Origin: a virus
Virus record (IMG/VR): IMGVR_UViG_3300037247_000376
Location: 1 to 35,290 of that record
DNA length: 35,290 nt
Reading direction: 5' to 3' (one strand)
Below are positions 1 to 35,290 of this stretch, piece after piece. Every line of letters starts with the position of its first letter. Position 1 is the stretch's first letter. The notes under the pieces were generated by a model that did not search any database, had not been told where the DNA came from, and was given only the letters and a program-made list of their open reading frames with translations. Position numbers and translations under genes: made by a program.

Positions 1-127
1 CGAGCCGGACCGCCGTAAACATGACGTCGGACGTGGCGCCGGCCGAGAGCGCCGAGTCGCCGTAGGCGTTGACGACGGACGTGATGCCGTCGACCGCCGT
101 CTCGAGATCCGTCACGCCGCCGATCGC
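1..127. repeat. Terminal direct repeat, left copy (circularisation overlap)
   Basis: Bases 1-127 are identical to bases 35164-35290. Reading frames continue across the join: the tape-measure frame enters from both ends. The simplest reading is a circular or circularly permuted genome whose assembly overlaps itself. A length of exactly 127 is a common maximum k-mer size in short-read assemblers, which favours an assembly overlap over a physical terminal repeat. Confidence 0.95.
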
Positions 128-520
128 CGCCTTGCCAGCGACCCGCATGAAATCCATTACGTTGTCGGGCGGGACGCCGGCGCTGATCGCCTGGTAGAGC
201 GCCGGCACGGCGTCGCTCGTGGCGATCCCGAGCTCCTTCGACAGATCGAGGACGCTCGTCCGCAGCTCGCCGAAGCCTTCCTCGCTGATATCGGGAAGGA
301 GCGTCTTAACCTCGGCCATCGACTTCTCGAAGTCGAGCCCCATCTTGACAGCCGCTATCCCGAGGCCGGCTACCGCAGCGCCGCCGGCCAGGGCCCCGAC
401 GCGCAGCGCCTTGCCGGCGACGTTCGCCAGGCCGCCAGCCTTCTTCGACACGGCGCCGAGGACGCCGCTCGCTTCGTCGCGAGCCTTGACTAGGAGCTCG
501 AGCTCTGCCGTTGACGCCAT
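1..520 (-). CDS. Tape measure protein, N-terminal part (continues at 35290)
   Basis: Minus-strand frame opening at the ATG at 520 and running off position 1. It encodes residues 1-173 and joins the frame at 35290-33272 to give an 803-residue protein. The N-terminus (MASTAELELLVKARDEASG) and the following glycine/alanine-rich helix (GALAGGAAVAGLGIAAVKMG) are typical of siphophage tape measures, followed by the TP901/PhageMin_Tail-type domain. The protein sets tail length and is thought to be ejected into the cell envelope during DNA entry. The start overlaps the end of the frameshifted tail assembly chaperone by 31 bases, the standard order for these genes. It is partial here only because the circular genome was opened inside it. 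Confidence 0.9.
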   Translation of the reverse strand, partial: MASTAELELLVKARDEASGVLGAVSKKAGGLANVAGKALRVGALAGGAAVAGLGIAAVKMGLDFEKSMAEVKTLLPDISEEGFGELRTSVLDLSKELGIATSDAVPALYQAISAGVPPDNVMDFMRVAGKAAIGGVTDLETAVDGITSVVNAYGDSALSAGATSDVMFTAVRL

Positions 521-1277
521 TGCTTAATGTTGTACTCCTGGACCCTCATCACCCACTCCCGATCCCACTCCGGCAGCTTCGCGAAGTCGTCCTTCGTCTT
601 CGCCGCCTCGACGTTCGCCTTCGCCCGGGCGTACCGGCGCAGCTCCATAATGTCGGCGATCAGGCCGAAGTCCGGCTCGGCGATCGCCTCCGAGGGCAGG
701 CAATCGAACTCCTGGCATATCTGGCTTATGATCCATTCAGGCGGCGCCTGGACGTCCTCGTTGTCGTCTAGGACGTCGTCGAGGGCGCCGAACCTTTTAG
801 GCGTTCTGCGTCCGATCGTGCCGTCTTCAGGCTGGCGGTGAGGATCCAGATCAGCTCCTCGAAGCGAAGGCCCTCGAGGATCTCCCGGGTCGGCTCACCG
901 TAGGGCCGGCCGGCGTCGTCCGTCCAGGTCCAGGACTGTAGGCGCTGGGCGAGGCTACCGACCATCCCCACCAGGCCAACCTTGACGTCCTCCATCCGCG
1001 CCTTCCCCTCGTCCGTGGACATATCGATATCCTTGAACTTCTGAAGGTCGACCGCCATCTTGATATCGGCCACGGACGCGCCGCCGCTCAAGCGGACCAG
1101 CTCGCCGGCGTGAGGATGGTACTTCTCGCCGCCGATCTCGATCGTCAGCTCGTCGCAGAAGATCGTCGTCGGCGGCGCCTTCGTGCGCTCAACCTTCGCC
1201 GGCGGCGCCTCGTCTCGCGCACCGTTGCCCGACGTCGCCATTTGACGTCGAGCCTTCTTCTCAGTCTTCGCGCTCAT
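490..1277 (-). CDS. Tail assembly chaperone, -1 frameshift product (gpGT-like)
   Basis: A second coding frame runs from about 795 down to a TAG at 490-492, in the -1 frame relative to the 169-residue chaperone. It has no ATG, GTG or TTG near its upstream end. It reads as a real protein (for example LDDVLDDNEDVQAPPEWI and IMELRRYARAKANVEAAK) and ends inside the tape-measure start. A -1 shift at C-CTA-AAA-G (800-794, minus strand) would join chaperone residues 1-161 to 101 extra residues, giving 262 residues. This matches the gpG/gpGT arrangement of lambda and most siphophages, where the longer form helps load tail-tube protein on the tape measure. The frame is seen directly; the shift is inferred from family practice. 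Confidence 0.75.
768..1277 (-). CDS. Tail assembly chaperone, short form (gpG-like)
   Basis: 169 residues, ATG at 1277 preceded by CGAGGAGGAGTCA, a strong ribosome-binding site. The first 35 residues are charged and low in complexity. A compact domain follows (CDELTIEIGGEKYHPHAGEL, then helices ending WILTASLKTARSDAERLK). Its place between the tail-tube genes and the tape measure, and the out-of-frame extension downstream, identify it as the G-type chaperone. Sequence similarity alone would not have been decisive. After residue 161 normal decoding adds only eight residues (GSAPSTTS) before the TAG at 768. Confidence 0.75.
   Translation of the reverse strand: MSAKTEKKARRQMATSGNGARDEAPPAKVERTKAPPTTIFCDELTIEIGGEKYHPHAGELVRLSGGASVADIKMAVDLQKFKDIDMSTDEGKARMEDVKVGLVGMVGSLAQRLQSWTWTDDAGRPYGEPTREILEGLRFEELIWILTASLKTARSDAERLKGSAPSTTS
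794..800 (-). promoter_or_regulatory. Probable -1 ribosomal frameshift site (CCTAAAAG)
   Basis: Zero-frame codons CGC CTA AAA GGT cover 803-792 on the minus strand. An A-site AAA can re-pair perfectly after slipping back one base, but the P-site CTA cannot, so this is not a textbook XXXYYYZ heptamer. It is the only run of four A within the window of overlap between the two frames. I found no clear pseudoknot by eye. Confidence 0.5.
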
Positions 1278-1332
1278 TGACTCCTCCTCGTTAGCTGTAT
1301 CCCCATAAATGCCGTCGCTCAGGACGGATTGA

Positions 1333-1740
1333 CTATGCCTCCGTGACGGCGCCCGTCGGCTGAAGCGTGACGACGAACTTCGTCAGCTCGCCGCGGACGG
1401 CGTTGCGCACGTAGTTTTTGATGATGCACTCGACCTCCGACGTCTTCGTCCCGCCCCATGTGATCTTGAGGGTGCGGGTGTCGCCGATCGCGTTGAAGAT
1501 CACGTCCGGTCCGGTCGCCGCTGTGTCGTCGAACGCCCCGCCGAGGTCCAGCGTATTAACCTTGTTGAGGCCGACCTTCGCGTGAGCCTCGTCGCTGTCG
1601 CCGGAGGCGGTGATATCCTCGAGGATCGCCTCGCGGTCGAACGACGGCGGCGTGTCCATCACGTACTGCGACATATCCTGAAGGGCGTCGCTCGAGTTAT
1701 CGAACTCGATCTTCAGGTCCGGGTTTCCGTACCTCGTCAT
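1333..1740 (-). CDS. Tail tube protein paralogue, short
   Basis: 135 residues, ATG at 1740 with GGAAAGGAGCAGGCAG upstream. It begins MTRYGNPDLKIEF and shares several blocks with the next gene upstream (1765-2520): MTRYG-PD, DREAILED-T, DE-HA-VG, G-FDD and YVRNAVRGEL versus YARIASRGEL. It lies directly before the tail assembly chaperone, where the major tail-tube gene normally sits. It lacks the C-terminal beta domain of its larger neighbour. Which of the two is the main tube subunit cannot be settled from sequence. The duplication is seen directly; the tube role is inferred from position. Confidence 0.7.
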   Translation of the reverse strand: MTRYGNPDLKIEFDNSSDALQDMSQYVMDTPPSFDREAILEDITASGDSDEAHAKVGLNKVNTLDLGGAFDDTAATGPDVIFNAIGDTRTLKITWGGTKTSEVECIIKNYVRNAVRGELTKFVVTLQPTGAVTEA

Positions 1741-1764
1741 CTGCCTGCTCCTTTCCTCGCGCTG

Positions 1765-2520
1765 CTAGGCGCGGTTCAATCCCACCATGAACGTCGCGGT
1801 CTGCCCGGATCCGGCACCGACCCAATCCCAGTCGATCGCTGTGTAGCGGCGGATCGTCCCGGTGAGGGCGATCCGTTGAGCGGAGGGCGCCGTCGTGACC
1901 GCCGCGAAGGCGCCGGATCCGTGGTCCGCGAAGGTGATATCATCGGCGGAGTCGCGGATCGTGACCTGAAGGTTCGTGTAGCCGCCGAGGATGAGGGCCG
2001 AAACCTGAAGGTAGGCGGCGCCGCCGTCGGCCGAGGAGGCGGCGTTATCGTGCGAGTTGCTCTCGGTGTCGCCCGGGTCGGTCGTCTCGGCGATGTGAGG
2101 GTGAAGCAGTACGCACTCCTCGACGATCCCGTTCGCCTTGTAGGAGGCCTCGGCCTTGTGGAGCTCGCCGCGGCTGGCGATCCGGGCGTAGTTGACCTGG
2201 ATCTGTCCCTTGATGCCGACGCAGGGACGGGCGACCCCGGACGCCGGCAGGGCGTTACCAGCTTCGCCCACGCAGGCGATCTCCTCGCTGAGGCCAACTA
2301 GGGCGTCGTGGATCCGGTCGGTCCCGTCATCGAATAGTCCGCTCTGCGAGATCTCCGCCTTCTTGATCCCGACCCCCGCGTGAGTCTCGTCTTCGATCCC
2401 GAGAACCGTCGTGTCCTCAAGGATGGCCTCGCGGTCGATGTTGTGCTCCGTCAGGTCCGCGAGCAGCGATCGCCCGCCCTGAAGGATGAAGCCGACGTCC
2501 GGCGATCCGTATCGTGTCAC
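1765..2520 (-). CDS. Major tail protein paralogue with extra C-terminal beta domain
   Basis: 251 residues from the GTG at 2520, preceded by AAGGAGGGCAACT. An in-frame extension to 2640 exists but has shadow-like, arginine-rich composition. The N-terminal half (MTRYGSPDVGFILQGG, DREAILEDTTVLG, DETHAGVGIKKAE) is homologous to the next gene. From about residue 160 a second beta-rich domain follows (YLQVSALILGGYTNLQVTI, AQRIALTGTIRRYTAIDWDW, ATFMVGLNRA). This resembles surface-exposed domains appended to tail-tube proteins in other siphophages. The likely role is building or decorating the tail tube. Confidence 0.7.
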   Translation of the reverse strand: MTRYGSPDVGFILQGGRSLLADLTEHNIDREAILEDTTVLGIEDETHAGVGIKKAEISQSGLFDDGTDRIHDALVGLSEEIACVGEAGNALPASGVARPCVGIKGQIQVNYARIASRGELHKAEASYKANGIVEECVLLHPHIAETTDPGDTESNSHDNAASSADGGAAYLQVSALILGGYTNLQVTIRDSADDITFADHGSGAFAAVTTAPSAQRIALTGTIRRYTAIDWDWVGAGSGQTATFMVGLNRA

Positions 2521-2536
2521 AGTTGCCCTCCTTGTC

Positions 2537-2995
2537 CTACGGTGAACAGTACAGCGAGACCTCGATGACACCAGCCGGACCGTTGCCCGAACCTTCCTCA
2601 AGCTGCACCGCCGTATGCGGCGAGACAAGTGGGGTGCCACCAGATAGGTAGTAATAATTCGTGATGTTGTCTGAAAATCGAGCCTTGAAGTTGGAATTGG
2701 TCTGTGAGAACTTCCCGGTCGTTATTATGCCGTCCGGTGAGACGTGCAAGCTGTCGCGCAAAACGCCAAATGGACCTTCCATCATAATTGCGAGCACCCC
2801 GCAGTCGGAGGTGTCAACAAACTGTGAAATGAAGCTTTCGCCAGCGGCGAGGTTTAGATCGCTCACGATCGGAGTGACCATGCCTGCGAGTAGCGGCTGC
2901 GCGCCCTCGGCCTCGAAGGTGTCGGCTCTCATCAGGAGGAATCCCAAAGTGAGCCCTATTAAGGCGAATCCTGTGACCGCGATCGTGTGACGCAT
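2537..2995 (-). CDS. Unknown membrane-anchored or secreted protein in the tail block
   Basis: 152 residues, ATG at 2995 with AAGGGAAGGGGATAATAGA upstream. Residues 5-22 are a hydrophobic segment (IAVTGFALIGLTLGFLLM) after a short positively charged start, consistent with a signal anchor or signal peptide. The rest is serine/threonine/asparagine-rich and predicted beta by eye, with two cysteines (in TSDCGVL and at the end, SLYCSP). It has no recognised family. Its lower GC content than the neighbours, its position inside a structural operon and its export signal make it a possible moron, an extra gene that alters the host surface. Confidence 0.65.
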   Translation of the reverse strand: MRHTIAVTGFALIGLTLGFLLMRADTFEAEGAQPLLAGMVTPIVSDLNLAAGESFISQFVDTSDCGVLAIMMEGPFGVLRDSLHVSPDGIITTGKFSQTNSNFKARFSDNITNYYYLSGGTPLVSPHTAVQLEEGSGNGPAGVIEVSLYCSP

Positions 2996-2999
2996 TCTA

Positions 3000-3095
3000 T
3001 TATCCCCTTCCCTTGTACTGCTGACTCAACCGTCCCTCGACCCAGTGGACGCCCGTCAGGTCGTCCTTCTCAGCGCGCCCGCTTGCTTCAGCCAT
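3000..3095 (-). CDS. Very small protein (31 residues), tentative
   Basis: ATG at 3095, TAA at 3000-3002. It encodes MAEASGRAEKDDLTGVHWVE followed by GRLSQQYKGRG. It overlaps the upstream gene by 8 bases and ends 5 bases before the next start, which fits the overlap style of this genome. A purine-rich GAGGGGGG lies immediately before the ATG, closer than ideal. No family is recognised. It is listed because the spacing leaves no other use for the gap. Confidence 0.35.
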   Translation of the reverse strand: MAEASGRAEKDDLTGVHWVEGRLSQQYKGRG

Positions 3096-3396
3096 CCCCC
3101 CCTCGTACCATCCCTGGCTCCAAATCGCCCTTGTCGGTCATCTGAGGGCCGGAGGATAGGGTTTCGCGCCTGACCTCGACCCCTACGATGTGGTGCCGCT
3201 GGAAAATCTTGACGGCGGCCTCGAGCTCGGGCGGCCTAAGCCGCTTCCTCAGAGTGATCGTCGGCCAGTACCCCGGCTTGATGACGAGCGCGATCATCTC
3301 GAGCATCGACCCGTCCTCACCAACAGCCGCGGCGAGCTGCGAGCCGAGGACCTGCTCGGGCGTCACGTTGCCCGGGTGCGGCGTCTTCTCCTTCAC
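3088..3396 (-). CDS. Unknown small tail-region protein
   Basis: 102 residues from a GTG at 3396, with CGAGGAGGTCGC upstream. It overlaps the gene before it by 4 bases. The sequence starts MKEKTPHPGNVTPEQVLGSQ and has a central segment rich in R, L and V (LRKRLRPPELEAAVKIFQ). No recognised domain and no membrane segment. It lies between the tail-terminator-like gene and the tail-tube genes, so a structural or assembly role is likely, but this is position-based inference only. Confidence 0.6.
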   Translation of the reverse strand: MKEKTPHPGNVTPEQVLGSQLAAAVGEDGSMLEMIALVIKPGYWPTITLRKRLRPPELEAAVKIFQRHHIVGVEVRRETLSSGPQMTDKGDLEPGMVRGGDG

Positions 3397-3638
3397 GCGA
3401 CCTCCTCGATATTGCCGGCCTCGAGCTCGTGCGGCACCGAGGACGGCGGTATGTTGTCGACGACCTCGCCCCGCTCGTGGATCTCCCGACTGGCGTTGAG
3501 CTCGGCCCGCGTCTCGTCGCTGCGGTCGCCTTCGAGAAACCGCTCGATCGCGGCCGTGTCCGTCGGGTAGGCGAGATCTTTACAGAGGATCCGATAGCGG
3601 CCGGTTCCCTTCGCCTTCGCCGTCTTCTTACTCGTCAT
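3393..3638 (-). CDS. Unknown small tail-region protein
   Basis: 81 residues, ATG at 3638, overlapping the upstream gene by 11 bases and the downstream one by 4. A lysine-rich start (MTSKKTAKAKGTGRYRILCK) is followed by an acidic helix-forming region (AIERFLEGDRSDETRAELN) and GEVVDNIPPSSVPHELEAG. Small proteins of this kind, with a conserved 'GE-V--IP--SV--LE-G-I' ending, occur beside connector and tail genes in many siphophages, but I cannot assign a role. Confidence 0.6.
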   Translation of the reverse strand: MTSKKTAKAKGTGRYRILCKDLAYPTDTAAIERFLEGDRSDETRAELNASREIHERGEVVDNIPPSSVPHELEAGNIEEVA

Positions 3639-4062
3639 CGAGTACCTCCAAAATGAGATTGATCGCGACGTAGTCGACCCCGCTCCAAGCGTAGGGCTCG
3701 AAGTCGAGGCGCCGGACGTCGGAGCTCGTGACCTTCCCGTCCAGCTTTGGGTTCGCCTGGAACAGATCGAGCAGCGGCGCGACCCACGGCCGGCGCTCCC
3801 GGTAGGCCATCTTCGGGTCGGCCGAGGGTGCGAACAGAACGTGAACGCCGACGAAGTAGCGCATCGACCGCGAGGCGTTCGTGCCGGTGCCGGCGGATCG
3901 TTGGTCGACGTCCGCCGCGTCCTCGAGGCAGATCACCGTCGGGAAGTGCTGGATCTCCGCCGGCGGCTCGTCAGTGATCGAGGCCAGATCCTTGAGATCC
4001 TGCGGCGGCTTGAGGGTGCGCATCACCTTCGCGATGCCGGTCATCGTTTGTTGTAGGCTCAT
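3628..4062 (-). CDS. Tail terminator / tail completion-like protein
   Basis: 144 residues, ATG at 4062 in an ATGA overlap with the upstream gene. The layout is that of minor tail U/tail terminator proteins: an N-terminal helix (MSLQQTMTGIAKVMRTLKPP), a short strand carrying the target value (FPTVICLEDAADV), a central strand (MRYFVGVHVLFAP), a helix with WVAPLLDLFQANP, and a closing strand ending AINLILEVLDDE. These proteins cap the tail tube and form the interface with the neck. Position after the HK97-gp10-like protein and before the tube genes agrees. Confidence 0.65.
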   Translation of the reverse strand: MSLQQTMTGIAKVMRTLKPPQDLKDLASITDEPPAEIQHFPTVICLEDAADVDQRSAGTGTNASRSMRYFVGVHVLFAPSADPKMAYRERRPWVAPLLDLFQANPKLDGKVTSSDVRRLDFEPYAWSGVDYVAINLILEVLDDE

Positions 4063-4247
4063 CGCTTGACCTCAACGTCTGCGACCACTGGACAGGCGGC
4101 CCGGGCATCGTCAGCCGTCACGTAGAAGCCGACAGGGACGCCGTCATGGTAGAGCGCCCAGGGTCGTTTGTACTCGACGCGGCGGCGGAGGAACGGGAGT
4201 CCCTTCTTCTTCAGGGAGAGTCCTCGGTAGTGGATCGTCCAGGTCAT
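4059..4247 (-). CDS. Small neck-region protein of unknown function
   Basis: 62 residues starting at the ATG at 4247, which overlaps the preceding stop as ATGA. The long open frame continuing upstream to 4982 in the same phase is antisense-like shadow sequence and is not used. The protein begins MTWTIHYRGLSLKKKGLPFL and ends ACPVVADVEVKR. It is basic in its first half and shows no recognised motif. Overlaps on both sides suggest translational coupling with the gp10-like and tail-terminator genes. Confidence 0.6.
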   Translation of the reverse strand: MTWTIHYRGLSLKKKGLPFLRRRVEYKRPWALYHDGVPVGFYVTADDARAACPVVADVEVKR

Positions 4248-4759
4248 CGGCCGCCCCACAGCTTCTCGATCTCGTTCGCCGCCTTGCTCATCGCGCCCCG
4301 GGCGAGGCCCGACACCTTCGGGATGATCCTTGTCAGGAACGGGTTGAACGGCGTACCGCGCCGGCCGATCGCTCGCTGCAAAGCGAAGACGGGGATCCCA
4401 TGCCGACGGGCCCATCCCTCGAGCGCCGCGATCGGCGGGAAGTGCGGCCGCGTCCGCGACCGTGTCTCGTTGAAATCGCCGTGTACGAACCGGGCGACCT
4501 CCTTGTCGGTGCCGATCCTGACGAACGCGGGCGGGTCCTTCTTGTCTACCTCGTGGGTGAGGCCGCGCCGGGTGTCGCCGGTATCGACCGGGACCTCGCG
4601 CTTCGCGAGCAGCTCGCCGCCCTGGCCGATCCGCTGGAGCCCCTTCCGCAGCGGACCCGACAGGAGGTTGCGACGGAAGACGCCGCCGCCCTCGAGCTTC
4701 GACTTGAGCTCCTTCAAGCCGGTGATCTCGATCCGTAGGATCGGTGCCTTGCCTGGCAT
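4244..4759 (-). CDS. HK97 gp10-like tail completion / head-tail joining protein
   Basis: 171 residues, ATG at 4759. Family features are visible: an opening strand-helix LRIEITGLKELKSKLEGG, then REVPVDTGDTRRGLTHEV, the 'P-VDTG-LR' signature of the HK97-gp10/TIGR01725 family, followed by VRIGTDKEVARFVHGD and a proline-rich NPFLTRIIPK segment near the C-terminus. These proteins join the tail to the head completion ring. About 87 bases upstream to 4847 are non-coding with no clear signal. Confidence 0.75.
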   Translation of the reverse strand: MPGKAPILRIEITGLKELKSKLEGGGVFRRNLLSGPLRKGLQRIGQGGELLAKREVPVDTGDTRRGLTHEVDKKDPPAFVRIGTDKEVARFVHGDFNETRSRTRPHFPPIAALEGWARRHGIPVFALQRAIGRRGTPFNPFLTRIIPKVSGLARGAMSKAANEIEKLWGGR

Positions 4760-4846
4760 CAGGATTGTCCGCTCGAATGTCGCTGCATCTTAGATAGGGC
4801 TCCGCATCTGGCCTCTGTATCACTTTGTCCGCAGGACTGTCGCATA

Positions 4847-5689
4847 TCAGAACCCCAACACATGACGCCGCAGCGGACGCAGCAATTCGCGGACGTCCGG
4901 GTCCAGCTGCTTGAACACTTCGATCGAGCCGATTGTCGGGTTGGCGATGACCGACGAGTACGACGTCTCGCGTCGCTTCCACAACCGGCCGGCCGAGATC
5001 AGCACCGACTCGACCGCCCTCGGCTCATACAGGTAGCGCGTCAGGGCAATGTCCGTATGCGCCTCCGCCGTGGTACCGTTGACGCCGCGGACGACGGTCC
5101 ACTTCGAGGCGCCCTTGCCGCTGGCGATGTAGAGCCGCTCTGTTCCCACCAGGACGGTATCGCCCGGGCCGAGCGGCGGCGTCCCCGCCTTATTCGTCGT
5201 CATCGTCGTGGTCGTGGCGTCGGCGAGCGTCGCCGTCATGCCGCCGCCGAGATCCTCGGTGTCGGCCGAATGTCCCCACTCGCCGGTTATCTGTACGAGA
5301 TCCGGGCGGACCGCGAAGATCGACCGGCTGCCCCTGTACGGGTTGAGGATGATCGCCGTGAACGGCGCGACTGTCTGCCGGCGGTGCCCCGGCCGGCGGA
5401 GCCAGAAGTCCGTATCCAGCGTGAGGCTCGTCTCGAAGGTGCCGTCGGTATCCTCGTCCAGCTTGACCGCACTCTGCGACAGGAGCCAGGGGATCGTCAG
5501 CTGCTCGCGGCCATTGCCGTCGAAGGAGCGCGCCTCGGTGTTGACGAAGAAGTAGTCGTCGACGTAGTCGTCTACGCTACGGCTGATGGCATGGATCGCC
5601 TTCAGGACCTCGCGAGCGTCGGGCGCGTCAAGATCCTGGTCTGTGACGAACCGCTCCTGCCACTGGCGCAGGCTGGCGTAGAGGTTCAT
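4847..5689 (-). CDS. Head-tail connector, gp6-like, with inserted domain
   Basis: 280 residues, ATG at 5689. An N-terminal helical part (MNLYASLRQWQERFVTDQDL, LKAIHAISRSVDDYVDDYFF) resembles the helical head-tail connector fold, in which the number of residues is usually about 100. Here it is enlarged by a beta-rich middle, including GDTVLVGTERLYIASGKG and WTVVRGVNGTTAEAHTD. The latter is a recurring phage structural motif ('--V-RG-NGTTA--H--G') in which a Val-Arg-Gly-x-Asn-Gly turn is conserved. The C-terminus returns to helix (LLRPLRRHVLGF). Position between capsid and neck genes supports adaptor function. Confidence 0.6.
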   Translation of the reverse strand: MNLYASLRQWQERFVTDQDLDAPDAREVLKAIHAISRSVDDYVDDYFFVNTEARSFDGNGREQLTIPWLLSQSAVKLDEDTDGTFETSLTLDTDFWLRRPGHRRQTVAPFTAIILNPYRGSRSIFAVRPDLVQITGEWGHSADTEDLGGGMTATLADATTTTMTTNKAGTPPLGPGDTVLVGTERLYIASGKGASKWTVVRGVNGTTAEAHTDIALTRYLYEPRAVESVLISAGRLWKRRETSYSSVIANPTIGSIEVFKQLDPDVRELLRPLRRHVLGF

Positions 5690-6045
5690 TTATCCGCCCT
5701 CGCCACTAGAAACTTAAGTGCCACGTTAGCCTCGGTGAGCGCCGTTGCCGTCTCCTTGTGATCCTCGCGTTTCTCAATCACTAGATCTCGGAGGGTATGG
5801 CCCATCTCCTGCAGCGTCCCCGTATTGCGCTCGTTCTGCGTCAGGAGCCGGTCGATGAACTCCTCGCGCTTTCGCATCGCGTCGAGGATCTCCGGCGCCA
5901 TGCCTGTCGAGTTGTGCGCCCGATGGTTCCGGCGGGCGTCGAGTATCTTCTGCCCGCGAGCGCCGGCCAGGACGCCGATTAAGACGCCGGCGAAGGCGAG
6001 AACCCCCAGGAGGACCGGGACGTCGATCTCGACCACTAGACCCAT
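5686..6045 (-). CDS. Small membrane protein with coiled coil
   Basis: 119 residues, ATG at 6045, overlapping neighbours on both sides. Residues 10-28 form one membrane span (VLLGVLAFAGVLIGVLAGA). From residue 50 onward the chain is helical and charged (MRKREEFIDRLLTQNERN, LRDLVIEKREDHKETATAL), a likely coiled coil on the cytoplasmic or external side. A membrane protein in the middle of the head-neck genes is unexpected. No family is recognised. A lysis-accessory or host-interference role is possible but unsupported. Confidence 0.65.
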   Translation of the reverse strand: MGLVVEIDVPVLLGVLAFAGVLIGVLAGARGQKILDARRNHRAHNSTGMAPEILDAMRKREEFIDRLLTQNERNTGTLQEMGHTLRDLVIEKREDHKETATALTEANVALKFLVARADK

Positions 6046-6290
6046 CAGCGGTTGATCATGTGTCCGCAGCCCTCGAAGCTGTACTCGGGCCGGTTGTAGC
6101 AGACATAGACCTGCTTGCCCTCGGCTGTCCGTCCGCGGCCGTAGCGGTGCTCGTGGTCGACGACGGCCTCGCCATCAGCTAGGGCCGCCCCGCCCCCGCT
6201 CGCCGCCGCCTGCGCCGCCGCCTTGCCCTGGACCTTCTGCCCGTCGTCCAGCTCGTACCAGCCGCCGCCTACGTGTCGATAGCCTGGCAT
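6045..6290 (-). CDS. Small protein with His/Cys cluster
   Basis: 81 residues, ATG at 6290 preceded by AAAGGAGGGCAGCG. It begins MPGYRHVGGGWYELDDGQKV, a small WW-like or SH3-like strand segment, then an alanine/glycine linker, then HEHRYGRGRTAEGKQVYVC and FEGCGHMINR. The His-x-His / Cys / Cys-x-His set could bind one metal ion. The last base overlaps the next gene. Role unknown. Confidence 0.6.
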   Translation of the reverse strand: MPGYRHVGGGWYELDDGQKVQGKAAAQAAASGGGAALADGEAVVDHEHRYGRGRTAEGKQVYVCYNRPEYSFEGCGHMINR

Positions 6291-6363
6291 CGCTGCCCTC
6301 CTTTAGCCGGTTCTCCTCCGGCCGCTGTCGCTTGTCCTCGTATCGTTTCATCTATCCGCCTTC

Positions 6364-6404
6364 GGCGGGCGGAGCGCCGGGTGACGCCGGCAACCCCGCC
6401 CGCC
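6364..6404 (-). other. GC-rich hairpin between decoration gene and next gene
   Basis: A 9-bp stem (6364-6372 with 6396-6404) encloses a second 5-bp stem (6376-6380 with 6387-6391). It lies in the 135-bp gap between the stop at 6426 and the ATG at 6290. No U-run follows on the minus strand, so it is not a standard terminator. It may protect or process the late mRNA. Confidence 0.45.
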
Positions 6405-6425
6405 TCAGACTCCCAATCTGGCTCG

Positions 6426-6854
6426 CTAGGCCGTGATCTTGATCGTCTCGTCAGCGATCGCCGTCAGCGGCAAGCCGCCCTCGCGCCGGTAGCGGATCGC
6501 CACGGCCGAGAGCAGGGCCGCCGCTACTGACGGCGTGACCACGATCCGGACGAACTTCTCGCCCGCCGGCAGGATCTCCGTCGGGACGCTGAAGATGAAA
6601 AACTGGTTATCGTCGGCGGCGGCGAGCGCCGTCATCGCCGGCGTGAGGTCCGTCGGGTCCGAGAACCCGGAGTCGCCGTCACGCTGGATCTTGCCGTTCA
6701 CGACTCCGGTCGCCGCGATGAGTCCGATATTCAGGATGAATATAGCGCCCGCCCACCCTGAGACGTCGACGCCGGTCCCGTTCTTCACGGTCGCCGAGCT
6801 AACCGGGTTGATCTCATCGGTGATGAGAACCTCGTCCATCAGCGGTATTTTCAC
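6426..6854 (-). CDS. Probable head decoration / minor capsid protein
   Basis: 142 residues from a GTG at 6854, with GGAAGGAGGACACA upstream. The sequence is beta-rich: VLITDEINPVSSATVKNGTG, WAGAIFILNIGLIAATGVVN, NQFFIFSVPTEILPAGEKFV and AIRYRREGGLPLTAIADETI. This alternation of strands, found immediately after the major capsid gene, is typical of small capsid decoration or stabilising proteins. The pattern also resembles the C-terminal beta domain of the larger tail-tube paralogue. The call rests on position and fold impression, not on a recognised motif. Confidence 0.5.
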   Translation of the reverse strand: MKIPLMDEVLITDEINPVSSATVKNGTGVDVSGWAGAIFILNIGLIAATGVVNGKIQRDGDSGFSDPTDLTPAMTALAAADDNQFFIFSVPTEILPAGEKFVRIVVTPSVAAALLSAVAIRYRREGGLPLTAIADETIKITA

Positions 6855-6871
6855 TGTGTCCTCCTTCCCTG

Positions 6872-6891
6872 CGCCGGAGTAACTTCCGGCG
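6872..6891 (-). other. Hairpin between major capsid and decoration genes
   Basis: Perfect 7-bp stem cgccgga/tccggcg (6872-6878 with 6885-6891) with a 6-base loop, 17 bases upstream of the decoration gene's start. No U-run follows in the direction of transcription. It may stabilise the capsid mRNA 3' end or modulate translation of the next gene. Confidence 0.45.
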
Positions 6892-6924
6892 TCAGGATCT
6901 ACCTATCTGTTTTCTGCTCTGCGC

Positions 6925-8517
6925 CTACGAAGGCGTCTTGCCGATACGGAAGGCCTCGGGGATGGCGACGGCGCCCGAGTATCGCTTGAAGGCCACGTAG
7001 CCGACCTGGTTCTGCGGCGCGTACAGCTCCCGGAGGACCTCGACGGCGAAGGCCGCCCGCTCGAAGATCCAGAAGGCGCTAAGGTCGCCGAGAATGAACG
7101 GCAGGTTATCGTTGCCGGGCGCGTCCAGGAAGTCGCTAACCATGTAAGGCCGGCCCTCGATCGTGGGCGGCGCCGCCGTGGCGAGGCCGCCAGGGAAGCC
7201 GGGCTCCCATAGGTAGCGGTTCTGACTGTCCTTCAACTTCCTGATTTCCTTGAGCGCCCCGAGGCTCAGGATCACCGACGAGGCCGCGAGGTACTGGACC
7301 GCCAGGGCGTAGAAAATATCCTTGAGCGCGTCGGCGGTGATCGCCCCGGACGCTCCGATATTGACGACCGCAACGTCGGCGTCGTTGACGATCCCGGTCG
7401 GACGGTTGAGCCCGTCGCCCGTCAGGAAGCGATCGTCCATCCCGAGCTCAGACGCCTTCGCGTACTCGCCCGTCAGGAAGCCGGTCACGTCGAAGGCGGC
7501 GTCGGCGATCAGGTTGCGCGACAGCTTCGTGAATAGCTTGAGCTGGTGGATATTGATGCCGAGCTGCTCGAATACCGGGTCAGTCTCGCCGACCGTCTCG
7601 CCCGGGTTCTCGGCGACGTCTGTCACGACGACCGCCGAGGAGTACATGGTCGCGTCGGTTGCGGCCGCCTTGACCCTCGGGATCAGGGCGCGATCGCCAG
7701 ATGCCGCGATGACTGTCGCGCCGCCGGTGCGGACTACCGCCGTGCCAGGCTTCCGCACGATAAGCTGCGCGATGAATTGGGTCGGCACCAGGAAGCCGCC
7801 GGCCTGGGCGTCACCCTCGGACAGGGCCTTGACCTCGGCAGCTGCCAGAATCTCCCACTCCTTCGCCGTGAGATCCGTTGTGTGAACCGCCCGCATATAG
7901 TGCTTCCACGCCTTGACGTACTCGGGCGACGTCGTGGCCTTGATCGCCGAGGCCGCCGGCCCTTCGGTCAGTTCGTCCTCGTGGTAGACGTCGACCCACT
8001 TCCCCTTGACCTCACAGCCGAGGTATCCGCCGCGGACCTCAACTGGCCCGAAGCCGGCGCGCTTGAACTCCGCCAGCTCATCGGGCGAGTGGTCGCCGTT
8101 GCCGCTGAGCGGGACGTGGCCGGTTCCCTTCTTCGCGTAGTCCTCCGCCTCCTTCGTCCGCTTGGCGACCGCGAGCGCGTCCGTGAGCTCGCCGATCTTC
8201 ACCCGGATCTCGTCGCCCCGGTCCAGCTTGGAGAGCATCGTCTTGTTTTCCTCGGCCGGCATCTCGCCCTTGCCTTCGCCCCCGTACTTCGCCCGGGCAT
8301 CCTTGACCTCCGTCAGGAGCTTGTCGTGCTCCGTCTGTAGGTCGCGGATCTCCTTTTCGACGGCTTCGTCATCGCCTCCTGCTATGGCCGGGATGACCGT
8401 TCCGTCAGCGTAGCGGTAGTATGTCACGCCCTTTCGGACAAACATATCCGCCCCGTCGTAGTGGTGAAGGCCCCGGTCCACCTGGCGAGCCTTCAGCTTG
8501 AACAGCAAGTCGTCCAC
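6925..8517 (-). CDS. Major capsid protein, HK97 fold, with N-terminal scaffold (delta) domain
   Basis: 530 residues from a GTG at 8517 with AGCAGGAGGAAAAGCAG upstream. Residues 1 to about 150 are charged and helical (VEKEIRDLQTEHDKLLTEVK, LDRGDEIRVKIGELTDALAV), as expected of the cleaved delta scaffold. The capsid domain starts near GGFLVPTQFIAQLIV and continues through LFTKLSRNLIADAAFDVTGF, DDRFLTGDGLNRPTGIV, ASSVILSLGALKEIRKLKDS, RYLWEPGFPGG and GRPYMVSDFLDAPG, all standard HK97/Phage_capsid blocks in the right order. It assembles the icosahedral shell and is processed by the protease encoded just upstream. Confidence 0.93.
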   Translation of the reverse strand: MDDLLFKLKARQVDRGLHHYDGADMFVRKGVTYYRYADGTVIPAIAGGDDEAVEKEIRDLQTEHDKLLTEVKDARAKYGGEGKGEMPAEENKTMLSKLDRGDEIRVKIGELTDALAVAKRTKEAEDYAKKGTGHVPLSGNGDHSPDELAEFKRAGFGPVEVRGGYLGCEVKGKWVDVYHEDELTEGPAASAIKATTSPEYVKAWKHYMRAVHTTDLTAKEWEILAAAEVKALSEGDAQAGGFLVPTQFIAQLIVRKPGTAVVRTGGATVIAASGDRALIPRVKAAATDATMYSSAVVVTDVAENPGETVGETDPVFEQLGINIHQLKLFTKLSRNLIADAAFDVTGFLTGEYAKASELGMDDRFLTGDGLNRPTGIVNDADVAVVNIGASGAITADALKDIFYALAVQYLAASSVILSLGALKEIRKLKDSQNRYLWEPGFPGGLATAAPPTIEGRPYMVSDFLDAPGNDNLPFILGDLSAFWIFERAAFAVEVLRELYAPQNQVGYVAFKRYSGAVAIPEAFRIGKTPS

Positions 8518-8624
8518 CCTGCTTTTCCTCCTGCTATTATTCCCGTTTTTATTCCTGCGCCCGCTCCCGAGTGAGTGGTGGCTCGCCGGCTCCGGCTCGG
8601 CTCAGGAAGTGCGGCCGCATTTCG

Positions 8625-9518
8625 TTATAGTCGAGTAGTCTCGAGCTCCTGCTCTGCTGTACGGATCCGCAGCTCGAGGTCGAGATCCTTCTTCGGGTGC
8701 CGTGCCGCCTCCTCCTCCGCCTCCGCCGCGTCGATGAGGCCCTGAAGAATCCGCATCGCGGAAGCGATACGGGTTCGCGTCGGTTTGGATAGGCCCTCCT
8801 TGCCCTTCAGCTCGCCGACCGCAACCTCGAGCGCGTCGGCCAGGACGAGGATCCCGAGGCCGTGGCGCTTCGCCGGCTCGAACTCCTTGATCGCCTCCGG
8901 CGTCAGGCCCTTCGCCGTCGTGATGAGCGCGTCGAGCGCCTTCTCCTCGTCTGTCCGCTTGTCGTCCACGTTGCCCTCCTTGTCCTTCGCGCTGGTGACG
9001 GCTGCGGCGCTGTTCGCCCCGAGGGCAACGACCGACACTTCCCACAGCCGGACCTCGCGGATCTCCCGGATATGCGTCTCCTGAGCGCCGTCGCTCCGGT
9101 CAACGCTAAACTCCGCCTTGATCGTATCGAAGCCGATCGACGAACCCTTCATAACCTCCGTCTCGTCCTTCATCAGCGCGAGCCGCTCCTTGTTGGTCGA
9201 GGAGCTCATCGCGATCTTGGCCTGGAACTTCAGCCCGCCGGTCGCGTCGGGCGCCCTGGCGAGGATCTCCGCCGGCAGCTCGTCCCGGCCGACCTCCTTC
9301 AGGCTGACCGTCCGGCCGAAGGGGATATCGAGGTTGTGCTGCCAGCCGAGGAGCTGCGGCAAACCATCGGGCGGCTCGCTGAGCGTCTTCGAGAAGGCGC
9401 CCAGGTGGATACGGTCGCCCTGGTGGTCGACGTTGCCCATGATGGCGGCGAACCCTTCAATGATCCCTTGGTCGCCCTCCTGCTTGACCTGCGTTACGAT
9501 GACGTCCTTGAACTCCAT
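8625..9518 (-). CDS. HK97-type prohead protease (peptidase U35)
   Basis: 297 residues. The ATG at 9518 overlaps the portal stop as ATGA; a 14-residue upstream extension is rejected. Family blocks: IIEGFAAIMGNVDHQGDRIH, then QLLGWQHNLDIPFGRTVSL with the presumed catalytic His, and EVMKGSSIGFDTIKAEF with the presumed catalytic Ser. REIREVRLWEVSVVALGANS follows. The last 110 residues are a charged helical tail. The protease matures capsid protein inside the prohead. The order portal, protease, capsid is the HK97 order. Confidence 0.9.
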   Translation of the reverse strand: MEFKDVIVTQVKQEGDQGIIEGFAAIMGNVDHQGDRIHLGAFSKTLSEPPDGLPQLLGWQHNLDIPFGRTVSLKEVGRDELPAEILARAPDATGGLKFQAKIAMSSSTNKERLALMKDETEVMKGSSIGFDTIKAEFSVDRSDGAQETHIREIREVRLWEVSVVALGANSAAAVTSAKDKEGNVDDKRTDEEKALDALITTAKGLTPEAIKEFEPAKRHGLGILVLADALEVAVGELKGKEGLSKPTRTRIASAMRILQGLIDAAEAEEEAARHPKKDLDLELRIRTAEQELETTRL

Positions 9519-11659
9519 CAGCTGCCCTCCTCTACGACGGGCGCGAACGCCCGCTGACAATTGGGATGCTCAAGCGGGTTGGCCTCCGCCTCCGCGAGCG
9601 TCCACGTTGAGCCGTCCGCTTCCTTGCAGGCATCGTCGAAATCGCCGTCGAATACCTCGACCTTCTCGATCCCCTCGCTGCGATACAGAGCGTTGGCGCC
9701 GCGGTTCGAGCCCCATCCCATCTCGGTTCGAGCGATCGCCATCGCACGGTTTTTGTACGTCTCCTCGACCGCCGACCTCACGCCGGCGAAGTCACCGACA
9801 CCGTTCGCCAGTTGGAAGGGCGAGAGGCCGAGCTGGGCGCCCTCTGCCAGCAACCGCTTGAGTACGTCCCGCGTCGCGTCGGTGATGTTGACGACCCGCT
9901 TCGAACTCGCCTCGGCAAGGAGCGAGCGCACTTGCGGATTGCTGACGTCGAAGGCGGCGTCGATGGCGAACTCTGCCGCGCTCGCCTCCCACGCAGCCTC
10001 GGCCGCCTCGAGGACACGAGGCCGCAGGATCTTTGCCAGCTCCCGGTCCTCGGATGAGGGCATCAGATCGTCGGCGTCGAAAGGGTACTGCTGCTTCGTC
10101 TCGACGTAGAGGCTGAGCGCTGCTGATCCCTGCCGGAGGATCCGGCCGACAACGCGGTCCGCCTGTTTGGCGAAGTAGCTGTCGAGCTCCGGGATCAGCT
10201 TACCCTCGAGGTCGCGCTTCATGGCCGCGATCCTAGCCACGTAGCGGCGTACCTTCGCGGGAGCGACGACCTTCGCTTCTGACCGGCCACCGTTCAGGCC
10301 TAGCGCAACGTACTTCCGACCGTTGATCTCTACTACCTTGGCGCCGGCCGGAACCTCCTCGACGTTGAGCGGACGGAGGAACTCGCCCTCCTGCTCCTGC
10401 GCGAGGCCTACCTTCTGCGCGAAGGTGGCATCGGTGATGGCGCCCTTCGCAAAGGCGTCGAGCCAGAACTTACGCATCTCGCCGAGGTCCTCCTGCAGCG
10501 CCGTGACCTCGCTCAGGTCCAGGCCGACCCGGACGTTCTTCCCGTAGTAGGGCCGGAGGTCCGTCGTCAGCTTGCCGGCGATCCGGCGCCATAGCGGCAG
10601 GTAGCCTTGTGTCCACTGGACTTGCTCGGCCATCTTCGCTTGAGCGAAGGTAGGATGCTTGAAGGCGACCAGGGCGAACGCAATCTGAGGATGGACCCGG
10701 AAAACCATACAGATACGAGTCTCGGGGATATCGCGCAGCTCCGGGAAACCCATCTCCCGGGAGCCAGGGAAGGCGCCGAGGCGCGTCATCGTGACCTCTG
10801 TCCCGTCCACGATCGCCACGCCGCCCACGCCGGAGGCCGCCTGCTCGCCGCCGCGGCCCACCAGGGACAGCTCACGGCTCGCTGCCGTGCGGCTCAGGCC
10901 GTACTCATCCCGCCATCGCCGCTTGAACGTGTCCGCCTGCTCCTCAGAGATCTTGCCCTTCGAGGTCGCCAGCCACGCCGGCATACCCATGTTGTCGAAA
11001 AACGCCTTCATAAAGTCGGTCGCCGCGTTGTCGACGTCGACCTGGCGGGCGAGGACCGACAACGGCGCTAGGCCGTAGAGCGGGTTTCGCGGATCCTTCG
11101 GCAGCCGTTGGTGGAGCATCCGGTCCGGCTCGATCCTGACCGCGTCCCCGGTCCCGTCGACGCGGTAGGTGTAGCCGCCGATGAGGGTATCGGGATCCGG
11201 GATGATCGACACCCAATCGGGCCGCAGATGCCACAGCGCGACCGGGTCCATCCGGCCGCTTACCTCGACGTTCTGGTAGCTGTTCCCGGCGACCATCAGA
11301 TTGACGATGAGATCCTGGATCCACTCGTACTGATCCTGCTTCGGGTTCGGCTGCTCGAGGAGGGCCTGCAGCTGCATACCCGCCCGGCGGTCGGTGCCGG
11401 CGCTGGCGTCGTCCGGGCGGATCCACTCGGCGCCGTCGCGGACCTGAGCGACGAGGCTGATCTCGTCGGCGCTTTGCGCGTTGGCGATGATACAGGAGTA
11501 GACGATCTCGTTCCGGCCGTATCCCTCCTCGGCGTAGGTGCGGAAGTTGCGAGGCGGCCCTTCCGGCTTCCCGGCTCGCCAGAGCGCCACCTGCATAATG
11601 TTGCGGTCCTTCAGGCCTCCGGGCAGGAGGCGGTTGATCGCCTTCGCTATACGGCCCAT
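9518..11659 (-). CDS. Portal protein fused to MuF-like C-terminal domain
   Basis: 713 residues using the ATG at 11659, which follows GAGCAGGTGGGGTTACTG and shares a base with the upstream stop; a GTG four codons earlier is less likely. Residues 1 to about 430 are an HK97-type portal: RTYAEEGYGRNEIVYSCII, LLEQPNPKQDQYEWIQDLIV, LMVAGNSYQNVEV, LWHLRPDWVSIIPDP, LYGLAPLSVLARQVDVDNAA, FFDNMGMPAWLATSKGKISE. After a linker, residues 530-713 form a MuF domain: RAMAIARTEMGWGSNRGANA, VEVFDGDFDDACKEADGSTW, EHPNCQRAFAPV. The portal is the DNA gate; MuF proteins are ejected or neck-associated. They are usually separate genes, so this fusion is notable but has precedents. Confidence 0.9.
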   Translation of the reverse strand: MGRIAKAINRLLPGGLKDRNIMQVALWRAGKPEGPPRNFRTYAEEGYGRNEIVYSCIIANAQSADEISLVAQVRDGAEWIRPDDASAGTDRRAGMQLQALLEQPNPKQDQYEWIQDLIVNLMVAGNSYQNVEVSGRMDPVALWHLRPDWVSIIPDPDTLIGGYTYRVDGTGDAVRIEPDRMLHQRLPKDPRNPLYGLAPLSVLARQVDVDNAATDFMKAFFDNMGMPAWLATSKGKISEEQADTFKRRWRDEYGLSRTAASRELSLVGRGGEQAASGVGGVAIVDGTEVTMTRLGAFPGSREMGFPELRDIPETRICMVFRVHPQIAFALVAFKHPTFAQAKMAEQVQWTQGYLPLWRRIAGKLTTDLRPYYGKNVRVGLDLSEVTALQEDLGEMRKFWLDAFAKGAITDATFAQKVGLAQEQEGEFLRPLNVEEVPAGAKVVEINGRKYVALGLNGGRSEAKVVAPAKVRRYVARIAAMKRDLEGKLIPELDSYFAKQADRVVGRILRQGSAALSLYVETKQQYPFDADDLMPSSEDRELAKILRPRVLEAAEAAWEASAAEFAIDAAFDVSNPQVRSLLAEASSKRVVNITDATRDVLKRLLAEGAQLGLSPFQLANGVGDFAGVRSAVEETYKNRAMAIARTEMGWGSNRGANALYRSEGIEKVEVFDGDFDDACKEADGSTWTLAEAEANPLEHPNCQRAFAPVVEEGS

Positions 11660-11925
11660 CAGTAACCCCACCTGCTCGCCCGTCTCGGCCGCCTGTTACC
11701 CTGCCCGTCGCACCAGGAGCAGTATTTGTTGAGACTCGCCTCGACGTGGCCCGGGCCCATCAGGACGCGGCAGGCGTGACAGGCCGGATGCTCGACCAGG
11801 ATCAACGTCGTCGTCTTCCTCGTCGCGCCAGGATTCGCCAGCGGCGCGGAAGCACAGAACGGGCAGGAGTCCGTCAGGATCTCCTCTCCCATCTTCCGCC
11901 GCGGCGCCAGGCCGACCCTCGTCAT
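11659..11925 (-). CDS. Zinc-ribbon protein, three CxxC pairs
   Basis: 88 residues, ATG at 11925, overlapping both neighbours. The metal-binding pattern is clear: SCPFCASAPL, EHPACHACRVLMG and KYCSWCDGQGNRRPRR. Two Cys pairs could bind one zinc, and the third pair may bind another with nearby His. The basic C-terminus suggests nucleic-acid contact. No family is assigned. It lies between terminase and portal, so packaging or late regulation is possible, but that is inference. Confidence 0.65.
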   Translation of the reverse strand: MTRVGLAPRRKMGEEILTDSCPFCASAPLANPGATRKTTTLILVEHPACHACRVLMGPGHVEASLNKYCSWCDGQGNRRPRRASRWGY

Positions 11926-12143
11926 GCCGGCGCCTTCCGTAGGTCGTGCGTCTCGTGGTACGTACAGTCAGGATTCGAGCAATCGATCGAGGTCTGACCC
12001 TCGTACTGGTCGGAGTCGACCGTACCGGCGCCCTTGCAGCCTGGGCATCGGACGACGGCGAAAGGCTCACGTCGCTCTGCGGCGCTCGGCGCCTCGAAGC
12101 GGATCCCTTGCTTGAGGATCATCAGAACCTCGGGGGTCGTCAT
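11922..12143 (-). CDS. Zinc-ribbon protein
   Basis: 73 residues, ATG at 12143 with GGAGAACGGC upstream; overlaps the next gene by 4 bases. The pattern VRCPGCKGAGTVDSDQ followed by DCSNPDCTYHETH is a four-cysteine zinc ribbon with an adjacent His. Small proteins like this are common in actinobacterial-type phages. The function is unknown. It is the first of two consecutive zinc-ribbon genes. Confidence 0.65.
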   Translation of the reverse strand: MTTPEVLMILKQGIRFEAPSAAERREPFAVVRCPGCKGAGTVDSDQYEGQTSIDCSNPDCTYHETHDLRKAPA

Positions 12144-12165
12144 GCCGTTCTCCGATTGGATACCG

Positions 12166-12444
12166 TCAGGCCCATCGGTTCTCCCGAAGGCTCAGCAAGA
12201 TACCGTCGTAATTTTCGATCCATCGGCGATGATGCTGTTCGTTGCCTGCGGTCTCGATACTGGGGTGACTAGGCTGTTTGGCGGCAAAATCGGCCCAAAC
12301 GACGTGACTCTCGCGAGCCTCGTTTGTATCGCGGATGGCCCGAATCCGATCCCTCTGCCGAACAGCAGCTTCAGAGTAGCCTATGGCAATCCTCCATAGA
12401 AACGATCGGTGTCGCCACAAGAAACGACCTATCATCGCCATCAT
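12166..12444 (-). CDS. Unknown small basic protein
   Basis: 92 residues, ATG at 12444 in an ATGA overlap with the gene before. It starts MMAMIGRFLWRHRSFLWRIA, an amphipathic basic/aromatic stretch that could associate with membranes, and continues with many Arg, Glu and His residues (RQRDRIRAIRDTNEARESHV). No recognised domain. The base composition here is lower in GC than the surroundings. Confidence 0.5.
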   Translation of the reverse strand: MMAMIGRFLWRHRSFLWRIAIGYSEAAVRQRDRIRAIRDTNEARESHVVWADFAAKQPSHPSIETAGNEQHHRRWIENYDGILLSLRENRWA

Positions 12445-12545
12445 GCCTTCCTCCTGTAGCGCCGTAGGTGCGTCCAGTGGCGCAGCTTCTGCCGGAGCCG
12501 CTTCCGCCGCTGGTGCTGGTGCGCTCCGACTCTGCCGCAGCTCAT
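12441..12545 (-). CDS. 34-residue highly basic protein
   Basis: ATG at 12545 overlaps the previous stop (ATGA), and its own TGA overlaps the next ATG. The protein is extremely basic: 13 of 34 residues are Arg or Lys and four are His, for example QRRKRLRQKLRHWTHLRRY. A longer in-frame extension to 12746 has shadow character and is rejected. The chain of exact overlaps is the main evidence that it is translated. It may bind nucleic acid; unproven. Confidence 0.45.
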   Translation of the reverse strand: MSCGRVGAHQHQRRKRLRQKLRHWTHLRRYRRKA

Positions 12546-12685
12546 CGGACCGCTCCGATCGCCAGGATGACGAAGGCCGCCACGACGCCGGTGCCGATAA
12601 CGGCGAGCATCAGCTTGTCGGCCAGGCTGCGCGACAGGACCCGGAGGATACCGTCTCGCCCGAATAGGCTCTGCTCGTCCTTCAT
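12542..12685 (-). CDS. 47-residue single-span membrane protein
   Basis: ATG at 12685, overlapping the upstream stop by 4 bases. The first half is polar and charged (MKDEQSLFGRDGILRVLSRS). The second half is one membrane span (LMLAVIGTGVVAAFVILAIG) with a short AVR tail. No family is recognised. It forms a pair with the next small membrane protein. Confidence 0.55.
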   Translation of the reverse strand: MKDEQSLFGRDGILRVLSRSLADKLMLAVIGTGVVAAFVILAIGAVR

Positions 12686-12819
12686 CGCACCAGCTCGAAT
12701 CCCTGGACCGCCAGGCCGGCCGCGACGCCAGCGGTATAGGCGCCAACGATCAGGAGGACGGCGGCGAGCACGGCGTAGACGACGAGGCTCAGGACGGCGC
12801 TCAGGTCGCTACGATCCAC
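12682..12819 (-). CDS. 45-residue single-span membrane protein
   Basis: GTG at 12819 with AGGAGG six bases upstream. The sequence is MDRSDLSAVLSLVVYAVLAA followed by VLLIVGAYTAGVAAGLAVQG and FELVR, so nearly the whole protein is hydrophobic. It overlaps the gene before it by 11 bases and the next by 4. The function is unknown; a membrane role near packaging genes is unusual. Confidence 0.55.
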   Translation of the reverse strand: MDRSDLSAVLSLVVYAVLAAVLLIVGAYTAGVAAGLAVQGFELVR

Positions 12820-12970
12820 GGCGGGCCTCCTGCCCACTCTGCGCCTCAATGGCCTCGTGAAGGCGTCGGAGCGCCTTCTGTAGATAGGCCTCGGGTGCCG
12901 TGGCGGCCTCAAACCACAGCCCCTCGTCGTCGGCCTGCTCATCGACGACCTGAGTTACCGGATCAGCCAC
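12809..12970 (-). CDS. 53-residue acidic protein overlapping TerL end
   Basis: GTG at 12970 with ACGAGGTCGTC upstream; TAG at 12809-12811. The reading frame overlaps the last 16 bases of the terminase. The protein (MADPVTQVVDEQADDEGLWF, EAATAPEAYLQKALRRLHEA, IEAQSGQEARRGS) is acidic first and helical later, with balanced composition and no shadow character. No family is recognised. Confidence 0.6.
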   Translation of the reverse strand: MADPVTQVVDEQADDEGLWFEAATAPEAYLQKALRRLHEAIEAQSGQEARRGS

Positions 12971-14239
12971 GACGACCTCGTCTCGAGGTAGGCGCCGGCC
13001 AGGGCGATGACGCTGTCCTGGACGATCGCCTTATCATCCCACTTGTACCCCCGCATTTCGCGGTCCAGCTGCGGCACGTCTCGCCATTTAACGTCCCCCT
13101 GCTCGAGGCCCTTCTTCAGGTTCTCGATCATCTCCGGCTTCGACTTCGAGCTGGTGAACCTCGTCTGACAGGGCACGGTGAGGTTCTCCGCCACGGCGAG
13201 GCCGGCGGCGTTCTCCTCGATAAATAGCCGGCCACCGTAGGACGTGTACCAGGTCGCAATGATCGCTTGCAACGCGGGGTATGGCGTCCGCTCCAATCGG
13301 CGGTAGCCGACGACCTGAACCGGGCGGTCCGTGACGTCCAGAACCACGCCGACCGCGGCGTCCTGCGTCCTGCCGATATCCCAAAAGGTGATGTAGTCGT
13401 GACCATCGATCCGGCCACGGAGCCCGACGGCTCCATTCTTCGCTCGGTCCAGCGACCAGCCGGCGAAGACGTACTCCTCCAACCCGAGGAAGGCGTCCTC
13501 CTCCGTCTCGGGGTACTCGCGGCGGGCGATCTCCTTGATCGCGTACTCGCCCATCTTCGCTTCGCGCCAGGCCTGGTCCCTGCCGGTCCGCGCGGTGTAG
13601 GGGTAGAACCGAGCGGCCAGGCGGATATCGCCGGACTTGGCGGCGCGCCATGTCTCGGCGAAGGCGCCCTCGGGACCCCGGCCGGAGGAGATCACCAGTA
13701 GGAGATCCGTCAGCGTCGGCTCGATCGCGGCGTAGAGCTCGGAGAAGCGGGCGATACGGGCGGCCTCGTCGATCAGGGCGAAGTCGCATACCTCGTCCGC
13801 CGACACGTCCTCCGTCGTCGGGTAGGCCTTGATGACCCGGACGTCTCCCTCGTCGTGCGTGAAGCGGTAGCCGGCCAGGTGGATTTCGTGATCGTTCGAT
13901 CGAACGATCGGCAGCTTCAGCTCCTCGGGTAGCCTGGCGTGGGCGAACTTGACCCGCTCGATCAGGCCGATGGCGGCGTCGTCCCGATAGGAGAACAAGT
14001 GCGAACGCGAGTAGCTCCTGAAGGTGGCGACGTGTAGAGCTCGGGCGAGTCCCGCCGTCGTGAACCCGATCTTGCGCGACTTCAGTCCGAGAACCCGGCG
14101 CTCGGCGTCGAGCGTCGCCTGAAGGTCGACGATCCCCGGCCAGGCCTGGCAGAGGAGCGGACCTGTCGCCGGCTCGTCTGGTCCAGGCAGCGTCCAGAAG
14201 CACTCCGTCTGAAAGTCGAGCGCGTGACGGCCAAACCAT
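12955..14239 (-). CDS. terL: Terminase large subunit; start codon out of frame
   Basis: DNA-packaging motor: N-terminal ATPase and C-terminal nuclease, about 427 residues. The variant Walker A is GLKSRKIGFTT (about residues 51-61), Walker B is CDFALIDEAA (Asp-Glu about 157-158), and the coupling motif is LLLVISSGRG. RNase H-like nuclease acids are in YITFWDIGRTQDAA, RLFIEENAAGLAV and VQDSVIALAG. The frame is open from 14301 but has no ATG, GTG or TTG until a TTG at 13998, which would remove the Walker A. A well-placed ATG at 14239 (AGGAGG seven bases before, directly after the TerS stop) lies one base out of frame: ATG-G-TTT-GGC-CGT. Removing one G gives MFGRHALDFQTECFWTL, a normal TerL start. 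Confidence 0.85.
13890..13909. repeat. 20-bp perfect palindrome inside TerL
   Basis: GATCGTTCGATCGAACGATC reads the same on both strands. Its 14-bp core CGTTCGATCGAACG (13893-13906) occurs again at 25875-25888 in the non-coding patch after the late operon. It codes for part of LPIVRSNDHEI, so protein constraint may explain some of it. Confidence 0.7.
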
Positions 14240-14776
14240 CTAACCGCCTCCTGCGTTGTGACCGTCGCCGGCGCGTCGGATCTTGTTGGCGAGCTCGTCG
14301 CTCACCTCCAATCTTCGCTGGTCGAAGGTAGCGTCGCCGAGCACGTAGGTATCCCCGCCGGCGGCCGGGACTAGATTCTTGAGGTCGATCCCCGACAGCG
14401 CCGCCAGGCGATCCGCGATCTCAACCATGACACGAAGGTATGCTGCCCTCGCCGTACTCGGTCTGACCGTCTGACTGACTTGGGTTGTGCCGTCCTTCGA
14501 CGTCGTCGTTATCGTCTTTACCCCCGTCTCCGGCACCTTATCGTGATCCTGCCAAGCAGTGCGGAACAGCTCCTCGTAGACCTCCATCAGCATCTTGTTG
14601 GCGCCGGCGGCCTCGGCGATGCGCTTGCGGAAGTTGGCGAGGTCATAGCGGACCTGGCGCTCCGAGATCCCGAGCGTAGAGACGATCATCGCCTGCGGCA
14701 CCTTACGCGCGGTCAGGCGGGCGACCTCAACCTCACGCGCCCGTACCGCGACATCCGGCGTCCGTGGATTCGTCAT
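14240..14776 (-). CDS. terS: Probable terminase small subunit (HTH DNA-binding)
   Basis: 178 residues, ATG at 14776, ending directly before the TerL ATG. A helix-turn-helix is visible at about residues 25-50 (VPQAMIVSTLGISERQVRYD, LANFRKRIAEAAG), followed by helices (KMLMEVYEELFRTAWQDHDK, ARAAYLRVMVEIADRLAALS) that would build the oligomeric ring. TerS proteins recognise the packaging start on viral DNA and control TerL. The identification uses the HTH, the size and the position directly before TerL; small-subunit families diverge too much for certainty. Confidence 0.75.
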   Translation of the reverse strand: MTNPRTPDVAVRAREVEVARLTARKVPQAMIVSTLGISERQVRYDLANFRKRIAEAAGANKMLMEVYEELFRTAWQDHDKVPETGVKTITTTSKDGTTQVSQTVRPSTARAAYLRVMVEIADRLAALSGIDLKNLVPAAGGDTYVLGDATFDQRRLEVSDELANKIRRAGDGHNAGGG

Positions 14777-14858
14777 CAGGCAACCAGCCCTGCCGCAGGC
14801 AACGCGAAAGGCCGCCCCTGCGGACGGCCCTCGCCTATATTCGATTCTGCGGCGCTGA

Positions 14859-15263
14859 CTAGGCTGTGACGGCCTCCCGCTCGATCTCCTCGGCGCCCGG
14901 CGTGTGACCCTGCGGGCAGGTCGCTGGCAACGAACCGGCCTTCACCTTGAACGCGGCTGCGCAGCCATTGCACCAGGCCCGGCCTCCCGGGATGCGCCTG
15001 AAGCCTTCCGGCTCCGCCTCCGCCTTCGCCGGCGCCGGCTCCGCGGCCTTGCTGCCCTTGACCGACCAGAAGCGCCAGCCGTTGCAGGCGGCACCCGTCA
15101 CGGCCGACCCGGCCGCCGACAGGCTTTTGTGAAATCCTCCGTGGGCGGGGACATGGTAACGGATCCCCTCCTCGCGCTGGACGACGGTGCAGGCGTACTC
15201 CTGGCCCTTGTAGCGGGCGACCAGCTTCGTGCCGCGCGTCAGGTTGCGGTTGTCGATCGTCAC
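14859..15263 (-). CDS. RAMA-like domain plus zinc ribbon protein
   Basis: 134 residues from the GTG at 15263 (AAGGAGGAGTACC upstream). Residues 1 to about 65 match the RAMA/DUF4357-like pattern found beside or fused to DNA methyltransferases and restriction enzymes: GTKLVARYKGQEYACTVV, then SLSAAGSAVTGAACNGWRFW. The C-terminal part is a zinc ribbon: RAWCNGCAAAFKVKAG and ATCPQGHTPGAEE. A proline/alanine linker (EPAPAKAEAEPEG) joins them. RAMA domains are proposed to sense modified DNA. The gene is first in the packaging operon, and a ParB-domain methyltransferase is encoded 420 bases away. The role is inferred. Confidence 0.7.
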   Translation of the reverse strand: MTIDNRNLTRGTKLVARYKGQEYACTVVQREEGIRYHVPAHGGFHKSLSAAGSAVTGAACNGWRFWSVKGSKAAEPAPAKAEAEPEGFRRIPGGRAWCNGCAAAFKVKAGSLPATCPQGHTPGAEEIEREAVTA

Positions 15264-15298
15264 GGTACTCCTCCTTGATACGAGCCTTTGGAGCACCA

Positions 15299-15328
15299 TT
15301 ACTCACTCTGCTCAGGAAGGAAGTCAAG
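15299..15328 (-). promoter_or_regulatory. Putative promoter for packaging/late genes
   Basis: Minus-strand TTGACT (15328-15323) in the context CGCTTGACT, followed after 18 bases by GAGTAA (15304-15299). The -10 box is weak. The same CGCTTGACT stands at -35 of the divergent promoter at 15372, making a 9-bp inverted repeat (15322-15330 and 15372-15380). Confidence 0.4.
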
Positions 15329-15374
15329 CGGTTTTCATCTCCGTTTCTAAAGAATTGAGGTTTGCTTTCATCGC

Positions 15375-15404
15375 TTGACTTTCGCCGTATGCATGACGTA
15401 TGCT
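15375..15404 (+). promoter_or_regulatory. Promoter and CGTATGC direct-repeat operator of the wHTH gene
   Basis: TTGACT (15375-15380), 18-base spacer, TATGCT (15399-15404). Two copies of CGTATGC (15386-15392 and 15397-15403) lie 11 bp apart, one helical turn, the second over the -10 box. The element resembles the palindromic operators at 17196 and 25830, so the downstream regulator may control itself and both other promoters. Confidence 0.65.
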
Positions 15405-15429
15405 TCCACGCAGCGAAAGGAGACCCATC

Positions 15430-15711
15430 ATGAAGATCGCCGATGTTCCCCTCAAGAATCGCGTGGGCAAAACCCGCGCACTGGTGCTCGAATACCTAGA
15501 GGAGCACCCGGATGAGGTCTTCCGCATCCGCCAGTCTGAGGAGATCGCCCAGGCCATCGATGCCCCGCAGCGCACGGTGGAGCACGCGCTCTGGTTCCTC
15601 CAGCATGATGGGTTGATCAGCAAGGCCAAATTCGACCGAAATATCTGGTACGGGTCCCACGCCGCTATCGAAAGTCTCACGTCACTTCATCCCGTCACGA
15701 TCCGCCTCTAG
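15430..15711 (+). CDS. Winged-helix transcriptional regulator (candidate)
   Basis: 93 residues, ATG at 15430 with GAAAGGAG upstream; an upstream in-frame ATG at 15400 lies inside the -10 region and is rejected. The protein starts MKIADVPLKNRVGKTRALVL. The part from EEHPDEVFRIRQSEEIAQAI through DAPQRTVEHALWFLQHDGLI to SKAKFDRNIWYGS has the helix, recognition helix and wing order of a small winged-helix domain. It is the only single-gene plus-strand unit in the virus. Its 3' end overlaps the methyltransferase 3' end by 30 bases on the opposite strand. The best guess is the regulator that binds the shared GTATAC-type operators. Confidence 0.65.
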   Translation: MKIADVPLKNRVGKTRALVLEYLEEHPDEVFRIRQSEEIAQAIDAPQRTVEHALWFLQHDGLISKAKFDRNIWYGSHAAIESLTSLHPVTIRL

Positions 15712-16932
15712 CACCGCTTTCCTCCCCGTCTCCGCCTCCCATCGGGCGAGAGTGACCGCGACGTAGCGCGGCTCGATCTCCATCCCGTAGCACCGGCGCC
15801 CCAGGCGCTCGGCGGCGATCATCGTCGTGCCGGAGCCGATGAACGGGTCGAGGACAGTCTCGCCCACACGTAGATGATTCGTGATCGCTGGCTCAATCAC
15901 GCCGATGGGCTTCTGGTTCGCGTGTAGGGTATTCGTACCCGCGACCCGTTGCCCGTCATAATCGACTTCCCATACTGTCGTTTGATTCCTTTCGCCATAG
16001 AACGGCGGCTTACAGCCCTCGCGCCAACCCATCAGACAGAGCTCGTGCCGCCAGTGGTAAACGCCACGTCCGAACGTGAAATGGGGCTTAACCCATACGA
16101 TCTGCCGATGGTAGATGATACCAGCGGCGGCGGCGGCGGCGGCGGCGAAATAGCCCTGCGTCTTCTGAGCGTGCCATAAATACCATGCTGCATTTTCGGC
16201 GGCGCTCGGCGCGATAGCGCCTATTGCGCCCTCTAACCACGACTGGAACTCGTTACCCTCCAACGCATCACCGGCGATCTGGTCGAACTTGTGCGGGCGC
16301 TCGGCTGGTCGATCGTCGTGTTCGTAGGCGATCCCATACGGCGGATCAGCGACAACAACCCGCGCCTTCTCCCCCGCCATCAGCCGCGCCACGTCCTCCG
16401 CGATCGTGCTGTCCCCACACATCACCCGATGGTCGCCGCAACGCCACACCTGGCCGCGCTCCACGCGACCAGGACTGTCCTCCAGCGCCGCCTCGACGTC
16501 GAAATCGTCGCCGCCGGCGCCGTTCCGCGTCAGCTCCCGGATCCGGCCCACGTCGAACCCCGTCAGCGCGAGGTCCATCCCGAGGTCGCCGAGCCCCATC
16601 ATCGCCTCCGATAGCTTCCCGTCATCCCATCCCGCGATTTGACCCGTCTGGTTGTCGGTAATGTTGAGCAGCTTCGCGTCCGCCTCAGACAGGTCCAGGA
16701 AGATGACCGGCGCCGTGTCCTCGCCCATCTCCCGCAGCGACGCGATGCGCGTGTGACCGGCGATCACCATGCGGTCCTCGCGTCGGGCGAGGATGGGATT
16801 CGTGAAGCCAAAGTACTCGATCGAGCGGCGGACGGCCGGGATGGCAGCGGCGTTGATGCGCGGGTTACCTTCCCACAGATTGAGGGAGTCGATCGGGACG
16901 ATCTCGACCGGCAGCTCCTTGACCGTCGTCAT
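15682..16932 (-). CDS. ParB-domain DNA methyltransferase (N4/N6, DPPY)
   Basis: 416 residues, ATG at 16932. Residues 1 to about 130 form a ParB N-terminal-type domain (VEIVPIDSLNLWEGNPRINA, DRMVIAGHTRIASLREMG with the GHxR-like motif). The methyltransferase part has catalytic DPPY at 196-199 (RVVVADPPYGI) and the SAM-binding motif DPFIGSGTT at about 362-370, the beta-class order. Such ParB-Mtase fusions are frequent in phages and methylate adenine or cytosine to avoid host restriction. The gene follows a long structured leader and its own promoter. An eight-alanine run (263-270) sits in a normally variable loop. No cognate restriction enzyme is visible. Confidence 0.88.
   Translation of the reverse strand: MTTVKELPVEIVPIDSLNLWEGNPRINAAAIPAVRRSIEYFGFTNPILARREDRMVIAGHTRIASLREMGEDTAPVIFLDLSEADAKLLNITDNQTGQIAGWDDGKLSEAMMGLGDLGMDLALTGFDVGRIRELTRNGAGGDDFDVEAALEDSPGRVERGQVWRCGDHRVMCGDSTIAEDVARLMAGEKARVVVADPPYGIAYEHDDRPAERPHKFDQIAGDALEGNEFQSWLEGAIGAIAPSAAENAAWYLWHAQKTQGYFAAAAAAAAGIIYHRQIVWVKPHFTFGRGVYHWRHELCLMGWREGCKPPFYGERNQTTVWEVDYDGQRVAGTNTLHANQKPIGVIEPAITNHLRVGETVLDPFIGSGTTMIAAERLGRRCYGMEIEPRYVAVTLARWEAETGRKAVLEADRDGMK
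16124..16147. repeat. Trinucleotide repeat in the methyltransferase gene
   Basis: Eight perfect GCG units on the plus strand, encoding the poly-alanine run at residues 263-270. Changes in repeat number would add or remove alanines without shifting the frame. Confidence 0.85.
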
Positions 16933-16974
16933 AACATGACCAGCCCCGAGCCAAAAATCGGGGTGGCCCGGGCC

Positions 16975-17094
16975 GGGTAGCCCTCACAGCCTCCGGCCCG
17001 AGCCCTGTCCGGTGAGCATCCCGCGAACGTCATAGCGATGAAGCCCCCACAACGGCCGCGGCCCTGGACAACCGCGCCCGGGTGAGGGCTACCC
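16975..17094 (-). ncRNA. Structured leader or small RNA upstream of the methyltransferase
   Basis: GGGTAGCCCTCAC (16975-16987) and GTGAGGGCTACCC (17082-17094) are a 13-bp perfect inverted repeat with 94 bases between. Inside, TTGTCC can pair with GGACAG (minus strand) to extend the stem, and GGCCGCGGCC forms a local hairpin. The putative minus-strand promoter at 17128-17099 would start RNA within a few bases of the stem's 5' arm. Downstream, CCCCGA/TCGGGG forms another hairpin before the ATG at 16932. No known riboswitch consensus was recognised. Alternatives are a stable small RNA, a cis-acting regulator of methyltransferase expression, or a plus-strand RNA ending in TTCGTTTCT. The whole gap between 16932 and 17232 has no protein-coding frame. 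Confidence 0.55.
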
Positions 17095-17098
17095 TTCG

Positions 17099-17128
17099 TT
17101 TCTACACCCGAAAAGCGCCGGCTGTCAA
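17099..17128 (-). promoter_or_regulatory. Putative promoter for methyltransferase leader
   Basis: Minus-strand TTGACA (17128-17123) with TAGAAA (17104-17099) after 18 bases, or GTAGAA after 17. The predicted start is about 17092, at the outer edge of the inverted repeat, so the RNA would begin with its own stem. Confidence 0.5.
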
Positions 17129-17180
17129 TCCTCAGATAGCACGGCCGGGGTTGCCGGCGTGAATTGTCACCCTAAAGGGG

Positions 17181-17208
17181 TTGACAACGTCTGCGGTATA
17201 CGTATACT
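17181..17208 (+). promoter_or_regulatory. Strong promoter with GTATACGTATAC operator
   Basis: TTGACA (17181-17186), 16-base spacer, TATACT (17203-17208). A perfect 12-bp palindrome GTATACGTATAC (17196-17207) covers the -10 box. It drives the five-gene plus-strand unit starting at 17232. The arrangement is matched base for base in spacing by the minus-strand promoter at 25856. Confidence 0.8.
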
Positions 17209-17231
17209 GGCAGGTGAAAGGAGGCTCACCG

Positions 17232-17447
17232 ATGAGGCGGCAGCACTACCTCGCAAAGGCCGCGTTCAACGGCGACGCCTTCGCCTTCTTCTCCTGCTAC
17301 GACAGCCGACGGAAGGCCGTCAAGGCGCTGCGGGACTTCCGGGCGAGCCTGGTCCGCGCCGGCGAGCGGGACCCGCTCAAGATCTTCGTCGAGGCCTGCT
17401 CCTGCCCGGACGCCTCGATCCATCCCGTCGCCGAGGTTCCAGCGTGA
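17232..17447 (+). CDS. Unknown small protein, first gene of the plus-strand unit
   Basis: 71 residues, ATG at 17232 with GAAAGGAGGCTCACCG upstream, 24 bases after the -10 box. The sequence MRRQHYLAKAAFNGDAFAFF continues with DSRRKAVKALRDFRASLVRA and ends with FVEACSCPDASIHPVAEVPA. It is a mixed alpha/beta small protein with several aromatics and three cysteines; no family is recognised. Its strong promoter and operator suggest expression early or under the regulator's control. Confidence 0.65.
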   Translation: MRRQHYLAKAAFNGDAFAFFSCYDSRRKAVKALRDFRASLVRAGERDPLKIFVEACSCPDASIHPVAEVPA

Positions 17448-17632
17448 AGCGGCTCGAGATCACCCTGAAGAACGGCGTCCAGCTCGAGGTCGACGTCGTC
17501 GACGACTGGACCCTGACGACGCAGGCGGGCTCGACCGTCGCTATGAAATGGGGGCACCCGCCGAAGGGCCGCCGGATCCTCCATCGACTCCTCCTCGAGG
17601 AGATCGTGACGATCGTCGAGGTCCGGCCGTGA
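17444..17632 (+). CDS. Unknown small beta-rich protein
   Basis: 62 residues from the GTG at 17444, which overlaps the previous stop (GTGA). It reads MKRLEITLKNGVQLEVDVVD, then DWTLTTQAGSTVAMKWGHPP and HRLLLEEIVTIVEVRP. Alternating strands suggest a small SH3-like or barrel fold. No motif identifies a function. Overlap with both neighbours indicates coupled translation. Confidence 0.6.
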   Translation: MKRLEITLKNGVQLEVDVVDDWTLTTQAGSTVAMKWGHPPKGRRILHRLLLEEIVTIVEVRP

Positions 17633-17772
17633 GCGCCCGCGGCTGGCTCTACAGGATCGGGCGCCTGATGGGCGACGTCACCGCCGTGAAGAAGCGGAAG
17701 GTCGCCCGGCGTGTCGGCCGACGCGCAGCCGGTAAGGCGACCGGCGGGCTGTTCCGGAGGATCTTCGGATGA
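17629..17772 (+). CDS. 47-residue basic protein
   Basis: GTG at 17629 overlaps the upstream stop (GTGA) and its TGA overlaps the next ATG. The protein is strongly basic: MSARGWLYRIGRLMGDVTAV, KKRKVARRVGRRAAGKATGG, LFRRIFG. The size, charge and amphipathic ends suggest DNA or membrane association; neither is demonstrated. Confidence 0.5.
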   Translation: MSARGWLYRIGRLMGDVTAVKKRKVARRVGRRAAGKATGGLFRRIFG

Positions 17773-18023
17773 CCGGACTCGGCTACACCGTCAACAAGGA
17801 GTCGAAGGACGGCGGCGTCCGGCTCATCGAGGAGATCACGATCCAGCACGTTTCCCTCGATCGCTGCCCGACCTGCCATCAGCTCCTCGTGACCTGCCTC
17901 GGCTGCGGCCGGCACCGCGGCGCCTGGAAGGACCCGACCAGCCGGTCCGACTACTGCTCCGCTCGTTGCCGTGCGACGGCGAAGAAGCGCCGGCACCGTG
18001 GGAGAAACCTCACCCAAACGTAA
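17769..18023 (+). CDS. Zinc-ribbon protein
   Basis: 84 residues, ATG at 17769 overlapping the previous stop (ATGA). Cysteine pairs appear in RCPTCHQLLVTCLGCGRHRG and in SDYCSARCRATAKKRRHRG. The pattern (CxxC, CxxC-x-x-H, CxxxC) could hold one or two zinc ions, and the basic tail fits nucleic-acid contact. The N-terminal strand part (MTGLGYTVNKESKDGGVRLI) is unassigned. Part of the coupled plus-strand unit. Confidence 0.65.
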   Translation: MTGLGYTVNKESKDGGVRLIEEITIQHVSLDRCPTCHQLLVTCLGCGRHRGAWKDPTSRSDYCSARCRATAKKRRHRGRNLTQT

Positions 18024-18559
18024 GACGTCAATGGGGCATCGCCCTGATAGCCGGCGGCCTGGTCGCTCTCGCCGCCGGCTTCGTCCTGCCAGGACCAGGC
18101 GCCAGCCTCGAGGCGTCGCTTCCCTCGCCGGTATATGACTGGCCGGTATATGAGTCCCCGGGTGTAGGTCCCATCACACCCACGCTGGCGCCTACGCCCG
18201 AAGCGCTGATCGCAAGCGCATCCGAGGTCGTCCCCGTTACCACTCCGACGCTGCCCGCAGGAGTTAAGGCGCTTGTCGCCGTCACCTTCTACGCCTGCGA
18301 GGGACCGCGCGGCGGGTTCTGCGGCACGATGGCCGGCGGCGCCACGGTGTACGAGGGCGCCGCAGCCTGCGGCTATGCCTGGCAGCTCGGGGCGAGGTTC
18401 ACCCTTGAGGGCGACCCGACAGGGCGGATCTACGTCTGCGAGGACCGCGGCCTCGGGCCGTGGCTGTGGGCCGATATCTTTTTCTGGAAGGAGGCCGACG
18501 GCTACCCCTGGCAGGCGGTCGTCGGCACGTCGGCCGTCACGTCCATCGTCTCTCGGTAG
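17966..18559 (+). CDS. Membrane-anchored 3D/RlpA-like domain protein; start uncertain
   Basis: The frame has one membrane span (WGIALIAGGLVALAAGFVLP), a proline/threonine-rich stalk (PITPTLAPTPEALIA), and a C-terminal domain of about 90 residues with VTFYACEGPRGGFCGTMAGG, AAACGYAWQLGARFTLEGDP and IYVCEDRGLGPWLWADIFFW. The Asp-Arg-Gly and 'W-DIFF' elements resemble 3D or double-psi barrel domains seen in peptidoglycan-active proteins; four cysteines could form disulfides outside the cell. The only in-frame start is a TTG at 17966 with no ribosome-binding site (197 residues). An ATG at 18031 is one base out of frame; deleting one G from ATGGGGC would give a normal signal-anchor start. It may modify the wall or exclude other phages. 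Confidence 0.65.
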   Translation: MPCDGEEAPAPWEKPHPNVRRQWGIALIAGGLVALAAGFVLPGPGASLEASLPSPVYDWPVYESPGVGPITPTLAPTPEALIASASEVVPVTTPTLPAGVKALVAVTFYACEGPRGGFCGTMAGGATVYEGAAACGYAWQLGARFTLEGDPTGRIYVCEDRGLGPWLWADIFFWKEADGYPWQAVVGTSAVTSIVSR

Positions 18560-18738
18560 GCGACGGAGAACCGCGAGAGCGCCACGGCCGCCTCCTCGGC
18601 CGTGGGCGTGAGGCGACGGATCGCCTCGGTGAGCCGCCACACGTCCATGAAGGCGATCTTCGCCTCGACGACCGGATCCCGTCGCGGTCCTGCGAACAGG
18701 TAGCCGATGAGCCAGCCCTTCGCCAGCGGCCAGATCAT
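18502..18738 (-). CDS. Unknown small protein, last gene of the second early unit
   Basis: 78 residues, ATG at 18738. The 3' end overlaps the plus-strand 3D-domain gene by 58 bases, tail to tail. The N-terminus MIWPLAKGWLIGYLFAGPRR is hydrophobic and could contact the membrane. The rest is helical (VWRLTEAIRRLTPTAEEAAV). No recognised domain. No terminator hairpin with a U-run is visible at this convergent junction. Confidence 0.5.
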   Translation of the reverse strand: MIWPLAKGWLIGYLFAGPRRDPVVEAKIAFMDVWRLTEAIRRLTPTAEEAAVALSRFSVAYRETMDVTADVPTTACQG

Positions 18739-18763
18739 CGTCGTCGCCTTAGTAGGCGCCCGC

Positions 18764-18973
18764 TCATATCAACATCGCCTGGTGAGAATCCCGTCGGCCC
18801 GCCTGCACCTTAGCCTCTATGCCCGCTTGCCACTTCCTGACTCTCCCGACGACCTCGGGTGAAAGCATCGGCCCTTCGCCGAAAGTATAGCGGCATTTCA
18901 AACAGGTGTACCACCATCGCCGGGCACCAAACCCAAATTGGAATAGGTAGGTCCAGCAACTACACCCCCACAT
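18764..18973 (-). CDS. Zinc-binding small protein
   Basis: 69 residues, ATG at 18973, overlapping the RuvC-like gene by 14 bases. A likely four-cysteine site is formed by MWGCSCWTYLF and WWYTCLKCRYTFGEG, with many tryptophans and tyrosines, followed by a helix (VVGRVRKWQAGIEAKVQAGR). The pattern looks like a zinc ribbon. The function is unknown. Confidence 0.55.
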   Translation of the reverse strand: MWGCSCWTYLFQFGFGARRWWYTCLKCRYTFGEGPMLSPEVVGRVRKWQAGIEAKVQAGRRDSHQAMLI

Positions 18974-19496
18974 AATGTCCCGCCTTCCATAGCGACCAGC
19001 CGGCGAGCGCGATCACGGCGGCGTCGGCTGCGTCTGGATCCTTGATGAGATCCGGGTCCACGCCCCGCTGCTCGAGCAGATGGCGAACGAGCTCCTTCGT
19101 CAGGTAGCGGCCAGGCCCGCCGCTCACCTTGCCGATGATGAGCCAGCGGGCCTCGTTGACGTCGATCTCCTCCGATCGGCAGTCGGCACCGTTCGCCGCC
19201 AGATGGACGGCCGCCCTCGACTGAGCGAGCGCCTCAACCGTGCTCTGCTTCGAGCGAGGAGATCCGCGAGCCCACGCGCCCGGGCTCTCAATTAGCACTA
19301 GGGTCGCCGTCGGGATATCCGGGTCGCGGATATCTGCGTTGAGCGCCATCTGAGCGGCATCGTAGAGTAGCTGCAACTTCGCCGGCAGCGGCAGCTTGAC
19401 CGGCACCCGACATACGCTGGTCCAGACGATGACGTCGTCCCGGCAGATCGCGAGGCCCGACTTATTGAGAGCCGCGTCGACGCCGAGGACGATCAC
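18960..19496 (-). CDS. RuvC-like Holliday junction resolvase
   Basis: 178 residues, ATG at 19496, overlapping the upstream gene by 4 bases. The RNase H-like catalytic residues fit RuvC: Asp7 in MIVLGVDAALNKSGLAI, Glu in ATLVLIESPGAWARG, and the C-terminal acid pair in DPDAADAAVIALAGW. VNEARWLIIGKVSGG and YLTKELVRHLLEQRG match the segments between. The enzyme would cut branched recombination or replication intermediates before packaging, in line with the RecT-like protein in the other early unit. The absence of an own polymerase suggests that replication relies on the host. Confidence 0.82.
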   Translation of the reverse strand: MIVLGVDAALNKSGLAICRDDVIVWTSVCRVPVKLPLPAKLQLLYDAAQMALNADIRDPDIPTATLVLIESPGAWARGSPRSKQSTVEALAQSRAAVHLAANGADCRSEEIDVNEARWLIIGKVSGGPGRYLTKELVRHLLEQRGVDPDLIKDPDAADAAVIALAGWSLWKAGHYVGV

Positions 19497-19771
19497 GCCG
19501 GCGGGACTTCGCCGGCGACGGGACTCCGATCCTCACGCCGGCCGACCTCCGCGTCGAGGCGCTCCTTGCGGACGGACGCCTTCTTCTGCGCCGCCTTGAG
19601 ATCCGCGTCGCTGAGATCTCCGTACCTGCTCGTGGCGGCGCCGCTCGTCCTGTACTCCTTCCGGGCCCTTTCGACGTCGCCGATTAGCTTAGCCCGACCG
19701 TTGTCGCGCGCCCACTCGAGGAAGCGCGCGCTCAGCACGTAGGCTCCTTTCAGCGATCCCGGTCGTGTCAT
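19493..19771 (-). CDS. Unknown helical basic protein
   Basis: 92 residues, ATG at 19771 overlapping the previous stop (ATGA); longer starts are shadow. Sequence MTRPGSLKGAYVLSARFLEW, DNGRAKLIGDVERARKEYRT, DADLKAAQKKASVRKERLDA. Largely helical and basic with an acidic/proline tail. No family is recognised. It is coupled to the resolvase gene. Confidence 0.55.
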   Translation of the reverse strand: MTRPGSLKGAYVLSARFLEWARDNGRAKLIGDVERARKEYRTSGAATSRYGDLSDADLKAAQKKASVRKERLDAEVGRREDRSPVAGEVPPA

Positions 19772-19983
19772 GGTCCCGCTCCTTTCCTCCGCCTCGCCGG
19801 CGGACGCTTGCACGTCACCCAATGGTTCACCCATCCGTACTCCGATCGTGGGTGATCGAACGGAGCTCGGCTATCCTTCTTCGTCAGTCCCCACACGATC
19901 AGAGCGCCGCAGGTCCGGCAGGACGTTATCGCCGCGCCGGCCAGGACGACGCCGTAGACGTGGGCCGCGAGCGGCTCACTCAT
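19768..19983 (-). CDS. Small Cys/His protein
   Basis: 71 residues, ATG at 19983, overlapping neighbours by 4 bases each side. It contains AITSCRTCGALIVWGL, then FDHPRSEYGWVNHWVTCKRP, that is CxxC followed by H...H..C, a plausible zinc site. The C-terminus is basic (RRRKGAGP). One of several zinc-knuckle proteins in this unit; the role is unknown. Confidence 0.6.
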   Translation of the reverse strand: MSEPLAAHVYGVVLAGAAITSCRTCGALIVWGLTKKDSRAPFDHPRSEYGWVNHWVTCKRPPARRRKGAGP

Positions 19984-20195
19984 AGGGTTCGCCCCTCTCT
20001 CGACGCCCGAGCGTAGGCGTCACAGTTATTGCAGAGCAACTCGTCCTCGGAAAGGTGATCGACAAGATGCCACCTGCCGCGCAGGCTGAGTCCACAATAA
20101 GTCGAGGCCGCCCCTGCCCCGCGATTCAGATGCGCCCGTCGCCCTCGACCGACTTTGACAGTCTGGTAGAGTACGCCGCCGATGAGGACGCTCAT
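19980..20195 (-). CDS. Small Cys/His protein
   Basis: 71 residues, ATG at 20195 overlapping the nuclease stop (ATGA). Begins MSVLIGGVLYQTVKVGRGRR and contains STYCGLSLRGRWHLVDHLSE and LLCNNCDAYARA. This C...H..H...CxxC arrangement resembles the 'zinc-binding' small proteins of actinobacterial phages and mobile elements. The function is unknown. Confidence 0.6.
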   Translation of the reverse strand: MSVLIGGVLYQTVKVGRGRRAHLNRGAGAASTYCGLSLRGRWHLVDHLSEDELLCNNCDAYARASREGRTL

Positions 20196-20710
20196 CGCCA
20201 GATCGCCAGCGCAGACTCGATGCCGTGGGCTGAGCTCAGCGGCGCCTCGTGGTTCGGCGCACGATACCCGGGCGTGATCGGCATCGCTGCGACCTCGTCG
20301 CCGGTAAAGTAGCCGTGTATCGTCGCCCACTCCTCGCCCTCGTGCGGTTGCACCGGCACGTAGTAGTCGGCCCGCGGCCGGCGCTGAAACTCCTCGGCGT
20401 TGACGAACAGCCGGAACGACTGGACCGGCACCGATTTGACGTCGATCACGAACTGCCGACCGGATCCGGCGGTAACGCGGAAGTCGCCGCCTGGGTCGGA
20501 TCTGCCGCGGGTGTTGCCGAGCGGCTCGTAATCGATGCCGCGATCGCCGAGCCAGCCCTCGAAGATCAGCTCGCAGAGCGGCCCGCGGTAGTACCGCCCA
20601 CCGACCTCGAAGCCGGTCGGGTTCGCCGTCTGTGGCAGCCGTTGGAGAATCAGCTGCTCCCGCTGCTGGGCGACCGTCTTCATGTACTCCTCGATCCGCC
20701 AGCGCGTCAC
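20192..20710 (-). CDS. PD-(D/E)XK-like nuclease (candidate)
   Basis: 172 residues from a GTG at 20710 overlapping the upstream stop. The core shows a restriction-endonuclease-like pattern: GPLCELIFEGWLGDRGIDYE, then SDPGGDFRVTAGSGRQFVID leading to VKSVPVQSFRLFVN. Asp in GGDF and the D-x-K of IDVKS fit the D...(D/E)xK active site. Following strands (RADYYVPVQPHEGEEWATIH, GYFTGDEVAAMP) are normal for this fold. Possible roles are recombination-linked exonuclease, host-DNA degradation or genome processing. The match is from motif order only. Confidence 0.6.
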   Translation of the reverse strand: MTRWRIEEYMKTVAQQREQLILQRLPQTANPTGFEVGGRYYRGPLCELIFEGWLGDRGIDYEPLGNTRGRSDPGGDFRVTAGSGRQFVIDVKSVPVQSFRLFVNAEEFQRRPRADYYVPVQPHEGEEWATIHGYFTGDEVAAMPITPGYRAPNHEAPLSSAHGIESALAIWR

Positions 20711-20997
20711 TCCTTCGCCACCTTCGCGATCTTGAAATTGATCTGGATCCTCGAGGCCTGGTCGAACTCGACGTGCCGGCTCTCCTTCGGGCTCACCGAG
20801 ATAGCGAACCGGCCGCAGCGGAAGGCGCCCTCCGTGCCGAGCTCCTTCACCCTCGCCTGCGCCGCCTTCGTCTTCTCCCGATAGGTCGCGTGAGCCTCCG
20901 CCACGCTCTCCCGGGCCTCAAGGAACGCCTCGAGCTCCGGGTCCTGGATCACCTTCTCGTCGAACGCCATCTGCCGGCGCCTACGTACCCTTGCCAT
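20707..20997 (-). CDS. Unknown protein, coiled-coil
   Basis: 96 residues, ATG at 20997 with AAAGGAGGCGACAG upstream, so this start is preferred over the ATG at 20970. Sequence MARVRRRRQMAFDEKVIQDP, FLEARESVAEAHATYREKTK, then a beta segment RCGRFAISVSPKESRHVEFD and QINFKIAKVAKE. Helix plus a short sheet; no recognised family. It precedes the nuclease and could be its partner. Confidence 0.55.
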   Translation of the reverse strand: MARVRRRRQMAFDEKVIQDPELEAFLEARESVAEAHATYREKTKAAQARVKELGTEGAFRCGRFAISVSPKESRHVEFDQASRIQINFKIAKVAKE

Positions 20998-21244
20998 CTG
21001 TCGCCTCCTTTATCAGCTGCTCGCGTAGTGTGGAGTCAACGTCGATTAGCATCCAGCCGATCAGCGCCGCCTCAAGGTCGCACCAGGTCGGACACTCCTC
21101 CTCGGCACAGAGGTTAGCGTACTCAAGGGCGGCCTCGATATCGCCGTCGTCAATGTTGAGGTCGTCGAGAACGACGTGTAGTTTCCCGCCCGTCGGATGC
21201 CGGATGTAGTAGTCCTGGATCAACGGCCGTAGAGGGCTGCTCAC
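20981..21244 (-). CDS. Unknown acidic protein
   Basis: 87 residues from the GTG at 21244, overlapping the previous stop (GTGA); longer in-frame starts are shadow. It contains QDYYIRHPTGGKLHVVLDDL, NIDDGDIEAALEYANLCAEE and ECPTWCDLEAALIGWMLIDV. Acidic, with three cysteines (CAEEECPTWC) that might bind a metal. No function is assigned. Confidence 0.55.
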   Translation of the reverse strand: MSSPLRPLIQDYYIRHPTGGKLHVVLDDLNIDDGDIEAALEYANLCAEEECPTWCDLEAALIGWMLIDVDSTLREQLIKEATDGKGT

Positions 21245-21654
21245 GACACCTGCTCCTGCCGCACCTGGTGGATCTTCATCCGCCGGCGAAGCCAATCGCT
21301 GCGCTCGTCCCGCTCCCGCTCCTCACGGCTCAGCGCCGCCGGCTCACAGCCCTCGCGGACCATCCAGACGAGCAGGCCGGGTCCGACGTCCTGAGCGGCC
21401 TCTCGCGCCTCCTGGTAGGCCTCGAGCGCCGACCATATCCTGCCCGGGTCAAAGTCGCGCATGATGATCCGAGCGACGCGGACGCCTTCGTTGCGCAGCG
21501 CCTCGAGGAGCTCGTCGTCGCTCGCGGGTGCGGGCGAGGGGGGGGGGGGATCCGTATCCCGATTAACTACTGTGTTTAGTAATGGTGGTTGTACCCCCGC
21601 CTCCCCCCCAGGCGGGCGCGCGCGGGAGACGTAGCGACGGGTAGATGAAGGCAT
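21241..21654 (-). CDS. Possible replication-associated protein with 12-C tract
   Basis: 137 residues, ATG at 21654 with CCGAGAGGAGCTTTCGCT upstream. It is the first gene after the promoter at 21770. The N-terminal 45 residues are low in complexity and proline-rich, encoded across a run of 12 C (minus strand) giving DPPPPSP. The helical part follows: SDDELLEALRNEGVRVARII, WSALEAYQEAREAAQDVGPG, LLVWMVREGCEPAALSREER. This resembles C-terminal segments of phage replication initiators, but no HTH or helicase motif is present, so the link is weak. Length changes in the tract would truncate the protein. Confidence 0.55.
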   Translation of the reverse strand: MPSSTRRYVSRARPPGGEAGVQPPLLNTVVNRDTDPPPPSPAPASDDELLEALRNEGVRVARIIMRDFDPGRIWSALEAYQEAREAAQDVGPGLLVWMVREGCEPAALSREERERDERSDWLRRRMKIHQVRQEQVS

Positions 21655-21741
21655 AGCGAAAGCTCCTCTCGGTTGGGTGAGCGAGAGCGGTTGACGGTCT
21701 GCTACGCCAGCGTTTAATATTGGTTCGGAACCGTGAGGGTG

Positions 21742-21770
21742 ATTATCCATCGCCCGTCCGCCAGTGTCAA
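21742..21770 (-). promoter_or_regulatory. Strong promoter of the second early unit
   Basis: Minus-strand TTGACA (21770-21765), exact 17-base spacer, GATAAT (21747-21742). Just downstream, GGTTCGGAACC (21722-21732) is an inverted repeat that may be an operator near the transcription start. The leader to the ATG at 21654 is about 80 bases. Confidence 0.8.
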
Positions 21771-21782
21771 CCCTTTTGTTGA

Positions 21783-21813
21783 CGAAACGGCCCGATCTCT
21801 ACAGGTCGGGCCG
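21783..21813 (-). terminator. Terminator between the two early units
   Basis: An 8-bp stem CGGCCCGA/TCGGGCCG (21788-21795 with 21806-21813), 10-base loop, followed on the minus strand by TTTCGTC, directly after the stop at 21832. On the plus strand the same stem is followed by GCGGCTTTTTGG, so weak termination in that direction is possible too. Confidence 0.7.
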
Positions 21814-21831
21814 GCGGCTTTTTGGCCCCCT

Positions 21832-22233
21832 TCAAGCGTCCTCCGGCGGCGGTGCGAGCATCTTCGGCAACGTGCTACGCAGCTGGTCGTAGACGGTGCG
21901 CCCCTCGCTCGTGAGAAGGTACGGGAGAAACTCGTGCTCGAGGTCAACGAGGCCGAGCTGGACGGCTTCGATCTTCGTCTTGAGATACCAGTAGAGCGCC
22001 CTCATCAGCCGCCGGCGCTGGCGTTCGTCCTCGAAAGTGACCTCGATTCGGAAGGAGAAGGGCTGGCTCTCCCACTCAACGACGGCCTCGAGGCTTTCGC
22101 GGCCGGGGTAGCCGACGGTCGACGCCCAACGGAAACCCTTCGCGCCAACCTTGACGAGGAGATCCTCGACATCCTGGCGGGACTGTGCAGGGCTGACCTT
22201 CGTCTCGGAGTAGGACCTGAGTGTCGTCGGCAT
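21832..22233 (-). CDS. Unknown protein, last gene of the first early unit
   Basis: 133 residues, ATG at 22233, sharing bases with the previous TAA. Mixed alpha/beta: VEDLLVKVGAKGFRWASTVG, LEAVVEWESQPFSFRIEVTF, RRRLMRALYWYLKTKIEAVQ, then EFLPYLLTSEGRTVYDQLRS. The pattern resembles small DUF-type phage proteins encoded beside recombination genes. The terminator follows 19 bases after the stop. Confidence 0.6.
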   Translation of the reverse strand: MPTTLRSYSETKVSPAQSRQDVEDLLVKVGAKGFRWASTVGYPGRESLEAVVEWESQPFSFRIEVTFEDERQRRRLMRALYWYLKTKIEAVQLGLVDLEHEFLPYLLTSEGRTVYDQLRSTLPKMLAPPPEDA

Positions 22234-22568
22234 TAGCAGAACCCTTCGTCGGTTCTCGGGACTCCTAGTGGCCGCTCGGGCGATCTGTCTGGCGTCTCGT
22301 CTGGCCGCGTTATGCCTACCGGCGGCTCGGGATCCACGCCCTCGATCGTGAGGAGGATCGGCTGCAGCAACGACCCGAACGTGAACTGCCGCACCCTGAG
22401 CCGGGCGCCGTCGGCGATAGCTCGACGCTCAGCATAGGTCAACTCCCACTCCGACAGGACGTCGCCGTCATCGGTCACGAGCGCCGGCAGCGGCCGATAC
22501 TCCGGCTGGTTCGCGGTGAAGACGATCGGCCGACCTTCGCCGCCCGATCGTGGAGTAACAGGGTTCAC
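22233..22568 (-). CDS. Unknown protein
   Basis: 111 residues from the GTG at 22568, overlapping the upstream stop (GTGA). Central part: LVTDDGDVLSEWELTYAERR, AIADGARLRVRQFTFGSLLQ, PILLTIEGVDPEPPVGI. The tail is proline/arginine-rich (PDETPDRSPERPLGVPR). No domain is recognised. Confidence 0.55.
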   Translation of the reverse strand: MNPVTPRSGGEGRPIVFTANQPEYRPLPALVTDDGDVLSEWELTYAERRAIADGARLRVRQFTFGSLLQPILLTIEGVDPEPPVGITRPDETPDRSPERPLGVPRTDEGFC

Positions 22569-22786
22569 GCTGCGCCTCCTTGCCGTCGTCTCTCGACGAC
22601 CTGCTCCTGGATTCTCGCTCTCATCTGGTCGTACATGATCCGGCCGGTGTCGAGCATGGCGTTGATCTCCTCGACCGTGGCGCCGACCGGGACGCCGCTC
22701 AGGACCAGCCCGACGCTGGCGCTCTCGTAGTTGCCGAGGTTGATCTTGCGGTCGATCGTGACGGCAATGCAGGGTTCGTTACTCAT
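22565..22786 (-). CDS. Unknown protein with beta core and C-terminal helix
   Basis: 73 residues, ATG at 22786, overlapping the previous gene by 8 bases. Sequence MSNEPCIAVTIDRKINLGNY, ESASVGLVLSGVPVGATVEE, then INAMLDTGRIMYDQMRARIQ. The 'K-NLGNYES' motif is typical of small phage proteins encoded near single-strand annealing or ssDNA-binding genes. A DNA-associated role is possible but unproven. Confidence 0.6.
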   Translation of the reverse strand: MSNEPCIAVTIDRKINLGNYESASVGLVLSGVPVGATVEEINAMLDTGRIMYDQMRARIQEQVVERRRQGGAA

Positions 22787-23000
22787 GGCCGCCCTCCCGC
22801 CTTGAGACGGGAAGACAACCGGCCCGCGCCATCTCCCGCCCCATCTTGCGATAGGCATCGAAGCACTCGTCGCGATCGCGATGGAACAGGAGGCCCGCCC
22901 GCTGAACCCTGGCCTCGGAGTCCTCGATCGGCTTGCCGCATTGGGCGCAAAGCGGCCGGTTGGCGCGATAGACGCCCTTGGAGGTCGGCGGGTCCGTCAT
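22779..23000 (-). CDS. Zinc-knuckle protein
   Basis: 73 residues, ATG at 23000 overlapping the previous stop (ATGA). It carries RPLCAQCGKPIEDSEARVQR followed by LLFHRDRDECFDAYRKMG: CxxC plus H...C, a plausible LIM-like or treble-clef zinc site. Role unknown. Confidence 0.6.
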   Translation of the reverse strand: MTDPPTSKGVYRANRPLCAQCGKPIEDSEARVQRAGLLFHRDRDECFDAYRKMGREMARAGCLPVSRREGGHE

Positions 23001-23491
23001 GATGGCCGTCTCACATTCTCGACGTCCGGCGGCATCGGCGTCGCCGGGCTGATCTGGACCCACGTCGACGCCGGCTGCTCGTCGATCAACTCCTTCATCG
23101 CCTCGCCGGGCAGCTCGAGGGCCTCGACCTTCGTCACGCTCAGCTCGGATGCGCAGAGCAGGAGTGTCAAAACGTCTCCGTGGCTCAGCTCGTGGTCGTC
23201 GATGACCTGCGGTAGCCTGTCGATGCGGACCTTGCGGTTCCTCCGGGAGCGCCAGCCTGGCGCCCCGTACTGCGTCCGCATAGACTTAACGCCGGCCTTC
23301 GTGAGGAGCTCGCCGAGGGCCGACTTGTACATACCGCCGATGGCCGTCCAGGCCTTGATCGCTGCGGCCGCCTCGTTCGCCTTGTGCGTCAGCCACTCGA
23401 ACGGGTCGCCGACGCCCTCCGGCAGCTGCAGGATCTCGCCCGTTTCTTCGTCGATGATGAGATCACCGACCTTGATCGCGTCGTCTGTCAC
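22997..23491 (-). CDS. Unknown early protein
   Basis: 164 residues from the GTG at 23491 (GTGA overlap). Begins MTDDAIKVGDLIIDEETGEI and has a long helix (LTHKANEAAAAIKAWTAIGG) then KSMRTQYGAPGWRSRRNRKV and SHGDVLTLLLCASELSVTKV. Its size and place just after recT-type genes suggest a DNA-metabolism accessory protein (host-nuclease inhibitor or resolvase partner), but I recognise no family. Confidence 0.55.
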   Translation of the reverse strand: MTDDAIKVGDLIIDEETGEILQLPEGVGDPFEWLTHKANEAAAAIKAWTAIGGMYKSALGELLTKAGVKSMRTQYGAPGWRSRRNRKVRIDRLPQVIDDHELSHGDVLTLLLCASELSVTKVEALELPGEAMKELIDEQPASTWVQISPATPMPPDVENVRRPS

Positions 23492-23664
23492 TGTGGGCCT
23501 CCTTCCTCCGGGTACTTCCTGAGAAACTCCTTGAGCTCCGTCGCGCCGTGCTTCTGGCAGTAGTCGCCGATCGGAGCGTTCCGGGTGCTATGAAGTGTAA
23601 CGGTCGCCTTCCGACCGCAGCGCCCGCACTTCGGCTCGTGGATCGATCGCAAATGCGCGGCCAT
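23488..23664 (-). CDS. Zinc-binding small protein
   Basis: 58 residues, ATG at 23664 with CTGAAAGGAGGCGACGCTG upstream. MAAHLRSIHEPKCGRCGRKA, then PIGDYCQKHGATELKEFLRK: CxxC followed by CxxH, a four-ligand zinc site. The stop overlaps the next GTG. The role is unknown. Confidence 0.6.
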   Translation of the reverse strand: MAAHLRSIHEPKCGRCGRKATVTLHSTRNAPIGDYCQKHGATELKEFLRKYPEEGGPQ

Positions 23665-23679
23665 CAGCGTCGCCTCCTT

Positions 23680-24018
23680 TCAGTCGGGATACTTTCGTGG
23701 CTGCCAGCGATCCATCCGGTCGGCCAGCTCGTCGATATGGTCGGCGTCCAGCGCACGGACCTGCGGCTGCGGATGGTGGCGGACGACCTGCGCGTACTGA
23801 TGCACCAGCTCTCCCGCGAGGACGTCCTGGCCGCGTAGCAGGAACAGCGGTTCGTTCTTCGGGAAGCCCAGCGCATCCAACTGCGTCAGGGCGTGTTCTA
23901 CATCATCCAGGTGAGCACCGTTCGCCTTCAACTCCGCTAGGATTTCGCCCAGCACCTTCCGCGCCGGCGCGACCGCCCGCTCAGGGTACAGCCTGATGTA
24001 CTTCTGATCGTTGCTCAT
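23680..24018 (-). CDS. Unknown early protein
   Basis: 112 residues, ATG at 24018 with AGGAGGAACG upstream and a 4-base overlap with the previous gene. Helical N-terminal half (MSNDQKYIRLYPERAVAPAR, VLGEILAELKANGAHLDDVE) and a C-terminal half with LFLLRGQDVLAGELVHQYAQ and DHIDELADRMDRWQPRKYPD. The second half resembles proteins with a 'F-LRG-D' motif of uncertain role in phages. No firm assignment. Confidence 0.6.
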   Translation of the reverse strand: MSNDQKYIRLYPERAVAPARKVLGEILAELKANGAHLDDVEHALTQLDALGFPKNEPLFLLRGQDVLAGELVHQYAQVVRHHPQPQVRALDADHIDELADRMDRWQPRKYPD

Positions 24019-24191
24019 CGTTCCTCCTGTTCTGCCAGCGCCCTCACCAGCTGCAAGGCCTCGCTCGCGTTCTTATCGGCTTCGCTACGATTACGCTCGG
24101 CGTCCTTTGGCGGGATCATATCGAGGCCTCGGATCTCGAGCCGGATGCTCTCGAGCGCGAGTACCAGGGCGAGGAGCTCACGCGCCCTCAT
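24015..24191 (-). CDS. 58-residue helical protein
   Basis: ATG at 24191, overlapping the RecT-like gene by 14 bases. MRARELLALVLALESIRLEI, RGLDMIPPKDAERNRSEADK, NASEALQLVRALAEQEER. Mostly helical and likely a small dimer. The longer in-frame region to 24356 is antisense to recT-type coding and is rejected. No family is recognised. Confidence 0.55.
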   Translation of the reverse strand: MRARELLALVLALESIRLEIRGLDMIPPKDAERNRSEADKNASEALQLVRALAEQEER

Positions 24192-25185
24192 CGGTGGGTG
24201 CCTCCTCCTCAGTGTCCGGCTGAAGTGGACGCTCTGGCTCCGGCGGCGGTCCGGGATCCTGCCGGCCGCGGATATCCGCCTCGAGCTGGTCCGCCATATC
24301 GGCGACGATCTGGACGGGCGCCTGCTTCGCCTTGCCGGCGCGGGCGTAGGCCTCATCTTTCAGCGCGCCCTCGCGGTCCGGGACCTTGAAAAACTGGTGA
24401 ACCGCGGCGCGGTCCATCCCGGCCTCGCTCGCGATCGACCACAGCCGCGACCAGTCGAGGCCGTTCTCTGACGTCGCCGCAGACTTCGCAGGCGGCTCCG
24501 CCCTGGTCGACGCCTCCTCGATCGTCTGCCCGGCGTCGGGCGGCCCAATCGCCGGCGCCTCGCTACCCTCGATCTCCTCCGGCGGAACCTGCCCGACCAT
24601 CGTCGGCCCGGCGCGAACGTCGCCGAGATCCAGGCGGAGGAGCAGGTCGTTGAACGCCATCCGCAGGACGCGGACGGTCGCCTGCTTCATCGCCATATCC
24701 CACGGATCCTCGACGATGTGCCGGACCTTTGCGTTCGGCTTCCGCTCGAGTAGCTCTCGCTCCGCCTTCGTCGGCATCGTCATCCGCTGCGGCACGATCG
24801 CGTGACGGCGAAAGGTCTGAGGCTCATCCTCCGGCGTCGCCCTTCGGGTGATCGAGGCGAAGGCAAGGAAGTCCTCGGTGGGGACGCGGAGCATTTCGTA
24901 TTCCTCGGGCGTACCGACCCGGGCGTCAATGAGGCCGACCAGTTGGCCGGGTGCCTCCCGGTTGATGATATGGAGCCAACCCTCGCGCTCAATGTAGAAC
25001 CGCCCCTGAATCGCCGTACAGTGGCTAAGGAAGGGGTTGAGGCCGTAAAGGTTAGCGAGGCCTAGAAACTGGCCGATGCTCAGGCCGGCGTTAAATTCCT
25101 GCCCGAAGCGGCTCATCAGCGCCGTCCGAGTCTCGGTCGTGTCGCGGACGATGACCGCCCGCTCCGTCTGGTTCTTCGCTGTCAT
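24178..25185 (-). CDS. recT: RecT-family single-strand annealing protein
   Basis: 335 residues, ATG at 25185 in an ATGA overlap. The core fits RecT/Redbeta-type recombinases: AGLSIGQFLGLANLYGLNPF, LSHCTAIQGRFYIEREGWLH, IINREAPGQLVGLIDARVGT, and EDPWDMAMKQATVRVLRMAF, where the last block matches the 'A-T-A--RA-R-AF' helix. The C-terminal 140 residues are acidic and proline-rich with a small helical module (RLWSIASEAGMDRAAVHQFF), as in several actinophage RecTs. The protein would anneal complementary single strands in recombination-dependent replication. A partner exonuclease may be the PD-(D/E)XK-like protein at 20.2 kb. Confidence 0.75.
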   Translation of the reverse strand: MTAKNQTERAVIVRDTTETRTALMSRFGQEFNAGLSIGQFLGLANLYGLNPFLSHCTAIQGRFYIEREGWLHIINREAPGQLVGLIDARVGTPEEYEMLRVPTEDFLAFASITRRATPEDEPQTFRRHAIVPQRMTMPTKAERELLERKPNAKVRHIVEDPWDMAMKQATVRVLRMAFNDLLLRLDLGDVRAGPTMVGQVPPEEIEGSEAPAIGPPDAGQTIEEASTRAEPPAKSAATSENGLDWSRLWSIASEAGMDRAAVHQFFKVPDREGALKDEAYARAGKAKQAPVQIVADMADQLEADIRGRQDPGPPPEPERPLQPDTEEEAPTDEGA

Positions 25186-25367
25186 GCTTTACTCCGTTCG
25201 TACTCGCGCACCAGCTCGACCTCCTCCGGGAATCCCTTCGCTAGGAGCTCGCGATGGTGCTCGTCAGCCTTCCAGATCAGGCGCAGCAGCTTGGCTGTGA
25301 ACCAGCCGAGCTCCTCGTGCGCCAGAATGTCGTCGACGTTCTCGCGATCGTGAGCGGAGAGCGTCAC
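25182..25367 (-). CDS. Unknown small acidic protein
   Basis: 61 residues from the GTG at 25367, overlapping the previous stop (GTGA). It reads MTLSAHDRENVDDILAHEEL, GWFTAKLLRLIWKADEHHRE, LLAKGFPEEVELVREYERSK. Helical, with a 'F-AKLLRLI-KAD--H---L---FP-EV' pattern frequent in short phage early proteins. The function is unknown. Confidence 0.65.
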   Translation of the reverse strand: MTLSAHDRENVDDILAHEELGWFTAKLLRLIWKADEHHRELLAKGFPEEVELVREYERSKA

Positions 25368-25561
25368 GGCGCAGCCCAATGCGGACAGTCGGGATCCTCG
25401 CAATACTCGGACGCGTATCCGTGCTCGCAGAGCGGTTCCGCCGGCGGGATCCAGGCGTCGCGCAGCGCCTCGAGGGTCGCCCGCCAGGCCCGGCTCAGTC
25501 GCCGTCGTAGACGGGACCTCCGGCTCGTGCTAAGCTGCTTCGTAGGTGATGGATCTGTCAT
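25364..25561 (-). CDS. Small basic/zinc protein
   Basis: 65 residues, ATG at 25561 with GAAAGGAGGCATAGGACCC upstream. Basic N-terminal half (SRRSRLRRRLSRAWRATLE) and a C-terminal cluster CEHGYASEYCEDPDCPHWAA (C..H....C....C..H), a possible zinc site. Second gene of the first early unit. Confidence 0.6.
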   Translation of the reverse strand: MTDPSPTKQLSTSRRSRLRRRLSRAWRATLEALRDAWIPPAEPLCEHGYASEYCEDPDCPHWAAP

Positions 25562-25585
25562 GGGTCCTATGCCTCCTTTCGTCAG

Positions 25586-25611
25586 GGCCGCCGCTGCCGT
25601 AGTCGGCGGCC
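25586..25611 (-). other. Hairpin between first two early genes
   Basis: Perfect 8-bp stem ggccgccg/cggcggcc (25586-25593 with 25604-25611) and a 10-base loop. It has no U-run on either side and could be an attenuator or mRNA stabiliser between the regulator-like gene and the next. Confidence 0.45.
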
Positions 25612-25621
25612 TTGTCGGTTC

Positions 25622-25795
25622 TCAGCCAACCCTCGCCGATGGCCGAGGCCGCGGTAGACGTTCACCAAAGGGCGCCCCGGCGCTGTCGGCCCACAGCTTG
25701 AGCGCCTCCGAGAACAGCCTCGACGCGACGAGCTGCGGGTTGGCGTCAAGGATCTTCTGGTCCTCCTTGCTCACGTAGATCGTTTTGTTCGGCGT
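25622..25795 (-). CDS. EXLDI/ribbon-helix-helix-like regulator with ACG start
   Basis: First gene of the early unit. The frame reads (M)PNKTIYVSKEDQKILDANP, then QLVASRLFSEALKLWADSAG and ends in an Arg/Pro tail, 57 residues. 'NKTIYVS-ED' followed by a helix is the opening of EXLDI-type and related ribbon-helix-helix-like proteins. The ribosome-binding site GGAGAGGAGGGCA ends seven bases before an ACG (25795-25793), the expected start position, but no ATG, GTG or TTG is there. The first ordinary start is a GTG at 25774, inside the first strand and without a ribosome-binding site. An ACG start, or a recent ATG-to-ACG change, would be unusual for a gene under a strong promoter. Confidence 0.6.
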   Translation of the reverse strand, partial: TPNKTIYVSKEDQKILDANPQLVASRLFSEALKLWADSAGAPFGERLPRPRPSARVG

Positions 25796-25828
25796 TGCTC
25801 TGCCCTCCTCTCCTGACTATGCGTAGAG

Positions 25829-25856
25829 TGTATACGTATGCTGCTAGGGTTGTCAA
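25829..25856 (-). promoter_or_regulatory. Strong early promoter with GCATACGTATAC operator
   Basis: Minus-strand TTGACA (25856-25851), 16-base spacer, TATACA (25834-25829). The element GCATACGTATAC (25841-25830) covers the -10 box. Spacing and operator placement are the same as in the plus-strand promoter at 17181-17208. Confidence 0.8.
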
Positions 25857-25997
25857 TGCCGTGGTGGCAAGGCCCGTTCGATCGAACGGAGATGGGGAGC
25901 CATCCCTAGAAATCGGCGGGGATCGCGGATCCGCGAGCTGCGATCGCTGAACCTGAGCGGGTGCGCTGTCCCTAGAAATAGCAGAAGGAGCGACGAG
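25857..25997. other. Non-coding palindrome-rich patch between late and early regions
   Basis: It contains a 16-bp perfect palindrome CCGTTCGATCGAACGG (25874-25889), a 14-bp palindrome TCGCGGATCCGCGA (25923-25936) and two direct copies of TCCCTAGAAAT (25903-25913 and 25969-25979), 66 bp apart. The 14-bp core of the first palindrome recurs in TerL. The frame open here on the minus strand has shadow composition. Possible functions: replication origin, partition or packaging site, late terminator, or binding sites for the neighbouring regulators. Confidence 0.6.
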
Positions 25998-26399
25998 CTA
26001 CCGCACGGCCCGGAGTAGGCTGCGGTGATAGTGAAGGGTCCGGCGCTCCGCACCAGTGAGCGGGCCACCCTTGTTCACTAGGAGCAGCACCCTCCGTAAG
26101 GAAACGGGCCGGGCGGCGGCGAGCCGGCGGAGCTGGTCGCGGGCCTCGAGCAGCGGCTCCTCGTCGGTGTAGGGCTGGTCCGGCCTAGCGGCGCGGTCCA
26201 ACCGCCGATGCTTGCGTCGCCGCCGCCACAAGCTGTCACGCGCCGCCGCAGCCAGCGTCAAGGCGAAGCCAAACTTCCGCGGCCGGTATCGAATGAACCG
26301 GATCCACGCCTCCTGATAGACGTCGGGCCGCTCGTGCGGCTCAGCTACCGACGCAGCGATGATGCGCGCCGCATCGTGCAGCTGCTCCGCCGGCAGCAT
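25998..26399 (-). CDS. Sigma-factor-like protein, last gene of late operon
   Basis: 133 residues, ATG at 26399. Region 2-like features: VAEPHERPDVYQEAWIRFIR, followed by FGFALTLAAAARDSLWRRRR and KHRRLDRAARPDQ, as in ECF or sigma-70-like proteins (helix with the 'D--QE---R' pattern, then the Arg-rich -10-binding helix). The C-terminal half (LRRVLLLVNKGGPLTGAERR, TLHYHRSLLRAVR) fits a degenerate region 4 helix-turn-helix. Phage sigma-like proteins direct late transcription, so its place at the end of the lysis genes is notable. It could alternatively be a small DNA-binding terminase-like or ArpU-like regulator. Confidence 0.55.
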   Translation of the reverse strand: MLPAEQLHDAARIIAASVAEPHERPDVYQEAWIRFIRYRPRKFGFALTLAAAARDSLWRRRRKHRRLDRAARPDQPYTDEEPLLEARDQLRRLAAARPVSLRRVLLLVNKGGPLTGAERRTLHYHRSLLRAVR

Positions 26400-26409
26400 C
26401 GCCCATCTT

Positions 26410-26706
26410 CTACGGGCTGGCGCCGTTCTCGCGGATCGCCTTCTGCCCTTCCCACAAGCCAGTCGCCGCGAGGCCAGCCAGGAAGCCGGTCAAGATCGTT
26501 GCCGCCCAGTTGGGATCCGCGACCTCGGCGACGACGTTGGCCTCCCCCGTCGCCAGCCGCAGGGCGATGTTAAGGGCGATGCCCACGGCCACGGCTAGGC
26601 CGCCGGTGAATCGGTGCGGGATCGGGACCGTCTGCCTCACCAGCGCGACTATCGCCATGACGGCGGCCGCTCCGGCGACGCCGCCGAGTCCGACGAGCTC
26701 CTCCAT
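26410..26706 (-). CDS. Holin
   Basis: 98 residues, ATG at 26706 with CGTAAAGGAGGCTCGTT upstream. Membrane segments at about residues 5-25 (VGLGGVAGAAAVMAIVALV), 34-53 (TGGLAVAVGIALNIALRLAT) and 70-87 (AATILTGFLAGLAATGLW), with a charged tail (EGQKAIRENGASP). This layout, directly after the endolysin gene, is that of small phage holins that form membrane holes to release the lysin. Confidence 0.8.
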   Translation of the reverse strand: MEELVGLGGVAGAAAVMAIVALVRQTVPIPHRFTGGLAVAVGIALNIALRLATGEANVVAEVADPNWAATILTGFLAGLAATGLWEGQKAIRENGASP

Positions 26707-26729
26707 AACGAGCCTCCTTTACGGATGGG

Positions 26730-27701
26730 TTATCCAGGGATGACGAGGACCTGGCCCGGTTGAATCGTGTCAGGGTCAGAGCCGATCAGCGCCTTGTTTG
26801 CTTCGTAGATCTGCCGCCAGCTCACGCCCGGATACTTTTCGGCGATGCCGCTCAGGTTGTCGCCCGACTTGACGGTGTAGGTCCGCTGCGTCGTGCCGCC
26901 GCCGCCGCCGGCTGGTCCGGTTGCGCCGGTGTCGCCCTTGTCGCCCTTGATCGGGACGGGGAGGGCCTTCGCCCTCGCTATCTCTGCCTCGAGCTCCCGC
27001 CCGAAGGCCGTCGCTAGATCGAGGATCTTGCCCATAAGTGGATCTCCTTCCGCCGGCGGCTCCGGCTCCGGCTCCGTTACTGGTGGCGTTGGCTGGCGGG
27101 CGAGGTCTATCCAGGCCTTGTCCGCGACGTTGAAATCGACAGTGGTTCCGTACCGCTGCGTCGAGCCGGTGTACTGGTGGATCTTCATCGGCCCGAGGCC
27201 CCAGGCCGGCACCACGTTTAGATCAGCCAGCCCGTTATAGACGGCGATCCATGACGGCTCATCCCGAAAATCGGGCGCGTGGCCGAGGGCGGACCGCCAC
27301 CAATTCCAGAACCAATTTCCGGTGTAGATGATCGGTAGGCCGCCGGCCGCCTTCGTCGCGTTAATGCCATCCCGGAGGATCTGCTCGGTGATGCCGCGAA
27401 TCTCAACGTCCGGCGCATGGAAAAGGCAAGCATCCCACTCGCGCTGCCCGCAGGCGGCGATCGCCCGCTCGACCGTCTCGCGGCCGCCGCGGTTGTTGAA
27501 CACGTAGTAGGTCGCGGTATCGAGGCCGACGTTGTTCCGAGCTCGGCTGAGAACACTCCGGGCGTAGGGGTTCGCATCGATCCCATGCCAGGACCCGACG
27601 CAGATCCCGGTTATCCCGTCGGCCTTCATCGCGCGCAGGCTGGCGTCCGGGACGTCGCCCTGCCATTTACTGAGATCCGTCCAGTCCTCGAGCTCAGGCA
27701 T
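26730..27701 (-). CDS. Endolysin: GH25-type muramidase, collagen-like linker, LysM
   Basis: 323 residues, ATG at 27701 with GAGGAGCTG upstream. Residues 1 to about 200 resemble a GH25 lysozyme: MPELEDWTDLSKWQGDV with early Asp, CVGSWHGIDANPYARSVLSR, TATYYVFNNRGG, CLFHAPDVEIRGI, LPIIYTGNWFWNWWRSALGH, SWIAVYNGLADL and KIHQYTGSTQRYGTTVDFNV. A proline/glutamate spacer and a short collagen-like stretch (IKGDKGDTGATGPAGGGGG) precede a C-terminal LysM domain (TYTVKSGDNLSGIAEKYPGV, IQPGQVLVIPG). The enzyme would cleave the glycan strands of peptidoglycan. The collagen-like linker inside a lysin is uncommon. Confidence 0.88.
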   Translation of the reverse strand: MPELEDWTDLSKWQGDVPDASLRAMKADGITGICVGSWHGIDANPYARSVLSRARNNVGLDTATYYVFNNRGGRETVERAIAACGQREWDACLFHAPDVEIRGITEQILRDGINATKAAGGLPIIYTGNWFWNWWRSALGHAPDFRDEPSWIAVYNGLADLNVVPAWGLGPMKIHQYTGSTQRYGTTVDFNVADKAWIDLARQPTPPVTEPEPEPPAEGDPLMGKILDLATAFGRELEAEIARAKALPVPIKGDKGDTGATGPAGGGGGTTQRTYTVKSGDNLSGIAEKYPGVSWRQIYEANKALIGSDPDTIQPGQVLVIPG

Positions 27702-27708
27702 CAGCTCC

Positions 27709-27933
27709 TCAATTCCGAACCACGTCGGCGAAGGACTCTCCTCCGTCGACCTCGTCCTCCTCGGCGGGGATCTCCTCGACGCGGACCGTTACCTGCTCAG
27801 CAATTATAACCTCGTCCTCCTGGCCGGCGCTCGCCGGCGGCTCCTTGTTGAGTGTTAGCGCACTCGCCAGCGCCACGCCGACCAGGAGCCCACTCGTCCA
27901 GACGGCCGCGGTCCAGAACCAGAGCGTTATCAT
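27709..27933 (-). CDS. Small membrane protein, lysis region
   Basis: 74 residues, ATG at 27933 overlapping the previous gene by 4 bases. One membrane span (LWFWTAAVWTSGLLVGVALA) at the N-terminus and an acidic soluble tail (EQVTVRVEEIPAEEDEVDGG). Together with the neighbouring membrane protein it may assist lysis (second holin or antiholin), inferred from position. Confidence 0.65.
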   Translation of the reverse strand: MITLWFWTAAVWTSGLLVGVALASALTLNKEPPASAGQEDEVIIAEQVTVRVEEIPAEEDEVDGGESFADVVRN

Positions 27934-28091
27934 CCGCCGCGCCCCACGAAGTAGATCCCGGCTCCGACTAGGAGTAGGCCCAGGACGAGCCCCACTCCGA
28001 CGGGCCAGGCGCTACGGAGGGCTGGCAATACCAGTACACCGAATAATGGTGCAAGGCCGCTGACGGCGATCTGAGGGCGTCTCGCCATCAT
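27930..28091 (-). CDS. 53-residue membrane protein, lysis region
   Basis: ATG at 28091 (a second ATG follows directly at 28088), overlapping the upstream stop. MMARRPQIAVSGLAPLFGVL, VLPALRSAWPVGVGLVLGLL, LVGAGIYFVGRGG: two short membrane segments separated by RSAWP. The size and position suggest a holin-like or lysis-accessory role. The long frame continuing to 28715 is shadow. Confidence 0.6.
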   Translation of the reverse strand: MMARRPQIAVSGLAPLFGVLVLPALRSAWPVGVGLVLGLLLVGAGIYFVGRGG

Positions 28092-28474
28092 GTGATCGCC
28101 GCCGTCACGCCCTGGACGGTGCGGAACCTGCCGGCGTTCGGCGTGTAGATCGAGCCGGCCGCCGTCTTCACCTGGATATCGAAGTAGTAGTCGCGGCCGA
28201 TCTCCGGCAGGGCGGTGTCGGTATCGCTGAGATCGAAGCGGACCGCGCCCGTCCCGTCGGCGCCGGTGTCGGTGATCTGGCCTGTCCCGGGTGAGTCCGT
28301 CGGCGTGATCTGCTTGTTGATGATCGCCTCCGAGTCGGCGTCGTCCGGGTGCTCCTTCAGTGTGAACCAAGCATCGGTGATCGTCGTCCCGGAGGGGACG
28401 AGCGTTATCGTGCGGGTGATCTCGAGGTCGTCGCCCGAGACTACGTTGTCGATCCTGTCGTCTAGCGTCGGCAT
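28088..28474 (-). CDS. Tail-associated beta protein (BppU N-terminal-like)
   Basis: 128 residues, ATG at 28474. Pattern: MPTLDDRIDNVVSGDDLEIT, RTITLVPSGTTITDAWFTLK, then GTGAVRFDLSDTDTALPEIG and YYFDIQVKTAAGSIYTPNAG with GRFRTVQGVT at the end. This 'D-L---R-I------I--AW-T-K' plus 'Y-FDIQVK...G----T---G' layout is common in baseplate or tail-tip accessory proteins with an immunoglobulin-like fold. It is probably a distal tail component. Confidence 0.65.
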   Translation of the reverse strand: MPTLDDRIDNVVSGDDLEITRTITLVPSGTTITDAWFTLKEHPDDADSEAIINKQITPTDSPGTGQITDTGADGTGAVRFDLSDTDTALPEIGRDYYFDIQVKTAAGSIYTPNAGRFRTVQGVTAAIT

Positions 28475-28483
28475 GGTTCCCTC

Positions 28484-29317
28484 CTAGACTGTGGCCGTTT
28501 CCTTCTCCCGTATGCTGACCGAATCGTCCTCGGCTCCGATGCTGACGGAGGCGGCGTCGACCGCCTTCAGCGCGACCGTGCCGTCGTCGATATGAGGCGG
28601 TGATATGTGCGGCGGCGGCGCGTGGCCCATCGTCAGCGGCGACGGTGCCGGATAGTAGACGCGGGGATGGGGCGCGTTCGTCCCTCCGGTGTTCACGCCC
28701 AGGACGCCGCCCCACTGGTCGCGGAGTTGATCCGTGTTCACTACCGGCGCGTACAGGATGCCGCCGTTGCGGTAGAAGCGCGGCGACATTCCCTTGCCGT
28801 AGGCTTCCCGGACCCGCTGCGGCACGACGTGGTTCCAGATGGCGAGCTCGCTACACTCCACTCCCAGAGCGAGGCTGGCCCCGAATGCAGATCCCACTCT
28901 CGCCGGAGCGTTGGTGACACGCATAGCGGTAGGGCCCGGCGTTCCGAGCCAAACCGCGTCTGCTTCCAATACGCCGTTGACCCATATCTCGATGTCGTCT
29001 AAGGCGGCATCCCACCATGCCATGATTCGGTAGAGGGAGCCGCTGGCCAGGTTCAAGCCCGTGGTCTGCATCGCCAGGGATGCAGGGCTTCCCCCACTCC
29101 CAACGACGGCGAAACCTAGCTCGTCCGTGTCGCGAATCTGTAACGTATAGGCGATGTCGGGGAAGGAGTTGTTCGCTTTCGTGGCCACAGCCCTTCCAGT
29201 GACCGCAGCATCGGTCAGGCGTACCGTCACAGCCACAGTGATGGCCGTCAGGCCATCAGTAGCGATGTCACCGTAGCCTACATGGTCGCTGCCACCGTCG
29301 GTGAGGTCTATAGCCAC
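28484..29317 (-). CDS. Lectin-like (LamG/concanavalin) tail protein, receptor-binding candidate
   Basis: 277 residues from the GTG at 29317 (GAGAGGTCTAGC upstream). The first 190 residues look like a concanavalin A/LamG jelly roll: DHVGYGDIATDGLTAITVAV, NNSFPDIAYTLQIRDTDELG, GSLYRIMAWWDAALDDIEIW, VNGVLEADAVWLGTPGPTAM, LALGVECSELAIWNHVVPQR. The C-terminal region is proline/histidine-rich (MGHAPPPHISPPHIDDGT). Such domains bind sugars or surface polymers. It is the best candidate here for host recognition together with the hub protein. It has a lower GC content than its neighbours, which hints at exchange. Confidence 0.7.
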   Translation of the reverse strand: MAIDLTDGGSDHVGYGDIATDGLTAITVAVTVRLTDAAVTGRAVATKANNSFPDIAYTLQIRDTDELGFAVVGSGGSPASLAMQTTGLNLASGSLYRIMAWWDAALDDIEIWVNGVLEADAVWLGTPGPTAMRVTNAPARVGSAFGASLALGVECSELAIWNHVVPQRVREAYGKGMSPRFYRNGGILYAPVVNTDQLRDQWGGVLGVNTGGTNAPHPRVYYPAPSPLTMGHAPPPHISPPHIDDGTVALKAVDAASVSIGAEDDSVSIREKETATV

Positions 29318-29318
29318 G

Positions 29319-29573
29319 CTAGACCTCTCCGATCCTCGCCTCCGCGACGTCGAACAGGAGCCGCGCCTTCTGGCGCGCCGTCAGCGCCGACCGCGCCGCC
29401 GCCGATAGCGCTGCGCTGAAGCTGGCGGCGTTGGCGTTGATCCAGTCGTCGGTCGCGTCGACCGCCGCCCGGAGCTCCGTCTTCGACAGGGGCAACGGCT
29501 CCCTGTCCGCGCTCGACCGCTCCATGTAATCGGCGAATAGTTTCCGCCGCTTCGCGTCCGTCAATTTAGCCAT
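29319..29573 (-). CDS. Small tail-region protein
   Basis: 84 residues, ATG at 29573 with GAGAGGCAGGCG upstream. MAKLTDAKRRKLFADYMERS, LSKTELRAAVDATDDWINAN, ASFSAALSAAARSALTARQK, then LLFDVAEARIGEV. Fully helical, a type frequent among tail-module genes of uncultured siphophages, but with no known role. Confidence 0.65.
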   Translation of the reverse strand: MAKLTDAKRRKLFADYMERSSADREPLPLSKTELRAAVDATDDWINANAASFSAALSAAARSALTARQKARLLFDVAEARIGEV

Positions 29574-29585
29574 CGCCTGCCTCTC

Positions 29586-30080
29586 CTACTGCTCGTCGAT
29601 CGTTACCTTCTTGATCTCGATATCCCCGCTCGCCGTGTCCTCGACGACGTTGTCGGCGTCCCTTGTGACTTTCAGCCGGTACTCCTCACCGACGAGGAGG
29701 CCGTCAATCTGCGCGTTCGACAGATCGATCGTCGCGACGCCGACGTGTCCATTCGTTGCTGGAACCGCGTCCGTGACGGACTGAGCGACCGCGAAGCCGT
29801 CGCTGTCGGTGTCCTGGACTTCGTCGCCGACACGCTCGATCGCAGCGTCGAGGCGGACGTTGCCCGACGTGGCGCTGCTCATCGAATAGTGAACCTTGAC
29901 CCGAATCCCGCCGCCAGCGTAGTACGCCGGGAGGACGGACGAGACGATCATGCTCTCGTCCGCGTCGGCGTCTCCGTCGAGGACGGGCTGAGCATTGCGC
30001 ACATCGAACGTCATCGGCGCTGTTGCTGGCGGCTCGTTGTTGAGCGCCCCGAATGTTGCGAGTCGGTTCCCTGTCGCCAT
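29586..30080 (-). CDS. Tail structural beta protein
   Basis: 164 residues, ATG at 30080 with GGAGGGCAGATT upstream; a 14-residue longer start is rejected. MATGNRLATFGALNNEPPAT, MTFDVRNAQPVLDGDADADE, VLPAYYAGGGIRVKVHYSMS, GNVRLDAAIERVGDEVQDTD, VATIDLSNAQIDGLLVGEEY. The pattern is that of a jelly-roll-type structural protein found in phage tail fibres or tips ('P-L-FD-------V----Y-GG--V---W---'). The exact role is unknown. Confidence 0.65.
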   Translation of the reverse strand: MATGNRLATFGALNNEPPATAPMTFDVRNAQPVLDGDADADESMIVSSVLPAYYAGGGIRVKVHYSMSSATSGNVRLDAAIERVGDEVQDTDSDGFAVAQSVTDAVPATNGHVGVATIDLSNAQIDGLLVGEEYRLKVTRDADNVVEDTASGDIEIKKVTIDEQ

Positions 30081-30091
30081 AATCTGCCCTC

Positions 30092-30604
30092 CTATTGTAG
30101 CCCGAGCTCGGTTGAAAGCCACGCGACCAGGTCGTCCTCGGCGGCGTCGGGAGATCCGCCGGCGTAGGACGTCGCGACAAGCGTCGCGGCGATCGAGCGG
30201 TCCGCCTCGTCGACGTCGTCGGCGCCGAGGTCGCGGTCCCGGGCGAACCGGCGCAGCGCCTTGCCGGCGTCCCGCAGGCTCCGTTTATCCTCGCGCCCCG
30301 ACCGCGCCAGGAGATCCGCGACGAGCTCGTCGGCGCCGGCGCGGTCCTCCGGGATCTCGACGCCGATCAGCTGCCGGACGATCGGCTCCCGGATCTCGAT
30401 CGTGCGGGCGATCAGCCGCCGCCGCAGCGCCGGCGTCGCGAACCTAACCCCGGCCCAAAGGACCGGCACACCGTTGCTCCTCATCTTGTCCATTAGCGCC
30501 CGGTCGACCGTCTGCCCCTCCGTAAACTGCGACACGACGCCCGGCAAATAGTAGGCGCAGGCGTTGACCTCGGCGAGCCAGGACTTCGTCAGTCGGTACG
30601 CCAC
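30092..30604 (-). CDS. Tail-region protein of unknown function
   Basis: 170 residues from the GTG at 30604, sharing one base with the upstream TAG. MAYRLTKSWLAEVNACAYYL, PGVVSQFTEGQTVDRALMDK, WAGVRFATPALRRRLIARTI, EIREPIVRQLIGVEIPEDRA, then helical repeats to the end. Mostly helical with an acidic C-terminus. No recognised family. Confidence 0.6.
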   Translation of the reverse strand: MAYRLTKSWLAEVNACAYYLPGVVSQFTEGQTVDRALMDKMRSNGVPVLWAGVRFATPALRRRLIARTIEIREPIVRQLIGVEIPEDRAGADELVADLLARSGREDKRSLRDAGKALRRFARDRDLGADDVDEADRSIAATLVATSYAGGSPDAAEDDLVAWLSTELGLQ

Positions 30605-30840
30605 TAGATCGTCCTCGTCGCCGCGTCGTCGAAGCGGAAGATTTTGTCGTGGCCGAATCTGTAGACGAGCGTCGTATCGCTGATATTGAAAACGAGCTCG
30701 CCGGGCTGTAGGTCCTCGCGGTCGATGCTGCCCCAAACGACGTCGATAACGCGCGGGAAGTTGTACGGCCGCTGGACCCGAGGCAGGGGCAACTCGCGGC
30801 CCTCCTTCAATGCCGAGATATCGTGTCGACGAACCCTCAC
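30604..30840 (-). CDS. Small tail-region protein
   Basis: 78 residues from the GTG at 30840, overlapping the hub stop (GTGA). MRVRRHDISALKEGRELPLP, RVQRPYNFPRVIDVVWGSID, REDLQPGELVFNISDTTLVY. Beta-rich, with no recognised family; probably structural because of its place between hub and fibre genes. Confidence 0.6.
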   Translation of the reverse strand: MRVRRHDISALKEGRELPLPRVQRPYNFPRVIDVVWGSIDREDLQPGELVFNISDTTLVYRFGHDKIFRFDDAATRTI

Positions 30841-33275
30841 TTCGCCTCCAAGATCAGCGCCGTGTGGATCAGCTGCTTCCTCGCTTGCGAGTGCCGGATC
30901 CCCTCGATGAAGCACTCGACGCCCTTGTTGCCGGATGGCTGCGGACTGTGGGATTGGAAGGTGGCCCGGACCAGGATCCGCTCGTCGAGGTCGAGCGCGA
31001 ACTGTGTCGCGTAGATCAGATCTTCATCGCCGTTGTCGCCCCCCTGAGCGTTGAGCGGGACGGTGTAGCGGGCGACGGCTACCTTGTACTTCGTGAGGAG
31101 TCGAGTCGCGATCGCGGCCATCTCGGCCGTGTTGCTTTCCTGCAGCGGCATCGCGACCGTGAGCGGTCGGATGAAGGAGAGCGTCGCGTCCTCGTCCTCG
31201 ACCTGCGAGGCCTCGCTCGGCGGGTCGATCGAGGTTCCTCGGAGCGCGAGATAGGAAACGCTCGTCGTGGCCGTCGGCTCCATATCGCAGCCCACGGCGA
31301 AGTTGACCATCTCCTTGTTGAACGTCCCGACCTTCGTCAGGAAGACGACGGCCATCGCGAACTGCGAATAGAGCGCCCGGAAGTCCTCACCGTCAACGAC
31401 GTCCCGCACCGGCGCCAGCTGCCAGAGCGAGGATACCTCGGCCCCTTCCTTATGCGTTCCGCGGCTGGTGACGATCACGCGGTTGATCCGATCCCGGGCA
31501 TCGTGACGCCACATAAGGCCGGGCGCGAATTGCATCAAGCCGTCGCCGTCGGCGAGGACAGCCCGAGGTACAACCTCGACGGATTGCCGCCAGTCGTCAT
31601 CGTGGAAGGTGATCTCGCCTCCGGTCACTGTATCCTTCGCCTTGACGAACAGCTGGCCCGGCTCCGAGTCTACGATATCGTCGAAGAACGGGCCGGCCGG
31701 CTCGTTGTAGGCGGCGATCGGCTGAAGGTTCGTCGCTTGGCCGGCGCGTAGGTCGCGCTGGATAACGGCGGTTTCAAGGACGCAATGGAGCGAGTCGATG
31801 CGGATGGTCCGTGCTACGGGCGAACCAGGAGGCGTACGGAAGAACCACTCCCTTGTCGTACCGAGCGTCGTGAGGTCAACATTGGTGAACTCGACCTTCT
31901 TCCATGCCTGCGTAATCAGAATGTTGGTTGTGGCCAGGACGACGCTACCGTCTCGCACGATCTCGACCCTAAAGGTAGTATCGGCGTCGCCTGGTTTCAT
32001 CCGCATTCGAGCCGAGAAGCGATACTTTCCGGCGACGATGACATCGCCGGTGAAGGTGTATTTAAGCCCTTCTTGAGAGCCGACGCCTGCCATGTTGTAG
32101 CCAGCCCACCAATCGCCCTCGAATGTCTCCTCGAAGTCGTCCTTCATAACATCGGTATGGGCCCAGACGCCGACTTCCAGCGAGCCGCCGCCGCCGGGAG
32201 CGACGGCAGTCCAGTTGCGATAATTGTTCGTCGTGAGAATCGTCGCGTCCTCGTTGCCGTAGTTGCTAATGAGCTCTCCCTCGAGCCGGTCGATGATCCG
32301 GTCGAGCAGGACGTCGGCGGACTTGAACGCCATCGCCCCGAGGTTGAGCTCGCGGTCCTTCAGGATCTCGAGGAAGTCGCCGCAGGTGATCGTCGCCGTC
32401 TGGTTCTTCTTGTCATCGGCGCCGCTCACGTCTAGGAGGAAGCCCTCGAACAGCAGGAATGACGGATTCGCAACGCGGCTGCTCTGCGAGGCGTCTGCTG
32501 TCCCCGCCCACGAGCATCCGGGCTGACGCCCGTCAACGTAGGGCCGAAGATCGGAGCCAGCGTAGACCATCGAAGCGTCTATATCGAAGCTGTACGGGAA
32601 GCCGCCCGACACGTCGACGAATTGTAGCTCGAGCCGTGCTGCTGTCCCGGGAGAGGTCGCCGTAATGAAGAACCCCTCCCAGTCTGAGGCTCCGCTTAGA
32701 GTGATGGTCTTCTCATCGGTGCTAATGAGAGCCCCGGCTGCGGTTCTCCATCGCAGAACTATCTTGATCTGCTTCGAGGTCGATTCCTCGTTTTTAATGC
32801 GGAGTTTCCACGTATAGGCCGTGGAAGCGTTGACGAGCAGGTAGTCGGATAGGTCAAAGTTGCGCTTGAACACGTTGGATGGTGAGCTGGCGAACGTGAC
32901 TTTGATGCAGGAAGATCCGGTCCAGCTATCAGTCGTAATGAGCGCGATACTTGCGCCACCAGTGACAATGAATGCCGCCGTCTTGTCCATCGAGGGCGTA
33001 TCGTCGACATTCGTGGTCGCGGGCTCCGTCCACTCAACGAACAGCCGCACCGGAACGTAGTCCTCGAGGCCGGAGACGACACCGCTCTCTGACGCCCATC
33101 GGCCGTCGCGGTTGTTCATCACGGCGATGAGCCGGCCCGGCACCATGCGGCCGAGCGCGTCCGTGCGGCCGCGGGTGATCTCGAAGGAGTAGAGCCGAGG
33201 CGTCTCGTCCTGCGACCAGGTGCCGTCGCCCGCCGTGTCGAGCTCGAGCTTGACGGCGAAGTCGGCCAGGCTCAT
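30837..33275 (-). CDS. Large tail hub / tail-tip protein with two carbohydrate-binding-like insertions
   Basis: 812 residues, ATG at 33275 overlapping the tape-measure stop (ATGA). The frame continuing to 33776 is antisense to tape measure and is rejected. The start MSLADFAVKLELDTAGDGTW and LYSFEITRGRTDALGRMVPG are typical of distal tail/hub proteins following the tape measure. Two jelly-roll-like modules are inserted: about 90-265 (SCIKVTFASSPSNVFKRNFD, TAYTWKLRIKNEES, AARLELQFVDVSG) and about 350-500 (FEGDWWAGYNMAGVGS, GKYRFSARMRMKPGDADTTF, TIRIDSLHCVLE). The latter resemble CBM4/9-type folds. The C-terminal third (YLALRGTSIDPPSEASQVED, LTKYKVAVARYTVPLNAQGG) is the rest of the hub. It probably anchors the tail tip and contacts host sugars. 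Confidence 0.75.
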   Translation of the reverse strand: MSLADFAVKLELDTAGDGTWSQDETPRLYSFEITRGRTDALGRMVPGRLIAVMNNRDGRWASESGVVSGLEDYVPVRLFVEWTEPATTNVDDTPSMDKTAAFIVTGGASIALITTDSWTGSSCIKVTFASSPSNVFKRNFDLSDYLLVNASTAYTWKLRIKNEESTSKQIKIVLRWRTAAGALISTDEKTITLSGASDWEGFFITATSPGTAARLELQFVDVSGGFPYSFDIDASMVYAGSDLRPYVDGRQPGCSWAGTADASQSSRVANPSFLLFEGFLLDVSGADDKKNQTATITCGDFLEILKDRELNLGAMAFKSADVLLDRIIDRLEGELISNYGNEDATILTTNNYRNWTAVAPGGGGSLEVGVWAHTDVMKDDFEETFEGDWWAGYNMAGVGSQEGLKYTFTGDVIVAGKYRFSARMRMKPGDADTTFRVEIVRDGSVVLATTNILITQAWKKVEFTNVDLTTLGTTREWFFRTPPGSPVARTIRIDSLHCVLETAVIQRDLRAGQATNLQPIAAYNEPAGPFFDDIVDSEPGQLFVKAKDTVTGGEITFHDDDWRQSVEVVPRAVLADGDGLMQFAPGLMWRHDARDRINRVIVTSRGTHKEGAEVSSLWQLAPVRDVVDGEDFRALYSQFAMAVVFLTKVGTFNKEMVNFAVGCDMEPTATTSVSYLALRGTSIDPPSEASQVEDEDATLSFIRPLTVAMPLQESNTAEMAAIATRLLTKYKVAVARYTVPLNAQGGDNGDEDLIYATQFALDLDERILVRATFQSHSPQPSGNKGVECFIEGIRHSQARKQLIHTALILEAK

Positions 33276-35290
33276 GCGCGCTGTAGGTCCAGCTGCCGCT
33301 CGATCTCCGGCAGCATGGCCCTGACCTCCGAAGCGAGATCCGTCGGGTTCGGCGGGAACTTGCTCTGAATTACGAGCGTCAGGTGAAGGCCCCCGCCGCC
33401 GCCGGCCCGGGCGCCTGATGACAGGAGGGCGCCGCCGCCGCCAGCCGCGATCCCTCCGGTGACGTTGCCGACCGCAGCGTTGACCTTGAGCGCCTGCCCC
33501 TCGACACCTTTCTGAAGGCCCTTCATAAGGTTCGCGCCGACCTCCATCATCACCTTCGACGGCGAGAAGATCCCGAGCGGGTTCGTGATCGCGCCGATGA
33601 TATCGTTCGCGAGTTGCTTCAGGTCCTCGAATATCCTGATCGCCCTGGCCTTGATGCCGTTCCACAGGCCAGAGATGAGCTGCCAGCCGGCGAACCACAG
33701 GCGCGACGCGAGGCTGCCGACGGCGTTGCTGATTCTTGTTGCCAGGCCGGACAGCCAGGAAAATACACTGCCCCATTGCGCCAAGTAGCCCTTCGCCAGG
33801 CCGATGAGGAGGTCCTTCCCCTTCTGCGTGAGCAGCCCTGCTACGTTGCCGATCGCCGCAGGGATCCCGAGGATCTTCGCGACGACGTCGTCCCTCGTCT
33901 CGGCGATCTTCGTCTGAACGTCGGTCCGCAGGAACTCGAAGATCTCGACGGCCTTGTTCCAGATGTTCGTAAAGCCCCGCACCAGGCGATCCTTGAAATC
34001 CGTCACGACTTCGACAACCGTGTCCTTCAAGCCAGTTGCGATGTCGACGACCTTGTCCTTCAGCGTTGTCCAGAGCTCGACGACCTTATCCTTCAGGTCA
34101 GTGACGAGCTCGAATACCGTGTCCTTCAGCTCTGTGAAGAAGGCGATGATATCGTCCTTGAACGTGATGACCGCGAGGACGATCAGCCCAAGCGGGCCCG
34201 CCAGGATCGCGAGGATCAGCGGCCAGTTTCCCTCGAGCCAATCGATTACCGCTCGAACAGCGCCGACGACCGCGTCCCTGATCTCCTCGAACTTCCCGAC
34301 GATGAAGTCCTTCGCGGCGCCGATGTTGTCCTTCAGCAACCCGAGCAGGGCGATGAAACCGATGATCGCGACGATCCCGATCGCGACCGGCCCGAAGGCG
34401 AGCAGGATAGCGATGCCGATCGCTGCGATGGCGGCGATGAGGACCGGCTTATTGTTGACGATGAACTTCACCAGCGGCTCGAGTACGTCCATGATGACGC
34501 CGACGCCGGTCTTGAACACTTTCGCGAACGCCTCGACGTGAGGGCGGATATCCTGGATCGCCTTCTCGGCCTTCTCGATGGCGATCGGTAGGTTCTTCTC
34601 GAGGAACGGCAGCGCCTTGTCGAGCGCCTTCGTGAGGAGCGGCAGAATTTTGATCCCGATCTCGGTGAGCGTCACCTTCAGGAGGTTGATCGCCTTGTTC
34701 AGCTTGAATGAGGCCGTCTTCGCCATCGTGTCGAAGGCCTCCTCGGAGGCGCCGGCGGAGCTCATCGTCTCACCGAGGGCGTCGGCCATCGCTTCGGCGT
34801 TCGGGCCGGTCAGTTGCATGACGGCGTTCATCGCCTCGACAGAGCCGAACAGATCCCGGAAGTCCTGCTCGGGCATCGAGCTGCGCAGCTCCTCGAAGAT
34901 GCCAGTCGCCGTCCCGCCTTGCGCCACCAGCTCGGCCAAGCCGGCGCCGGCCATCTCACGGATCGCCTTGTCCAGCTCGGAGCCGCCCTTCGACGCCTCA
35001 ACGAACGCCTGGCGCAGCTGCGTAGTGGCGACCGACGTTGGGACGCCCTGAGCCGTCATCACGGCCATCGCCGCCGCTACCTCCTCGAAGCCGATCCCGA
35101 GCGAGGCGGCCGTCGGGATCACATTGAACAGCGAGGCCGAGAGCTCCTCGAAGTTTGTCTTGCCGAGCCGGACCGCCGTAAACATGACGTCGGACGTGGC
35201 GCCGGCCGAGAGCGCCGAGTCGCCGTAGGCGTTGACGACGGACGTGATGCCGTCGACCGCCGTCTCGAGATCCGTCACGCCGCCGATCGC
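33272..35290 (-). CDS. Tape measure protein, residues 132-803
   Basis: Continuation of the frame starting at 520 in the circular genome; stop at 33272. Blocks of the PhageMin_Tail/TIGR01760 domain: TDLETAVDGITSVVNAYGDS, GATSDVMFTAVRLGKTNFEE, GIGFEEVAAAMAVMTAQGVP, TSVATTQLRQAFVEASKGGS. After helical segments comes a hydrophobic stretch of about 40 residues (LIAAIAAIGIAILLAFGPVA, IVAIIGFIALLGLLKD), likely to insert into the host membrane. Five 11-residue repeats starting LKD follow, then GVEGQALKVNAAVGNVTGGI and a glycine-rich region. Its length (803 residues) predicts a tail of roughly 120 nm under the usual 0.15 nm per residue rule. Confidence 0.93.
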   Translation of the reverse strand, partial: AIGGVTDLETAVDGITSVVNAYGDSALSAGATSDVMFTAVRLGKTNFEELSASLFNVIPTAASLGIGFEEVAAAMAVMTAQGVPTSVATTQLRQAFVEASKGGSELDKAIREMAGAGLAELVAQGGTATGIFEELRSSMPEQDFRDLFGSVEAMNAVMQLTGPNAEAMADALGETMSSAGASEEAFDTMAKTASFKLNKAINLLKVTLTEIGIKILPLLTKALDKALPFLEKNLPIAIEKAEKAIQDIRPHVEAFAKVFKTGVGVIMDVLEPLVKFIVNNKPVLIAAIAAIGIAILLAFGPVAIGIVAIIGFIALLGLLKDNIGAAKDFIVGKFEEIRDAVVGAVRAVIDWLEGNWPLILAILAGPLGLIVLAVITFKDDIIAFFTELKDTVFELVTDLKDKVVELWTTLKDKVVDIATGLKDTVVEVVTDFKDRLVRGFTNIWNKAVEIFEFLRTDVQTKIAETRDDVVAKILGIPAAIGNVAGLLTQKGKDLLIGLAKGYLAQWGSVFSWLSGLATRISNAVGSLASRLWFAGWQLISGLWNGIKARAIRIFEDLKQLANDIIGAITNPLGIFSPSKVMMEVGANLMKGLQKGVEGQALKVNAAVGNVTGGIAAGGGGALLSSGARAGGGGGLHLTLVIQSKFPPNPTDLASEVRAMLPEIERQLDLQRA
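33965..34129 (-). repeat. Five 33-bp repeats in the tape measure
   Basis: Codons for LKD, LKD, LKD, LKD and FKD begin at 34129, 34096, 34063, 34030 and 33997, exactly 33 bases apart. Consensus unit: LKDKVVELVTD. Eleven-residue periodicity is a known tape-measure feature; gain or loss of units changes tail length in steps. Confidence 0.85.
35164..35290. repeat. Terminal direct repeat, right copy
   Basis: Identical to bases 1-127. Removing one copy gives a circular sequence of 35,163 bp without interrupting any gene. Confidence 0.95.

Follow-up and report, generated by a model that had tools for sequence, protein, structure and literature searches.

The window analysed here, a 35,290-nucleotide stretch of viral DNA, carries a 127-bp repeat common to both of its ends. 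Because a terminal repeat of this kind is typical of k-mer assembly, the window probably represents an entire circular phage genome, about 35,163 bp long. Its host is probably a member of the Chloroflexota: the phage lysin has its best relative in this group, and the family of the wHTH protein also comes from it; the best relatives of the two proteins occur in one and the same MAG, RBG_16_64_32. We labelled genes "early" or "late" from gene content. The late genes lie on the minus strand and comprise a DUF2924-like ORF, a probable small terminase with a LuxR-like HTH, the large terminase, portal, protease, major capsid, tape measure, lysin and holin. The frame of the large terminase (around 14230, minus strand) has no ATG, GTG or TTG near its start, with an ATG present in the adjacent frame. 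Neither a tyrosine nor a serine recombinase was found (no PF00589 or PF00239 match in the whole record), which agrees with the first-pass annotation, where no integrase had been visible; tRNA and Rfam scans gave no matches. Over the whole window GATATC occurs 21 times and CATATG not at all, the expectation from base composition being 3.4 for each. Outside the late genes, and where the late operon ends, the following genes and units were delineated, those behind the promoter P1 being judged by codon-position GC and, for all five, having a weak zf-HIT match at most as a family name.

15430-15711, plus strand: wHTH gene, 93 aa, directly behind the promoter P3
15682-16932, minus strand: fusion of a ParB domain and an N6/N4 DNA methyltransferase
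17232-18559, plus strand: unit behind P1, with five small ORFs (17232-17447, 17444-17632, 17629-17772, 17769-18023 and 18020-18559)
18502-25795, minus strand: unit behind the promoter P2, DNA metabolism, early
18960-19496, minus strand: RuvC-like protein in the P2 unit
24178-25185, minus strand: Bet-like annealing protein in the P2 unit (weak match)
25622-25795, minus strand: RHH-like ORF, 57 aa, the first after P2, with a strand NKTIYV and two helices
25998-26399, minus strand: sigma-70-like ORF (weak matches) with features of regions 2 and 4, closing the late operon just upstream of P2

The last of these ORFs may encode a late regulator of the phage's own. To describe the control regions of these units, we give the promoters and their associated elements as follows.

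17181-17208, plus strand: promoter P1, TTGACA, N16, TATACT, matching the consensus at 11 of 12 positions
17196-17207, plus strand: putative operator of P1, GTATACGTATAC, a perfect 12-bp palindrome over the -10 box
25829-25856, minus strand: promoter P2, TTGACA, N16, TATACA (N18 and TACACT being equally possible)
25830-25841, minus strand: putative operator of P2, GCATACGTATAC, a palindrome with one mismatched pair, over the -10 box
15375-15404, plus strand: promoter P3 of the wHTH gene, TTGACT (15375-15380), N18, TATGCT (15399-15404), consensus 9 of 12
15386-15403, plus strand: operator-like element of P3, CGTATGC at 15386-15392 and again at 15397-15403
15302-15327, minus strand: putative late promoter, TTGACTTCCTTCCTGAGCAGAGTGAG, lacking the palindrome, pointing away from P3 and placed about 40 bp ahead of the first late gene

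P1 and P2 lie on opposite strands, 8.7 kb apart, and have TTGACA-N9-GYATACGTATAC in common: P1 reads TTGACA-ACGTCTGCG-GTATACGTATAC-T and P2 reads TTGACA-ACCCTAGCA-GCATACGTATAC-A. The first-pass annotation had described one module at 17181-17208 (plus) and 25856-25829 (minus) with nine bases between the -35 box and the palindrome, and this is exact in both. When the record was searched for TTGACA-N8-10-GYATACGTATAC, P1 and P2 were the only two matches, and the reversed control pattern gave none. The flanks of the two sites, at 24-26% identity, are no more alike than unrelated sequences are, and a recent duplication of a promoter cassette is thereby ruled out as the origin of the 27-bp likeness. 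Other promoter-like sites lack the palindrome, namely one at 21770 (minus strand; 11 of 12 consensus positions) and the late element at 15327 (minus strand).

P3 carries a looser copy. The two CGTATGC copies, 11 bp apart, that had been claimed for a third promoter are present there, just upstream of the wHTH gene, P3 and the start of the late operon facing in opposite directions. The first reading had overlooked that positions 15391-15403 read GCAT-G-ACGTATGC, a palindrome of the P2 type with one inserted base. P3 likely belongs to the same putative operator set as P1 and P2, less certainly than these two belong together; since its copy is degenerate (one base too many, or else two half-sites in direct repeat at a distance of 11 bp), it may not bind the same protein. 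The three promoters head the plus-strand unit, the minus-strand DNA-metabolism unit and the wHTH gene, respectively, as had been proposed.

The frequency of these elements was compared with several chance expectations. The hexamer GTATRC occurs 13 times in the genome: six copies make up the P1, P2 and P3 clusters, and the other seven are single and inside coding regions. Exactly three clusters, defined as two GTATRC hexamers within 15 bp, are present on the 35.16-kb circle, one at each of P1, P2 and P3. In 300 dinucleotide shuffles of the genome the mean was 0.037 clusters, none of the 300 had two or more, and the 12-mer arose in none. Similarly, local shuffles of each promoter region produced a GTATRC cluster in 0.05-0.07% of cases. 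In a stricter control, the -35 and -10 boxes were fixed and the upstream half alone was counted (the downstream half also being the -10 box); per promoter, an extra GYATACG then appeared in about 0.012% of the random spacers, and the excess is therefore not merely a consequence of a TATAC -10 box. Avoidance of GTATAC or TACGTA was rejected as an explanation, both occurring at about the expected frequency. By the shuffle, local and spacer controls together, the common cis-element claimed for P1 and P2 stands well above chance, with a probable variant at P3. Given its rarity in shuffled sequence, its unrelated flanks and the lack of the palindrome at other promoter-like sites, the P1/P2 module is very probably functional.

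Which protein might recognize it? The leading candidate is the wHTH protein, whose core gave weak matches to MarR/ArsR-type profiles (best 17.6 bits, against an NCBIfam cutoff of 55). By sequence, this core is homologous to an unnamed Chloroflexota family with the pattern MKI...PDEVF.YRD...SALxFTLWxL...GLI.K...YFG..AI..L and without a Pfam match; a four-sequence profile of the family found matches in 18 of the 393 genomes of the Chloroflexota group. The closest relative, L135, lies in RBG_16_64_32 (39% identity, E 3.3e-10). Three chromosomal relatives (L135, L151 and L153) have a PIN-domain gene, scoring above the Pfam cutoff, directly 3′ of them, the others standing alone, and the chromosomal family is a candidate antitoxin family of VapBC-like pairs. 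The GTATAC palindrome was found in none of the promoters of the chromosomal relatives. The third helix of the phage protein, PQRTVEHALWFL, departs in the recognition-helix region from the family consensus KxSALxFTLWxL, so a changed operator would be expected. The AlphaFold model of the protein is poor (mean pLDDT 42.6).

The other candidate is the 57-aa product of the first ORF after P2, which is by eye ribbon-helix-helix-like. Its predicted model has helices at residues 10-18 and 20-38 (pLDDT about 85) and leaves the N-terminal strand region free, the strand being unformed in the monomer. No family match was obtained in any library searched, and a structural search with the model found no PDB match; two genome matches considered as homologues were rejected, one lying in a non-coding frame and one being confined to the proline/arginine-rich tail. 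The first-pass label "EXLDI-like" had to be dropped: the N-terminal PNKTIYVS stretch resembles EXLDI proteins, but TIGR04342 gave no match to this protein at E 1 or even E 10, nor any in the whole record. The frame has normal codon-position GC and no ATG, GTG or TTG at its start; an ACG at 25795 follows a good Shine-Dalgarno sequence. This frame and that of the large terminase have either non-standard starts or assembly errors.

The late promoter beside P3 proved to be conserved elsewhere. Its sequence, TTGACTTCCTTCCTGAGCAGAGTGAG, is identical at 26 of 26 positions in the phage contig L061 (1268-1293, plus strand), where the neighbouring proteins have diverged (methyltransferase 34% and DUF2924 protein 54% identical), and a relaxed scan of IMG/VR matched the element only in this contig. 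The spacer bases are conserved as strictly as the -35 box, which suggests that an activator may bind here or that a dedicated sigma factor may be used. L061 has no wHTH gene at the element, and its methyltransferase gene ends inside it; the wHTH gene and P3 were thus either inserted beside an old late promoter or lost from L061. As a conserved element, the late promoter appears stronger than the palindrome of P1-P3. Searches of IMG/VR with the wHTH, RHH-like, Bet-like, portal and large-terminase proteins found no relatives, the same method found no wHTH relatives in the genome contigs, and no close relative of the phage turned up in the phage, viral and genome collections searched. The methyltransferase fusion is widespread among phage contigs (best 58% identity, in L019 and L020), and the palindrome is absent from these diverged relatives (80 loci). 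Sixteen viral-contig stretches matching TTGAC-N9-11-GYATACGTATRC were rejected as chance-like: they differ in base composition and lack a P1/P2-like promoter context or a regulator gene.

These observations provide the basis for a model of early gene control. We favour, at a little less than even confidence, the view that the palindrome is the operator through which one phage repressor, in all likelihood the wHTH protein, acts on P1, on P2 and on its own P3; binding, repression, the wHTH protein as binder and the timing are all inferred. Repressors classically sit over the -10 box of standard sigma-70 promoters, and this placement favours repression over activation. We predict that a repressor bound to GYATACGTATRC over the -10 box would exclude RNA polymerase, silencing the plus-strand unit of small ORFs at P1 and the minus-strand DNA-metabolism unit at P2, and that through the weaker, interrupted copy at P3 it would limit its own promoter. 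Made early from P3, the wHTH protein would shut off the early units and itself as infection proceeds, and the divergent late promoter at 15327, without the palindrome, would stay free. As no integrase was found, early shut-off is likelier than a role as a lysogeny repressor. The wHTH protein is preferred over the RHH-like protein because its own promoter carries the element and because it has an identifiable wHTH family; a point against it is that the RHH-like gene immediately follows one of the two sites that are best preserved.

That position is also what recommends the RHH-like protein as repressor of its own operon and of P1, with the P3 element as a weaker target or a coincidence, a reading that we consider doubtful yet worth serious attention. 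Its pattern NKTIYVSKEDQKIL...SRLFSEALKLWADS is RHH-like by eye, its model leaves the N-terminal strand region free ahead of the helices, and GTATAC-GTATAC can also be read as a tandem repeat of a 6-bp palindrome, tandem palindrome repeats being a layout used by RHH tetramers. However, RHH operator repeats usually measure 7-12 bp, so a 6-bp repeat is tighter than the usual spacing; the protein has no family or structural match, its ACG start makes expression uncertain, and P3 is poorly explained. In the literature we found no RHH protein with a described GTATAC operator, nor, for this group of hosts, any obvious precedent.

Alternatively, the palindrome might be the preferred extended -10 region of a host or phage sigma factor and not an operator at all, as its overlap with the -10 box and the weak sigma-70 matches of the ORF at 25998-26399 would allow. 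This is improbable, since the sites at 21770 and 15327 do without it, the -35 and -10 boxes are standard sigma-70, and sigma recognition needs neither the dyad symmetry nor the upstream half. It is quite improbable that a host transcription factor binds the palindrome and was borrowed by the phage: the host is probably one of the Chloroflexota, whose regulators are little known, but none of the 13 records tested, the Chloroflexi MAG G013 among them, gave a match, and the exact site is thus unused there. Very unlikely, finally, is coincidence, at least for P3, by which P1 and P2 would have converged on a TATAC-type -10 box and the P3 half-sites would have arisen by chance. The P3 site is indeed imperfect, and about 4% of whole-genome shuffles hold one GTATRC cluster somewhere; however, three promoters jointly with clusters had no counterpart in the 300 shuffles, and the spacer-only control speaks against chance at each promoter.

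The preferred reading, then, looks like an ordinary small repressor circuit, headed by the wHTH protein, that switches early genes off. A more speculative history, which we regard as rather unlikely, would have the phage take an antitoxin-like wHTH protein from its Chloroflexota host, lose or never have the PIN toxin, change the recognition helix, and make the protein the repressor of its own early regulon, the gene having been inserted with the methyltransferase gene on one side and, on the other, a late promoter that is far older and strictly conserved. To our knowledge, transcription control in Chloroflexota phages is almost undescribed; the site, the candidate proteins and the conserved late promoter would together give this phage, in which no integrase was detected, a compact early/late switch whose regulator would be linked to a chromosomal family adjoining PIN-domain genes.

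Parts of this arrangement resemble known systems. From the MarR/ArsR superfamily the phage wHTH protein is set apart by scores below every curated cutoff and by a putative operator of just 12 bp. Another parallel is with the VapBC-type antitoxins of PIN toxins; antitoxins usually repress their own promoter: the three chromosomal relatives that directly precede a PIN-domain gene have the toxin-antitoxin layout, whereas the phage gene has no adjoining PIN gene (its next downstream neighbour being the convergent methyltransferase gene), stands alone beside the late operon and is off the family consensus in the recognition-helix region. The Cro/CI circuits of lambda and its relatives differ in having an integrase-linked lysogeny module, a divergent cI/cro pair and an XRE-type HTH in place of a wHTH or RHH protein; here, single operators are spread over 10 kb. 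As in those circuits, a small DNA-binding protein is predicted to act through palindromic operators over early promoters including its own, and palindromes that are putative operators do lie over the promoters of both early units and, in degenerate form at P3, over that of the presumed repressor.
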